Below are positions 1-64,000 of a stretch of DNA of 64,000 nucleotides, one piece after another (position 1 is the stretch's first letter; the number at the start of each line of letters is the position of its first letter). This DNA comes from an uncultured Paracoccaceae bacterium (GTDB lineage: Bacteria; Pseudomonadota; Alphaproteobacteria; Rhodobacterales; Rhodobacteraceae). A program made the translations under genes and the position numbers. Where the stretch lies: positions 1 through 64,000 of the forward strand of contig CAJXWO010000003.1 of NCBI GenBank assembly GCA_913062865.1. Direction: 5' to 3'. The notes below the pieces were generated by a model, which saw nothing but the letters and a program-made list of their open reading frames with translations, was not told the origin of the DNA and made no database searches.

Positions 1-1629
1 AGCATCAGCGCGGCGAACACATGCCGGTCGCGCGCGGCCATGCGGTGGATGTCCTGCCGATCATGCCCCTTGCGCTGAAGCCGCGCATAAAGGAAATCCT
101 TATAGGTCTCCAAATGCGGCGTGTTGGCGGCATTCACCACCTCGAGCTCGCGCACCGCGTCGCCCATTCCGGCGGCTTCCAGCTTGTCCTTCACATCGGC
201 CTGCCGTCCCACGACCAGCGCCTTGCCCAACCCGGTGCGCTGGTACATGACGGCGGCCCGCAGCACGCGGGGGTCGTCACCCTCGGCAAAGATCATGCGC
301 GCCTGGGCCGATCGGGCCCGCGCGTTGATGCCGCGCAGGATGCTGGCGGTCGGGTCCATGCGGACCTTCAGCCCCTCTTCATAGGCCTCCATGTCGATGA
401 TCGGCCGCCGCGCGGCGCCAGTGTCCATGCCCGCCTTGGCCACGGCGGGCGGGATGCGGTGGATAAGCCGAGGATCGAAGGGCGTTGGTATGATGTAATC
501 GCGGCCAAAGGCCAGGTTCTTGCCATAGGCCAGCGCGACCTCGTCGGGCACATCCTCGCGCGCCAATTCGGCCAGCGCCTCGGCACAGGCGATCTTCATC
601 TCGTCGTTGATGGCCCGGGCATGAATGTCGAGCGCGCCGCGAAACAGGTAGGGAAAGCCCAGGACATTGTTCACCTGGTTGGGGTAGTCCGACCGCCCGG
701 TGGCAACGATGGCATCGACCCGCACCTCATGAGCCTCTTCCGGCGTGATCTCGGGGTCGGGGTTGGCCATGGCGAAGATCACCGGGTTGTCGTTCATGCT
801 AGCGACCATCTCGGGCGTCACGGCACCTTTGACCGACACGCCCAGGAACACATCCGCACCCTTCATCGCCTCGTCGAGCGTGCGCAGCTCGGTCTTGACT
901 GCATGGGCCGATTTCCACTGGTTCATCCCCTCGGTCCGGCCCTGGTAGATGACGCCCTTTGTGTCGCAAACGATGCAGTTCTCGGGCCGCGCACCCATCC
1001 GCTTGATCAGCTCGATACAGGCGATGCCCGCTGCGCCCGCTCCGTTCAGGACGATCTTGCAGTCTTCGATCTTTTTGCCCGACAGGTGCAGCGCGTTGAT
1101 GAGCCCCGCGGCGCAGATCACCGCGGTGCCGTGCTGATCGTCGTGGAACACCGGGATATCCAGCTGCTCTTTCAGCGTCTGTTCGATGATGAAGCACTCG
1201 GGCGCTTTGATGTCTTCAAGGTTGATGCCGCCAAAGGTCGGTGCGATCAGCTTGACCGCGCGAATGACCTCTTCGGGGTCTTCGTTGTCCACCTCGATGT
1301 CGATACTGTTCACATCCGCGAAGCGTTTGAACAGGACCGATTTGCCCTCCATCACCGGCTTCGATCCGAGCGCGCCCAGGTTGCCCAGCCCCAGCACCGC
1401 TGTCCCGTTTGAGATCACGGCGACCAGGTTGCCCTTGTTGGTGTAGTCATAGGCCAGCTCGGGGTTTTCCGCGATTTCCTCGCAGGGCACCGCGACGCCG
1501 GGGGAATAGGCCAGGCTCAGATCCCGCTGGGTGGTCATGGGGACGGTCGCGTTGACCTCCCACTTGCCGGGGGTCGGCTCCAGATGGAACTGAAGCGCCT
1601 CTTCGCGGGTGATCTTGGTCTTGGACATT
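1..1629 (-). CDS. maeB: NADP-dependent malic enzyme with C-terminal phosphotransacetylase-like domain (3' end truncated by window edge)
   Basis: Reverse-strand translation from 1629: MSKTKITREEALQFHLEPTPGKWEVNATVPMTTQRDLSLAYSPGVAVPCEEI...VFHDDQHGTAVICAAGLINAL; absent from the ORF track because it runs off the window. Confidence 0.93.
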
Positions 1630-1783
1630 GGGGCCGGTCTCCTCCTCGGGCTGGCGCGTCATAGCGCAGGGTCGCTCATGCCTCAACGCCCGCTTTGGTC
1701 TTTCACCGCCCGGGCCGGTTTCGTAAGGTCCGGCGAACAGGCAAGCGGGGGATCGCGTGGGACCGGCCAGCACCGTCACGCCC

Positions 1784-4393
1784 ATGATGGCGCAGTATCT
1801 TGAGATCAAGGCGGCGCATGCGGACGCGCTCCTGTTCTATCGCATGGGCGATTTCTACGAGATGTTCTTTGACGATGCCGTGGCGGCCGCCGCCGCGCTG
1901 GATATTGCGCTGACCAAACGCGGCAAGCACGAGGGCGCGGATATCCCCATGTGCGGCGTGCCGGTCCATGCCGCCGAAAGCTACCTGCTGACGCTCATCC
2001 GCAAGGGGTTCCGCGTGGCGGTCTGCGAGCAGATGGAGGATCCGGCCGAGGCCAAGAAGCGCGGCTCAAAGGCCGTGGTGCGGCGCGACGTGGTGCGGCT
2101 GGTCACGCCGGGCACCCTGACCGAGGACAGCCTGCTCGAGGCGCGGCGGCACAATTTTCTGGCCGCCTGGGCCGAGGTCCGGGGCGACGGCGCGCTGGCC
2201 TGGGTCGATATCTCGACCGGCGCGTTCCGGGTGATGGAATTGCCGCGCGTGCGTCTGAGGCCGGAACTGGCCCGGCTGCGGCCGTCCGAGATCATCACGT
2301 GCGTTGACGACAACCCGGATTTGGCAGAAACAGTGACGGAAAGTGGCGCGGCGCTGACCCCGCTGGGCCGCGCGGCCTTTGACAGCGAGGGCGGCAAAAA
2401 ACGCCTTTGTGCGCTCTTCAATGTGGGCTCTCTGGACGGGTTCGGAAGCTTTACCCGGGCCGAGATCGCCGCGATGGGCGGGATCGTCGAGTACCTGGAG
2501 ATCACGCAAAAGGGCAATCTGCCGCTCTTACGCCCGCCCGTGCGCGAGGCGACAGGACAGGTCGTTCAGATCGACGCCGCCACGCGCCGGAACCTCGAAC
2601 TGACGCAAAGCCTTTTGGGCGGACGCGCCGGGTCGCTTCTGGCGGTGATCGACCGGACGGTGACGGCCGGGGGCGCGCGGCTTCTTGAACGACGGCTCTC
2701 GTCGCCCTCACGGCAGCTAGAGACGGTGCGCGAACGGCTGGACGCGGTCGGTTTCATGGTGGAACAGTCTCGATTCCGCACCGATCTGCGGGATCACTTG
2801 CGCAAGGTGCCGGATGTGGACCGGGCGCTGTCGCGACTGGCGCTCGACCGTGGCGGGCCCCGAGATCTGGCCGCGATCCGCAATGCGCTGGGCGCTGCCG
2901 ACCAGGTGGCCGGGCTGTGCGACCCACAGGACCTGCCGCCGCTTCTGTCCGGCGCTGCACGGCACCTGACTGGGCACGACGCCCTTCTCGACCTGCTGGA
3001 TCAGGCACTGGTGGCAGAACCACCGCTTCTGGCGCGTGATGGCGGGTTCATCGCGCCGGGCTATGACCCCGACCTCGACGAGGCGCGTCACCTGCGCGAC
3101 GAAGGCCGCAGCGTGATCGCGGGCATGCAGAAAGACTATGCCGATCAAACCGGCATTGGATCGTTGAAGATCAAGCACAACAACGTGCTGGGCTATTTCA
3201 TCGAAACGACGGCGACCCATGCGGAAAAGATGTTGTCGGCCCCCCTGTCCGAGACCTTCATCCACCGACAGACCACCGCGAACGCCGTGCGCTTCACAAC
3301 CGTGGATCTGTCCGAGATCGAAACGCGCATCCTGAATGCAGGCAGCCGAGCGCTCGAGATCGAAAAGCGGCTTTATACCACCCTGAGACAGGCCATTCTG
3401 GATCACGCGAGCCCCTTGGGTCAGTTGGCGCAGGCGCTGGCCGAGCTGGACCTGGCCACCGCGCTGGCCGATCTGGCGCAGACCGAGAACTGGTGCCGGC
3501 CCCGGGTCGATGACAGCCGGGCCTTCGCCATAACCGGCGGGCGGCATCCGGTCGTGGAACAGGCCCTGCGCACCAGCGGCGACAGCTTCGTGGCCAATGA
3601 TTGCGATCTCTCGGGCGATCCGGCAGCGATCTGGCTGCTCACCGGACCCAACATGGCGGGTAAATCGACCTTTCTGCGCCAGAACGCCCTGATCTCGCTT
3701 CTGGCGCAGATGGGCAGCTATGTGCCCGCGACCGAGGCGCATATCGGGCTGGTCAGCCAGCTGTTCAGCCGGGTCGGTGCCTCGGACGATCTGGCGCGCG
3801 GGCGGTCGACCTTCATGGTCGAGATGGTCGAGACGGCCGCGATCCTGAACCAGGCCGATGACAGGGCGCTGGTGATCCTCGATGAGATCGGGCGCGGCAC
3901 GGCCACCTATGACGGGCTTTCCATCGCTTGGGCCACGCTTGAGCATCTGCACGATGTGAACCGGGCTCGGGCGCTGTTCGCCACCCACTACCACGAGATG
4001 ACCGCGCTGTCGGACAAGCTGCCGGGGGTCGAGAACGCCACCGTCGCGGTCAAGGAATGGGAAGGCGAGGTGATCTTTCTTCACGAGGTGCGAAAAGGGG
4101 CCGCCGACCGGTCCTACGGCGTGCAGGTCGCACAACTGGCCGGACTGCCGCCCGCCGTTGTCGCACGGGCACGGGTTGTGCTTGAGGCGCTGGAGAAAGG
4201 CGAGCGCGAGGGGTCTGCCCAAAAGGCACTGATCGACGACCTGCCGCTGTTTTCGGCAACGCCGCCGCCCCCGCCGATCAAGGTAGAGACGTCAGAGATC
4301 GAGGCGCGTTTGGAACAGGTGCTGCCCGATGAGCTGAGCCCGCGCGAGGCGCTCGATCTGATTTACGAACTGAAAGGGTTGGTAAAGGGATAG
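1784..4393 (+). CDS. mutS: DNA mismatch repair protein MutS (ORF opens at 1757; start uncertain)
   Basis: [32 protein letters not shown]; Walker [18 protein letters not shown]. Confidence 0.97.
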
Positions 4394-4415
4394 GTGGGTG
4401 CAAAACCCACCCTAC
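4393..4415. repeat. Short palindrome GGTGGGT-GCAAA-ACCCACC between convergent mutS and grpE; possible bidirectional terminator or dispersed palindromic repeat
   Basis: 7-bp perfect stem, 5-nt loop, followed by CTAC, in the convergent intergenic space. Confidence 0.5.
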
Positions 4416-4423
4416 ACCCTTGT

Positions 4424-4996
4424 TCAGCCCGCGGGGGTCGAGGAAACGCCCACCTGCGCCGGGCGCAGCAGTCTATCGTACAGCATGAAACCCTCGGCCG
4501 AGACCTGGATGATGTCACCCGCCACCGTATCCGGTACGGGCGCTTCGAACATGGCTTGGTGCAGCTGCGGGTCGAACCGGTCGCCCACCTTTGGCGAGAT
4601 CACCTCGATCCCATGTTTATGGAACACGTTGAGAAGCTCGCGCAGGGTCAGCTCGACCCCTTCGACCAGCGCAGCGTTGTCAGCGGATTCGGTGGCTTCC
4701 GCCGCTGCCACTGCGCGGTTCAGGTTGTCATAGACCGGCAGCAGATCCCGGGCCAGGCGCGATCCGCCGTATTGCTCTGCCTCACGACGGTCTTTTTCGG
4801 ACCGTTTGCGCGCATTCTCGGCATCGGCCAGTGCGCGCATGAACTTGTCGCGCAACTCGTCCCGCTCGGCGCGCAGGGCGTCGACCTCGGCCATATCCGG
4901 GTCGATCTCGGCATCCATGTGGGCGTAGGTGTCGGCCTCGGCCTCTTCCACGCTGTCCAGGAACTCGTCGTCTTTCTTCGGTTCAGCCATTTTCAA
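4424..4996 (-). CDS. grpE: Nucleotide exchange factor GrpE
   Basis: LRDKFMRALADAENARKRSEKDRREAEQYG...FDPQLHQAMFE. Confidence 0.95.
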   Translation of the reverse strand: MKMAEPKKDDEFLDSVEEAEADTYAHMDAEIDPDMAEVDALRAERDELRDKFMRALADAENARKRSEKDRREAEQYGGSRLARDLLPVYDNLNRAVAAAEATESADNAALVEGVELTLRELLNVFHKHGIEVISPKVGDRFDPQLHQAMFEAPVPDTVAGDIIQVSAEGFMLYDRLLRPAQVGVSSTPAG

Positions 4997-4999
4997 CCT

Positions 5000-6061
5000 C
5001 TAGCTCCGGTCGGAAATCATCCGCCCGACCAGCTGTGCCGTGTAATCCACGATCGGCACGATCCGTCCATAATTCAGGCGGGTCGGGCCAATCACACCGA
5101 CCGCGCCCACGATCTTTCGGTCAGCGTTCATATATGGAGAGACAACCAAAGAGGAACCCGAAAGTGAGAAAAGTTTGTTTTCGGAGCCGATAAAGATTCG
5201 CACGCCTTCACCCTCTTCGGCCAACTCGAGAAACTCTGCAATATCGCGCTTGCGTTCCAAGTCGTCAAAGAGGCGACGAATACGTTCCAGTTCATCGGCT
5301 TCGGTTTCTTCGGCGAGAAGATGAGAGCGGCCACGAACAATCAACCTTTCGTCCTGATCGCCACTGGTATCCCAGACCGCAAATCCCTGTTTGACCAAAT
5401 CCTGCGCAAGCGTGTCGATTTCCTGCCGGCGCGAGGCGATCTCCTGCCCGATAACGGCACGCAGGTCGCTGAGCGTCTTGCCCTCGGCCAAGGCGTTGAG
5501 GAAATTCGCAGCCTCACGCATTGCGCTGGGGGTATGCCCCACGGGCGGATGGAACACGCGATTCTCGACATGGCCATCCCCGAAAACGAGCACGGCCAAG
5601 GCCCGGTCGGAACCAAGGCTGACGAACTCGATATGCTTGATCGGTGCCTCGTGCTTGGGTGCGAGCACAAGAGACGCGCCTTGCGTCACACCTGACAGTG
5701 CCTGGCCCACCCGGTCCAGCAGCCCGCTGACATCGTCGCTGTTCGATCCCATCGAATCATCGAGCTTGCGGCGGTCCTCATGGGTGAGGTCGCCCATTTC
5801 CAGGAATCCGTCCACGAACATCCGCAGCCCCAACTGCGTCGGCACCCGCCCCGCGCTGACATGGGGGCTGTCCAACAGGCCGAGAAACTCCAGGTCCTGC
5901 ATCACGTTGCGAATCGTGGCAGCGCTGACCTTTTCACTGAAATCGCGCGTCAGGCTGCGCGACCCCACCGGTTCGCCGCTTGCCAGGTACCCCTCGACCA
6001 CACGGCGAAATACCTCGCGCGAGCGGTCGTTCATTTCCTCGATCACACCGTTGCCATCCAT
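5000..6061 (-). CDS. hrcA: Heat-inducible transcription repressor HrcA (ORF extends to 6160; start uncertain, alternative 6034)
   Basis: [49 protein letters not shown]; pairs with grpE. Confidence 0.95.
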
Positions 6062-6172
6062 GTCAGACACCGTGTCAGGCTCCTTGTCCACGGGCCGCCC
6101 GGGACCGTCCTTCGGGGTTGCGTTCGGGCTTGGGCCATGGGTAACTCGCGCCACATCCAAGAAGGGGGCCCC

Positions 6173-6886
6173 ATGCGACCGTCCGGACGAAATTTAAGCG
6201 AAATGCGCAAGGTTTCAATCGAAACCGATGTGACCAAGCATGCGGAAGGCAGCTGCATGATCCGCGTGGGCGACACCCATGTGCTGTGTACCGCAACGAT
6301 CGAGGAAAAGGTGCCGCCCTTCATCAAGGGATCTGGCCTGGGTTGGGTGACGGCCGAATACGGCATGCTGCCGCGCGCCACGAACACGCGGATGCGGCGC
6401 GAGGCGACGGCGGGCAAACAGGGCGGCCGGACCGTGGAAATCCAGCGCCTGATCGGCCGGTCCCTACGGGCCGGTGTCGACCGTGTTGCGCTGGGGGAGA
6501 GACAGATTACTGTGGATTGCGACGTGATCCAGGCCGATGGCGGCACACGGTGTGCGTCCATCACCGGGGGCTGGGTGGCGCTGTGCCTGGCTGTGAACAA
6601 GCTGATGAAAGCGGGCGACGTGATCAGCGACCCGCTGGCCGAACCGGTCGCCGCCGTGTCCTGCGGGATCTACGCGGGCCAGCCCGTGCTTGACCTCGAC
6701 TACCCCGAGGACAGCGAGGCGGGTGTCGACGGCAATTTCATCATGACCGGCGATCACAGGCTGATCGAGGTGCAGATGTCGGCCGAGGGCGCGACCTTTT
6801 CCCGCGCGCAGATGGACCAGCTGATGGACCTGGCCGAGGCCGGCGTGACCGAACTGGCCGCCCTGCAAAAGGCCGCCTGCGCATGA
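6173..6886 (+). CDS. rph: Ribonuclease PH
   Basis: [50 protein letters not shown]. Confidence 0.97.
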
Positions 6887-7494
6887 CCCGCAAATTCTCG
6901 AGCGACCGGCTTCTGATCGCGACCCACAACCAGGGCAAACTGGAAGAGATGGCGCATCTGCTTGAACCCCATGGCGTAACCGTCCTGGGCGCGAAAGAGA
7001 TGAACCTGCCGGAACCCGAGGAAACCGGGACGACCTTTGTCGAAAATGCCCGGCTCAAGGCCCATGCCGCGGCGCAGGCGACAGGCCTGCCCGCCCTGTC
7101 GGACGACTCAGGCATTGAAGTCGACGCCTTGGGCGGTGCACCCGGCGTCTATACCGCCGATTGGGCAGAAACAGAGACAGGTCGCGACTTTGTCATGGCC
7201 ATGACCCGCGCCCATGATGAGCTGGTGGCCAGCGGTGCCCCGCAACCCTGGACCGCGCGGTTCTGCTGTACGCTGGTTCTGGCTTGGCCCGACGGCCATG
7301 ACGAGGTCTTTCCCGGCGTGATGGAGGGTCAGGTGGTTTGGCCGATGCGCGGAGATCAGGGGCACGGCTATGATCCCGTGTTCCAGCCCGAGGGTTATGA
7401 TATCACCTTTGGCGAGATGGACCGCTGGGAAAAGAACACCATCAGCCACCGCGCCGATGCGGTGCGAAAATTCGTCGCTGGGTGCTTTGACTGA
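6883..7494 (+). CDS. rdgB: XTP/dITP diphosphatase (RdgB/HAM1 family)
   Basis: [18 protein letters not shown]...[22 protein letters not shown]. Confidence 0.96.
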
Positions 7495-8644
7495 GGATTG
7501 GCAAAGCGGCGGCTTCGGCCTGTATATCCATTGGCCGTTCTGCCAGGCGAAATGCCCCTATTGCGACTTCAACAGCCACGTTCAGGCGCAGATCGAACAA
7601 TCGCGCTGGCAACGGGCCTATCTTGCCGAAATCGACCGCGTCGGCGCGCTGACCAGGGGTCGTGCGCTGAACACGGTGTTCTTCGGCGGCGGCACGCCCA
7701 GCCTGATGGATCCGGATGTCGTGGACGCGATCCTGACCCGCGCGCGCGAAACCTGGCCGCTGGCGAATGATGCCGAAATCACGCTCGAGGCCAATCCCGG
7801 CTCGGTCGAAGCCGGGCGGTTCCGCGGTTACGCCCAGGCCGGGGTCAACCGCGTGTCCATGGGCATTCAGGCTCTGAATAACGCCGATCTGCGCCGTTTG
7901 GGCCGCTTGCACACGGTGGAAGAAGCGCGCGCCGCCCTTGATATCGCGCGCAATGCTTTCGACCGGGTCAGTTTCGATCTGATCTATGCGCGGCAGGATC
8001 AGAGCCTGTCCGAATGGCAGACCGAGCTGCGCGAGGCACTGTCCATGGCCGTCGATCACCTGTCTCTATACCAGCTGACGATCGAACAGGGCACCGCCTT
8101 TGGGGACAGGTACAATCGCGGGGGGCTACAGGGCCTGCCCGATGACGACCTGTCGGCCAGCCTATACGAGGCCACGCAAGACATCTGCGAGGCCGCCGGG
8201 ATGCCCGCCTATGAAGTGTCGAACCATGCCCGGCCGGGCGCGGAATCGCGGCACAACCTGATCTATTGGCGCTATGGCGACTATGCCGGGATCGGCCCCG
8301 GTGCTCATGGACGGCTGACGCTGAACGGGCAGCGCATCGCCACCGCCGCGCACAAGATGCCCGCGCTGTGGCTGGAGGCGGTGGACCACGGCCGCCCGGA
8401 TATCGAGTCAGAGACGATTCAAGCCGAAGAACAGGCCACCGAGTTCCTCTTGATGAACCTGCGCCTCGCCGAGGGTCTAGACATGAACCGCTATGAGCGT
8501 ATTTCCAGAGAGCCCCTGCCCGCCCCTGCCCTGACCGAGTTGGTCGAGCTTGGGATGGTAGAGGTTGCGGGCGACCGCTTGACCGTCACAGCACAGGGAC
8601 GCCCCGTACTGAACGCTATCCTGCGAAAACTGTTGGGCGCGTGA
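7487..8644 (+). CDS. hemW: Radical SAM heme chaperone HemW / coproporphyrinogen III oxidase-like (start uncertain)
   Basis: GFGLYIHWPFCQAKCPYCDFNSH; GGGTPSLM; overlaps the end of rdgB. Confidence 0.93.
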   Translation: MTEDWQSGGFGLYIHWPFCQAKCPYCDFNSHVQAQIEQSRWQRAYLAEIDRVGALTRGRALNTVFFGGGTPSLMDPDVVDAILTRARETWPLANDAEITLEANPGSVEAGRFRGYAQAGVNRVSMGIQALNNADLRRLGRLHTVEEARAALDIARNAFDRVSFDLIYARQDQSLSEWQTELREALSMAVDHLSLYQLTIEQGTAFGDRYNRGGLQGLPDDDLSASLYEATQDICEAAGMPAYEVSNHARPGAESRHNLIYWRYGDYAGIGPGAHGRLTLNGQRIATAAHKMPALWLEAVDHGRPDIESETIQAEEQATEFLLMNLRLAEGLDMNRYERISREPLPAPALTELVELGMVEVAGDRLTVTAQGRPVLNAILRKLLGA

Positions 8645-8646
8645 AC

Positions 8647-9549
8647 TCAGGCAGAGCTGAGGATGCGGCAAATCTCGTCCAGCTCTTCAAAGCTCTTGTA
8701 TCGGATCACGACCTGGCCGTTCTCAGCGCCCGGCTTTGCCTCGACACTCACAGCCATGCCGACGGCCGCTGACAGATCACCTTCGAGTGCGCGGGTATCC
8801 GCATCCTTGTCACCCTTGGGCTTGTCCTTAGCCACCGGGCTAGACGCGGTGGCGGGCTTCGCCGCCAGTTTTTCGGTTTCGCGCACGGACAAACCGCCCT
8901 TGACCACCTGGGCGGCCAGCGTTTCGGGGTTCTCGGACGTGATCAGCGCACGCGCATGACCCGCCGACAGATCGCCCCGTGTTACCATGTCCTGCACTGA
9001 TTGGGGCAGTTGCAACAGGCGCATCAGGTTCGCGATATGACTGCGGCTTTTGCCAAGCGCATCCGACAGCTTCTGCTGCGTGTGTCCGAACCGCTCCATC
9101 AATTGCTGATACCCCATCGCCTCTTCGATGGGTGTCAGGTCGGCGCGCTGGATGTTCTCGATGATCGCGATCTCAAGCACTTCGGCATCGTCGAAATCGC
9201 GCACGATCACCGGCAACTCGTGCTGCTGCGCGATCTGTGACGCGCGCCAACGGCGTTCACCAGCGACGATCTCGTAGATCCCGGGCTTTTTGCCTGCACG
9301 GACGATCAGGGGTTGGATCACGCCCTTTTCCCGAATCGACTCGGCCAGCTCTTTCAGCGCGTCTTCGTTGAAGCGCCGGCGCGGCTGGTCCGGATTGGGC
9401 ACGATCTTTTCGATGGGCAGCGTCATGTCCGAGCGCTTTGGCGCAGGTTCGGACCCGTCCTCGGGCACAGAGGTCTGTACACTTTCCAAGTCCGCCATCA
9501 AGGCAGACAGACCACGGCCCAGGCCCCGTTTCGCCTTCTTGTCACTCAT
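8647..9549 (-). CDS. parB: Chromosome partitioning protein ParB (ORF extends to 9642)
   Basis: MSDKKAKRGLGRGLSALMADLES...IVAGERRWRASQIA; followed by parA. Confidence 0.96.
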   Translation of the reverse strand: MSDKKAKRGLGRGLSALMADLESVQTSVPEDGSEPAPKRSDMTLPIEKIVPNPDQPRRRFNEDALKELAESIREKGVIQPLIVRAGKKPGIYEIVAGERRWRASQIAQQHELPVIVRDFDDAEVLEIAIIENIQRADLTPIEEAMGYQQLMERFGHTQQKLSDALGKSRSHIANLMRLLQLPQSVQDMVTRGDLSAGHARALITSENPETLAAQVVKGGLSVRETEKLAAKPATASSPVAKDKPKGDKDADTRALEGDLSAAVGMAVSVEAKPGAENGQVVIRYKSFEELDEICRILSSA

Positions 9550-9559
9550 TCTGCACCTC

Positions 9560-10369
9560 TTACGCCGCGGCGCGCGCGGTCTTGTTGAGCAGCTCTTTGG
9601 CCAGCTGCCGATAGGCGACGGCCCCCTTGGAGGCCGGATCATACTCCAGGACGGGCACGGCGTAGGAAGGCGCCTCGCTCACCCGGACGTTCCGGGGGAT
9701 GATCGTCTGGAAGACAAGATCGCCAAGATTGTCACGCGCGTCTTGCTCGACCTGTTGGGACAGGTTGTTGCGCGCATCATACATCGTAAGCACCACGCCT
9801 TCGATCCGCAGGTTCGGGTTCGCGGTCTGGCGCACCTCGCGAATGGTCAGCATCAGTTGCGACAGCCCTTCGAGCGCAAAAAATTCGCTTTGAAGCGGGA
9901 TCAGAACAGCGTGTGACGCGACCATTGCGTTGACGGTCAACAGGTTGAGCGACGGCGGGCAATCAATGAGAATGAAATCATACGCGAATTCTTCCATCGC
10001 CGGCGGCCGCAGCGCATCATGCAACAGGAAGCTGCGCTTTTCATTGGCGATCAGCTCAATATCTGCCGAACTAAGATCCGTCGTCGCCGGGATGATGCTG
10101 AGGCCATCGGTCTCGGTGGACTGAATGACCTGGTGCAATGCGATGTCTTCCAGCAAAAGCTCATAGGTGGTCAGATCTCTGTCCTCCGGCTCGATCCCAA
10201 GCCCAGTCGAGGCATTTCCCTGCGGGTCCAGATCGACGATAAGCACCCGGCACCCTTCACTTGCCAACGCGGCGCCAAGGTTGATCGTGGTCGTCGTCTT
10301 TCCCACGCCGCCTTTCTGGTTGGTCACCGCGATGATTTTGGGCCCGGGGGGGCGGGTCGGATCAGACAC
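9560..10369 (-). CDS. parA: Chromosome partitioning ATPase ParA
   Basis: IIAVTNQKGGVGKTTTTINLGAALA. Confidence 0.97.
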   Translation of the reverse strand: MSDPTRPPGPKIIAVTNQKGGVGKTTTTINLGAALASEGCRVLIVDLDPQGNASTGLGIEPEDRDLTTYELLLEDIALHQVIQSTETDGLSIIPATTDLSSADIELIANEKRSFLLHDALRPPAMEEFAYDFILIDCPPSLNLLTVNAMVASHAVLIPLQSEFFALEGLSQLMLTIREVRQTANPNLRIEGVVLTMYDARNNLSQQVEQDARDNLGDLVFQTIIPRNVRVSEAPSYAVPVLEYDPASKGAVAYRQLAKELLNKTARAAA

Positions 10370-10976
10370 GGGTGATTCCTCCGATCTTTAGAATAACGGC
10401 GCTGGGTTCTGTCTTACTTGTACGCGCCTCGCAGTCGAAGCGCCACTGGACGCGTGCGTTATCCACTTCCTTTTTCCAGTTTGCTCCCTTGGGAAACAGA
10501 GCCGCCCCCCCTTCGCACAAATGGCGTTCGGCAAAGCCTAGCAGCGTGTCCAGATCTGCAAGCGCCCGGGCGCTCAGGATATCGGCCGACAGTGGCGCGG
10601 TTGCCTCGATCCGTCCAGCGACCACCGTGGCAGGTGCCCCCGTTTCGCGGATCACAGTGCGAAGAAACGCACATTTGCGCTGGTCGCTTTCGACCAGTGT
10701 GACCTGCGCTACTGGCGAAAACTCCGCAGCAAGAATGGCGATCACCAGGCCCGGGAACCCGCCGCCACTGCCTAGATCCGCCCAGTGTTTCCAGCCCTGT
10801 GGTGCAAGATCGAAGATCTGCATCGAATCCGCGATATGACGGGTTTCCAGGTCATCTAGTGTATTTCGAGACACCAGGTTGATGCGCGGGTTCCACTTGC
10901 GCAAAAGCTGAGCATAGATCTCGAGCCGTTCAGATGTTTCACGTGAAACATCCATCGGCGAATCAAATGTGCTCAT
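10362..10976 (-). CDS. rsmG: 16S rRNA (guanine-N7) methyltransferase RsmG (GidB)
   Basis: [27 protein letters not shown]...[15 protein letters not shown]. Confidence 0.96.
10935..10950. promoter_or_regulatory. parS centromere site
   Basis: Perfect 16-bp palindrome TGTTTCACGTGAAACA inside the 5' end of rsmG. Confidence 0.97.
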
Positions 10977-12850
10977 GCGGTCTGTGCCCGCTTGGCCTGA
11001 CGCAGCTTTGCCAGCAGCAAAGCCAGGGCAGCGGGTGTCATCCCCTCGATCCGGCCAGCTTGTGCCAGGGTCGCCGGTCTTGCTGTCGTCAGTTTTGCCT
11101 GCAGCTCGTTCGACAGCCCGTCGATCCCATCAAAAGAGAACTCGGGCGGGATCACCTGCGCCTCGTCGCGGCGCATGAGCTCTACGTCCCGCTGCTGCCG
11201 TTCAATGTAATTCGCATACAGTGCTTCGCGCGACAGCTGATCGGCCACCTCTTTGGGCAAGGCGGCAATCGCGTCATCAAGCGCGGTCAGATCGTCGAAA
11301 TCGACCTCGGGGAACGCCAGGACCTGAAACGCTGTCCGGCGTGTGCCATCCTGGTTTACCTGAATACCGGCAGCGCGCAGTTGCGATGGCGTGTAGTCCT
11401 CCGCCGTCAGAACGGCGCGGCCGGCCTCGAGGGCCTCCATCTTCTGCGCGAACGTCCTCCGCCGGGTTTCAGTCAGACAGCCGACCTTTTCTGCCAATGG
11501 CGTCAAACGCTGGTCGGCATTGTCCGCGCGCAGAGACAGGCGGAACTCGGCGCGCGAGGTGAACATGCGATACGGCTCGCTCACCCCGCGTGTGGTGAGG
11601 TCATCAACCATGACGCCGATATAGCTATCGGTGCGGGAAAAGATGACCGGCTCTTCTTCACGCACAGATCGCACAGCATTCAGCGCCGCGACCATGCCTT
11701 GGGCCGCGGCTTCTTCATAACCGGTGGTGCCATTGATCTGACCGGCAAGGAACAGCCCCGGCACATCATGCACCGCCAGCCGCGCATCCAGCGCACGGGG
11801 GTCGACGTAGTCGTATTCGATGGCATATCCTGGCTGCAGGATCTTCGCCTGCTCCAACCCATGGATCGACTGCACATAGGCCTCTTGCACATCCTCCGGC
11901 AACGAGGTCGAGATTCCGTTGGGATAAACTGTGTGGTCGTCGACGCCCTCTGGCTCCAGGAAGATCTGGTGCGATGACTTATCGGCGAAACGTACGATCT
12001 TATCCTCGATCGAGGGGCAATAGCGCGGGCCGATCCCGTCGATATGCCCGCCATACATGGCAGACCGATCCAGATTGTCGCGAATGATCGCGTGGGTCGC
12101 CTCGTTCGTATGGGTGATACCGCAGGGGATCTGCCTCAGATAGGCGCCCATGGTGAGGAAGGAAAAGAACACCGGCTCGTCATCACCCGGCTGCGCCTCC
12201 AGCTTGTCCCAAGCAATGGTACGCCCATCTAGGCGCGGCGGCGTCCCGGTTTTCAACCGGCCCAGCGGAAGGCCGAAACTGTCGATCCGCTCGGCCAGTT
12301 TTACCGACGGGCGGTCGCCCATACGGCCACCGGGGCGAGAAACGTCGCCGATATGGATCACGCCCCGCAGAAAAGTCCCGGTGGTCAGAACGACGGCACC
12401 TGCGTTGACCTGGCTGCCGTCGCCCAATGCGACGCCGGTCACACGGTTTCCTTGCATCAGGAAATCGGTGACCTCGCCCTCGAGAATGGTCAGATGTTCC
12501 AACGCGGACAGCTCTGCCTGCATCTCACGCCGGTACACCTTGCGGTCCGACTGCGCGCGGGGGCCTTGCACAGCAGGGCCCTTGCGGCGGTTCAGTAGGC
12601 GGAACTGGATCCCCGCCTTATCCGCAACGCGTCCCATCACGCCGTCCATCGCGTCGATCTCGCGCACCAGGTGGCCCTTGCCCAGGCCACCAATTGCCGG
12701 ATTACAGGACATGACGCCGATGCTGTCAAAGGTCAGCGTGATTAGCGCGGTGCGTGCGCCCATACGCGCAGCAGCAGCCGCGGCTTCGGACCCAGCGTGC
12801 CCGCCACCCACGACGATGACATCGAAATCCAGATGTTTCACGTGAAACAC
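10973..12850 (-). CDS. mnmG: tRNA uridine-5-carboxymethylaminomethyl modification enzyme MnmG (GidA), GTG start
   Basis: [30 protein letters not shown]...[21 protein letters not shown]. Confidence 0.97.
12834..12849. promoter_or_regulatory. parS centromere site
   Basis: Perfect TGTTTCACGTGAAACA overlapping the GTG start codon of mnmG (encodes FHVKH). Confidence 0.97.
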
Positions 12851-12853
12851 TCC

Positions 12854-14134
12854 TTACTTTCCCAAGCAGAAGCTGGCGAAGATCTCGTCCAAAACCGATT
12901 CCACATCGACTCGACCGATCACGCTGTCCAAAGCGCGAATCCCGCTGCGCAATTCCTCTGCCGCCAGATCATATAAGTCCGGCCCCTGCCCGACCAAGCC
13001 CGTTGCCGCCTCAAGCGAAGACGACGCTAGGCGCAGCGCCGTGGCGTGCCGTTCCCGAATAGCCAGGCCAGCACCGGCGCTGCGCTGTTCCAGAATATCG
13101 GTGATCTGCGCAATCAGCGCGTCGACCCCTTGCCCGGTTTTGCCCGATATACCTTGACCGCCCGACAAGTCAGCCTTGGCCTGCAGAACGATATCCCCGT
13201 CCTGTGGCACAAGAACCGGCGCCTCATCCACAAACAGAAGGAACACCCTCAGATCCGCAGCGGCTGCGCGTTCTAGCGCACGGGCGATGCCCATCCCTTC
13301 CACCGCATCCTCGGCATCGCGCAAACCGGCGGTATCAAGCAGGGTGACAGGCAAGCCGTTCAGATCCATCCGAACCTCGATGATATCCCGCGTGGTGCCT
13401 GCAAACTCCGAGGTGATCGCTGCCTCACGCCCGGCAAGCCGATTGAGCAGCGTAGATTTACCGACATTCGGGCGACCAATGATGGCCACCTCATACCCGT
13501 CGCGGATGCGTTCAGCGGCTGTCACCCCAGCAATCTGCGGGGCCAGCTCGCCGCGAACCGACGCCAGCAACTCGGTCACCTCAGGCGACATATCGACCGG
13601 GACCTCCTCATCAGCGAAATCTATCGTCGCTTCCAAAAGGGCTGCTGCCCGTATCAGCTTTTGGCGCCATGCTTCCGTCACCTCGGACAATTCCCCCGAG
13701 AATACGGCCACCGCCTGACGCCGTTGCGCCTCGGTCTCGGCCTCGATCAGATCGGCCAGCCCCTCGATCTGGGCCAAGTCCATTCGTCCATTTTCGAGCG
13801 CGCGGCGGGTGAACTCCCCGGGGTCCGCCAAACGCAACCCTTCCAGAGCAGAAAGCGTGCGCAACACCGCGCGGTAAACCGCTGGACTGCCATGGGTCTG
13901 AAACTCGACCACGTCCTCACCGGTAAAGCTCTGACCGGCAGGGAAATACAGCACCAAAGCTTCGTCCAATACCGCGCCACCCGCATCGCGCAGCATGCGC
14001 AGCCCGGCCTGACGCGGTGGCGGGACTGACCCAGCCACACGCTCGGCCACCAACACGGCACCGGGCCCCGACAGGCGAATGATGGCAACGCCAGATTTCC
14101 CCGGCGCGGTCGCCAGGGCAAAGATCGTGTCCAT
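12854..14134 (-). CDS. mnmE: tRNA modification GTPase MnmE (TrmE)
   Basis: [36 protein letters not shown]-terminal CLGK. Confidence 0.97.
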
Positions 14135-14162
14135 GCCTATGCCTCCGTCCCGCGCGCCGGGA

Positions 14163-15434
14163 TCAGGTGTTCATGGAATCGAAGAATTCACTGTTGGTCT
14201 TGGTCTGCTTGAGCTTGGACAAAAGGAACTCGATCGCGTCGGTCGTGCCCATCGGGTTCAGAATGCGGCGCAGAACAAAGGTCTTTTGCAGGTCCACCTT
14301 ATCGACCAGCAGATCCTCTTTCCGCGTGCCGGATTTGAGGATGTCGATGGCCGGGAACACACGCTTGTCCGCGATCTTGCGGTCCAGCACGATTTCCGAA
14401 TTGCCGGTGCCCTTGAACTCTTCAAAAATCACCTCGTCCATCCGGCTGCCCGTGTCGATCAGCGCGGTGGCGATGATGGTCAGGCTGCCGCCCTCTTCGA
14501 TATTCCGGGCCGCACCAAAGAACCGCTTGGGCCGTTGCAGCGCGTTGGCGTCCACACCGCCTGTCAGCACCTTGCCCGAGGACGGGACCACGGTGTTGAA
14601 GGCCCGACCCAGACGCGTGATAGAATCCAGCAGGATCACCACGTCGCGCTTGTGTTCGACCAGGCGCTTGGCCTTTTCGATCACCATTTCCGACACGGCA
14701 ACGTGGCGGGTCGCCGGTTCGTCGAAGGTGGAGCTGATGACCTCGCCCTTCACGGACCGCTGCATGTCGGTCACTTCCTCGGGGCGTTCGTCGATCAGAA
14801 GGACGATCAGGTAGCACTCCGGGTGGTTCTTTTCGATGCTCGAAGCGATGTTCTGCAGGATCACAGTTTTACCGGTCCGCGGCGGCGCCACAATCAGCGA
14901 CCGCTGCCCCTTGCCGATGGGCGCGACCAGGTCGATCACGCGGGCGGACTTGTCCTTGATCGTCGGATCTTCGATTTCCATCTTCAGCCGCTCATCAGGA
15001 TAAAGCGGCGTCAGGTTGTCGAACGCGATCTTATGGCGGGCACGCTCGGGCTCTTGGAAATTGATGCTGTTGACGTTGGTCAGAGCAAAATAGCGTTCGG
15101 TATCCTCGGGAGCCCGGATCGCACCTTCGATCGTGTCGCCTGTGCGCAGGGAATACTGACGGATCATGTCGGGCGAGACATAGATATCGTCGGGGCCGGG
15201 CAGGTAGTTCGCCTCGGGCGAGCGCAGGAAGCCGAACCCGTCTTGCAGCACTTCAAGCACACCGTCGCCGGCGATCTCCCACCCCTCTTCGGCGCGTTCC
15301 TTGAGGATTTGGAACATCATGTCGCCCTTGCGCATGGTCGAGGCGTTCTCGATTTCGAGCTCCTCTGCCATGGACAAAAGGTCTTTTGGGCTTTTTGCCT
15401 TCAGATCGGCAAGGTTCAAGCGTTCTTGGGTCAT
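14163..15434 (-). CDS. rho: Transcription termination factor Rho (ORF extends to 15503)
   Basis: [47 protein letters not shown]. Confidence 0.97.
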
Positions 15435-15503
15435 GGCATATCTTCGGAAAGCAGGGATCGTCCGTTCAAACGGTGCGCGATCTATGTGTCGGGGAAAGTC
15501 CAC

Positions 15504-15958
15504 GTCGGACGACGTTGCGCAGGCTGATAATCCTATCCGGTCTCCGAGTCAATCTGACGCGTGCCGGTCCTGTCTGGTTACCTCTCATAAATATAAGAAA
15601 GAAAAGAAAAAGGATGATGATGTAAGGGCCGACCATCTTTGTGGATTATCGGGTTTTCCCGGTTTCTCCTCTTGTGGGGAAAACCCCTGATCTCCGTCCC
15701 CAAAACATTAACTTCGTAAATTAACATGATTTGTCAGACACTTGATAGGTATGAGCCATGCCAGGCCTGTGTATGGTTCCGGTATAAGCCCCGTGTCACT
15801 CACCGTGTCCACAACCCGGACTTATCCTATCCCGAACGGGACAGGTGGGGCACGAACCACCGTGTTGTCCCCGGGGCGCGTGACGCTTGCATCCAAAGCC
15901 CTGTTTCCCCAGAAAGACCCCACCGCTTGTCGCACCTGTTGTCCACGGAAAGATCCAC
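15504..15958. other. Candidate chromosomal replication origin (oriC)
   Basis: rho/maf intergenic; DnaA-box-like 9-mers TGTGGATTA (15640-15648, 8/9), TGTGGGGAA (15673-15681), GTGTCCACA (15805-15813), TTGTCCACG (15939-15947), AGATCCACA (15951-15959); AT-rich tracts at 15588-15622 and 15701-15731; flanking genes diverge. Confidence 0.75.
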
Positions 15959-16555
15959 ATGCCGCGTCTTGTTCTGGCCTCCGGTTCCGAGATCCGCGCC
16001 CAGCTCTTGCGCCAGGCGCAGGTCGCTTTCGATGTCGAAAAACCCCGGGTCGACGAAGACGCCGTGCGTGCCGCGCTCGACGCCGAGGGTGCCAGTCCCC
16101 GCGACCAGGCCGATGCCCTGGCCGAAATGAAGGCACGGCGCATCGCGGACAAGCATCCCGATGCGTTGGTCCTTGGTTGTGATCAGGTACTTGACTGCGC
16201 GGGCAAGGTGTTTGCCAAACCCGAAACACCGGAAGATGCCGAGCGGCAGTTGAAACAGTTGCGCGGCAAGACCCATCGCCTGCTTTCTGCGGCCGTGTTG
16301 TACGAGAATGCTGAACCGACCTGGCGCCATGTCGGTGTGGTCCGCTTGCACATGCATGACCTGTCGGACGCCTATATCGCCGAATATCTTGACCGGAACT
16401 GGGAAAGCGTGCGCCATAGCGTCGGGGCCTACAAGCTTGAGGAAGAGGGCGCGCGATTGTTTGCGCGGATCGACGGGGATTACTTCACCGTGCTCGGCCT
16501 GCCCCTGCTCGAGCTGCTGTCACACCTGGTCCTGCGCGGAGAACTGAACCGATGA
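15959..16555 (+). CDS. maf: Maf family nucleotide pyrophosphatase
   Basis: MPRLVLASGSEIRAQLLRQAQVAFDVEKPRVDED. Confidence 0.94.
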   Translation: MPRLVLASGSEIRAQLLRQAQVAFDVEKPRVDEDAVRAALDAEGASPRDQADALAEMKARRIADKHPDALVLGCDQVLDCAGKVFAKPETPEDAERQLKQLRGKTHRLLSAAVLYENAEPTWRHVGVVRLHMHDLSDAYIAEYLDRNWESVRHSVGAYKLEEEGARLFARIDGDYFTVLGLPLLELLSHLVLRGELNR

Positions 16556-17385
16556 GCCATGCGCCCGTTCCCCTTGCCGGAGTGATCGGTCATCCGATCG
16601 CCCACTCCAAATCCCCGCGGCTGCACGCCCACTGGCTGCGCCGCTACAATGCACCTGGCCACTATATCCCGATGGATGTTGCGCCGGATCACCTGGCCGA
16701 GGTGATCCGCACCTTGCCAAAGGCTGGATTCGTGGGTGTGAACGTGACCATCCCGCACAAGGAAAAGATTCTGGAGATCGCGGATCTCATTACCGACCGT
16801 GCGACGCTGATCGGGGCGGCCAATACCTTGATCTTCCGGAAGGATGGCAAGATCCACGCAGACAATACGGATGGCTACGGTTTCGTCGAGAACATCCGCC
16901 AGAAAGCGCCCGACTGGACGCCCAAGGCGGGGCCGGCGGCAGTGTTCGGGGCCGGTGGAGCTGCGCGCGCGGTGGTGGCCGCGCTTCTCGACGTCGGCGT
17001 GCCCGAGATCATGATCTCGAACCGAACCCGTATCCGGGCAGAGCAATTGCAGCGTGATTTCGGCAAGCGGATCACCGTGGTCGACTGGGTTCAGGCCGGT
17101 AACATGCTGGATGAGGCGCGTACCGTCGTGAACACCTCGTCGCTGGGCATGGTCGGTCAGCCGGAATTGCGGGTGCCGCTCGATGGGCTGCGACAGGATG
17201 CTTTGGTGACCGACCTGGTCTACACTCCGCTTCAGACGCGGCTTTTGCGCACCGCAACGGAAATGGGATGCACCACGGTCGATGGGCTGGGCATGCTGCT
17301 GCACCAGGCGGTGCCCGGGTTCGAACGCTGGTTCGGCACCCGGCCCGAGGTTGACGACGATCTGCGCGCCGCCGTTCTGAGATGA
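16552..17385 (+). CDS. aroE: Shikimate dehydrogenase
   Basis: LAGVIGHPIAHSKSPRLHAHWL; VNVTIPHKE; GAGGAARAVV. Confidence 0.96.
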   Translation: MSHAPVPLAGVIGHPIAHSKSPRLHAHWLRRYNAPGHYIPMDVAPDHLAEVIRTLPKAGFVGVNVTIPHKEKILEIADLITDRATLIGAANTLIFRKDGKIHADNTDGYGFVENIRQKAPDWTPKAGPAAVFGAGGAARAVVAALLDVGVPEIMISNRTRIRAEQLQRDFGKRITVVDWVQAGNMLDEARTVVNTSSLGMVGQPELRVPLDGLRQDALVTDLVYTPLQTRLLRTATEMGCTTVDGLGMLLHQAVPGFERWFGTRPEVDDDLRAAVLR

Positions 17386-17975
17386 GTTTCCGCCTTGGTC
17401 TGACCGGGTCGATCGGGATGGGCAAGTCCACCACGGCACGCATGTTCGGCGACGCAGGGTGTGCCGTGTGGGATGCGGATGCCGCCGTTCATCGCATGTA
17501 TGCGCCGGGTGGTGCCGCGGTCGATCCCATGCGGGCCGCCTTTCCCCAGGCGATTGTGGACGGGGCCGTGTCACGCGACCGCCTTAAAGAGATCATCGCC
17601 TGCGACCCCGATGCCCTAAAACGGATCGAGACCATCGTGCATCCGTTGGTCGCGGCGGACCGCGCCGCCTTTGCTGAAAAGACCAGCGCGGATATCGTGG
17701 TGTTCGACATACCGTTGTTGTTCGAAACGGGCGGCGACGCCTTGATGGACGCCACTGTATGCGTCACGATTCCAGCCGAAGAACAACGCGCCCGTGTGTT
17801 GGCCAGGCCGGGGATGACCGCGGCACAATTCGATGCCATCCTTTCGAAACAGATGCCGAACGCGGAAAAGGTGCGGTGCGCCGACTATGTGGTTGTCACG
17901 GATACGCTGGATCACGCCCGTGAACAGGTGGCGCGGATCGTGGCCCAAATCAGGGAGCAGTTGAAAGATGCGTGA
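17382..17975 (+). CDS. coaE: Dephospho-CoA kinase
   Basis: [35 protein letters not shown]. Confidence 0.96.
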
Positions 17976-18705
17976 GATCGTCCTCGATACCGAAACCACC
18001 GGCTTCGATCCGGAGCAGGGCGACCGGATCGTCGAAATCGGCGCGATCGAGCTTTACAACCACGTGCCGACCGGCCGTACCTATCACCAATATATCAACC
18101 CGCAACGCGGCATGCCGGACGAAGCCTTTGGCGTGCACGGAATCGGCCCCGATCTGCTGAGCAACCCGCGCCCCGCCAATCCGGGCGAGATAACACTCAA
18201 GGACAAGCCGGTCTTTGCCGAGATCGGCCACGCCTTCTTCGAGTTCGCGGGCGACGCGAAACTGGTTATTCACAATGCCACGTTCGACATGAAATTCCTG
18301 AATGCGGAATTGCGGTGGATGAACCTGCCCGCCCTGCCCTGGGAACGGGCGGTCGATACGCTCGCCATCGCGCGGCAGAAATTTCCGGGCTCGCCTGCGT
18401 CGCTCGACGCGTTGTGCCGCCGCTTTGCCATCGACAACACCGCGCGCACGCTGCACGGGGCGCTGCTCGACTCAGAAATTCTGGCCGAAGTCTATCTTGA
18501 GCTGATCGGCGGACGGCAGCCGGATTTCATGCTTCAAGCCCGGCACGGTTCCGGCGGAGGCGCAGGACCAGACAGCGCAGACTGGCGGCCGACACCACGA
18601 CCGACCCCGCTCCCCTCTCGGATGTCCGCAGAAGAAAAAGCGGCCCATGACGCCTTTGTGGATGCCATGGGCGATGACGCTTTGTGGAAAAAACTGACCG
18701 GCTGA
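17968..18705 (+). CDS. dnaQ: DNA polymerase III epsilon subunit
   Basis: [29 protein letters not shown]. Confidence 0.95.
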
Positions 18706-18708
18706 GGG

Positions 18709-19212
18709 TCAGTTGGGCGTGGCAGCGGCCTCTTGCTCGGCCTTGCGACGCTGGATTTCGTTCCGGTAGAGTTGAAGAAAGTCGATATTCTCAAGGTTCA
18801 GCGGCGGGAAACCGCCATCGCGGGTCACATCGCTGACAATGCGGCGAACGAACGGGAACAGCATCCGCGGGCACTCGATCATCAGGAACGGGTGCATCTG
18901 CTCGTCGGGCAGGCCTTCGATCTGAAACAGACCCGCATAATCCAGCTCGAGCAGGAACAGCGGCGTACCGGAGTCCTTGGATTTCGATTCGACCTTGAGC
19001 TTCAGGATGATCTCGTACTGGTTCTCGGTCTGGCGCTTGCGGGGCTCCAGATTGACTTGCACGGACACGTCGGGCTTTGCCTCGCCCGTCATGCCCTTCT
19101 GGACGAGAATATTCTCGAACGACATGTCGCGCACATACTGAGCGAGTGCACTGAACTTGAAATTCGGCTGCCGCGCGTCGGCAGCGGGGGCGGCGGTATC
19201 GGTTTCGGCCAT
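18709..19212 (-). CDS. secB: Protein-export chaperone SecB
   Basis: FKFSALAQYVRDMSFEN...CPRMLFPFVRRIVSDVTRDGGFPPLNLENIDF. Confidence 0.96.
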   Translation of the reverse strand: MAETDTAAPAADARQPNFKFSALAQYVRDMSFENILVQKGMTGEAKPDVSVQVNLEPRKRQTENQYEIILKLKVESKSKDSGTPLFLLELDYAGLFQIEGLPDEQMHPFLMIECPRMLFPFVRRIVSDVTRDGGFPPLNLENIDFLQLYRNEIQRRKAEQEAAATPN

Positions 19213-19295
19213 CGTTTTGCTCCACAAAATCCGGGTCGGCGCAGGCTGTAGCAGGTTGCGACCGCTGCCTCAATGCTGGGTGGCGATGTGCGCGG

Positions 19296-19811
19296 TCAAT
19301 GCTCGGTCCAGCCCGACGGCTTGCTGGCAGGCCGACCCCTCGGCGACGGATCGTTGGGGTCCTCGGACGGGTCGACCTCGGCATATTGGCCGTCGATCAC
19401 GTCGTCGCGCGCCGGCGGTGGCCTGCGGCGGTGGTGGGGCGGTTCGCCCATGGCGAAGCTTTGTACCGTGACGCGCTTGCGCAGGTAATTCAGCACGGCT
19501 ACGCGCACCGGTGGCATCAGCAGCGCGAAGCCCACAGCGTCGGTGAAGAAGCCCGGCGTCAACAAAAGCGCCCCCGACACGAGGATCATCGCGCCATGGG
19601 CAAGTGGCTCGGTCGGGTCATCAAGCGTGGAAAAGGACCGGCGCAGGTCGTTCATGGCCATCCGCCCCTGGCTGCGCACCAGCCAGGTCCCGGCGATCGC
19701 CGTCAAAACGACAATTCCCAGGGTTGGCCAGAGCCCGATCCAGCCGCCCACCTGGATGAAAAGGGCGATTTCGATCAACGGCACAGTGAGAAATGCCAGA
19801 AAAATCCACAT
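19296..19811 (-). CDS. fxsA: FxsA family membrane protein
   Basis: MWIFLAFLTVPLIEIALFIQVGGWIGLWPTLGIVVLTAIAGTWLVRSQG. Confidence 0.88.
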   Translation of the reverse strand: MWIFLAFLTVPLIEIALFIQVGGWIGLWPTLGIVVLTAIAGTWLVRSQGRMAMNDLRRSFSTLDDPTEPLAHGAMILVSGALLLTPGFFTDAVGFALLMPPVRVAVLNYLRKRVTVQSFAMGEPPHHRRRPPPARDDVIDGQYAEVDPSEDPNDPSPRGRPASKPSGWTEH

Positions 19812-19918
19812 GAGAGGCCTTTCGCGGTTTCGTGTGTGCGGTGGACTCGATCCCACCCCTCACCTACATAAGGTCCAAGCACAGCGGATACCACGTTCCG
19901 CCCCAAACCGAGGTCGAC

Positions 19919-20578
19919 ATGAACTCTCCTATCTTGCAGCTTCTGGTGCTCGCCGGCATCGCTGTTTTCCTGATCCTTCGCCTGAAAAGCGTTCTGGGCA
20001 CACGCGAGGGGTTCGAAAAGCCACCTGCGCCCCGGACACCGGTTCAGAATTCGCGCCGGTCCGAGTTCGAGGTGATCGAAGGCGGGCCCGATCCCGATAT
20101 CGTCGACAATGTCGAAGAGGACAGCCCCGCGGCCGAGGCCCTGGCCAAGATGAAACGGGTCGAACCGTCCTTTGGCGTGACGGACTTTCTGGGCGGAGCC
20201 CGACAGGCTTACGAAATGATCCTGATGGGCTTTGAACGGTCCGAGCTGGGCGGGATCAAGCCGTTCCTGTCCGACGACGTCTATGACAGCTTTGCCGAGG
20301 TGGTCGAGGCGCGCGAGGCCCAAGGTCTGACGATCGAAGCCGAGTTCGTCGGCGTGCGCGAAATGCGCCTGCTGGACGCGACATTCGACGAAGAAGAGCA
20401 ATTGGCCGAGATCACCGTACGGTTCATCGGCGAGCTGACGCAGGTTGTTCGTGACCGGGCCGGCGACATCGTCGAAGGCAGCCTGACGCAGATCAAGCGT
20501 CAGAAAGACGTGTGGACTTTCGCACGCAAGATGGGGATGGACGACCCAAACTGGCAGCTGGTCGCCACGGGCGAATGA
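19919..20578 (+). CDS. Tim44/TimA-like domain protein (inner-membrane anchored)
   Basis: N-terminal TM, FGVTDFLGGARQAYEMILMGF, AITVRFIGELTQVVRD-type C-terminus. Confidence 0.85.
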   Translation: MNSPILQLLVLAGIAVFLILRLKSVLGTREGFEKPPAPRTPVQNSRRSEFEVIEGGPDPDIVDNVEEDSPAAEALAKMKRVEPSFGVTDFLGGARQAYEMILMGFERSELGGIKPFLSDDVYDSFAEVVEAREAQGLTIEAEFVGVREMRLLDATFDEEEQLAEITVRFIGELTQVVRDRAGDIVEGSLTQIKRQKDVWTFARKMGMDDPNWQLVATGE

Positions 20579-21615
20579 TCCGGGCGCTCCGGGCGGCATT
20601 GCTGGCAGGAGGGCTGGCGGTGATGGCCGGACACGCGCAGGCGGACACCACCTACACCATCCTCGATTTTGAGGATCTGGACGGGTGGTCCGCGGATGAT
20701 CACGGCGCGGCCATTGACGTGTTCCTCAACACATGCGCCGACATGGACCGCCCCGACTGGGAAACGCTCTGCGCCCTGGCCAAGGACCAGAAGGATAACG
20801 CCCGCGCCTTTTTCGAACTCTTTTTTCGCCCCGTCCTGATCGAAGACGGGGCGGATGCGCTTTTCACCGGCTATTTTGAACCCGAGCTTGACGGGTCCCG
20901 TTCACCCAGTGCGCGCTATCGCTATCCGCTTTACCGCATGCCGCCCGAGGCCGGTAACGGCATGTGGTTGTCGCGCCGTGCACTTTTGACCAGCGGTGTG
21001 ATAGAGGGGCGCGGGCTAGAGATTGCCTGGGTGGATGATCCGGTGGAGTTGTTCTTTCTCCAGATCCAGGGCTCTGGCCGCGTCCGATTGCCAGATGGCA
21101 GCTACCTGCGCGTCGGATACGGCGGGGCCAATGGGCACCCCTATCGCTCGATTGGTCAGGAACTGGTACGCCGCGGCACCTACGCGCTGCACCAGGTCAG
21201 CGCCGAGGTGATCAAAAACTGGGTGCGCCGCAACCCGGTCGAAGGCCAGGAGCTGCTGTTTCATAACCCGTCCTACGTTTTTTTCCGCGAGGTCAGCGAA
21301 GTCCCCGCCGATCGTGGACCGCTGGGTGCGATGAATCGGTCCGTCACGGCCATGCGCTCCATCGCGGTCGATCCCGCCTTCGTGCCACTTGGGGCGCCGG
21401 TCTGGGTGGAAAAGGACGGCGCCGATCCGATGCGCCGCCTGATGATCGCGCAGGATACGGGCTCGGCCATCAAGGGGGCACAACGGGCCGATATCTTTGT
21501 CGGAACCGGTGATCGGGCAGGTCGCGCCGCAGGTCGGCTTAAGGATCCGGGGCGCATGGTCGTTCTGATGCCGATCCAGCGGGCCTATGCCTTTTTGCCT
21601 GAGAGCGTGCAGTGA
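20575..21615 (+). CDS. mltA: Murein transglycosylase A (MltA, 3D domain)
   Basis: Signal peptide; LFTGYFEPELDGSRSPS; LMIAQDTGSAIKGAQRADIFVGTG. Confidence 0.92.
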   Translation: MIRALRAALLAGGLAVMAGHAQADTTYTILDFEDLDGWSADDHGAAIDVFLNTCADMDRPDWETLCALAKDQKDNARAFFELFFRPVLIEDGADALFTGYFEPELDGSRSPSARYRYPLYRMPPEAGNGMWLSRRALLTSGVIEGRGLEIAWVDDPVELFFLQIQGSGRVRLPDGSYLRVGYGGANGHPYRSIGQELVRRGTYALHQVSAEVIKNWVRRNPVEGQELLFHNPSYVFFREVSEVPADRGPLGAMNRSVTAMRSIAVDPAFVPLGAPVWVEKDGADPMRRLMIAQDTGSAIKGAQRADIFVGTGDRAGRAAGRLKDPGRMVVLMPIQRAYAFLPESVQ

Positions 21616-22196
21616 CCCGGCGCCGCCTGCGCCCGGATGAAATCGAGCTGTGGCGCCGCGTCGCCGACAGTACGGAAAAGCTGCACCCGGAAAAACGGGA
21701 CAGTGCCCCGGTCGCCCGGCCGAAACCCACACCCGTCAAACACCCCAAGCCCCATCTCCAGCCGTTTCGCGTGGGCGAAAAGGCCCCGCAGACCCGCGAC
21801 GGACACGACGTTCTGCCAGGCATTTCAGAACGCCTGGCCAAAAGCCCGCTGCATATGGACAAGAAGGCGTTCACCCGGATGAAGCGGGGCAAGCTCCTGC
21901 CCGAGGACAAGATCGACCTGCACGGCATGACGCTGGATCAGGCCCATCCGGCTTTGGTGTCCTTCATCCTCTCCGCCCATGCGGCGCAGATGCGGCTGGT
22001 GCTGGTCATCACAGGCAAGGGCAAATCGAGCCACGATCATGGCCCCATTCCCCAGCGCAAGGGGGTGTTGAAGCATCAGGTGCCGCAATGGCTGTCCATG
22101 CCGCCGCTCAGCCAGGCGGTGCTGCAAGTGTCAGAGGCGCACCTGAAACACGGCGGCACGGGTGCATATTACGTCTATCTACGCCGCCGCCGGTAG
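21612..22196 (+). CDS. Smr/MutS2 C-terminal domain protein
   Basis: DLHGMTLDQAHPALVSFI...LVITGKGKSS. Confidence 0.88.
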   Translation: MTRRRLRPDEIELWRRVADSTEKLHPEKRDSAPVARPKPTPVKHPKPHLQPFRVGEKAPQTRDGHDVLPGISERLAKSPLHMDKKAFTRMKRGKLLPEDKIDLHGMTLDQAHPALVSFILSAHAAQMRLVLVITGKGKSSHDHGPIPQRKGVLKHQVPQWLSMPPLSQAVLQVSEAHLKHGGTGAYYVYLRRRR

Positions 22197-23402
22197 CGCG
22201 GGCCGTGCGCGAGTGACACCGATCCACATCATCACGCTGGCAAAGACGAAATAGGCCGCGATGCCCAGGAATTGCATTTCGATCCCAACGCCCAGATCAA
22301 TCAGTACCCCGGTCACCCCCGGCCCGATGGCCGAGCCGAAGACCATGACCGCCGCCGCCATCGCCTTGATCGCGCCCAGATGCCCCGTCCCGTAAAACTC
22401 GGCCCAGAACGCATTGGGCAAGGTCGAATTTGCCCCCGTGGTCAGGCCCAGCAGGACGAAACCCGGTAGCGCGGCCCAAGGGGTCGACGCGGTGGCGAAG
22501 ACGACAAAGGCACCCACCATGGGCAATTGGAAAAACGGGATCAGCCGCGCGGTGCCTACCCGGTCGAGCAGCCAGCCGGACAGCACCATCGACCCGATCC
22601 CGACCGCGGTATAGATCGGGAACATCGCAACCAGTTCCACATGCGCCCAGCCTTTGACCTCGGCCATGTGAACCTGTTGGAAAAAGAACGCGGTGTTGAA
22701 AGCAGCGGGGCCAAGTAGCGCGGGCACCATGAACCAGAACAGCCAATGCCGGAACGCCTCGGTCCGCCGCCAATGGCGCGCGTTCATCCCGACAGACTGG
22801 TTTTCCGCAGCCATGGATTGCGGCGTGCGTTCTGTCCTGAGAAGCATCAGAAGGGCCGGGATACCCGCCAGGGCGATCAGCGCCGCCGCTCCCCACAAGA
22901 GCCGCCAATCATAAAGCGCCAGAAGCGCCACGAAGATCACCGGCAACAGCGCCTCGCCCAGGGCAAAACCCAGCGTGGCGACTGACAGCGCCTTGCCCCG
23001 CGTGGCGACGAACCAGCGCGCCATGGCCACCATCGCGATATGGCTGGTCATCCCTTGCCCTGCAAAGCGCAACAGGAAGATCACCCCCGGCAGCATCCAC
23101 GCGGCGGGCACGCTTGCCATCGACAGGCAAGCCAGCGCCAATAGGCACAGCACCACTGCCCCCAGCGCCCGGGCGCGGAACCGGTCGGTCAGCGACCCAG
23201 CCCAGATCATCACGACGGCAGAGACCGTCGTGCCCAGCGTGTAAATCCCACCCCAGGCACCGTGCGACAGGGTGAAAGTCTCGCGGATCTCGCCCGCAAA
23301 GACCGAGATAAAAAAGGTCTGGCCAAAGCTCGACAAGAATGTCAGCAGCATCCCTGCCGTAAGCCACGGCGCATTCTCGCGCAGAAATCGCAACGTTCCC
23401 AT
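22179..23402 (-). CDS. MFS transporter
   Basis: 12-TM-like hydrophobic pattern; SHGAWGGIYTLGTTVSAVVMIWAGSLTDRFR. Confidence 0.85.
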   Translation of the reverse strand: MGTLRFLRENAPWLTAGMLLTFLSSFGQTFFISVFAGEIRETFTLSHGAWGGIYTLGTTVSAVVMIWAGSLTDRFRARALGAVVLCLLALACLSMASVPAAWMLPGVIFLLRFAGQGMTSHIAMVAMARWFVATRGKALSVATLGFALGEALLPVIFVALLALYDWRLLWGAAALIALAGIPALLMLLRTERTPQSMAAENQSVGMNARHWRRTEAFRHWLFWFMVPALLGPAAFNTAFFFQQVHMAEVKGWAHVELVAMFPIYTAVGIGSMVLSGWLLDRVGTARLIPFFQLPMVGAFVVFATASTPWAALPGFVLLGLTTGANSTLPNAFWAEFYGTGHLGAIKAMAAAVMVFGSAIGPGVTGVLIDLGVGIEMQFLGIAAYFVFASVMMWIGVTRARPALPAAA

Positions 23403-23441
23403 GGGCGCAGCTTTCGGTCAGCGCCCCGCGCCCCGCAAGCG

Positions 23442-24590
23442 CTAATTCTGCAGGACCAGCCCGGGCGACAGGATCAGCTGCGTGGCGTTCCGCACGGTCA
23501 GCACCGTCCCGGGCAAGAGGCCCGATTGCCCCGCGCGGTCTTGCTGGAACGCGGCGTCCAGATCGCGCGCCCGGCTCAGAAGCTGGATCAGCGCGGGCGA
23601 GGTGCCGGCCGTGAAATGGTTGAGCGGCCCGCCGTCAAAGGCGCTGATATCCACCAGCGTCACCGGCAGGTTAGCCACCTCTTCCGCCTTGTTGAGTGAC
23701 CCGAGGCGGTTCGTCACCCCTGTGAGCCGCGCCGAAAGCCGCAGCGCCCGGTCCCGTTCGGAGACGAAGATGGCAAAGGGGCGCGGCAGCGCCGCGAACC
23801 GGTCCGCCTGCGTCTTGAACAGATCGACGGCGATATCGGGCGAAATCAGGATCACCCCGCTCAGGTTGCGCCGCGCCCAGCCGGGATCGGCGATCTCGAT
23901 CTGGCGCAGGGTTTCCATGATCAGAAGCGTGCCCATGGAATGCCCGACAAGCAGAGTACGCTCGGGCCCCGCGGCGGCAACCTCGCGCAGGGTCCTCTCG
24001 AACCCGTCGCGTGCCATCAGCACCGAGTCGCGGTCATGGACATAGCCTAGCGGGTTGGTGGCGCTGGGCCACGAGAAATGCATCGCCGCCCCCGGCAATT
24101 CGAAATCACGCATGATCTGGGCCATGCGGAACGCGCCATCGGCGAAACTGTTGTTGTAGCCATGGACGAAAATCGTGGTCTCCCGCTCGGTCGGCGGAAG
24201 CCCTGTCAGCGCATCGCGCAGGGCAGCGCGAAAAGCGGTCTCGCCGGGCAGGCGCTCCTGCCCGGCCATCACGAAATGTCGTTCCGGATCTGGGTTCGCG
24301 TGGCCCACGCGCATCCGTCCGGGGCGGTGTTCAGGTGGAACAGTGACGGTCAGGTCAAGGAAACTGACCTCGGCCTGGCGGTCACGCCCGAAAATACCGG
24401 CCTGGGTTTCGACTCGGGTCGTCGCGGTCAGAATGCGGTAGGGCGTGCCGATCTGGGTGGCAAAGGGCACCAAAGGCGCCGCGGTGCGGTCGGTGCAGGC
24501 GGCACCGAACATCACCAGAAGAACCAGACCGATACGGATCACCAGCGCACCCCCGAAACACGTCAGGGCCTGCCATAGCGGGAATGGCAA
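23442..24590 (-). CDS. Alpha/beta hydrolase (DUF900 type), probable lipoprotein
   Basis: Lipobox-like VMFGAAC; FVHGYNNSFADGAFR; LVGHSMGTLLIMETLRQ. Confidence 0.82.
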   Translation of the reverse strand: MPFPLWQALTCFGGALVIRIGLVLLVMFGAACTDRTAAPLVPFATQIGTPYRILTATTRVETQAGIFGRDRQAEVSFLDLTVTVPPEHRPGRMRVGHANPDPERHFVMAGQERLPGETAFRAALRDALTGLPPTERETTIFVHGYNNSFADGAFRMAQIMRDFELPGAAMHFSWPSATNPLGYVHDRDSVLMARDGFERTLREVAAAGPERTLLVGHSMGTLLIMETLRQIEIADPGWARRNLSGVILISPDIAVDLFKTQADRFAALPRPFAIFVSERDRALRLSARLTGVTNRLGSLNKAEEVANLPVTLVDISAFDGGPLNHFTAGTSPALIQLLSRARDLDAAFQQDRAGQSGLLPGTVLTVRNATQLILSPGLVLQN

Positions 24591-24597
24591 CGGGTTG

Positions 24598-25908
24598 CTA
24601 CAGGACGTAACGGCTCATGTCGGCGGATTTCGCCAGCGCGCCGATATTGCGGTCGACGAACTCGGCATCGACCGTGATCTCGGTTCCGGACTGGTCGGGC
24701 GCTGTAAAGGACAGCTCTTCGAACACCCGCTCCATCACGGTGTAAAGCCGCCGCGCGCCGATATTCTCGACCGACTGGTTCACCTCCGCCGCGATGCGGG
24801 CCAGCGCCGCGATGCCGTCTTCGGTGAAGGTCACGGTCACCTCTTCGGTGGCCATAAGCGCGGTGTATTGGCGGGTCAGCGCATTATCTGTTTCGGTCAG
24901 GATGCGCACAAAGTCCTCTTCGGTGAGCGCGCGCAGCTCCACGCGGATCGGCAGACGGCCCTGCAACTCGGGCAAAAGATCCGAGGGTTTGGCGATATGA
25001 AACGCGCCCGAGGCGATGAAGAGGATATGATCGGTCTTGACCGGTCCGTGCTTGGTGCTGACGGTCGTACCCTCGATCAGCGGCAGCAGGTCGCGCTGCA
25101 CGCCTTCGCGGCTCACATCGCCGCCCTTCACGTCGGACCGCGCGCAGACCTTGTCGATCTCGTCAAGGAACACGATGCCGTTCTGTTCCACGGCCTCAAG
25201 TGCTGCGGCGCGCACGGCCTCGTCATCCAGAAGCTTATCGGCCTCTTCCCCGATCAGGATCTCGTAGCTTTCCGCCACACTCAGCCGCTTGCGCGTGGTG
25301 CGCTGGCCGAAGGCTTTGCCGAAGATATCGCCCAGGTTCATCATGCCGCCCATATTCGCACCAGGCTGACCCGGCATTTCGAACATGGGCATCTGCGGCC
25401 CGGTATCGGCCAGGTCGAGCTCGATCATGGTGTCGTCCAGCTCGCCCGCGCGCAGTTTCTTGCGGAACATCTCGCGCGTGCCCTCGCGCGCGTCTTCGCC
25501 AGCAATCGCGGCAATTACCCGGTCTTCGGCCGCCTGGTGCGCGCGGGCCTTCACATCCTCGCGCATGTGCTCGCGCGTCATGGCGATAGAGGTATCCATC
25601 AGATCGCGGATGATCTGTTCCACGTCCCGGCCGACATAACCCACTTCGGTGAACTTGGTGGCCTCGACCTTGATGAAGGGCGCGCGGGCCAGCTTGGCAA
25701 GGCGGCGGCTGATCTCGGTCTTGCCGACGCCGGTCGGGCCGATCATCAGGATGTTCTTGGGATAGACCTCGTCTCGCAGATTGTCCGCCAGCTGCTTGCG
25801 CCGCCACCGGTTGCGCAGGGCGACGGCGACCGCCCGCTTGGCATCTTTCTGCCCGATGATGAAGCGGTCCAGCTCATGGACGATTTCGCGGGGGGTGAGG
25901 TCGGTCAT
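24598..25908 (-). CDS. hslU: ATP-dependent protease ATPase subunit HslU
   Basis: [47 protein letters not shown]. Confidence 0.97.
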
Positions 25909-25923
25909 ATGATTTCCTTGGTG

Positions 25924-25971
25924 CCAAAATTCTTGCGAGAATTTTGGTAAGAGTTTCCGGAAAACTCTTAC
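25924..25971. repeat. Two tandem hairpins in the hslV-hslU intergenic gap
   Basis: CCAAAATTCT-TGCG-AGAATTTTGG (25924-25947) and GTAAGAGTTT-CCGGA-AAACTCTTAC (25947-25971), both perfect 10-bp stems. Confidence 0.85.
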
Positions 25972-26537
25972 CCGCCCAGACGTTCGACGGTCAGGTTTCC
26001 GTTCGTATACACACAGATATCCGACGCGATCGCCATGGCACGGCGGGCGATCTCTTCGGCGCCCAGGTCCGTGTCCATCATCGCCCGGCCAGCGGCGAGG
26101 GCATAGTTGCCGCCCGATCCGATGGCGGTCACGTCGTGTTCGGGCTCCAGCACGTCGCCCGCGCCGGTGATGACATACATCTGCGCCCCGTCCGACACGA
26201 TCAGCATCGCCTCGAGCTTTTGCAGGTACTTGTCAGTGCGCCAGTCCTTGGCCAGTTCCACGCAGGCGCGCTGCAACTGGCCCGGCGTCGCCTCGAGCTT
26301 GGCCTCGAGCCGTTCGAGCAGGGTGAACGCATCCGCGGTCGATCCGGCAAATCCCGCGATCACATCATAGCCGCCCGGCGACAGGCGGCGCACCTTGCGT
26401 GCGGTGCCCTTGATCACGGTCTGGCCCAAGCTCACCTGCCCGTCGCCCGCAATGACCACCTCGCCACCTTTCTTGACGCCGATGATGGTCGTGCCGTGCC
26501 AGCCGGGAAAATCGCTGTCTGCTATGCACTGCGTCAT
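25968..26537 (-). CDS. hslV: ATP-dependent protease peptidase subunit HslV
   Basis: [40 protein letters not shown]. Confidence 0.97.
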
Positions 26538-26590
26538 GGGGGCCTCCTCTGGTTGACACCCGATATGGGACGCGGATGCGCAAACGACAA

Positions 26591-26612
26591 GGGCGCCCGC
26601 ATGGGGCGCCCC
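26591..26612 (-). terminator. Probable terminator hairpin downstream of trxA
   Basis: GGGCGCCC-N5-GGGCGCCC inverted repeat; weak U-tract. Confidence 0.5.
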
Positions 26613-26635
26613 TGGCAGTCACGGATCACATGCGA

Positions 26636-26956
26636 TCAGATCGACTCTTCGATCCAGCTTTGCAGCGCGGCCTTGGGCGCAGCGCCGGCGCGGTTCGAAA
26701 TCACCTGGCCGTCCTTGAAGATGAACAGCGCGGGGATGCCGCGCACACCCATGGCGGCGGCGGTGTTGGGGTTCTGGTCCACGTCCACCTTGGCGATCTT
26801 GACCTTGCCGTCCATCTCGGACGACAGCTCTTCCAGTGCCGGGCCGATCTGCTTGCACGGGCCGCACCATTCGGCCCAGAAATCCACCACGACGGGGATA
26901 TCGGAGTTCTTCACCTCGGTATCGAAGGTGTCATCGGTCACTGCAACGGTCGCCAT
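26636..26956 (-). CDS. trxA: Thioredoxin
   Basis: [22 protein letters not shown]. Confidence 0.97.
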
Positions 26957-27017
26957 CGGGCTTCTCCTGTTTGCCAAATATCTTGAGGGCGGAAGGTATG
27001 GACCCCGCCAGACAAGG

Positions 27018-30000
27018 TCAAGACAGCCCGGCGCGCTGCAAGCTCTCGTGAACGATGCGTTCGGGAAGCCACATGAGGCTGTTCGTCCGGGTCCAGAGGA
27101 TCGCGGTGTCGATCTGTCGGTCGGGATAGATCCCGGCCAGCGCGTGGGCATAGGCGCCCATCTGGCGCAAGAGACCCTCGGGGCAGGTTTCGGGCGTGTC
27201 GGGCACCACGGCATTCGTCTTGAAATCGACCGCGCGTACCCGATCGTCCGCGATCATCAGCCTGTCGATCGTACCCACGAGTCGGCGCCCACCCAGCTCT
27301 GCGCTGACCGGGACCTCGGCCAGCGCGTCATCGGCAAAGATCCAAGCCAGCTGCGGATGTGTCAGAACTGCGCGCGCCTCCGACAGGATGTCGTCCCGTT
27401 CGGCGGGATCCGTGTCGAACGCCGCTAGGATCACGCGCGTGGCCTCTGGCCAGTCGGACGGGGGCATGGCCGGCAGCCGCTCAAGCAGCAGGTGTACCAT
27501 GGTGCCGCGCAGCTTGGCACGCGCGTCGTCAAGTCCCTCGGCCCCGGGCAAGGCCTTGGCGCCGCCCAGATCCGACGGGCTGAGAAGATCCGGCGCCGGT
27601 TCGACCGGCGGGGCGGGTGACCGGAACCGGGCGGGTAGCGTGACGTCCGGACCGGTCTTGGATTGTTGCTCGGTCATGGGCAGGTCGACCCACTGCCCTT
27701 CCTCCAGCCGCAGACCATTGTCGAAGGGAAACGCGAAGGGCAGTCCGCCCGCATGGCCCAGCGCTGCGGCGACCCGGCTGTGCCAATCTTCGCCCTCCTT
27801 GTCGACCTCGCCCGCGCCGCAGACGATCAGCCAGCTTTCCGCGCGGGTCATGGCGACGTAAAGCAACCGGTCCCGTTCATCGCGATCCGCCGCCACCCGA
27901 TCATCCCTGGCCCGGACCATCGGGGCCGGCAGATCATCCTTGCCCATGCGCCAGACCGGTGTGCCGTCGATGCCGAGGATCCGGTCGCGCATTTGGTCCT
28001 GCCGCTTTGCGCTGTCGGGCAGGATGACGATCGGCGCCTCGAGCCCCTTGGCCCCGTGCACGGTCATCACGCGCAGCTTGTCGCCCGCGCCCTCCATCTG
28101 CCGCTTGATCTCCAGCTCGTCGGCGACCGCCCATTCCAGGAATCCGGTCAGGCTGGGCACGTTGCTGCGTTCATAGGAGAGCGCCTGGGCCAGAAGCGCA
28201 TCGATCCCGTCCTCGGCCTCGTCGCCCAACCGGGCGATCAGATGCTTGCGCCCTTCATGCCGGGTCAGGATCCGTTCGATCAAATCGAAGGGCCGCAGGA
28301 AGTCGGCCTGTCCACGCAGATCGTCGAGCACAGCCATCACGCCGGGATATTCGTCTCTGTTCCGGCGCAACTCGGGCCACAGGTGATCGCTTTTGCGCGG
28401 TTGGGCCAGGCGATACAGGTCATCCTCGGACCAGCCGAAAAGCGGTGATTTCAGTACGGTGGCCAGCGACAGGCTGTCCTCGGGCGTGGCGAGAAAGGAC
28501 AAGAGCGCAATCAGGTCGCGCACCGCGATCTCGGCCCCGACCTTGAGCCGGTCGGCACCGGCCACGGGCAGGTCGGCCTGTTTGCAGGCTCGGATGATCT
28601 CGTGAAACAAAAGGCTGCGCTTCTGGACCAGGATCATCACGTCGCCCGCGGTGATCGGCCGGGCCGATTGCCCGTCATCGGCTGGCAGGGGTGTCCCGAT
28701 CATGGCCTTGAGCTGTGCGGCGATCCGTTCGGCCAGTTGCACGGCATGGTGGTGCGCGCCGGGTCGGTCGACGGGGTCGAACCAGGGGCTGTCCTCGGGC
28801 TCTTCGGTCTTGTCGATCATGGGCCAAAGGTCGACCCGGCCAGGCTTGTCGGATTTGAAGGCCCGGTGCGCCGCATCCGAGAACCCGGCCCGTTTGCGCC
28901 CCCGGAAACAGGCATCGACGGTGCGCAGGATCGCCCCGGCCGAGCGGAACGAGTACGCCAGCTGCCTGTCCCAGAGTCTGTCACCCACGGCCGCAAGCCC
29001 TGTGCCGAACTCATCCTGCATCCGGTCGAAACCACCGGGATCCGCCCCGTGAAACGAGTAGATCGACTGTTTCTTGTCCCCCACGACGAAGATCGTGCGC
29101 TCGACATCGGACCGGGCCCCCTCGCCCGCAGTGAACTCTTGCGCCAGCTTTCGGATCACGTCCCATTGCGCGGGGCTGGTGTCCTGCGCCTCGTCGACCA
29201 GGATGTGGTCGATTCCGCCATCGAGCCGGAACAGAACCCAGGCCGCGACCGCCGGATCGGACAGGAGCCGTCGCGCGCGCAGGATCAGATCATCGAAATC
29301 GAGCCAGCCACGCGCCTCTTTCCGTGCTTCGTACAACGGCAGGAACGCCGCGGCAAAGCGGTGTAGACCAGCGGTTTTCCGGGCCGCCGCCAAGGCGATG
29401 CGCGTGTCGCGCGCGGCTTCGATCCGCAGCATGAACTGCTCCAGTCGGTCCAGCAGCGCGGGTGCCATCCTGCCCCGAGTGCCCTTGGTCGGAACAGAGC
29501 CTATCTTAGACGAAAACGGATCTGCTGCTTTAGAACCAGTCAGAAATGCAGATTCCAGGACAGGCAAGACCGATAGATCGCAGGCCAACGCCTCTCGCAG
29601 CTTGGCGGCCAGCTTCACATCGTTTGAACTGCCATTGGCCGAGACCTCGGCCACATCCTGCAATAGCGATGGCTCGTCGCCCAGGAACACTTGCGCCTCG
29701 AGAGTGGACTCGTCCATGCCGACAGGAACCCCCAAAAGACGGCGAGCGCCGTCAAGATCCAGGATCGGATCAAAGGCTTCGCGCTGGGCGGCAATGGCCG
29801 CCGCCAGCCCGTCAAAATCGCCATCGCCCATCGTGTCGGCCATCGCGGCGACCACGTCACGATGCGGACCCTTGGCCATCTCTTCCAGGATATCCTCGCG
29901 CAACAGCGCCGTCGTGCGCTCTTCCATCTCGGTGAATTGCGGGCTGACCCCGGCTTCGAGCGGGAAGCGCCGAAGCAGCGCGGCGCAGAATGAATGGATT

Positions 30001-30365
30001 GTCTGGATCTTGAGCCCGCCGGGCGTCTCGATTGCGCGGGCAAAAAGCGTGCGCGCCATCGCGATCCGCTCGGCGCTCAGGTCGCCCTCTTCCCCAAGCT
30101 GAGACAGCTCTGCGCGCAGGTCCGCCTTGGGCAGCATCGCCCATGCCCCGAGCCTGCGGAACAGGCGGTTCTGCATCTCGCTTGCCGCAGCCTTGGTGTA
30201 GGTCAGGCACAGGATATGCTGGGGCGACACGCCGTTCAGCAAAAGCCGCGCCACCCGGTCCGTCAGCACGCGGGTCTTGCCCGACCCGGCATTTGCCGAC
30301 AGCCAGGTTGAGGCATCCGGACGGGCAGCCTGAACCTGCGCCTCGGTCGCGTCGTCCCGTCTCAT
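27018..30365 (-). CDS. addA: Double-strand break repair helicase AddA
   Basis: [41 protein letters not shown]; paired with addB. Confidence 0.95.
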
Positions 30366-33298
30366 GATCCGACCTCCGTTCCGACAGGGTCGTCGGTGGT
30401 ATCCCATTCGCCGAACCGTGCAAGGTGGTCGTAATCGCTGCCAAAGCGATCCTTCTGCATTGCCCGCCGGGCGGTATAGCCGCGGTCGCGGTCGCGGTAG
30501 GCGCCGATCAGCTTCGTGAACTCGGCCAGCACCTGCGCGGTCGGCACCTCGTCCAGCGGGGCCGGCACCAGCTTGCCACCGGAGCCGAGCCCAATGAAAA
30601 CGGCTTCGGCCACCGGGGCAGGGTCGACGTTTTCGAACTGCCCGTGTTCGGCGATCATCGCCTCGAGCAGAAGCTGCTTGTCAAAGGCCTTTTGTTCTTT
30701 CTTCGTGGGCGGGCTGCCGGTCTTGTAGTCGTAAAGAAGGATCTCGCCGGTATCGGACAGGTCGATGCGGTCGGCCTTTGCGGTCAGGCAGAAATCGAAT
30801 TCCGGCAAAATCAGGTGACCTTTCCGCTCGAATGCCGTGGGCCGCGCACGGCTCTGCCGCTCGTGTTCTTCGGCGACGAATCGATCCGCCACGCGGCGCA
30901 GGCCAGCGGCCCATGTTTCGCGCGCAAGATGCCAGGGCACCTTCGCATCAAGCCTGTCCCGGGCCATGCGCAGCAACGTCTCGGGGCGCAGATCGCCGGA
31001 CCGGATGAACGCCTCCAACACGTCATGCACAACGATCCCGCGCATCAGCGCATCGGGTGCGCGCATCAGCGGGTCAAGTGGCAACAGCCGCAGCACGCGC
31101 CGGGCGTAGATCGCATAGGGATCGCGGATCAGCGTCTTGATCTCGGTCACCGAAAGCCGTTTCGGCCGCGCGGTTTCAGGCGGTTGTGGCGAAGGGCGCG
31201 GTGCGCGGCAGACGGGCGGCGACGCATCGAGGACAGAGGCAAAGCCCAGCCATTCCGCGCCGCGTGCGCGCATGGCATCCAGCATCTCGGGACCACCTTC
31301 GTCGGGCAGACCGGACAACAGATTGATCAGACGATTGATCCAGCGCGACGGTACGGTTTCCGCGTCATCCGACCGTTTGGATCGGGTCAGCCAGACCTCG
31401 GTTGCGCCGATGGCCTGCTGGAAGTCTTGGGCCGACAATCCGATCCGACGTTCCGGCAACAACAGCCCGGCCCGGTCCCGCAGCTTGCGGTTCAGCCACG
31501 GGTCGGGCGCGGGGGCCTCGGGCCAGCTGCCCTCGTTCAGACCGCCCAGGATCATCAGGTCGGCCCCCTGCACCCGCGCTTCGAGCGTGCCCCAGATCAG
31601 GATGCGGGGATGGGGCGCGTCCCTGTCGCGCAGCTCACCCCGTGATAGGACGGCACCGAACAGGTCGGCATAGTCCGCCGCGCTCAGATCGCCACCCGCA
31701 TCCGCCGTCGCCAGAAGCCTGTCCACCGCCGCGCGCGTTTCGATCCCGGCGCGTTCGTCCCAAAGGGTTCCGCTGCCCGTGCCCTCGGGTCCGTGTGCCA
31801 GCCGTTCCGAAAGCGCGACATGCATCCCCAGCAGTGTGCCCAGTGGCTGCACCCCGCCTTGGCGCTGCCCGCAGAAACAGTCGATAACCCATTCGATCCA
31901 GGTTTCGGCCTCGGGCCGTTTCAGGGCCTTGGCCCAGGCCCACAGGGCGGCCTTGTCGGGGTAGGGCACACCTTTCTTGCGGAGCCAAAGTTCCAGTTCG
32001 CGGGTCAGCAGAAGATGCGGACCACGGTCCGCCCCGCTGTGGCACAGCGGGTGCTTGAGCACGGTCAGAAGCAGCTCTGACGTCAAATCCTGCAGGAACA
32101 GTGACGCAACATGGCGCAGGAACCGCCCTGGTGCCGTCAGTTGAAGTGGCGTCCCCGCGCTGTCGTCGGGCAGGATGCCCCACCGGTCCAAAGCGGCAGT
32201 GACCTGCCGTGTCAGCATCCGGTCCGGCGTGATCAGCGCGGCGGTCTGCCCGTCCTCGGCCGCTTGGCGCAGCCGCAGCGCAATGGCAAGCGCCTCGGCG
32301 CGGGCGCTGGGCGCTTCGACAAGGGTCAGATGCCCGGTGGCGGCCTCGAGTTCCGGGCCCAGCTTGGGGCCGTCCTGCAACCAGGCGTCTGTCACCGGCG
32401 CAGGCCTGAGTGCCAGAGAGATGAGCCGATTGGTGGCCGGGTGCGGCGCCGTGTGGTCCGACCATCGGGAAATATCGTCACTGTTCAGGCCAAGATCCTG
32501 CATGAGCCGGTAAAACCGGAACTGTGGATGGTCCTCGGCCGACAGCCCGCTTCCATCCCGCTCGAGCGCATTCCAGACCGCGCGCGGCATGTGGAAGTCG
32601 AACCCCGGCAGGATCACCGCGCCCTGCGGGAGCCGAGAGACGGCCCCCATCAACAAGTGGGTCGTGCCCCGCGATCCCGTCGATCCGGCTAGGATGACCG
32701 GGTGATCCGGCGGATCGCCCTGCCAGGAGTGGGCCAACCGCTCGGCGGCCTGACGTTGCTGAGCGGCGGCATCAGGCTCTGTCTCGGCCCGATCGAGGTA
32801 ATCCTGAACGATGCTCAGAAAGGTCTTGGCCCGGTCCCAGTGACCCGAGGTGTCGCTCACGTCGAGCCCACGGATCGCATCGGCAGAGACGCCTTCGCCC
32901 TGCATCTCGTCGAACAGCGCCGCCAGGCTGTCGGCCAGGTCGAAGAGCGACGCACGCGGCGCAAGGTCTGGCGCGTTTGCCAGCAATTGGTCGACAAGCG
33001 TTGTCAGTTCGATCCTGCGCCGCAGCGGATCGGCTGGCGGCGGAACCGGGTGGCGCGGATCGAGCGCGGGCAGATCCGTGACCAGCCGGATACGGGGCAG
33101 GAACCCGGCGGGCCCTTCGACAAAGACCGTTTCGATCCGCCGGCGCATGCGGGCGGTGTTCACGATCAGCTCGACCCGGGCCATGGCGTCAGGTGGCTGG
33201 CCGTCAAGACGGGCGCGTAGACCGTCCACCAACGCGCGCGGAAAATCGACGCCGGGCTCCATGGCAAAGACACGGGGCTGCATTTGCGCATCAAACAT
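30362..33298 (-). CDS. addB: Double-strand break repair protein AddB
   Basis: MFDAQMQPRVFAMEPGVDFPRALVDGL...VTEIKTLIRDPYAIYARRVLRL; adjacent to addA. Confidence 0.93.
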   Translation of the reverse strand: MFDAQMQPRVFAMEPGVDFPRALVDGLRARLDGQPPDAMARVELIVNTARMRRRIETVFVEGPAGFLPRIRLVTDLPALDPRHPVPPPADPLRRRIELTTLVDQLLANAPDLAPRASLFDLADSLAALFDEMQGEGVSADAIRGLDVSDTSGHWDRAKTFLSIVQDYLDRAETEPDAAAQQRQAAERLAHSWQGDPPDHPVILAGSTGSRGTTHLLMGAVSRLPQGAVILPGFDFHMPRAVWNALERDGSGLSAEDHPQFRFYRLMQDLGLNSDDISRWSDHTAPHPATNRLISLALRPAPVTDAWLQDGPKLGPELEAATGHLTLVEAPSARAEALAIALRLRQAAEDGQTAALITPDRMLTRQVTAALDRWGILPDDSAGTPLQLTAPGRFLRHVASLFLQDLTSELLLTVLKHPLCHSGADRGPHLLLTRELELWLRKKGVPYPDKAALWAWAKALKRPEAETWIEWVIDCFCGQRQGGVQPLGTLLGMHVALSERLAHGPEGTGSGTLWDERAGIETRAAVDRLLATADAGGDLSAADYADLFGAVLSRGELRDRDAPHPRILIWGTLEARVQGADLMILGGLNEGSWPEAPAPDPWLNRKLRDRAGLLLPERRIGLSAQDFQQAIGATEVWLTRSKRSDDAETVPSRWINRLINLLSGLPDEGGPEMLDAMRARGAEWLGFASVLDASPPVCRAPRPSPQPPETARPKRLSVTEIKTLIRDPYAIYARRVLRLLPLDPLMRAPDALMRGIVVHDVLEAFIRSGDLRPETLLRMARDRLDAKVPWHLARETWAAGLRRVADRFVAEEHERQSRARPTAFERKGHLILPEFDFCLTAKADRIDLSDTGEILLYDYKTGSPPTKKEQKAFDKQLLLEAMIAEHGQFENVDPAPVAEAVFIGLGSGGKLVPAPLDEVPTAQVLAEFTKLIGAYRDRDRGYTARRAMQKDRFGSDYDHLARFGEWDTTDDPVGTEVGS

Positions 33299-33968
33299 CG
33301 CTGCGCTCCAGCAAGGTTTCGGCCAGGGCGATGCCCTCGGGTCTGCCGACATCGCACCATGCGCCGGGATAGGTCACGGTGAACAGGCGTCTTGCGGCGA
33401 TCATCTCTTTCCAGACCTCGCGCAAGGAAAACACCGTCGCATCAATATCCTGCAGCCGCCCGGTGCGCAGGATCTGTGCGCCCGTATAGATATCGCCCGG
33501 ACCGCGGCTGGCGCGGCCGTCGCGATCGGTCAGGAAATCGCCCGGGCCCCCATGTCCGTATGCCCGGGTCTTCGGCACGCACAGCAAAAGCGCCTCCATC
33601 CTCGTGCCGTCCCAGGCCGCGCGCAGAATGTCGAGCGGATTGGGCCCGGCCCAGACAGCATCGCTGTTCAGCGTCATGACCGGGTCGGCCTTCAGAAGCG
33701 GCAGGGCTTGTTTCAAGCCGCCACCGGTCTCAAGCACCTCTGGCGTTTCGTGCGACAGCAGGACATTCCGTCCCTGCAGATGCCGCGCGATCTGTTCGGC
33801 GCGGTAATGGGTGTTCACGACCACCCGCGGCACATCCTGCGTCAGGTCAAGCGCATGATCGAGCAGCGCCTTGCCCCCCACTTCGATCAGCGGTTTCGGG
33901 CGCGTTGCGGTGAGCGCGCCCATGCGGGTGCCGAAGCCGGCGGCAAAGATCAGGATGGCATCCGGCAT
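33291..33968 (-). CDS. murU: Nucleotidyltransferase, probable MurNAc-1-P uridylyltransferase (MurU-like)
   Basis: MPDAILIFAAGFGTRMGALTATRPKPLIEVGGKALLDHAL; adjacent to AmgK-like kinase. Confidence 0.83.
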   Translation of the reverse strand: MPDAILIFAAGFGTRMGALTATRPKPLIEVGGKALLDHALDLTQDVPRVVVNTHYRAEQIARHLQGRNVLLSHETPEVLETGGGLKQALPLLKADPVMTLNSDAVWAGPNPLDILRAAWDGTRMEALLLCVPKTRAYGHGGPGDFLTDRDGRASRGPGDIYTGAQILRTGRLQDIDATVFSLREVWKEMIAARRLFTVTYPGAWCDVGRPEGIALAETLLERSDV

Positions 33969-34942
33969 GGCGACCTCAGCTTGGACAGGTAGGCGGGATG
34001 CGGCGGGGGCAGGGCCTGTTTCAACACGGGTTCGATATCCGCCAGAGCCGGGTGCGCCAGGCAGGTCATCAAGTGGCCCCATACGCGGGGGATCATGTCG
34101 ATATAGCGCGACTTGCCGTCCCGCTGCGACAGCGCCGCGAAGATCCCCAGGATACGCAGGTTGCGCTGCGCGCCAAGCACATGGACGGCTGTCACCAGTG
34201 CCCCATGGGCCAGCCCGGTTGCATCGGAAAAGCGCCTTATCAGGCTCTGATCCAGCCCGGGCGACAGATCACGACGCGCATCCTGGATCAGGGAGGCAAG
34301 ATCATAAGCGGGGTGGCCGGCCATCGCGTCTTGAAAATCCAGAAGCCCCATCCGTGCGACGCCCCGGCGATCCGGCAGCCAGATCAGGTTCTCGGCATGG
34401 AAGTCGCGCAGGCCGAGGCTGTCCTGGCGGTCGGCGTGCCGGGTCAGCAGCTCTGCGAACCGGTCCCGGACCGGGCCGGCATCGGCCCCGGGCGCATACC
34501 AGTCAAAGGCCGGATCCACGGCCGCGGCCATGAAGGACGGGGTGTAGCGCGGCAGGTCCTCTGGGCAGGGCGTGCGGGCCAGTGCCGCAAGCGTGTCGAC
34601 GGCGGCGGCATAGAGCGCAGGCTCTCGGGTCGGGTCGTCGTCGCACAACCGCGCGACCAGCGCATCACCCAGATCTTCGAGCAGGATCATGCCATTGGCC
34701 GGGTCGCGGGCCAGGATGCGGGGCGCGCTGAAACCGTGGCTTTCCAGGTGCCCAGCGATTTTCAGGAAAGCGGTGTTGCTGGCCGCCGCGTCCGGTCCGG
34801 TCATCATGAGCACGGACGTTTCTATCCTGTCAGGCCGGAACAGTCTCACATATCGGCGAGACGAGGCGTCACCGGCAAGCGCTGCGCGCCGTGCCCCGTC
34901 CCATCCGGCACGTGCGAGAAAGCGGTCGACCGGATCAGCCAT
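33950..34942 (-). CDS. amgK: Aminoglycoside phosphotransferase-family kinase (AmgK-like anomeric sugar kinase)
   Basis: GDASSRRYVRL; LGLRDFHAENLIWLPDR; LLDFQDAMAGHPAYDLASL. Confidence 0.83.
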   Translation of the reverse strand: MADPVDRFLARAGWDGARRAALAGDASSRRYVRLFRPDRIETSVLMMTGPDAAASNTAFLKIAGHLESHGFSAPRILARDPANGMILLEDLGDALVARLCDDDPTREPALYAAAVDTLAALARTPCPEDLPRYTPSFMAAAVDPAFDWYAPGADAGPVRDRFAELLTRHADRQDSLGLRDFHAENLIWLPDRRGVARMGLLDFQDAMAGHPAYDLASLIQDARRDLSPGLDQSLIRRFSDATGLAHGALVTAVHVLGAQRNLRILGIFAALSQRDGKSRYIDMIPRVWGHLMTCLAHPALADIEPVLKQALPPPHPAYLSKLRSPCRMPS

Positions 34943-35420
34943 GTGCCCGCTCCGTCTTCAGCGATGCCAGTCTGTCGTCCCAATCGCCCTGCGCCCAGGA
35001 CAGGGTGATCCGACGCGCGCTGTCGGACAGGGTGTCGAACCGCAGGTGAAGCGCGGTGTCGGGCGTGTCTGGGCCCAGCCGATCGGGCCATTCGATCAGG
35101 CAGATCGCGCGCTCCATCGCCTCGTCCAGACCCAGTTCCATGACCTCGGACACGTCGGTGAGACGATAGAGATCGCTGTGCCAGATCTCACCCGTCCCTG
35201 TGTCGTAGGTCTGCACCAATGTGAAGGTGGGTGAAGGCACGTCCTCGGGGGTATCCATCTGCGACTGGATGAGCGATCGGGCGAAATGGGTTTTGCCCGC
35301 GCCGATCTCGCCCTCGAGCAACAGAACGTCGCCCGGCCGCAAAAGGCCGCCAATCATCGCGGCAAGCTCTGCCGTTTTCCGGGGCGAGGGCAGGTCGATC
35401 TGGAAACAGGGGCGCACCAT
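34935..35420 (-). CDS. tsaE: tRNA threonylcarbamoyladenosine biosynthesis ATPase TsaE (long ORF upstream to 36392 is not coding)
   Basis: LRPGDVLLLEGEIGAGKTHFARSLIQ; SPTFTLVQTY. Confidence 0.93.
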   Translation of the reverse strand: MVRPCFQIDLPSPRKTAELAAMIGGLLRPGDVLLLEGEIGAGKTHFARSLIQSQMDTPEDVPSPTFTLVQTYDTGTGEIWHSDLYRLTDVSEVMELGLDEAMERAICLIEWPDRLGPDTPDTALHLRFDTLSDSARRITLSWAQGDWDDRLASLKTERAHG

Positions 35421-35461
35421 GGTGCCGACACTACAATCTGCCGGGCCCACCGCAAGACCGG

Positions 35462-37045
35462 CTATAGCAAGACCGAGGGTTGTGCCCGTCGGGACGCGAC
35501 CGTCGGCGACATGCCCGAGACGGGCAGGAATCCGATCAGCGTTCCGCCGCCGGAAATCGGGCTGATCGAGCAGGTCATCGGCTGGCCGGATTTCAGGACC
35601 ACCTCTGTTTGCCAGGGCAGGCGTTCGCCCGACGCCCCGACGAAATCGCGCAAATCGCCCCAGACCGGGCTCGGCTCGCTGGCGTCCATCCAGTGACGTG
35701 TGGCGTCGAGGATCGTCACCGCGGCAAAGCTGCTGTCGGGATCGCAGTCCCACAGCGACCGGTACGCCGCGTTGGTCATCATCAGAACTCCCTCGGACGA
35801 AAACACCGCAAGGGCTTCGTGCAGCGTGTCGAGCACTAGCTGGTTCTGTTCCATCTCGGCGCGGAAGCGTCGGGTCAGCGACACCTCGGCGCTGATGTCT
35901 TCGAGCAGGAAGGCGATGGCGCCGTCCGGATGGGGACGACCCGACAGCCGGTAGGTCTGACCCGAGGCCAGTGTCCAGGTTTCGCTGTAAACCCCGTTGA
36001 TCGCGGCCATCACGAGATCGCTGATCTGGTCGCGCCAATCGGCGTAGTTCTTGGGCTCTGGCATGATCTGGTGATCGCGCAGCTGGTCGAAAAAGGATTG
36101 CAGTTTGGGACGCGCGCTCAGGAATTCGGGGGACAGGTGCGTCAGGTCGATCAGGGCCGGGTTGAACAGCGCAAGCCGACGTTCCCTGTCGAAGATCGCA
36201 AGCCCCGTCGACAGGTGGGCAAATGTCTTTGTCAGCGTCTGCACGAAGTTGCGCTGGGCGACTTCGGCCTGGACGACCCGGTCGATACTGGTCGCGTGCC
36301 CGTACCAGGCACCGTCCTCTGCCCGGCTTTGCGAGACGTCGAACCAAAGTTCCTTGCCCGTGTCCGGAGGAGTCAGTGCCCGGCGGCCGCACAGATCGGC
36401 CCCTGTGCTGCCGTCCTGGCCGTGAAACAGCGCCCGGGGCGGGGTGGTGCCGGTGTCATGCCGGTTGAAGCGCATCCGGTCCGACAGTCTCCAATAGGCC
36501 GGGTTCGCCCACAGAACATGGCCGTCGGCGTCAGCTTTCCACATGGGTTCCGGCGCGCTGTCGGCGATTTCAGCCAATGTGTTGCGGTCTTCGGTCAGAC
36601 TGTGGACCAGCTGCGTCGTCAGCGCGGCATCGGACTGTGTGCTGGGCTCGCGCAGGGTCAGCCGAAGAACAGATCCCCACCGTTCCACATCAAGGCGCGC
36701 GGCGTCGATCACCCCCTGTGCCGAGGCGGCATCGTACCCTGGACCCGCAGCCTGGTCGGGATGCCGGGGAAGCCCGGGAAAGCGTGGCTTCAGCGCCGCC
36801 CACAGCCCGATCCAGTGATCTTCCTGCCGGTCGAGCGCGGCAAGGAACTGGCGCCCCTCCGGACTGGCGTCCACCAGGGCCGTTCCGTCGAACAGGAAGG
36901 TCATGCCGCCGCCCCGCACGGAGCGCGGCGGCACCGCCGCGGAGCGCCGCATCCACATCCGTGCCAGCGCCAGAAGCACCAGCCCGGTTCCCAGGCTGAC
37001 GGCGGCGATCTCGATCAGCAGAATGGCATCGAAAGACATGGGCAT
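35462..37045 (-). CDS. Membrane-anchored multi-PAS protein without visible HisKA/HATPase domain
   Basis: N-terminal TM (AILLIEIAAVSLGTGLVLLALARMW); PAS-like segments (ADGHVLWANPAYWRLSD; GLAIFDRERRLALFNPALIDL; ALAVFSSEGVLMMTNAAYRSLW); ends shortly after last PAS. Confidence 0.8.
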   Translation of the reverse strand: MPMSFDAILLIEIAAVSLGTGLVLLALARMWMRRSAAVPPRSVRGGGMTFLFDGTALVDASPEGRQFLAALDRQEDHWIGLWAALKPRFPGLPRHPDQAAGPGYDAASAQGVIDAARLDVERWGSVLRLTLREPSTQSDAALTTQLVHSLTEDRNTLAEIADSAPEPMWKADADGHVLWANPAYWRLSDRMRFNRHDTGTTPPRALFHGQDGSTGADLCGRRALTPPDTGKELWFDVSQSRAEDGAWYGHATSIDRVVQAEVAQRNFVQTLTKTFAHLSTGLAIFDRERRLALFNPALIDLTHLSPEFLSARPKLQSFFDQLRDHQIMPEPKNYADWRDQISDLVMAAINGVYSETWTLASGQTYRLSGRPHPDGAIAFLLEDISAEVSLTRRFRAEMEQNQLVLDTLHEALAVFSSEGVLMMTNAAYRSLWDCDPDSSFAAVTILDATRHWMDASEPSPVWGDLRDFVGASGERLPWQTEVVLKSGQPMTCSISPISGGGTLIGFLPVSGMSPTVASRRAQPSVLL

Positions 37046-37087
37046 GTCCCGCTCGGAACGGTTTGCCACAAGCTTCGGAAGCGGAGG

Positions 37088-37103
37088 GTTAACAAATGGT
37101 TAA
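37088..37103 (-). promoter_or_regulatory. Candidate CtrA-binding box upstream of the PAS-only gene
   Basis: Minus strand TTAA-CCATTTG-TTAAC matches TTAA-N7-TTAAC exactly; ~43 bp upstream of CDS start at 37045. Confidence 0.7.
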
Positions 37104-37114
37104 TCGTGCGCCGA

Positions 37115-38512
37115 TCAGACCTCGATGGGCCGGTTTTCCCCAAGGGGCACGGCATTTTCGCCACGCTGCCCGTCGATCTTCGTCCGGGGCCATACCAGTT
37201 CGACGATGGCCCCGCAGCGCTCGGGCTGGTCCTTGGCGGGAAGAAAGGGATCGGCACCGTTGGCAAAGCTGATCTCGGCCCCTGTGCGTTCGAGCAGCGT
37301 CTTGGCAATGAACAGGCCAAGCCCCATGCCGTCGTATTCCGGGCGCCGCCGGTCCGATCGCTCACCGCTGCGGCGCGCGACGAACGGATCGCCGATCCGG
37401 CCGATGAGGTTCTGCGGAAAGCCCTGCCCGTCATCCATGATCCGGATCGTCACCGTGTCGTCGGACCAGGCGGATTCGATCCAGACATTCTCGCGGGCGA
37501 AATCCACCGCGTTCTGGATCAGGTTGCGCAGCCCGTGGATAAGCTCGGGCCGCCGCAGGATCGACGGTTGGGTGAAACCTCCGCCCTGATCGGGCCGTTC
37601 GTTGAAATGGATCGCCTTGCCCCGCTCGGCATGGGGGCCCGCCGCCTCACGGATGACGGCGGCTAGCGGCGCCTGCCGCATTTGCAGGTCGTCCTTTCCA
37701 GTGCGCCCCATGGAGCGCAGGATATCGCGGCATCGGTCGGCCTGGTCACGGATCAGCTCGGCGTCCTCGCGCAGGTCCGGGCGGTCATCCAGTTCTTCCA
37801 TCAGTTCGGCACTGGTCAGCTTGATCGTCGCAAGGGGAGTGCCCAGCTCGTGCGCGGCAGCGGCCACGACGCCGCCCAGGTCGGTCAGCTTCTGTTCGCG
37901 CGACAGGGCCATTTGCGTGGCCGCAAGCGCCTCGGACATGACGTTCATCTCGGACGTCACGCGGCGGGAATAGAGACTGAGAAAGGTCAGTGCGATCACG
38001 ATGGCCGCCCAGTTTCCGAATAGGAATATGTCCGGGATCCGCAGGATGAACCCTTCCTGCGTGCGCAGGGGCAGGTGGAACTCGGCCAGAAGCGTGACCA
38101 GCACCACCGCGGTCACACCCAGAAAGATCGTGGCGCGCAGCTGCATCACCACAGCGGCCACGGTGACCGGGCCCAGCAGCATCAGCGCGAACGGATTGTG
38201 CAGGCCACCCGTGAGGTAGATCAGGAAGCTGAGCTGCAACAGGTCGAACAGCACCATCAGGAAATTCTCGGCCTCGGACAGGCGCTTGTTCTCGGGGAAC
38301 AGGAAGATGGCCAGGAGGTTGCCGATGACAGAGATGCCCACGGTCAGGTAGCACAGGCCCATTTCGATCTGCAGGTTGAACAGCCGCTCTGCCACCGTCA
38401 GCGCGGCGAGCTGCCCCGCGATGGCAACCCAGCGCAGGGTGATCAGCGTGCGCAGCCGGATGTAGCTGCCCCGCGAGGTCGTCCAAAGAAGGCCCGGACC
38501 CGTGTCGCTCAT
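37115..38512 (-). CDS. regB: Redox-responsive sensor histidine kinase RegB/PrrB/ActS
   Basis: 6-TM N-terminus, H-box VVAAAAHELGTPLATIKLTSAELMEEL; DQADRCRDILRSMGR; divergent from senC-regA. Confidence 0.93.
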   Translation of the reverse strand: MSDTGPGLLWTTSRGSYIRLRTLITLRWVAIAGQLAALTVAERLFNLQIEMGLCYLTVGISVIGNLLAIFLFPENKRLSEAENFLMVLFDLLQLSFLIYLTGGLHNPFALMLLGPVTVAAVVMQLRATIFLGVTAVVLVTLLAEFHLPLRTQEGFILRIPDIFLFGNWAAIVIALTFLSLYSRRVTSEMNVMSEALAATQMALSREQKLTDLGGVVAAAAHELGTPLATIKLTSAELMEELDDRPDLREDAELIRDQADRCRDILRSMGRTGKDDLQMRQAPLAAVIREAAGPHAERGKAIHFNERPDQGGGFTQPSILRRPELIHGLRNLIQNAVDFARENVWIESAWSDDTVTIRIMDDGQGFPQNLIGRIGDPFVARRSGERSDRRRPEYDGMGLGLFIAKTLLERTGAEISFANGADPFLPAKDQPERCGAIVELVWPRTKIDGQRGENAVPLGENRPIEV

Positions 38513-38597
38513 GTGCGCGCCTGTGTCTCTTGCATGTCTGTGGCCGATTGTTAGGTCTGACGAACAAATAGCGCAACTTAGCAGAGGGTCCGCCCCG

Positions 38598-39221
38598 ATG
38601 AAGACCAGCACCTATGCCATTGCCGCGGCCGCCGCGGTTGTCGCCGCGATCGGCGGTTTCTGGGTCGCCTCCATGGACAGGTCCGAAGACCAGTTTGCCC
38701 AGTGCAGGGTGGGGCAGGTAGCGGGTGGCTCGGACCAGATCGGCGGGCCCTTCACCCTCGTCTCGGAAACCGGCGAAACGGTGACGAACGAGGACGTGAT
38801 CACCGAACCGTCGCTCCTCTATTTCGGCTATACCTTCTGCCCCGATGTCTGCCCGCTCGACACCGCGCGGAATGCCGAGGCGGTTGCGATCCTCGATGAA
38901 CGCGGGGTTCAGGTGCAGCCGGTCTTCATCTCTGTGGATGCTGGCCGTGACACGCCCGAGACTCTGGCGGCCTTTACCGACAACCTGCACCCCCGCATGG
39001 TGGGGCTGACCGGGTCCGAGGAGCAGATCAAGGCGGCCAGCCAAGCCTACCGGACGTATTATAAAGTTCAGGAAAGTGACGACCCCGATTACTACCTGAT
39101 CGACCACTCGACCTTTTCCTACCTCGTCCTGCCCGAGCACGGGTTCGTCGAATTCTTCCGGCGTGATACACCGCCCGAGCAATTGGCCGATCAGATTCAA
39201 TGCTTTGTGGATGCGATGTGA
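38598..39221 (+). CDS. senC: SCO1/SenC family copper chaperone
   Basis: LLYFGYTFCPDVCPLDTARNAEAV; FISVDAGRDTPE. Confidence 0.93.
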   Translation: MKTSTYAIAAAAAVVAAIGGFWVASMDRSEDQFAQCRVGQVAGGSDQIGGPFTLVSETGETVTNEDVITEPSLLYFGYTFCPDVCPLDTARNAEAVAILDERGVQVQPVFISVDAGRDTPETLAAFTDNLHPRMVGLTGSEEQIKAASQAYRTYYKVQESDDPDYYLIDHSTFSYLVLPEHGFVEFFRRDTPPEQLADQIQCFVDAM

Positions 39222-39296
39222 CGCTGCGAAGGTTTGACGCATGGGGGGGTGCGGGCTAGAAGTTTCTACCAGCACTCACAACCCGGAGGGTCCCGC

Positions 39297-39851
39297 ATGC
39301 CCGCAGATGCCCAAATCGATCTGGGAGAAGACCGAAGCCTTCTCTTGGTCGACGATGACGAGCCGTTTCTGCGGCGCCTTGCCAAGGCGATGGAAAAGCG
39401 CGGTTTCGAGGTCGAGACGGCCGGGTCCGTTGCGGCAGGACAAGCGGTGGCCACTGCCCGTCCGCCCGCTTATGCCGTGGTCGATCTGCGGCTTGAGGAT
39501 GGCAACGGCCTCGACGTTGTCGAAGTGTTGCGCGAAAAGCGGCCCGACAGCCGTGTCGTGGTTCTGACGGGGTACGGCGCCATTGCCACGGCCGTGGCCG
39601 CGGTCAAGATCGGGGCGACGGACTACCTGTCCAAGCCCGCCGATGCGACCGACATCACCAATGCCTTGTTGGCCCGGAGCGACGCTCTGCCCCCGCCACC
39701 GGAAAACCCGATGAGCGCCGACCGCGTGCGGTGGGAGCATATTCAGCGGGTCTACGAGCTGTGCGACCGCAACGTGTCGGAAACCGCGCGGCGGCTGAAC
39801 ATGCACCGCCGGACCCTGCAGCGCATCCTGGCCAAGCGCAGCCCGCGCTGA
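39297..39851 (+). CDS. regA: Response regulator RegA/PrrA/ActR
   Basis: EDRSLLLVDDDEPFLRRLAKAMEKRGF; C-terminal Fis-type HTH NVSETARRLNMHRRTLQRILAKRSPR. Confidence 0.95.
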   Translation: MPADAQIDLGEDRSLLLVDDDEPFLRRLAKAMEKRGFEVETAGSVAAGQAVATARPPAYAVVDLRLEDGNGLDVVEVLREKRPDSRVVVLTGYGAIATAVAAVKIGATDYLSKPADATDITNALLARSDALPPPPENPMSADRVRWEHIQRVYELCDRNVSETARRLNMHRRTLQRILAKRSPR

Positions 39852-39854
39852 TCT

Positions 39855-40340
39855 TCACAGATCGTAGCGTTTCAGAACATTGTCGACCAACCGGCCATCC
39901 CCCAAGGGTTGGTCGGTCAGACGTGCGTAATCCTCGAACCCGCGACTTTGGTAATAGACTAGCCCGCCCGCGTTGTCCGCGCGGATCGCAGCGTTGATCC
40001 ACGCATAGCCCAAATCCCGGGCGGCCCGTTGCGATGCCTCGAACAGGCGCGACCCGATGCCAAGCCCGGTTTGCCCGATCCGCACAAAGGTCGCGACATC
40101 GCAGGCCTCGGGCGGCAAGAGCGGATGGGGCGCGATCCACTGAAAGCCCGCGATTTGCCCGCCGCTATCCTCGGCCAGGTGCCAGGCGCTGCGATCCGGG
40201 TCGGTGTTCATCCAGCCCGCCACCGTGTCGCGGGTGACGGGCTCGGTCAGGGCGGTTGTATCGCCCCGGGCGATGATCGCGTTCAACATTTCGGCCATGG
40301 GTCCGGCATCGAGCGTTCCGGCAGGGCGAATATGGATCAT
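39855..40340 (-). CDS. GNAT family N-acetyltransferase
   Basis: MIHIRPAGTLDAGPMAEMLNAII...GLGIGSRLFEASQRAARDLGY. Confidence 0.87.
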   Translation of the reverse strand: MIHIRPAGTLDAGPMAEMLNAIIARGDTTALTEPVTRDTVAGWMNTDPDRSAWHLAEDSGGQIAGFQWIAPHPLLPPEACDVATFVRIGQTGLGIGSRLFEASQRAARDLGYAWINAAIRADNAGGLVYYQSRGFEDYARLTDQPLGDGRLVDNVLKRYDL

Positions 40341-40933
40341 CCGATTTGCTCCAGCAGCGTATGGTGCAGATTCACATAGTCCTGCCGGGTCTCGACCGGC
40401 GGCCGCAGCACGATGGTCAGACCGTCGATGATCCCGGGGTCTGGGCGGCCAAAGAACCTGTCGGCCTCGGTCACGTCGAACCCGGCGATCTGCGTGGCCT
40501 CCATCCAGGCGCTGATGCGATCGGCCTTCTTGATCTGTCTCTTCAGCTTGGCAGGCGTCTGCGAGGGCAGGCCAAAGCGGATATGGATCGCCGCGGCCAA
40601 TCGCTTGTCGAGTGCGTCGTAATCAGGCCCAACGGCGGCCTTCACCGGCGAGATCATGTCGCCGATCACATATTCGGGCGCGTCATGCAGCAGCGCCGTC
40701 AATCGCTCGGCCGGGGTGGCCACCGGGCAGAGCCGGGCAAAGATCGTTTCGACCAGCAGCGAGTGTTCGGCCACGGAATAGGCAAAATCGCCCCGCGTCT
40801 GCCCGTTCCAGCGCGCGACAAAGGCCAGACCGTGGGCGATATCCTCGATCTCGATATCCACCGGCGTCGGGTCCAGCAGGTCGAGCCTGCGGCCCGACAG
40901 CATCCGTTGCCAGGCGCGGGGTTGTTTGGGCAT
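40337..40933 (-). CDS. HD-domain phosphohydrolase (YfbR-like)
   Basis: GDFAYSVAEHSLLVETIFARL; TALLHDAPEYVIGDMISPVK. Confidence 0.88.
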   Translation of the reverse strand: MPKQPRAWQRMLSGRRLDLLDPTPVDIEIEDIAHGLAFVARWNGQTRGDFAYSVAEHSLLVETIFARLCPVATPAERLTALLHDAPEYVIGDMISPVKAAVGPDYDALDKRLAAAIHIRFGLPSQTPAKLKRQIKKADRISAWMEATQIAGFDVTEADRFFGRPDPGIIDGLTIVLRPPVETRQDYVNLHHTLLEQIG

Positions 40934-41083
40934 GGGCGCGTATCCTTTCGCGGCGATGGCTAGACCATATGCCGCAACGCTTCCAGACTGGAACGCTGGC
41001 CGCGCCCTATCCCCGCGCTAGAAGATTGTGCCGAGGGCAGCGGGATGCTATCGCCCGCCCAACCCATGCAGGAGATTGTCGCC

Positions 41084-42478
<1,395 letters not shown>

Positions 42479-42493
42479 CGCGGTACCTTTCTG

Positions 42494-42515
42494 ACGGTGG
42501 CGTTCGCGCCACCGT
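42494..42515 (+). terminator. UUCG-tetraloop hairpin downstream of ahcY
   Basis: ACGGTGGCG-TTCG-CGCCACCGT, perfect 9-bp stem 16 nt after the ahcY stop; no strong U-tract. Confidence 0.6.
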
Positions 42516-42648
42516 TCCCCCACGAGGGGAGAGAACAGGCAGTTTTCCCTTTATTTTGCGCATTCTCCATGCGTAGGCTGTGTCAGTCCTGCGCGAAGCG
42601 GGCGGTGAGACTGGGGCCCTCAGTCCGAACGTGGGAGAACAGATAGAC

Positions 42649-42990
42649 ATGGGACGTCGTGACGACCTGATTGCGCAGTATGCGGACGATCTGCGCAACA
42701 AATGCGGTATGGAGCCGGACATGGACCTGCTGCGCAAGGTGACCATCGGCTGCGGGCCGGCGATCTACAACCCGGATGCCTCGACCGTGGCGGGCAGCCA
42801 GGAGCATGAGCTTGAGACCGTGAAGACGAACTTCCTGATGAAAAAGCTGGGCCTGCCGGACGGGCCGAACCTGATGGAGGCCATCGACTCGGTCATCGAA
42901 ACCTATGGCCGGTCCGAGCGGAACAAGTACCGCGCCGTGATCTACTACATGCTGACCAAGCATTTCGGCAAGGAATCGGTCTACGGCTGA
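42649..42990 (+). CDS. DUF2853 family protein
   Basis: MGRRDDLIAQYADDLRNKCGMEPDMDLLRKVTIGCGPAIYNPDASTVAGSQEHELETVKTNFL. Confidence 0.75.
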   Translation: MGRRDDLIAQYADDLRNKCGMEPDMDLLRKVTIGCGPAIYNPDASTVAGSQEHELETVKTNFLMKKLGLPDGPNLMEAIDSVIETYGRSERNKYRAVIYYMLTKHFGKESVYG

Positions 42991-43107
42991 TCCCGACGCG
43001 ATAGTCGGACAAGGCGAGGGCGTCCCGTGCGGGCGCCCTAGTCATTTGAAGAAAAAGCCCGGCACTTGCCGCTTTGTCCTGGCCGCCGCTTGGGGTAGAA
43101 AAAACTC

Positions 43108-43210
43108 ACGCGGCCAGTACGGCCGAAACCAGAACCAGTCACACGGATGGTGCGTTGGGAGCACTTGGGGTGGCAGGGGGTTTCGGCAGGGGCCGGAACC
43201 CCCTGTTTTC
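43108..43210 (+). ncRNA. Candidate small RNA with intrinsic terminator (unverified)
   Basis: Possible promoter TTGTCC-N16-TAGAAA (43074-43101), hairpins at 43111-43125 and 43150-43164, 14-bp terminator stem at 43174-43205 with TTTT. Confidence 0.4.
43174..43209 (+). terminator. Strong Rho-independent terminator, plus strand
   Basis: CAGGGGGTTTCGGC-AGGG-GCCGGAACCCCCTG-TTTT (14-bp stem with one wobble, 4-nt loop). Confidence 0.85.
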
Positions 43211-43223
43211 GTTTCCGGATCGT

Positions 43224-44393
43224 TCAGCCCTGGGGTTTGGACAGTGTCACGACCGTCTCGGCGTCTGGCGACAATTCCTCGAAGTCGAAATTGTCCAGTC
43301 GCTTGGCCCGGCGACCGGCCTTGTCGGCGCTGATCTTGATATCGGCGATGTCCTTGGCCGCCTGACCGAAATGCCGGTCGAGGTTTTCGACACGGGTGCC
43401 CAGGCGTTCGACATCCTGAAACAGCAGCCCCAGCTCGCGCCGGATCGCGCCGGCCTGTTCGCGCATGCGGGCATCCTTGAGGATCGCGCGCATGGTGTTC
43501 AGCGTGGCCATGCAGGTGGTGGGCGACACGATCCAGACCCGCGCGGCAAAGCCTTCGCGGACAAGTTCCGGGAAGTTCGCGTGCAGTTCGGCATAGATCG
43601 CCTCGGACGGCAGGAACATCAGCGCGCCGTCGGCGGTTTCGCCGTCGAGGATATATTTGTCGGAAATCGCCTTGATATGGGTCCGCACCGATTGGCGCAT
43701 GAACCGCGCGGCCTCGGTCAGGTGCTGCTGCGTTTCCGCCCTGCGCAAGGCTTCATAGGCCTCGAGCGGGAACTTGCTGTCGATCACGATGGGCCCGGGC
43801 GGGTTCGGCAGGTGGATCAGGCAGTCGGCCCGCTTGCCGTTGGACAGTGTGGCCTGCAGCGTATAGCTGTCCGAGGGCAGCGCCTTGGTCACGATATCAT
43901 TGAGCTGGATCTCGCCAAAGGCTCCGCGCGTCTGCTTGTTCGACAGGATGTCCTGCAACGACAGCACGTCGCCCGAAAGCTTGGTGATATTGTCCTGCGC
44001 CTTGTCGATTGCGACCAGCCGCTGCTGCAATTCGCCCAGCGACTGTGCCGTGCAGCGGGCGGACCCTTGCAGGTTCTCGTTCATCTGGTTTTGCACTTCG
44101 GCCAGCCGCCGCTCCATCAGTTGCAGCATGCTGGTCTGGCTTTGCGCCTGCGCTTCGGAGACATGGTGCAGCCCGCCCGCCAGCCGTTCCTGCCCTTCTG
44201 AGAGCGATTGTACCCGCTGCCCCAGCCAGCCCATCTGCTGCGACAAGGGTTCCGCCAGCCGTGCGGACCGGCCCGCCGCGCGCACGGCAAGGATCAAGAG
44301 AATGAGGAAGACCAGCACAATGATCCCGCCCGCCAGCAGGGCCAGCACGATGGGATCATCAAAGGCGTAGGTCTGTTCGCCGATCTGGATCAT
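43224..44393 (-). CDS. rmuC: DNA recombination protein RmuC
   Basis: [49 protein letters not shown]. Confidence 0.92.
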
Positions 44394-46219
44394 GTGCGTC
44401 CGAACAGCCGTTCGATATCGGCCAGCTTGAGTTCCACATAGGTCGGCCGTCCATGGTTGCACTGGCCGGAATGGGGCGTCGCCTCCATCTCGCGCAAAAG
44501 CGCGTTCATCTCGTCCGCGCGCATGCGGCGCCCGGAACGGATGGAGCCTTGGCAGGCGATGCGGGACAAAACCGCCTCGATCCGCTCTTTCACGGTGCTG
44601 CTGCCGCCGCCCTCGGCCAGTTCATCCAGGATGTCGCGGATCATGGCACCGGCATTGACCTCGCCCAGGATGGCGGGGGTTTCGCGCACGGCCACGGCCC
44701 CGCCGCCGAAGGGTTCGATTGTCAGGCCCAGGGCGCGCAGATCCTCAGCGGCGTCAAGAAGATGGGAACAGTCGCTGTCCGACAGTTCTACAATCTCGGG
44801 CACCAGAAGCGCCTGTGCCGCGACACCGTTTTCGGCCATCTGGCGTTTGAGCTTCTCATAGACCAGCCGTTCATGGGCGGCGTGCTGGTCGACGATCACC
44901 ATGCCATCGGCGGTTTGGGCGATGATGTAGTTCTCGTGCACCTGCCCGCGGGCCGCGCCCAGCGGCAGGGTTTCCGGGGCTGTTTCATCCAGACCCTGCG
45001 GGCTGTCTTCGACGCGACCGCTATAGGCCGACTGCAGTTCGGCAAAACCCGGGGCTTGTGCCTGGTAGGCGGCGCCGCGCGCAGCGGGCGAGGGGCGGTC
45101 CATCTGGTAGACGCGTGGCCCCGTAGGTTCCGGGCGAAAGGCCCCCAGCGTGGCCCCCGCGACGGTGGTCGACGCGCGGTGCCCGGCCTCTGCCAGGGCG
45201 TGGCGCAGGGCCGACACGATCAGCCCGCGCACAAGGCCCGGATCACGGAACCGCACCTCGGATTTCGCGGGATGCACGTTCACATCGACCTTTTCCGGGT
45301 CGCAGGTCAGATACAGTGCGGCCGCCGGGTGCCGGTCGCGCGACAGGAAATCCGCATAGGCCCCGCGCAAGGCGCCGATCAGCAGCTTGTCCCGCACGGG
45401 CCGCCCGTTGACGAAAAGATACTGATGCACCGCCGATCCGCGCGAATAGGTGGGCAGGGCAGCGTAGCCCGTCAGGTGAAACCCCTCGCGCTCGGCGTCG
45501 ATGGGCAGGGCGTTCTGGGCAAACTCCGCGCCCAGGATACGGCCCAGCCGACCGGAGAGGGCATCGAACAGATCGCCCTGTTCGGGATCGGCGCGGAAGG
45601 TCTCGCGCCCCTCGCCGCCGCCGGACACATCGCGCAGGGTGAAGCCGACAAAGGGCTCGGCCATCGCCAGCCGCTTGACCACATCCGTCAGCGCCTGCGC
45701 CTCGGCCCGGTCCGAGCGCAGGAACTTGAGCCGCGCGGGCGTGGCGTAGAAGAGATCGCGCAGCTCAACCGTGGTGCCGGCGCTGAGCGCGGCGGGTTTG
45801 ACGGGGCCGTGCTGCCCGCCCGCGACGGTGATCTGCGCCGCGTCGTGACCCGCGCTGCGCGACGTGATGGTCAGCCGTCCGACCGCGCCCAGCGACGGCA
45901 ACGCCTCGCCCCGAAAGCCGAAGCTGCGGATGTTCAACAGGTCGCTGCCGTCGATCTTCGACGTGGCGTGGCGGGCCAGCGCAAGCGGCAGCGCGTCCGG
46001 GGGGATGCCGCAGCCGTCGTCGCGCACGCGGATCAGCGTCTTGCCGCCATCGGAATAGGCCACGTCGATGCGGGTAGCGCCCGCGTCGATGGCGTTCTCG
46101 ACCAGCTCCTTGACCGCCGAGGCCGGGCGTTCCACGACCTCGCCCGCAGCGATACGGTTGATCGCCGCTTCGTCGAGTTGACGGATCACAGGGCTGATAT
46201 TGCGGCTGTGTGTGTTCAT
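44390..46219 (-). CDS. mutL: DNA mismatch repair protein MutL
   Basis: [42 protein letters not shown]. Confidence 0.97.
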
Positions 46220-46288
46220 CCCACAAGACTTAGCATGGGTAGGACGATTCTGAAATGGGGATGCGGTCCCTTTGGGCCGACATGCGGC

Positions 46289-47509
46289 CTACCGCACCGC
46301 GTTCTCGTACCAGGCCACGATCTGCGCGCGCTCGTCATCCTCGAGCCAGGTGATATTCGCGGGTGGCATGGCGTGGCTGAGCCCCGATTGCAGGTAGATG
46401 GCCCGCGCGTGGTGGGCGATCTGGCCCTCGGTTTCGAGCATGACGCCCTTGGGTGGCCAGTGCAGCCCCTGCCAGACGGGTTCGGCCGCGTGACACATGG
46501 AACAGCGGCCCAGCACGATGTCATGCACGTCCTCGAACCCCTCGGCCTGAACAAAACGCACCGCCGCGCCCTGGGCCTGGTCCGACACCTCGGCCCGGAA
46601 CATCGGCGCGGTCGACAGCCACATGATGACCAGGAAGATCACGGCGGTTGCGGCCCAAGTCCACCAGGGCATCCCCTTGCGGGCATGCATCGTGTTGAAA
46701 AAATGCCTGATCGTCACGCCCATCAGGAAGATGAGCGAGGCGATCACCCAGTTCCACTCGGTCGCGAAGGCCAGGGGATAATGGTTCGACAGCATCAGGA
46801 AGATGACCGGCAGCGTCAGGTAGTTGTTATGGGTCGACCGCTGCTTGGCGATCTTGCCGTAGATCGGGTCGGGTTTGCGGCCCGCGACCAGATCGGCGAC
46901 CACGATCTTCTGGTTCGGAATGATGATGAAGAACACGTTGGCCGACATGATCGTCGCTGTGAAGGCCCCGAGGTGCAGAAGCGCCGCGCGGCCCGTGAAG
47001 ACCTGGGTATAGCCCCAGGACATCGCCACCAGCACCGCAAAAAGTGCCACCATCAGAACCGTCTGGTCCGCGTTCACGAAGACCTTGCACAGCGTGTTGT
47101 AGACGATCCAGCCCAGGGCCAGCGACGCGACCGAGATCGCCACCGCCTGCCAGACTGTCAGGTCCATCACGTTGGGGTCGATCAGGTAGAACTCGGCACC
47201 CAGGTAATAGACCAGCGCCAGCAGCGCGAAACCCGAGAGCCATGTGGAATAGCTTTCCCATTTGAACCACACCAGATCGCCGGGCATCCGCTCGGGCGCG
47301 ACCAGGTATTTCTGGATGTGGTAGAACCCGCCGCCATGAACCTGCCATTCCTCGCCATCGGCGCCCGAGGCCAGGTTGCGGTCACGGTGCAGGCCCAGGT
47401 CCAGCGCGATGAAGTAAAAGGACGACCCGATCCAGGCGATGGCGGTGATCACGTGCAGCCAACGCACCGCGAATTCGATCCATGCGCCCATCGCCGCCAG
47501 GTCGTACAT
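46289..47509 (-). CDS. puuD: Urate hydroxylase PuuD-like membrane protein with C-terminal cytochrome c domain
   Basis: WIEFAVRWLHVITAIAWIGSSFYFIALDLGL; C-terminal CSMCH heme motif. Confidence 0.88.
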   Translation of the reverse strand: MYDLAAMGAWIEFAVRWLHVITAIAWIGSSFYFIALDLGLHRDRNLASGADGEEWQVHGGGFYHIQKYLVAPERMPGDLVWFKWESYSTWLSGFALLALVYYLGAEFYLIDPNVMDLTVWQAVAISVASLALGWIVYNTLCKVFVNADQTVLMVALFAVLVAMSWGYTQVFTGRAALLHLGAFTATIMSANVFFIIIPNQKIVVADLVAGRKPDPIYGKIAKQRSTHNNYLTLPVIFLMLSNHYPLAFATEWNWVIASLIFLMGVTIRHFFNTMHARKGMPWWTWAATAVIFLVIMWLSTAPMFRAEVSDQAQGAAVRFVQAEGFEDVHDIVLGRCSMCHAAEPVWQGLHWPPKGVMLETEGQIAHHARAIYLQSGLSHAMPPANITWLEDDERAQIVAWYENAVR

Positions 47510-47639
47510 CAATCTTGCTCCGTTCCGGTTCGTCCCGGCCAAGCTATACATGCCCGCCCGCGCTTGCCCATCCCGAAACGACCGTTCCGCGTCTCAGAAA
47601 CTTTTGGTGCAAAAAACCCGGGCAGCCCCCTTGGCACAG

Positions 47640-47656
47640 GATAATATTCCATTATC
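47640..47656. promoter_or_regulatory. Dyad operator-like element upstream of MBL/rhodanese genes
   Basis: GATAAT-N5-ATTATC perfect inverted repeat 38 bp upstream of the MBL start codon. Confidence 0.6.
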
Positions 47657-47693
47657 TGCATGCGTAAGAGAAATGAACAAACAGGAGAGATCC

Positions 47694-48590
47694 ATGTTTA
47701 CCCGAACGAGCCCGTCCACCGGCCCCAATTCGCCGCGCGTGACCGGGTTTTACGACCCCGACACCGGGTCGGTCCAGTATGTGGCCGTCGATGAAGCCAC
47801 GAAAAAGGCGGCGCTGATCGACGTGGTGCTTGATTTCGACCCGGCCCATGGCCGCACCCGCACCGATAGTGCGCAGGTGGTGCTGGACTATGTCCGCGAC
47901 GAGGGGCTGACAGTGGAATGGGTGCTCGACACCCACCCGCACGCCGATCACATGATGGCCTCGGCCTGGCTCAAGGAGCAGACCGGCGCACCGAATGCCA
48001 TCGGGGAAAAGGTGCGCGATATCGCGGAGCTGTGGACCGAGTTCTACAATGTGCCGGGCGCGTTCGACGTGGACCGCGACTTTGACCGGCTGTTCGCCGA
48101 TGGCGACAGTTTCAAGCTGGGTACTCTGGATGTGCAGGTCATGCTGTCGCCGGGCCATACGCTGGGCTCGATCACCTACGTGATGGGCGATGCGGCCTTT
48201 GTGCACGACACCTTCATGCATGTGGATGCTGGCACCACGCGTGCCGATTTCCCGGGCGGGTCGTCGGCGGATCTTTATGCCTCGCTGATGGCGATCCTGG
48301 CGCTGCCCGATGACACGCGGTTGTTCGTGGGGCATGACTATCCGCCCGTGGGCGACCGGACCGATCCCGCGTGGGAGGCGACGGTGGCCGAGCATCGCGC
48401 CAACAACAAGCACCTGGGCGGCGGCGTGTCCGAGGCCGATTTCCGCGAATTGCGCGACGCGCGCGACGCCACGCTGAAACTGCCTGACCGGATGCTGTAC
48501 GCGCTTCAGGTCAACTTGCGCGGCGGGCGGCTTGCCCCGGCCGAGGATGACGGGCATCACTATTTCAAGATTCCCGCAAACAAGTTCTGA
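47694..48590 (+). CDS. MBL-fold hydrolase of the persulfide dioxygenase / Blh (beta-lactamase-like hydrolase) type
   Basis: ALIDVVLDFDPAHGRT; VLDTHPHADHMMASAWLKEQTGAP; LFVGHDYPP; followed by rhodanese. Confidence 0.87.
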   Translation: MFTRTSPSTGPNSPRVTGFYDPDTGSVQYVAVDEATKKAALIDVVLDFDPAHGRTRTDSAQVVLDYVRDEGLTVEWVLDTHPHADHMMASAWLKEQTGAPNAIGEKVRDIAELWTEFYNVPGAFDVDRDFDRLFADGDSFKLGTLDVQVMLSPGHTLGSITYVMGDAAFVHDTFMHVDAGTTRADFPGGSSADLYASLMAILALPDDTRLFVGHDYPPVGDRTDPAWEATVAEHRANNKHLGGGVSEADFRELRDARDATLKLPDRMLYALQVNLRGGRLAPAEDDGHHYFKIPANKF

Positions 48591-48599
48591 GGACCGACC

Positions 48600-48974
48600 A
48601 TGGACAGCAAGGAAACCGACCAGGGCACGCTCGAGACCTGGACCCCGGAAGAGGTGTATCACGCGCTCGAGAACGGCGAGATCTGCCTGATCGACGTGCG
48701 CACGCCCCAAGAATACATGTTCGAACATGTCGAAGGCGCGATGCTGATGCCGATGAGCTTTTTCCGCGCAGCGACGCTGCCGGGCGGCGTGGGCAAGAAG
48801 GTCGTGCTGCACTGCGGCTCGGGCGTGCGGTCCGAGAAATGCGCGATGGAGGCTCTGGCCCACGGATATGACAAGATCGCTCATCTGGGCGGCGGTTTTG
48901 CGGCGTGGAAGCAGGCCAAGCTGCCCTATATCGGCACGGAGATGTCGACCGGCGCTCCGAAAAAGGTGGGCTGA
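48600..48974 (+). CDS. Rhodanese-like sulfurtransferase
   Basis: LIDVRTPQEYMFEHVEGAMLMPM; VVLHCGSGVRS active-site Cys loop. Confidence 0.88.
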   Translation: MDSKETDQGTLETWTPEEVYHALENGEICLIDVRTPQEYMFEHVEGAMLMPMSFFRAATLPGGVGKKVVLHCGSGVRSEKCAMEALAHGYDKIAHLGGGFAAWKQAKLPYIGTEMSTGAPKKVG

Positions 48975-49052
48975 CATACAGACCCCTAGCGGTGCAGGAA
49001 CGGCCCTGGTTGTCAGGGCCGTTTCTTTTTGGCCGGACAAATCCCTCTGAAC

Positions 49053-49082
49053 AAAAAAACCCGGGCGCCATTGGCGCCCGGG
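49053..49082 (-). terminator. Intrinsic terminator of glnK-amtB
   Basis: Minus strand CCCGGGCGCC-AAT-GGCGCCCGGG-TTTTTTT. Confidence 0.92.
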
Positions 49083-49118
49083 ATACTCTTTCAGGCTGAA
49101 AAGGGAGGGAGAGAAAGA

Positions 49119-50429
49119 TCAGCCCTTGGAGAAGTCGGGATAGGCTTCCATGCCCATTTCCGAGGTGTCGAGACCATTGATCTCGGCCTCTTCGCTGACG
49201 CGGATGCCCAGGACGGCCTTGAGGATGAACCACAGGACCAGCGACGCCACGAAGGTGAAGACACCGTAGGCGATGATGCCGGTGATCTGGGCGCCGATGG
49301 TGGCCGAGCCCGAGAAGGCCACGGCGATGGTGCCCCAGATGCCTGCGAACAGGTGCACCGGGATCGCACCGACCACGTCGTCGATCTTGAGCTTGTCGAG
49401 CAGCGGCACGGTCAGGACTACGATCACGCCACCAACGCCACCGATCAGGAGCGAACCGAAGAGCGACGGCGCCAGCGGTTCGGCGGTGATCGACACGAGA
49501 CCCGCCAGAGCGCCGTTGAGCACCATGGTCAGGTCGGGCTTCTTGTACAGCACCTGGGTCAGGATCAGGGCCACGACGGCACCGGATGCGGCGGCCATGT
49601 TGGTGTTGGCAAAGATCCGGCCCACATCGGTGATGTCACCCACGGTACCAGCCGCCAGCTGCGAGCCGCCGTTGAAGCCGAACCAACCCAGCCACAGAAT
49701 GAACGTGCCCAGTGTGGCAAGAGCGAGGTTCGAGCCCGGCATCGGGTTGACCTTGCCATCCTTGTACTTGCCCAGACGCGGGCCCAGCACCAGCGCACCG
49801 GCCAGAGCGGCCCAGCCACCCACGGAGTGTACCACGGTCGAGCCGGCAAAGTCCGAGAAGCCCAGCTGCGACAGCCAGCCGCCGCCCCACTGCCACGACC
49901 CGGAGATCGGATAGAAGATGCCGGTCAGCACGACAACGAAGATCAGGAACGGCCACAGCTTGATGCGTTCGGCCAGCGCGCCGGAGACGATCGAGGCGGT
50001 CGCCGCGACGAACATCAGCTGAAAGAAGAAGTCCGAGGCCACTGACGCGTAATCGAGCGATGCGTCCGCCGCGGCAAGACCCACGGGTTCGAGCGATGTC
50101 GGCACGAAGTTGAACGCGAAATAGCCGTTGAAGTCGCCCGGGTACATCAGGTTGAAGCCGACGAGCCAGTACATGATCGCCGCGATCGAGAAGAGCGCGA
50201 TGTTCTTCGTCAACTGCATGGTGACGTTCTTGGACCGCACGAGGCCGGCTTCAAGCATCGCAAAGCCCGCTGCCATCCAGAACACCAGGAAACCGCCCAC
50301 CAGGAACAGCAGGGTGGTCATGATATACGGGCCGATCTCGTCGAAGCCCGGCGCAGCATCCTGCGCGAACGCGGCGACAGGAAGCACGCCGAGTGCCGCT
50401 GCAGCCGTCAGTGTCTTGAGATAATTCAT
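49119..50429 (-). CDS. amtB: Ammonium transporter
   Basis: MNYLKTLTAAAALGVLPVAAFAQ; VHSVGGWAALAGALVLGPRLGKY; HLFAGIWGTIAV. Confidence 0.96.
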   Translation of the reverse strand: MNYLKTLTAAAALGVLPVAAFAQDAAPGFDEIGPYIMTTLLFLVGGFLVFWMAAGFAMLEAGLVRSKNVTMQLTKNIALFSIAAIMYWLVGFNLMYPGDFNGYFAFNFVPTSLEPVGLAAADASLDYASVASDFFFQLMFVAATASIVSGALAERIKLWPFLIFVVVLTGIFYPISGSWQWGGGWLSQLGFSDFAGSTVVHSVGGWAALAGALVLGPRLGKYKDGKVNPMPGSNLALATLGTFILWLGWFGFNGGSQLAAGTVGDITDVGRIFANTNMAAASGAVVALILTQVLYKKPDLTMVLNGALAGLVSITAEPLAPSLFGSLLIGGVGGVIVVLTVPLLDKLKIDDVVGAIPVHLFAGIWGTIAVAFSGSATIGAQITGIIAYGVFTFVASLVLWFILKAVLGIRVSEEAEINGLDTSEMGMEAYPDFSKG

Positions 50430-50457
50430 ATCCGTTTTTTCCCCTATGATCGCCGCT

Positions 50458-50796
50458 TTAAAGGGCATCGTCGTTGGTTTCGCCGGTACGCACGCGCACG
50501 GCCTGCGCCAGATCCAGAACGAAGATCTTGCCGTCGCCGATCTTGCCGGTCTGGGCGGTCTTGGTGATGGTTTCGATCACCTGGTCGGCCATGGCCGCGT
50601 TGCAGGCGATCTCGAGCTTGATCTTGGGCACGAAGTTCACGGCGTATTCCGCGCCGCGGTAGATCTCGGTATGGCCGGACTGGGAGCCGAAACCCTTGAT
50701 TTCGGTCACCATCATTCCGCGCACACCGATTTCCGTCAGGGCTTCGCGGACCTCTTCAAGCTTGAATGGCTTGATTGTCGCTATGATGAATTTCAC
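50458..50796 (-). CDS. glnK: Nitrogen regulatory protein P-II (GTG start)
   Basis: KFIIATIKPFKLEEVREALTEIGVRGMMVTEIKGFG; T-loop YRGAEYAVNF. Confidence 0.96.
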   Translation of the reverse strand: MKFIIATIKPFKLEEVREALTEIGVRGMMVTEIKGFGSQSGHTEIYRGAEYAVNFVPKIKLEIACNAAMADQVIETITKTAQTGKIGDGKIFVLDLAQAVRVRTGETNDDAL

Positions 50797-50910
50797 CTTG
50801 GTCCCCTTTCGCTTGGGAGGGCAGTTGCTGCGTTGCACAGGCAGAAAACTGACCTGAACCCCGGAAATGAACAGAATGTGGGCGGTTTCGAAGGCTTAAA
50901 CGGGGCTACA

Positions 50911-50959
50911 TTGCACAAAATTTGCACAAATAACCTTCTGTGCTGAAAACTTGTGCAAA
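50911..50959. promoter_or_regulatory. Cluster of TTGCACAAA repeats in the glnK upstream region
   Basis: TTGCACAAA at 50911-50919 and 50922-50930 (11-bp period); inverted TTGTGCAAA at 50951-50959. Confidence 0.65.
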
Positions 50960-51051
50960 TCAAAAATGAACCAGATGTCGCACTGGCCTCTACTTTCGGA
51001 GCTTCAAAGGATATTGTCAGGCAAAAGAGCAGGTCCCGGGCAGGACATGAC

Positions 51052-53184
51052 ATGAGTGATTCACGGAAAAAATCCTCCAGGCTGGTGGCTGACCGTCGCT
51101 ATCCGTCAAAGCGCAAATCCACGGCCAAGCCGAAGCGCAAGGCGCGCGCGGCCCGCGCGCCGGCCCGGCGCGGCATCCTTTCGCGCCTCTTCGGTTGGAT
51201 CTTCCGCCTGATCTGGCGCCTGGTCAGCCGAAGCGCGCTCGTGGTCGTGCTGCTGGTGGGACTGGCGGTGGCCTATACCTACACCACGCTTCCCGGCGCG
51301 ATGGACCTTCTGGACGGGCGGGCGCGGGGGTCCGTCACGCTTCTGGACCGCGACGGCGAGGTGTTCGCCTGGCGCGGCGATCAGTTCGGCGGTGCGATCA
51401 CGGCCGATACCGTCAGCCCGCATCTGAAGAACGCGATCGTCGCTACCGAGGACAAACGCTTTTACTGGCACCCCGGCATAGACCCGCGTGGTATTGCCAG
51501 CGCCATCCGCATCAACCTGCGCGAAGGGCGCGGCCCGCTGTCGGGCCATGGCGGGTCGACCATCACGCAACAGACGGCCAAGCTTTTGTGCCTGGGCGAA
51601 CCTTATGATCCCGACCAATGGGACTCCGAGGCCGCTTACGAGGCCGACTGCCGCCGCACCACGCTGTGGCGCAAGGTCAAGGAGGCGATCTTTGCCATGG
51701 CGATGGAGGCCAAGTACTCCAAGGACGAGATCCTGACGATCTACATGAACCGCGCCTTTCTGGGAGCCGGCGCGCGCGGGTTCGAAGCGGCAAGCCAGCG
51801 CTATTTCGGCAAATCCGCCGCCGAGGTGTCCCCGGCCGAGGCCGCGATGCTGGCAGGTCTGCTGGTCGCGCCCACGCGCTATGCGCCCACCAATGACCTG
51901 GGGCGTTCGCAGAACCGCGCCGCGGTCATTGTCCGGCTGATGGAAGAGCAGGGTTACCTCGACGCGGCGGCAGCGCAAAGCGCGCTGGCCAATCCCGCCG
52001 AGCTTTCCGAGGCCGCAGAGCAGAAGGCCGGTGGCTATTTCGCAGACTGGGTGATGTCGTCAGGGCCCGATTTCTTCACACGCAACACGACCGAGGACGT
52101 GATCATTCGCACCACCCTCGATCGCCGCATCCAGCGCGCGGCCGAAGAGGCGCTGACCCATGTCTTCGAAACCAGGGTGAGAGAGGGATCGAAGGCACAG
52201 GCGGCCATTGTCGTGATGTCGGCGGATGGCGCGGTGCGCGGCATGGTCGGCGGACGCAAGACCAAGGTGTCGGGTGCGTTCAACCGCGCCACCCAGGCCT
52301 TGCGGCAGACCGGGTCGGCCTTCAAGCCATTCGTCTACGCCGCCGCCATGGAATTGGGCCACGAGCCGAACTCCACCGTTGTGGACGAGCCTTTGACGCT
52401 CGACGTGCCGGGTTCGGGGCCGTGGTCGCCCAAGAACTACACCAACAATCACTACGGCCGGGTCACCCTGACCGAAGCCTTGCAGAATTCGCTCAACATT
52501 CCCGCGGTCAAGGTGTCCGAGGCCGTGGGCCGCGAAAACGTGCGCAAGATCGCCAGCGATTTCGGCATCGAAAGCGATCTGGATGCCGGGCCCGCGCTTG
52601 CGCTGGGCACGTCGGAATCCACCTTGATCGAGATGACAGGCGCCTATGCAGGCATCCTGAACGGGGGGTCGTCCGTGACACCCTACGGTCTGGTAGAGCT
52701 GCGCATCCAGGGCGAGAACGCGCCGATGATGGAGGCCGATGGCGGGATCGGAGAGCGGGTGATCCGTGAAGAGGCCGCGCAAAAGCTGATTTACATGATG
52801 CACCAGGTCGTGGCCGAGGGCACGGGCAAGCGCGCCCAGATCCCGGGATGGGAGGTCGCGGGCAAGACCGGCACGACACAGGCCGCGCGGGATGCCTGGT
52901 TCCTGGGCTTCACAGCGGAGTATGTGGCCGGGGTCTGGATGGGCTATGATGACAACACCCCCCTGACCGGCGTGACGGGCAGCGGATTGCCGGCCGAGAT
53001 CTGGCGCGAAACCATGCAGCGGGTCCATGAGGGGCTCGCGCCACGCCCGCTGCCGATGCTGCGCCCACAACCGGCGCGGCACCAGCCCCGGACCGACGGC
53101 CCGGACCGACAGCCCGGCGCGGGAGACGCCGAGACCGTGTTGCAGCAGGTTTTGCGCGACCTCTTGGGCGGCGGCAACCGCTAG
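51052..53184 (+). CDS. Class A penicillin-binding protein (PBP1A family)
   Basis: ATEDKRFYWHPGIDPRGIASAI; GGSTITQQTAKLL; transpeptidase TGSAFKPFVYAAAME, GKTGTTQAARDAWF. Confidence 0.93.
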   Translation: MSDSRKKSSRLVADRRYPSKRKSTAKPKRKARAARAPARRGILSRLFGWIFRLIWRLVSRSALVVVLLVGLAVAYTYTTLPGAMDLLDGRARGSVTLLDRDGEVFAWRGDQFGGAITADTVSPHLKNAIVATEDKRFYWHPGIDPRGIASAIRINLREGRGPLSGHGGSTITQQTAKLLCLGEPYDPDQWDSEAAYEADCRRTTLWRKVKEAIFAMAMEAKYSKDEILTIYMNRAFLGAGARGFEAASQRYFGKSAAEVSPAEAAMLAGLLVAPTRYAPTNDLGRSQNRAAVIVRLMEEQGYLDAAAAQSALANPAELSEAAEQKAGGYFADWVMSSGPDFFTRNTTEDVIIRTTLDRRIQRAAEEALTHVFETRVREGSKAQAAIVVMSADGAVRGMVGGRKTKVSGAFNRATQALRQTGSAFKPFVYAAAMELGHEPNSTVVDEPLTLDVPGSGPWSPKNYTNNHYGRVTLTEALQNSLNIPAVKVSEAVGRENVRKIASDFGIESDLDAGPALALGTSESTLIEMTGAYAGILNGGSSVTPYGLVELRIQGENAPMMEADGGIGERVIREEAAQKLIYMMHQVVAEGTGKRAQIPGWEVAGKTGTTQAARDAWFLGFTAEYVAGVWMGYDDNTPLTGVTGSGLPAEIWRETMQRVHEGLAPRPLPMLRPQPARHQPRTDGPDRQPGAGDAETVLQQVLRDLLGGGNR

Positions 53185-53226
53185 GCGGATCCCGTCCTGG
53201 TCTTGCACCGGGACCTCCTGTCACGG

Positions 53227-53835
53227 TCAGCTTGCGCTGCGCAGATCCTGGATCATCGCGTCAATATTGCCGCCGCGGCGGTCGATCATCGCGCCGATCT
53301 CGGTTCGTTCGGTCAGAAGCAGGTTCACCCCTTCGATGAACATGTTGAAGAACAGCTCGGTCCCTGTGCGGTCTGACACATGGAAGGTGACGGTGAACGG
53401 ATCCTCTCCACGCAGGTAGGCAGTGGTCTCGACCTCGTACCAGTTCTTGACCGCCTTCACACCCTCGACCTCGAGCCGGCCCCCGATGAACTCGCGGAAG
53501 CGCTTGCCGTACTTGCGCGCGATATAGGACTGAAACGCATCCGAAAACGCGCGCTTCTGGGCGGTCGACGCGCGGCGCCCATCGACACCCATCGCGTAGG
53601 CCGAGATATAGGACGTGTCCGAATAGCGCGCGAAGATGCGTTCGAAATCGCCATACATCGCTTGCTCGGACTTGCCCGAGGCGATCACCCTGTTGATTTC
53701 GGCCACCAGGCTGTTCACCAGCCGGGTCGCGCCGGTTTCGGTCAGCGCAACGGCGGCGCCGGGGGCCACAGCCAGACTGGCGCCCACGGCGGCAAAGCCG
53801 GTCAGAAAGGTGCGGCGGGTGCGGTCAACGACCAT
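53227..53835 (-). CDS. mlaC: Phospholipid-binding protein MlaC (ORF extends to 54204)
   Basis: TAT/signal-like RRTFLTGFAAVGASLAVAPG; FSDAFQSYIARKYGKRFREFIGG; paired with mlaA. Confidence 0.88.
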   Translation of the reverse strand: MVVDRTRRTFLTGFAAVGASLAVAPGAAVALTETGATRLVNSLVAEINRVIASGKSEQAMYGDFERIFARYSDTSYISAYAMGVDGRRASTAQKRAFSDAFQSYIARKYGKRFREFIGGRLEVEGVKAVKNWYEVETTAYLRGEDPFTVTFHVSDRTGTELFFNMFIEGVNLLLTERTEIGAMIDRRGGNIDAMIQDLRSAS

Positions 53836-53836
53836 G

Positions 53837-54604
53837 TCAGAACCCCTCGGTATCGAGTGCAAACGGATCGATCTCTTCTTCTGCCGGCGCGGCCATGCCC
53901 AGCTCGAAGCGACGGTTCTGCAGATACAGAAGCCGCGCCTGCGCATAGCTGTCCGCGCTGTCGTACAGGATGGAGTCCACCGTCTCGGAGAAGCGTCCGC
54001 GCGCGCCCACGCCATCGACGATCCGCACCCCCGTCGCGATGTTGCGATCGACCCGCGGCAGGATCGCGCGGGTCGGATCAAGCACGAAATCCACCACCAT
54101 CCCTGTGGTGTCGCGTTGAGTCGACGGCCCAACAAAGGGCAGCTCCTGGTAGTGGCCTTCGCCCACGCCCCAGACATGCAGTGTTTCGCCGAAATCCGTG
54201 TCATCCTTGGGCAGGCCCAGCTCTGACGACGGGTCGAACATGCCCGCGAACCCTGCGGTGGAGTTAATGAGGAACCGCAGTGTATTGCTGCTGGCCATAC
54301 GCAGATCGCCCTGCAACAGATTGTTCACGACTTGGCCAGGCAACGACAGGTTGTCGGACACGTTCGACACAACGATCTCCACGTCATCCGGCATCGTGTC
54401 GGAATACGCCACCGCCACCGGTCGCAGGATCTGGCGGTCCCGGTTTTTGTTGAAGGCGTGGATCTTGCGGTTCTGGGCTTCGTAGGGATCGTTGATCGCC
54501 TGCGAAACGTCGGGCCCCGGCGCACCGCACCCTGCAAGACCGACGGCCACCACCAAGGCTGCGATTGGGCGGGCAGGGCGAAGAAAACTGCGAAACATGG
54601 GCAT
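53837..54604 (-). CDS. mlaA: MlaA/VacJ family outer-membrane lipoprotein
   Basis: Lipobox VGLAGC; NDPYEAQNRKIHAFNKNRDR; RFLINSTAGFAGMFDPSSELG. Confidence 0.92.
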   Translation of the reverse strand: MPMFRSFLRPARPIAALVVAVGLAGCGAPGPDVSQAINDPYEAQNRKIHAFNKNRDRQILRPVAVAYSDTMPDDVEIVVSNVSDNLSLPGQVVNNLLQGDLRMASSNTLRFLINSTAGFAGMFDPSSELGLPKDDTDFGETLHVWGVGEGHYQELPFVGPSTQRDTTGMVVDFVLDPTRAILPRVDRNIATGVRIVDGVGARGRFSETVDSILYDSADSYAQARLLYLQNRRFELGMAAPAEEEIDPFALDTEGF

Positions 54605-54841
54605 GTCCTGTACATCGGCTTGACACGCTAGGTAATCCAATCGCGCGCCAAACCCAGCAGCCCGGAACAGAGATTGCCGGGATGTGACCATTTTGGAACA
54701 AACAGGCGCAGGGGCCAGCGTCTTGTGCCTTTGCCGGCAAAAGAGGGCGAAAGCCTGCCGAACACCGGCTGGGATTGTCGCTTTTCAAAGCAGGGTTGCC
54801 CGCGTAGCGTGCCCCGCGACACAGTCCCGGAGGTTTGTCCC

Positions 54842-55303
54842 ATGAGCACTATCGAAACCCGTCTTGCCGAACTGGGGGTGACCCTGCCCGACGCGCCGGC
54901 GCCCGCCGCCAACTATGTGCCCTTCGTGCAAGTGGGCGATCTGGTCCATATCTCGGGCCAGATCTCGAACGAGGACGGCACGCTCATCACTGGCAAGCTG
55001 GGCGACACGATGACGACCGAGGAGGGCGCGGCAGCGGCCAAGACCTGTGCGATCGCGCTTCTGGCCCAGGTCAAGGCAGCCTGCGGCGGCGATCTGGATC
55101 GTCTGGTGCGGGTGGTCAAGCTGGTGGGCTTCGTCAACTCTACCGTCGATTTCACCGAACAGCCCAAGGTCGTGAATGGCGCATCCGACTTTATGGTCGA
55201 GGCGCTGGGCGACAAGGGCCGCCATGCGCGCTCTGCCGTCTCCGCCGCAAGCCTGCCACTGGGCGTAGCGGTCGAGATCGAAGGCATCTTCCAGATCGCA
55301 TGA
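54842..55303 (+). CDS. RidA family protein (YjgF/YER057c/UK114)
   Basis: NYVPFVQVGDLVHISGQISNEDGTLITGKLG. Confidence 0.87.
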   Translation: MSTIETRLAELGVTLPDAPAPAANYVPFVQVGDLVHISGQISNEDGTLITGKLGDTMTTEEGAAAAKTCAIALLAQVKAACGGDLDRLVRVVKLVGFVNSTVDFTEQPKVVNGASDFMVEALGDKGRHARSAVSAASLPLGVAVEIEGIFQIA

Positions 55304-56067
55304 TCCCGCTGCCGCGTGATTTCCTGACCCGGCCCATCGCCCATCGTGCATTGCATGATCGCGCGTCGGGCCGGCCCGAGAACAGCCGCGCCGCGGTGCG
55401 GGCTGCGGTCACGGCGGGCTATGGCATCGAGATCGACCTGCAGCTGTCCGCGGACGGGCGGGCGATGGTTTTTCACGACTACGATCTGGGGCGGCTGACA
55501 GTCGCACGCGGACCCGTGCGCCAGCGCAGCGCGGCCGAGTTGGGCGCGATCCGGCTCACCGATGCCAATGACGGCATTCCAACCCTCGAAGAAGTGCTGG
55601 AGATCGTCGGTGGCCGCGTGCCCCTGCTGGTCGAGATCAAGGACCAGGATGGTGCACTGGGTCCCGATGTGGGCCCGCTGGAAAAGGCCACCGCGCATGC
55701 GCTGACGGGCTACACCGGTCCCGTTGCGCTCATGTCCTTCAACCCGTATGCGGTGGCCGCCATGGCCGAGCTTTTGCCCGACATGCCGCGCGGCCTGACC
55801 ACCTGCGATTTCAACGCCACCGACTGGTCGCTCGTGCCCGAAGCCACGCGCGCCCGGCTGCGGGGTATTCCCGATGCCGGGCGTGTTGGCGCCAGCTTTA
55901 TCAGCCACCATTGGGCGGACCTCTCCGCAGATCCGGTGGCAGCGATGCAGGACAAGGGTCTTGCCGTGCTTTGCTGGACCATCCGCACGCCCGAGGAAGA
56001 GGCCACCGCACGCCGGATCGCGCAGAATGTGACCTTCGAAGGCTACCTGCCCTCGCTTCCCGCTTGA
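55300..56067 (+). CDS. Glycerophosphodiester phosphodiesterase family protein
   Basis: PIAHRALHDRASGRPENSRAAVRAAVTAGYGIEIDLQLSADGRAMVFHDYDLGRLT. Confidence 0.9.
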   Translation: MIPLPRDFLTRPIAHRALHDRASGRPENSRAAVRAAVTAGYGIEIDLQLSADGRAMVFHDYDLGRLTVARGPVRQRSAAELGAIRLTDANDGIPTLEEVLEIVGGRVPLLVEIKDQDGALGPDVGPLEKATAHALTGYTGPVALMSFNPYAVAAMAELLPDMPRGLTTCDFNATDWSLVPEATRARLRGIPDAGRVGASFISHHWADLSADPVAAMQDKGLAVLCWTIRTPEEEATARRIAQNVTFEGYLPSLPA

Positions 56068-56090
56068 AGCGCGCCGCACCGGGGCCAGAT

Positions 56091-57296
56091 ATGGCGCAGG
56101 AGGCCCAAGTGCGCGACGCCATCATCGAAATTCAGGTGCTCGACAGCCTGTCGCAGATCGACGCGACGGACTGGGATGCCTGCGCCTGCCCAGAGACGGC
56201 CGATGGCGGCCCGCCCATGGACCCGTTCACCACGCACCGCTTTCTCAAGGCACTGGAAGACAGCGGATCGGTCGGCCCCGGTACAGGATGGGAGCCGCAT
56301 TACCTGGTCGCACGCAAGGATGGCGGAGTGATCGGGGTCGCGCCGCTTTATGCAAAGAGCCACAGCCAGGGCGAATACATCTTCGATCACAACTGGGCCC
56401 ATGCCTACGAACGTGCGGGCGGGCGCTATTACCCCAAGCTGCAGATCGCCGTGCCCTTCACCCCCGCCACCGGCCGCCGGTTCCTGACCCGCCCGGGCCA
56501 CGAGGCCGAGGGGCGCGCGGCGCTCACGCGCGGTGCGCTGCAACTGGCGGCCGAGAACAACGTGTCGTCGGTGCATATAACCTTTTGCACGGAGGACGAG
56601 GCCGAGGCAGGGCAGCGGCAAGGGATGCTTTATCGAAAGACCCAGCAATTCCACTGGGTGAATGACGGATACGCCAGCATTGACGATTTTCTGGCCACCC
56701 TGTCGTCGCGCAAGCGCAAGAACATCCGCAAGGAACGGGAAAAGGCCAATGCCTTTGGCGGCACCATTCGCACCCTGACCGGTGACGAGATCCAGCCGCG
56801 CCACTGGGACGCGTTCTGGGTCTTCTACCAGGACACCGGCGCCCGGAAATGGGGCACACCCTACCTGACGCGGGCGTTCTTCGACATCGCCCACGAGGTG
56901 CTGCGCGATGACGTGGCGTTGGTCCTGGCCGAGCGTGACGGGCACGAGGTGGCGGGCGCACTAAATTTCATCGGGCGTGACGTGCTCTTTGGCCGGTATT
57001 GGGGCTGTGTCGAGGATCACCCCTGTCTGCATTTCGAGGCGTGTTATTATCGCGCCATCGACTTTGCCATCGCGCGCGGACAGAAACGGGTCGAGGCGGG
57101 CGCGCAGGGCGCACACAAGCTGGCCCGCGGCTACCTACCGGCGCCGACCCATTCCCTGCACTGGGTGGCCGATCCGGGGTTCTCCGACGCGATCGCCCGC
57201 TACCTGGAAGAGGAAACCGCCGCCATAGACGAGGAAATCGAGGTTCTGACCGACTATGGTCCGTTCCGAAAAGCACATGTGGAGGAACAGGAATGA
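56091..57296 (+). CDS. FemAB/GNAT-like protein (COG3146/DUF482 type)
   Basis: [73 protein letters not shown]. Confidence 0.82.
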
Positions 57297-57583
57297 CCGA
57301 ACTGCTGAGCGATACCGCCCGCAAGACCGTGCTGGAGCCGCTGTTTCAAAGCGGCTGGGCCATGGCCGAAGGGCGCGATGCCATCGAGAAGACCTTTGAA
57401 TTCGAGGATTTCACCGAGGCCTTCGCCTGGATGACCCGCGCCGCAATGTATGCGGAGAAATGGAACCACCACCCCGAATGGTTCAACGTCTACAAGACGG
57501 TCAAGGTCACGCTCACCACCCATGATGTGGGCGGCGTGTCGTCACTTGATGCCAAGCTGGCCCGAAAGATGGATCACCTTTAA
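57293..57583 (+). CDS. phhB: 4a-hydroxytetrahydrobiopterin dehydratase
   Basis: [48 protein letters not shown]. Confidence 0.94.
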
Positions 57584-57597
57584 GCCAGAGGCTGTGC

Positions 57598-57619
57598 GGC
57601 GGGGCCATGAAGCCCCGCC
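57598..57619. terminator. Bidirectional terminator hairpin between convergent phhB and peroxiredoxin
   Basis: GGCGGGGC-CATGAA-GCCCCGCC. Confidence 0.6.
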
Positions 57620-57627
57620 CAAGGCCG

Positions 57628-58116
57628 TCAGATCGCGGCCAGCATCGCCTCGCCGCCGGTCGCCTCGCAGGTGCCGGGGCTTTCTTCGATATGCAGCACC
57701 TTCACGACGCCGTCCTCGGCATAAAGGGCAAAGCGCTTGGACCGTTCGATCAGCCCGACGGGCGGCGCGGAAAAGGCCATGCCGATCGCATTGGTGAACG
57801 CGCTTTCGGGATCGCCCAGCATGGTGATCCCGGCCTCGCCCGCGCCGGTGGTGTCCGACCAGGCCTGCATCACGAAGGGGTCGTTGACCGAGATGCAGAT
57901 GATCTCGTCGACGCCCTTGGCGTCGAACTCGGCCTTGGTGCGCATGAAGCTGGGCACATGGGCCGTGGTACAGGTGCCGGTAAAGGCACCCGGCACGCCG
58001 AAGATGATCACCTTGCGGCCCTTGATCTTGTCGTTCAGCTGGACCGCTGCGGGCCCGTCGCCCCCCATGGTCATTAAAGTGGCACCGGGCAGTGTGTCCC
58101 CTGTCTGGATCGGCAT
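57628..58116 (-). CDS. Peroxiredoxin (Prx5/AhpE-like thiol peroxidase)
   Basis: KVIIFGVPGAFTGTCTTAHVPSF. Confidence 0.92.
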   Translation of the reverse strand: MPIQTGDTLPGATLMTMGGDGPAAVQLNDKIKGRKVIIFGVPGAFTGTCTTAHVPSFMRTKAEFDAKGVDEIICISVNDPFVMQAWSDTTGAGEAGITMLGDPESAFTNAIGMAFSAPPVGLIERSKRFALYAEDGVVKVLHIEESPGTCEATGGEAMLAAI

Positions 58117-58197
58117 CGCGGCCTCCCTCCAATTGCGTTTCCGTGTGACCGGGATATAGGGTTGCGCCGGACAACACCAACAGCGCTGGAGAGTTTC

Positions 58198-59403
58198 ATG
58201 GGCGATGTCGTCGTGATCGGGGCCGGGCAGGCCGGGGCATCCACCGTCGCGCGGCTGCGCGCCAAAGGGCATACGGGCAGGATCACCCTGATCGGGGAAG
58301 AGCCGGTGCCCCCCTACCAGCGCCCGCCGTTATCCAAGGCCTATCTGCTGGGCGAAATGGCCGAAGAACGGCTCTATCTCCGCCCGGAAAGCTTCTATGC
58401 CGAGAATGGGATCGAGCTGCACACCGGCGAAACGGTGGTGGCCATCGACCGCACCGACAAGAAGGTGATCGCGGGCGGCACCTCGGTACCCTATGACGAT
58501 CTGGTGCTCTGTACCGGGTCGGTCCCCCGCCGTCTGCCAGGCGCCATCGGCGGAGAGCTGGCGGGCGTGCATGTCGTCCGGACCCTGCGTCATGTCGACC
58601 AGATGGCCCCCGCCTGCACCGAAGGCGCGCGTGTTCTGGTCGTGGGTGGGGGCTATATCGGGCTCGAAGCGGCGGCGGTCTGTGCCAAGCTGGGGATGCA
58701 GGTCACGCTGGTGGAGATGGCCGACCGCATCCTTCAGCGCGTCGCGGCGCCCGAGACCTCGGACTACTTCCGCGACTTGCACCGATCCCATGGCGTCGAT
58801 CTGCGCGAGGGCGTGGGCCTCGAGACGCTGTTGGGCGACACGCGCGTGACCGGCGCGCGTTTGACCGACGGCACCGAGCTTGATCTGGACATGGTGATCG
58901 TGGGCATCGGCATCTCGCCCGCCACCAGCCTGGCCGAGGCCGCGGGCATTGTCATCGACAACGGCATCGCGGTCGATGCGCAGGGCCGCACCTCGGACCC
59001 GTCGATCTGGGCTGCGGGCGATTGCGCATCGCTGCCCTACAAGGGTGTCCGCATCCGGCTGGAAAGCGTGCAGAACGCCATCGACCAGGCAGAATGCGTG
59101 GCCGACAACATCCTTGGCGCGGATCGCGATTATGATCCCAAGCCCTGGTTCTGGTCCGATCAGTATGACGTGAAACTGCAGATCGCCGGTCTGAACCTCG
59201 GTTATGACCGGATCGTTGTCCGCGACGGGGGCGAGGCGCGATCGCATTTCTACTATACCGGAGACAGGTTGCTTGCGGTGGACAGCATGAACGACCCGCG
59301 CGCCTACATGGTCGGCAAGCGCCTGATCGAGGCGGGCAAATCGGCTGATCCGGCCGTGCTGGCCGATGCGTCGGCCGACCTGAAACCGCTTCTCAAAGCG
59401 TGA
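58198..59403 (+). CDS. FAD-dependent oxidoreductase (ferredoxin/rubredoxin reductase-like)
   Basis: VVVIGAGQAGASTVARLRAKGHTGRITLIGEEPVPPYQRPPLSKAYL. Confidence 0.87.
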   Translation: MGDVVVIGAGQAGASTVARLRAKGHTGRITLIGEEPVPPYQRPPLSKAYLLGEMAEERLYLRPESFYAENGIELHTGETVVAIDRTDKKVIAGGTSVPYDDLVLCTGSVPRRLPGAIGGELAGVHVVRTLRHVDQMAPACTEGARVLVVGGGYIGLEAAAVCAKLGMQVTLVEMADRILQRVAAPETSDYFRDLHRSHGVDLREGVGLETLLGDTRVTGARLTDGTELDLDMVIVGIGISPATSLAEAAGIVIDNGIAVDAQGRTSDPSIWAAGDCASLPYKGVRIRLESVQNAIDQAECVADNILGADRDYDPKPWFWSDQYDVKLQIAGLNLGYDRIVVRDGGEARSHFYYTGDRLLAVDSMNDPRAYMVGKRLIEAGKSADPAVLADASADLKPLLKA

Positions 59404-59966
59404 GGATCGTCGGCGGGCGCTTTCGGGGCCACGCCCTGGCCGCTGTGGGCAAGGGCGATGCCGGGGCCCATCTGCGCCCCACGACGGACCGTGTGCGCGA
59501 AAGCCTGTTCAACATCCTCATGGGTGGCCGCTTCGGAGACCCGATCACCGGCGCGCGGGTGCTCGACCTTTTCGCTGGCACCGGCGCCCTCGGGCTCGAG
59601 GCGATGTCGAGAGGTGCGGACCATGTGACCTTTGTCGATGACGGGCGCGCGGCACAGTCTCTGATCCAGCAGAACACGCGGATTTGCCGGGCACAGTCAG
59701 AGACGCGGTTGATCCGTCGCGATGCACGCAAACTGCCCGGGAATGATGCAGAACCTTGTGATCTGATCTTTCTCGATCCGCCCTATGGTAAGGCGTTGGG
59801 CGAGGCCGCACTTGCCACCGCCGAAACGGGTGGGTGGCTCGCGCCCGGCGCCCTGATCGTGTGGGAGGACAGCGCGCCAATCACGGTGCCCGATGGCTTT
59901 GCCGCTTTGGACAGCCGCCGTTACGGGGACACGACGATCACGCTGCTGGAATATGATCCGGACTAG
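59400..59966 (+). CDS. rsmD: 16S rRNA (guanine(966)-N2)-methyltransferase RsmD
   Basis: MRIVGGRFRGHALAAVG...RPTTDRVRESLFNIL; DLFAGTGALGLEAMSRGA; LIFLDPPYG. Confidence 0.94.
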   Translation: MRIVGGRFRGHALAAVGKGDAGAHLRPTTDRVRESLFNILMGGRFGDPITGARVLDLFAGTGALGLEAMSRGADHVTFVDDGRAAQSLIQQNTRICRAQSETRLIRRDARKLPGNDAEPCDLIFLDPPYGKALGEAALATAETGGWLAPGALIVWEDSAPITVPDGFAALDSRRYGDTTITLLEYDPD

Positions 59967-60142
59967 CCCAGGAGCGGCGGTTTCGGCGGAAGGCAAACAC
60001 CCAGCTCGGCCCGCCATTCGGTGCCGTAGGGGCAGCCCAGCGGCCCCTGGTCGTCATAAGGACACATGCCGTTCCCCAGAACAGGCGCGGCAAGCCAGAA
60101 CAGGGCCAGAATGCCGGCCGCACAGCGTGACTTTATCGGCAT
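59963..60142 (-). CDS. Small secreted Cys-containing protein (59 aa), function unknown
   Basis: MPIKSRCAAGILALFWLAAPVLGNGMCPYDDQGPLGCPYGTEWRAELGVCLPPKPPLLG: signal peptide plus 3 Cys in mature part. Confidence 0.55.
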   Translation of the reverse strand: MPIKSRCAAGILALFWLAAPVLGNGMCPYDDQGPLGCPYGTEWRAELGVCLPPKPPLLG

Positions 60143-60218
60143 ACCGATCCCTCCTGCGCGCAATGTTGCCTGAAAGGCTAGCGAGCCATTGGCACAAGGC
60201 AAGATGGAAGGCTGTTTT

Positions 60219-60295
60219 TGGCGACCCCGGCAGGATTCGAACCTGCATCCTGCCCCTTAGGAGGGGGCTGCTCTATCCAGTTGAGCCACGGGGCC
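60219..60295 (-). tRNA. tRNA-Arg (anticodon CCT), CCA encoded
   Basis: Minus: GGCCCCGTGGCTCAACTGGATAGAGCAGCCCCCTCCTAAGGGGCAGGATGCAGGTTCGAATCCTGCCGGGGTCGCCA. Confidence 0.97.
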
Positions 60296-60428
60296 ACGCC
60301 TGTCTTTCATAGCGGTGTTTTCCCGCCATGTCAGCCGCTTGAGGCCGCAGCCGTCGCGGTTCTGGGCATTGCGCAGCGAAGCCGCTTCGCGCTAGGTTTT
60401 CCACAGCCTGAGCGAAAGGACCCTCCCC

Positions 60429-61454
60429 TTGGCCAACACCGACAAACGCCCCCTGACCCTGCGCGACGTGTCAGAGGCGTCCGGCGTGTCCGAGATGACC
60501 GTAAGCCGCGTGTTGCGCAACCGGGGCGACGTGTCCGCCGCGACCCGTGATCGGGTGCTCGAGGCCGCGAAGAAACTGGGCTACGTGCCCAACAAGATCG
60601 CGGGCGCGCTGGCCAGCCAGCGGGTGAACCTGGTCGCGGTCATCATCCCGTCCATGTCCAACATGGTGTTTCCCGAGGTCATGACCGGGATCAGTCACGT
60701 GCTCGAGGAAACCGACCTTCAACCGGTTGTGGGCGTCACCGACTATTCCCCGGAAAAGGAAGAGCGCGTTCTCTACGAGATGCTGTCGTGGCGGCCATCG
60801 GGCGTGATCATTGCGGGGCTTGAACACTCCGATGCCGCCCAGGCAATGTTGCAGGCGGCAGGTATTCCCGTGGTCGAGATCATGGATGTGGACGGCACGC
60901 CCGTCGATGCGATGATCGGCATCAGCCACCGGCGCGCAGGCCGGGTGATGGCGCAGGAGATCCTGAAACAAGGGTATCGCCGCATCGGCTTTTTGGGCAC
61001 CAAGATGCCGCTCGATCATCGCGCTCGCAAACGCTTCGAAGGCCTGACCGAGGCCCTGGCCAAGGCCGGGGTCGAGGTCGCGGACCAGGAGTTCTACTCG
61101 GGCGGCTCCGCGCTTGCCAAGGGTCGCGAGATGACCGAGGCAATGCTGGCGCGTACGCCAGATCTCGATTTTCTGTATTATTCGAACGACATGATCGGGG
61201 CGGGCGGGCTGCTTTACCTGCTGGAAAAAGGGTATGATATCCCCCGCCAGATCGGCCTTGCGGGCTTCAACGGGGTTGAGCTTTTGCAAGGCCTGCCGCG
61301 GCAACTTGCCACGATGGATGCCTGCCGTGCGGATATCGGGCGGATGGCCGCAGAGGTCATCGTGAAACTGACCGAAGATCCCGAGGCCGAGGTCGATCGC
61401 CGGATCGAACTGACCCCGCGGATCAGCCACGGGGACACGTTGCTGCGCCGCTAG
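60429..61454 (+). CDS. LacI family transcriptional regulator (TTG start)
   Basis: LTLRDVSEASGVSEMTVSRVLRNRGDVSAATRDRVLEAAKKLGYVPNKIAGALAS. Confidence 0.92.
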   Translation: MANTDKRPLTLRDVSEASGVSEMTVSRVLRNRGDVSAATRDRVLEAAKKLGYVPNKIAGALASQRVNLVAVIIPSMSNMVFPEVMTGISHVLEETDLQPVVGVTDYSPEKEERVLYEMLSWRPSGVIIAGLEHSDAAQAMLQAAGIPVVEIMDVDGTPVDAMIGISHRRAGRVMAQEILKQGYRRIGFLGTKMPLDHRARKRFEGLTEALAKAGVEVADQEFYSGGSALAKGREMTEAMLARTPDLDFLYYSNDMIGAGGLLYLLEKGYDIPRQIGLAGFNGVELLQGLPRQLATMDACRADIGRMAAEVIVKLTEDPEAEVDRRIELTPRISHGDTLLRR

Positions 61455-61493
61455 GGCCTGGTACCGGGCCGCTCGCCATACTGTGGTGAAAAT

Positions 61494-61570
61494 GGTCGGA
61501 GTGAGAGGATTCGAACCTCCGGCCCCTGCCTCCCGAAGACAGTGCTCTACCAGGCTGAGCTACACTCCGA
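61494..61570 (-). tRNA. tRNA-Pro (anticodon CGG), CCA encoded
   Basis: Minus: CGGAGTGTAGCTCAGCCTGGTAGAGCACTGTCTTCGGGAGGCAGGGGCCGGAGGTTCGAATCCTCTCACTCCGACCA. Confidence 0.97.
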
Positions 61571-61615
61571 CCGTGGCGCGCGGGATAGCCTGTGCGCTGC
61601 GCTTTGGCAAGTCCC

Positions 61616-62569
61616 TCATTGGTGGTCGGGCGCGACCTTGGGATCGTTGGGCAGACGCGCGTAGGTGCCTGTGTTGATACGGCCGCGGGCCCGCAGGACA
61701 GGGCGGGTCGTCGAGGCTCCGGGCTGCTGTTCGCGGAGCACGATGTAAAGACCCGAACCGATGATGATGGCCGCCCCGAGAGCTGTCCCGAGGTCGAGGC
61801 GTTCGTCGAAGAACAGTGCCCCGTACAGCGCAGCCCACAGGATCTGCGAATACTGCATAGGGGCCACGACCCCGGCCTCGCCGGCCTTGTAAGCCCAGAT
61901 CACCATCAGACCGGCCGAGAACGCCATGACGGCCAATGCGGCCAGACCCAGAAGATGGGTGATGGGCATGGGTTCGTAGACGAAGGGCAAAAGCGCGCCC
62001 ATGATCGCGAAATTGGCCAGTAACGGATAGAGCATCAGCACGACATTGCGTTCGTCCGGGCCGATCTTGCGCACGATGATCGAGGCAAAGGCGCTGCCCA
62101 CCGCCGCCCCCAGTGCCGCAAGGTGACCGAGCGAAAGATCTGCCGTGCCCGGACGCAGCACGACGATGACCCCGGCCAATCCCACGATCACCGCGATCCA
62201 GCGCCGAAGGCGCACCCGCTCCCCCAGGATCGGAATCGACAGCACTGTGATCAGAAGCGGTGTGGCGAACAGGATCGCGTAGACCTGCGCCAACGGAAGG
62301 GTCGAGAAGGCGTAGAAGGCTGCCGTTGCAGTCACGACGATGGACAACGTCCTGAGTGTCACCCACCAAGGATGGACCGGGCGCAGATGACCCGGCTCCG
62401 CATCGCCGATCAGCATCACCGAAACCAGCGGGAAGCCGAACAGCACGCTGAAGAATACGATCTGGAAGGGGCTGTAGGACGCGCCCAGGAACTTGACGAT
62501 CACGTCATGGGCCGCGAACACACCGAATGCCGCCAGGGCGAGAAGCGCGCCTTTCAGGTTTCCGCTCAT
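61616..62569 (-). CDS. DMT/EamA family transporter
   Basis: MSGNLKGALLALAAFGVFAAHDVIVKFLG; two EamA repeats. Confidence 0.88.
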   Translation of the reverse strand: MSGNLKGALLALAAFGVFAAHDVIVKFLGASYSPFQIVFFSVLFGFPLVSVMLIGDAEPGHLRPVHPWWVTLRTLSIVVTATAAFYAFSTLPLAQVYAILFATPLLITVLSIPILGERVRLRRWIAVIVGLAGVIVVLRPGTADLSLGHLAALGAAVGSAFASIIVRKIGPDERNVVLMLYPLLANFAIMGALLPFVYEPMPITHLLGLAALAVMAFSAGLMVIWAYKAGEAGVVAPMQYSQILWAALYGALFFDERLDLGTALGAAIIIGSGLYIVLREQQPGASTTRPVLRARGRINTGTYARLPNDPKVAPDHQ

Positions 62570-62635
62570 GTGTGACTGTCCCGTTCCATTTGTTAGCGAT
62601 ACCACCAGCCGGTCGCGCCCATGGCAAGGGGGGCA

Positions 62636-62669
62636 CAAGAAAAAAGGGTCCAGCCAGGCCGGACCCTTT
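62636..62669 (-). terminator. Intrinsic terminator of leuB
   Basis: Minus strand AAAGGGTCC-N9-GGACCCTTT followed by TTTCTTG. Confidence 0.9.
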
Positions 62670-62691
62670 GCACCGAACCGAGACGCGTGTG

Positions 62692-63795
62692 TCAGAGGCT
62701 CGCGTCAAGCGCCGCCAGAACCGCGTCGCCCATCTGCGAGGTGGTCGCGGGCGTCGCCCCTTCGACATTCAACAGGTCCGCGGTGCGCACGCCGTCGGCC
62801 AGCACCTGTTCCACGGCTTCTTCCAGCCGGGTCGCCTCGTCGCCCAGGTCGAAGGAATAGCGCAGCGCCATGGCAAGGCTCAGGATGCAGGCGCAGGGGT
62901 TGGCCTTGCCCTGACCGGCGATGTCGGGCGCCGAACCATGGACGGGCTCGTACAGCGCCTTGGGCCGGCCGTTCTCCATCGGCTTGCCCAGAGAGGCCGA
63001 AGGCAGCATGCCGAGCGACCCGGTCAGCATCGCGGCAAGGTCCGACAAGAGATCGCCAAAGAGGTTGTCGGTCACGATCACATCGAACTGCTTGGGCCAG
63101 CGGGTCAGCTGCATCGCGCCCGCGTCGGCATACATGTGGCTCAGTTCGACCTCGGGATAATCCTTGCCCACCTCGGTCACGACCTCGCGCCACAGGATGC
63201 CCGATTCCATGACATTGGCCTTTTCCATGGAACAGAGCTTCTTGTTGCGCTTCATCGCCAGGTCGAAGGCTGAACGGGCGACGCGGTCGATCTCGCTTTC
63301 GGTATAGCGCTGGGTGTTGATGCCCACGCGTTCGTTGCCCTCTTCGATGATCCCGCGCGGTTCGCCGAAATAGACGCCGCTTGTCAGTTCGCGCACGATC
63401 ATGATGTCGAGCCCCGACACCACGTCCTTTTTGAGCGAGCTGAAATCGGAGAGTGCGTCAAAGCACTGTGCCGGGCGCAGGTTGGCGAACAGGTCCATTT
63501 CCTTGCGCAGGCGCAGAAGACCACGTTCGGGCTTCACGCTGAAATCGAGTGCGTCGTATTTCGGCCCGCCCACGGCGCCCAGCAGCACCGCGTCGACCTC
63601 TTGGGCCTTTGCCATCGTGTCGTCATGCAGCGGCGTGCCATGGGCATCGTAGGCCGCGCCGCCCACCAGATCCTCGCTCACGTCGAAACGGATGCCGCGC
63701 TTGGTTCCGAACCAGTCGATGATGCGCGACACCTCGGTCATGACCTCGGGGCCGATGCCGTCACCGGGGAGGATGAGAAGCGATGGGTTTGCCAT
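62692..63795 (-). CDS. leuB: 3-isopropylmalate dehydrogenase
   Basis: [58 protein letters not shown]. Confidence 0.97.
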
Positions 63796-63856
63796 GATGC
63801 ACTGTCCTTTGGGCGATCTGTGATTGCAGGACGCCTACCCATTGCCGCGGGGGTGG

Positions 63857-64000
63857 TCAAGAAACCAGCGGGTCAAGGCCCTCGGCCAGGATGCGCCAGA
63901 CACGCTTGATCCTGGGCGTGTGGTAAAGCTCCTCATGGGCCGCCAGCCAGACGGGCAGGCTGGGGATGTCCATGTCGGGCAGCACCTCTTCGATCTCGGG
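63857..64000 (-). CDS. C-terminal end of a probable LysR-type regulator (truncated by window edge)
   Basis: Minus translation ...PEIEEVLPDMDIPSLPVWLAAHEELYHTPRIKRVWRILAEGLDPLVS*. Confidence 0.6.
   Translation of the reverse strand, partial: PEIEEVLPDMDIPSLPVWLAAHEELYHTPRIKRVWRILAEGLDPLVS

Follow-up and report, generated by a model that had tools for sequence, protein, structure and literature searches.

We report that the 16 bp at positions 37088..37103 (minus strand) of the window, i.e. the whole stretch of DNA that was analysed (64,000 nucleotides), are very probably bound by CtrA and located where an activator would sit in the promoter that drives divL, and perhaps also the genes behind it. 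Since the PAS protein encoded downstream is DivL, a known regulator of CckA and CtrA, the box implies a feedback on the relay itself and not the control of an ordinary output gene.

The CtrA box in the window

Read directly from the letters, the minus strand from 37103 to 37088 is TTAACCATTTGTTAAC, an instance of TTAA-N7-TTAAC. The box starts 11 bp beyond the stop of regB (37115) and ends 42 bp short of the divL start codon (ATG, 37045). The pattern TTAAN7TTAA occurs a single time in the 64-kb window and in none of 100 dinucleotide shuffles; when one mismatch is tolerated, the window scan returns a sole extra match, which is the same site on the opposite strand. The sequence-only reading had given these coordinates and this strand, had placed the box in the gap between regB and a PAS gene, and had noticed no further full match in the window, and all of this is borne out. 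The motif TTAACCAT is found once in the window and is not significant alone, as 25 of 100 shuffles also contain one.

Across the 2.79 Mb assembly (86% complete), TTAA-N7-TTAA is not enriched, being found in 9 places compared to 7 for a reversed control pattern. Because this genome-wide count is near that of the control, the letters of the box alone prove little, and the evidence for the box is its location together with its degree of conservation.

Identity of the PAS gene

The gene following the box (35462..37045, minus strand; 527 amino acids) is assigned to the short form of divL on the basis of Pfam, an alignment with long DivL, and an AlphaFold model. Pfam lists PAS folds only, with no HisKA or HATPase domain. 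The alignment of short and long DivL extends over 396 columns (E 1.8e-49) and displays homology to the PAS region of the long form, the gene order divL-tsaE is common to the loci of both forms, and the short DivLs form a single continuous tree with the long ones. The model has a mean pLDDT of 81.6 and a pTM of 0.36, the relative placing of its domains being unsure; by our own reading it comprises one N-terminal helix, probably a membrane helix, and four PAS-like units, and it ends without a kinase. A sequence search of DivL against the PDB returned no match.

At the position of the histidine kinase motif, six long DivLs have the consensus SYELRTPL in place of the SHELRTPL of histidine kinases, and this fits the known pseudokinase. 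The alleged PAS-only protein is DivL in its truncated Rhodobacterales form, from which the pseudokinase is missing. Earlier studies have reported the short DivL of Rhodobacterales and noted that DivK is missing from this order (PMC9430884; PMC2877005). The earlier proposal that the PAS gene is a member of the CtrA regulon very probably holds, given the conserved box and the lower divL levels in ctrA mutants of relatives (see below), but that reading had missed that the gene is divL.

Conservation of the box across the family

A search of 200 genera from the family detected DivL in 182 of them. The conservation sample comprises 192 unique loci, 153 of them with a short DivL. In this short-DivL group the box is exact at 133 loci and carries one mismatch at 10, and the median spacing between box and start is 49 bp. 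At several further short-DivL loci, the seeming absence of a box was traced to a called start deep inside the gene, mostly as a result of split frames; in four of them an exact box follows closely behind the stop of regB. With the four rescored loci counted in, 165 DivL loci adjoin regB or tsaE, and this syntenic set divides into 138 with an exact box upstream, 12 with a one-mismatch box and 15 with none. Conservation of the box upstream of orthologues, for which the sequence-only reading had called, is thereby found. Exact boxes are present in 122 of 145 regB-divL gaps, whereas shuffled gaps give 0.2 on average and never more than 2. Outside the divL upstream region, no exact match was found in 421,060 bp of these loci. 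An exact box is likewise absent from all 32 remote matches, some of which are possibly other PAS kinases and not DivL. A primer check did not locate the R. capsulatus divL promoter in the loci examined.

These counts bear on the idea that the box arose by coincidence in an AT-rich gap, or that it is bound by a different factor, for example an Fnr-type regulator with which it shares a half-site. TTAAC half-sites are indeed shared with a Dnr/Fnr site in D. shibae (PMC7232146), and the genome-wide motif count given above is close to control. However, both TTAA halves and the N7 spacing are kept at the 138 exact loci and the motif occurs nowhere else in them, and Fnr-type sites have different halves and a different spacing, such that we consider this explanation highly improbable.

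In 18 of the 200 genera, including G014, G044 and G050, there was no DivL match; G050 has CckA despite this, and G014 and G044 have merely weak CckA matches. Furthermore, the short divL is apparently split into separate frames in G009, G098, G101, G108 and G183, some of which retain an intact upstream box.

Promoter anatomy

Alignment of the promoters on the box gives the pattern TTAAC-N6-TTAACC. Downstream of it, 110 of 135 promoters have A-N3-T, located 27 or 28 bases from where the box begins. In the window, this conserved spacing points to GAAGCT (37071..37076, minus strand; A at −11, T at −7) as a putative, weak −10 element, and the start of divL transcription is predicted at about 37064. 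With the A at −11 and the T at −7, the box would be located at about −39 to −24, which is an activator position. At promoters activated by CtrA the site lies near −35, and the A-N3-T element of the divL promoters resembles that of the CtrA-dependent fla2 promoters of R. sphaeroides, in which the A at −11 is invariant (PMC6180460). A consensus scan of the regB-divL gap revealed neither a sigma-70-type promoter nor a terminator, and hence read-through from regB into divL may occur.

It is also conceivable that CtrA binds the box yet represses divL, resulting in negative feedback on the relay. CtrA is known to repress some promoters (PMC6180460, citing work on Caulobacter), and the start site of divL is itself a prediction. 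Repressor sites overlap the −10 element, however, and the conserved −10-like element is here located about 12 bp downstream of the box. Moreover, ctrA knockouts of two relatives lead to lower, not higher, divL expression (PMC4046655; PMC6363796). Repression thus appears improbable.

Genes behind divL and the neighbouring redox system

Behind divL, and likewise on the minus strand, follows a run of genes from tsaE to addA (27018-35420) that is possibly fed by the CtrA promoter. The first is tsaE (34935..35420; profile matches and gene order), which follows divL after a gap of 41 bp. It is overlapped by a gene for an APH-family kinase (33950..34942; PF01636), probably amgK, a name inferred from gene order. 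This gene in turn overlaps a nucleotidyltransferase gene (33291..33968; PF12804/PF00483), probably murU, again named from gene order. A probable addB (30362..33352; PD-(D/E)XK nuclease, PF12705) overlaps the murU-like gene, and a probable addA (27018..30407; UvrD-type helicase-nuclease, PF00580 and PF12705) overlaps addB.

The box could mainly serve these five genes, with functions in cell-wall recycling and DNA repair, divL being merely the first gene of the operon. Four of the five junctions after divL overlap in the window, and across the loci tsaE keeps its place after divL, at a median gap of 42 bp. On the other hand, the box is located directly upstream of divL, and divL is a gene of the CtrA pathway. 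We regard a main role for the downstream genes as unlikely, and it is compatible with the control of divL by CtrA as the main explanation.

The upstream neighbour of divL is regB, encoding the redox sensor kinase (37115..38512, minus strand; NCBIfam NF045988, 787 bits with a cut-off of 570), and the response regulator gene regA is found in the same neighbourhood (39294..39851, plus strand; NCBIfam NF033791). A link from redox sensing to CtrA had been proposed from this adjacency. It is not supported, as the order regB-divL-tsaE is also present in long-DivL lineages that lack the exact box (L039, L105, L109 and L110). The neighbourhood is older than the box, and adjacency to regB was rejected as evidence for such a link. 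Redox inputs to divL of R. capsulatus have been suggested by other routes, namely FnrL near divL (PMC7232146) and SqrR (PMC9143464).

The CtrA relay and possible feedback

The genome encodes CtrA (NF045991, 421 bits with a cut-off of 350), ChpT and CckA. The last two do not reach the NCBIfam equivalog cut-offs and take their names from the best match, although ChpT is above its Pfam cut-off. Exact boxes are located upstream of cckA, of a gene for an Osp-like single-domain regulator and of a luxR-luxI pair, and ctrA is preceded by a one-mismatch box. Of 30 family genomes compared (L217-L246), 27 likewise have an exact box close to the start of cckA.

These data suggest a mechanism in which phosphorylated CtrA would bind both half-sites beside RNA polymerase and thereby raise the transcription of divL. 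The short DivL, probably a membrane-anchored PAS array, would then promote the kinase activity of CckA and, via ChpT, the phosphorylation of CtrA. As this box also precedes cckA, and a near-match precedes ctrA, the relay is likely self-reinforcing, with the CtrA-activated inhibitor Osp as a brake on it in many species. Binding in this organism, activation as opposed to repression, and the net positive sign are what we infer.

Several of these elements have precedents. That CtrA controls both cckA and divL in these bacteria was predicted by Brilli et al. (2010; PMC2877005): their "cluster B" Rhodobacterales have CtrA sites upstream of both genes, a DivL without a kinase domain and no DivK, and feedback was proposed, although from few genomes and without the promoter anatomy or the order of events. 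In Dinoroseobacter shibae, divL (Dshi_3433), which may or may not be the copy adjacent to regB, has a CtrA site in its promoter and is down-regulated in ctrA, cckA and chpT mutants (Wang et al., 2014; PMC4046655). Knockout of ctrA in R. capsulatus significantly lowers divL expression, and over-expression of ctrA raises it only mildly (PMC6363796). The product of this divL (rcc00042), likewise a PAS-domain protein, promotes CtrA phosphorylation through CckA according to PMC9143464, which cites Westbye et al. (2018). The "divL1" of P. inhibens is down in ctrA and cckA mutants (PMC12363192) and is not certain to correspond to the present gene. The osp gene of R. sphaeroides is similar insofar as it is activated by CtrA and its product acts back on CckA (PMC9430884); however, Osp is an inhibitor of CckA, and DivL would be expected to stimulate it.

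CtrA control of divL itself is thus not new, having been predicted and partly measured in relatives. What is new is the scale across most of a large family, the anatomy of the promoter, and the timing with respect to the loss of the pseudokinase. A PAS gene that had lacked an explanation can now be placed in the CtrA relay as one of its known parts, and a control loop that had been put forward on the basis of few genomes turns out to be nearly universal in the family. In addition, the conserved box offers a precise target for asking if feedback is the cause of the uneven CtrA response that underlies gene-transfer-agent production.

Gain of the box and loss of the pseudokinase

In a FastTree phylogeny of the 165 DivLs, a gene tree that comes with a warning of long branches, all exact boxes fall within one group of 153 (support 99). 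This group comprises 138 loci with an exact box, 11 with one mismatch and 4 with none, so that about 10% (15 of 153) of the box-bearing clade have a one-mismatch box or no box, and tail-bearing forms are located near its base. The simplest, albeit not proven, reading is that the box was gained once.

In the long DivLs of L196 and L204 both kinase domains are retained, and the box is absent from these loci. In L105, L109 and L110, HisKA is present, HATPase is undetectable and there is no box, and L031 combines HisKA without a detectable HATPase with a one-mismatch box. In L029, L030, L091 and L098, neither kinase domain is detectable, the tail is kept, and the exact box is present in all four. 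Long DivLs that keep the kinase lack the box, whereas all four lineages with a vestigial kinase tail possess it, and it therefore appears to have arisen at about the time the pseudokinase was lost. This suggests a sequence of events in which the ATPase domain first became undetectable, HisKA was then gone with the box present, and the tail was finally lost.

This order points to a possible and testable route by which a cell-cycle circuit was rewired. We tentatively hypothesize a regulatory swap: while DivL was losing its pseudokinase, and the DivK input with it, the divL promoter gained a CtrA box that was retained from then on, and a protein partner's control over the CckA relay gave way to transcriptional self-activation of cckA and divL. 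This is one possible account, somewhat short of an even chance. If true, switch-like and uneven CtrA activity would be possible in Rhodobacterales populations, with a bearing on gene transfer agents and motility.

Further boxes in the genome

The Osp-like gene (G000, contig C27, about 23428-23870; L047) has an exact box about 50 bp upstream. Its D51 and H115 are in register with residues studied in R. sphaeroides Osp, and it contains an in-frame TAG at codon 91, which may reflect either a real loss or an assembly error. The luxR-luxI pair behind an exact box is located on contig C19 (about 7795-9400; L051), and its luxR is apparently broken by an in-frame stop between the autoinducer-binding and DNA-binding parts. 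On contig C93 (4737-4797; L048), a small predicted lipoprotein without a Pfam match is preceded by two exact boxes, 46 bp apart.
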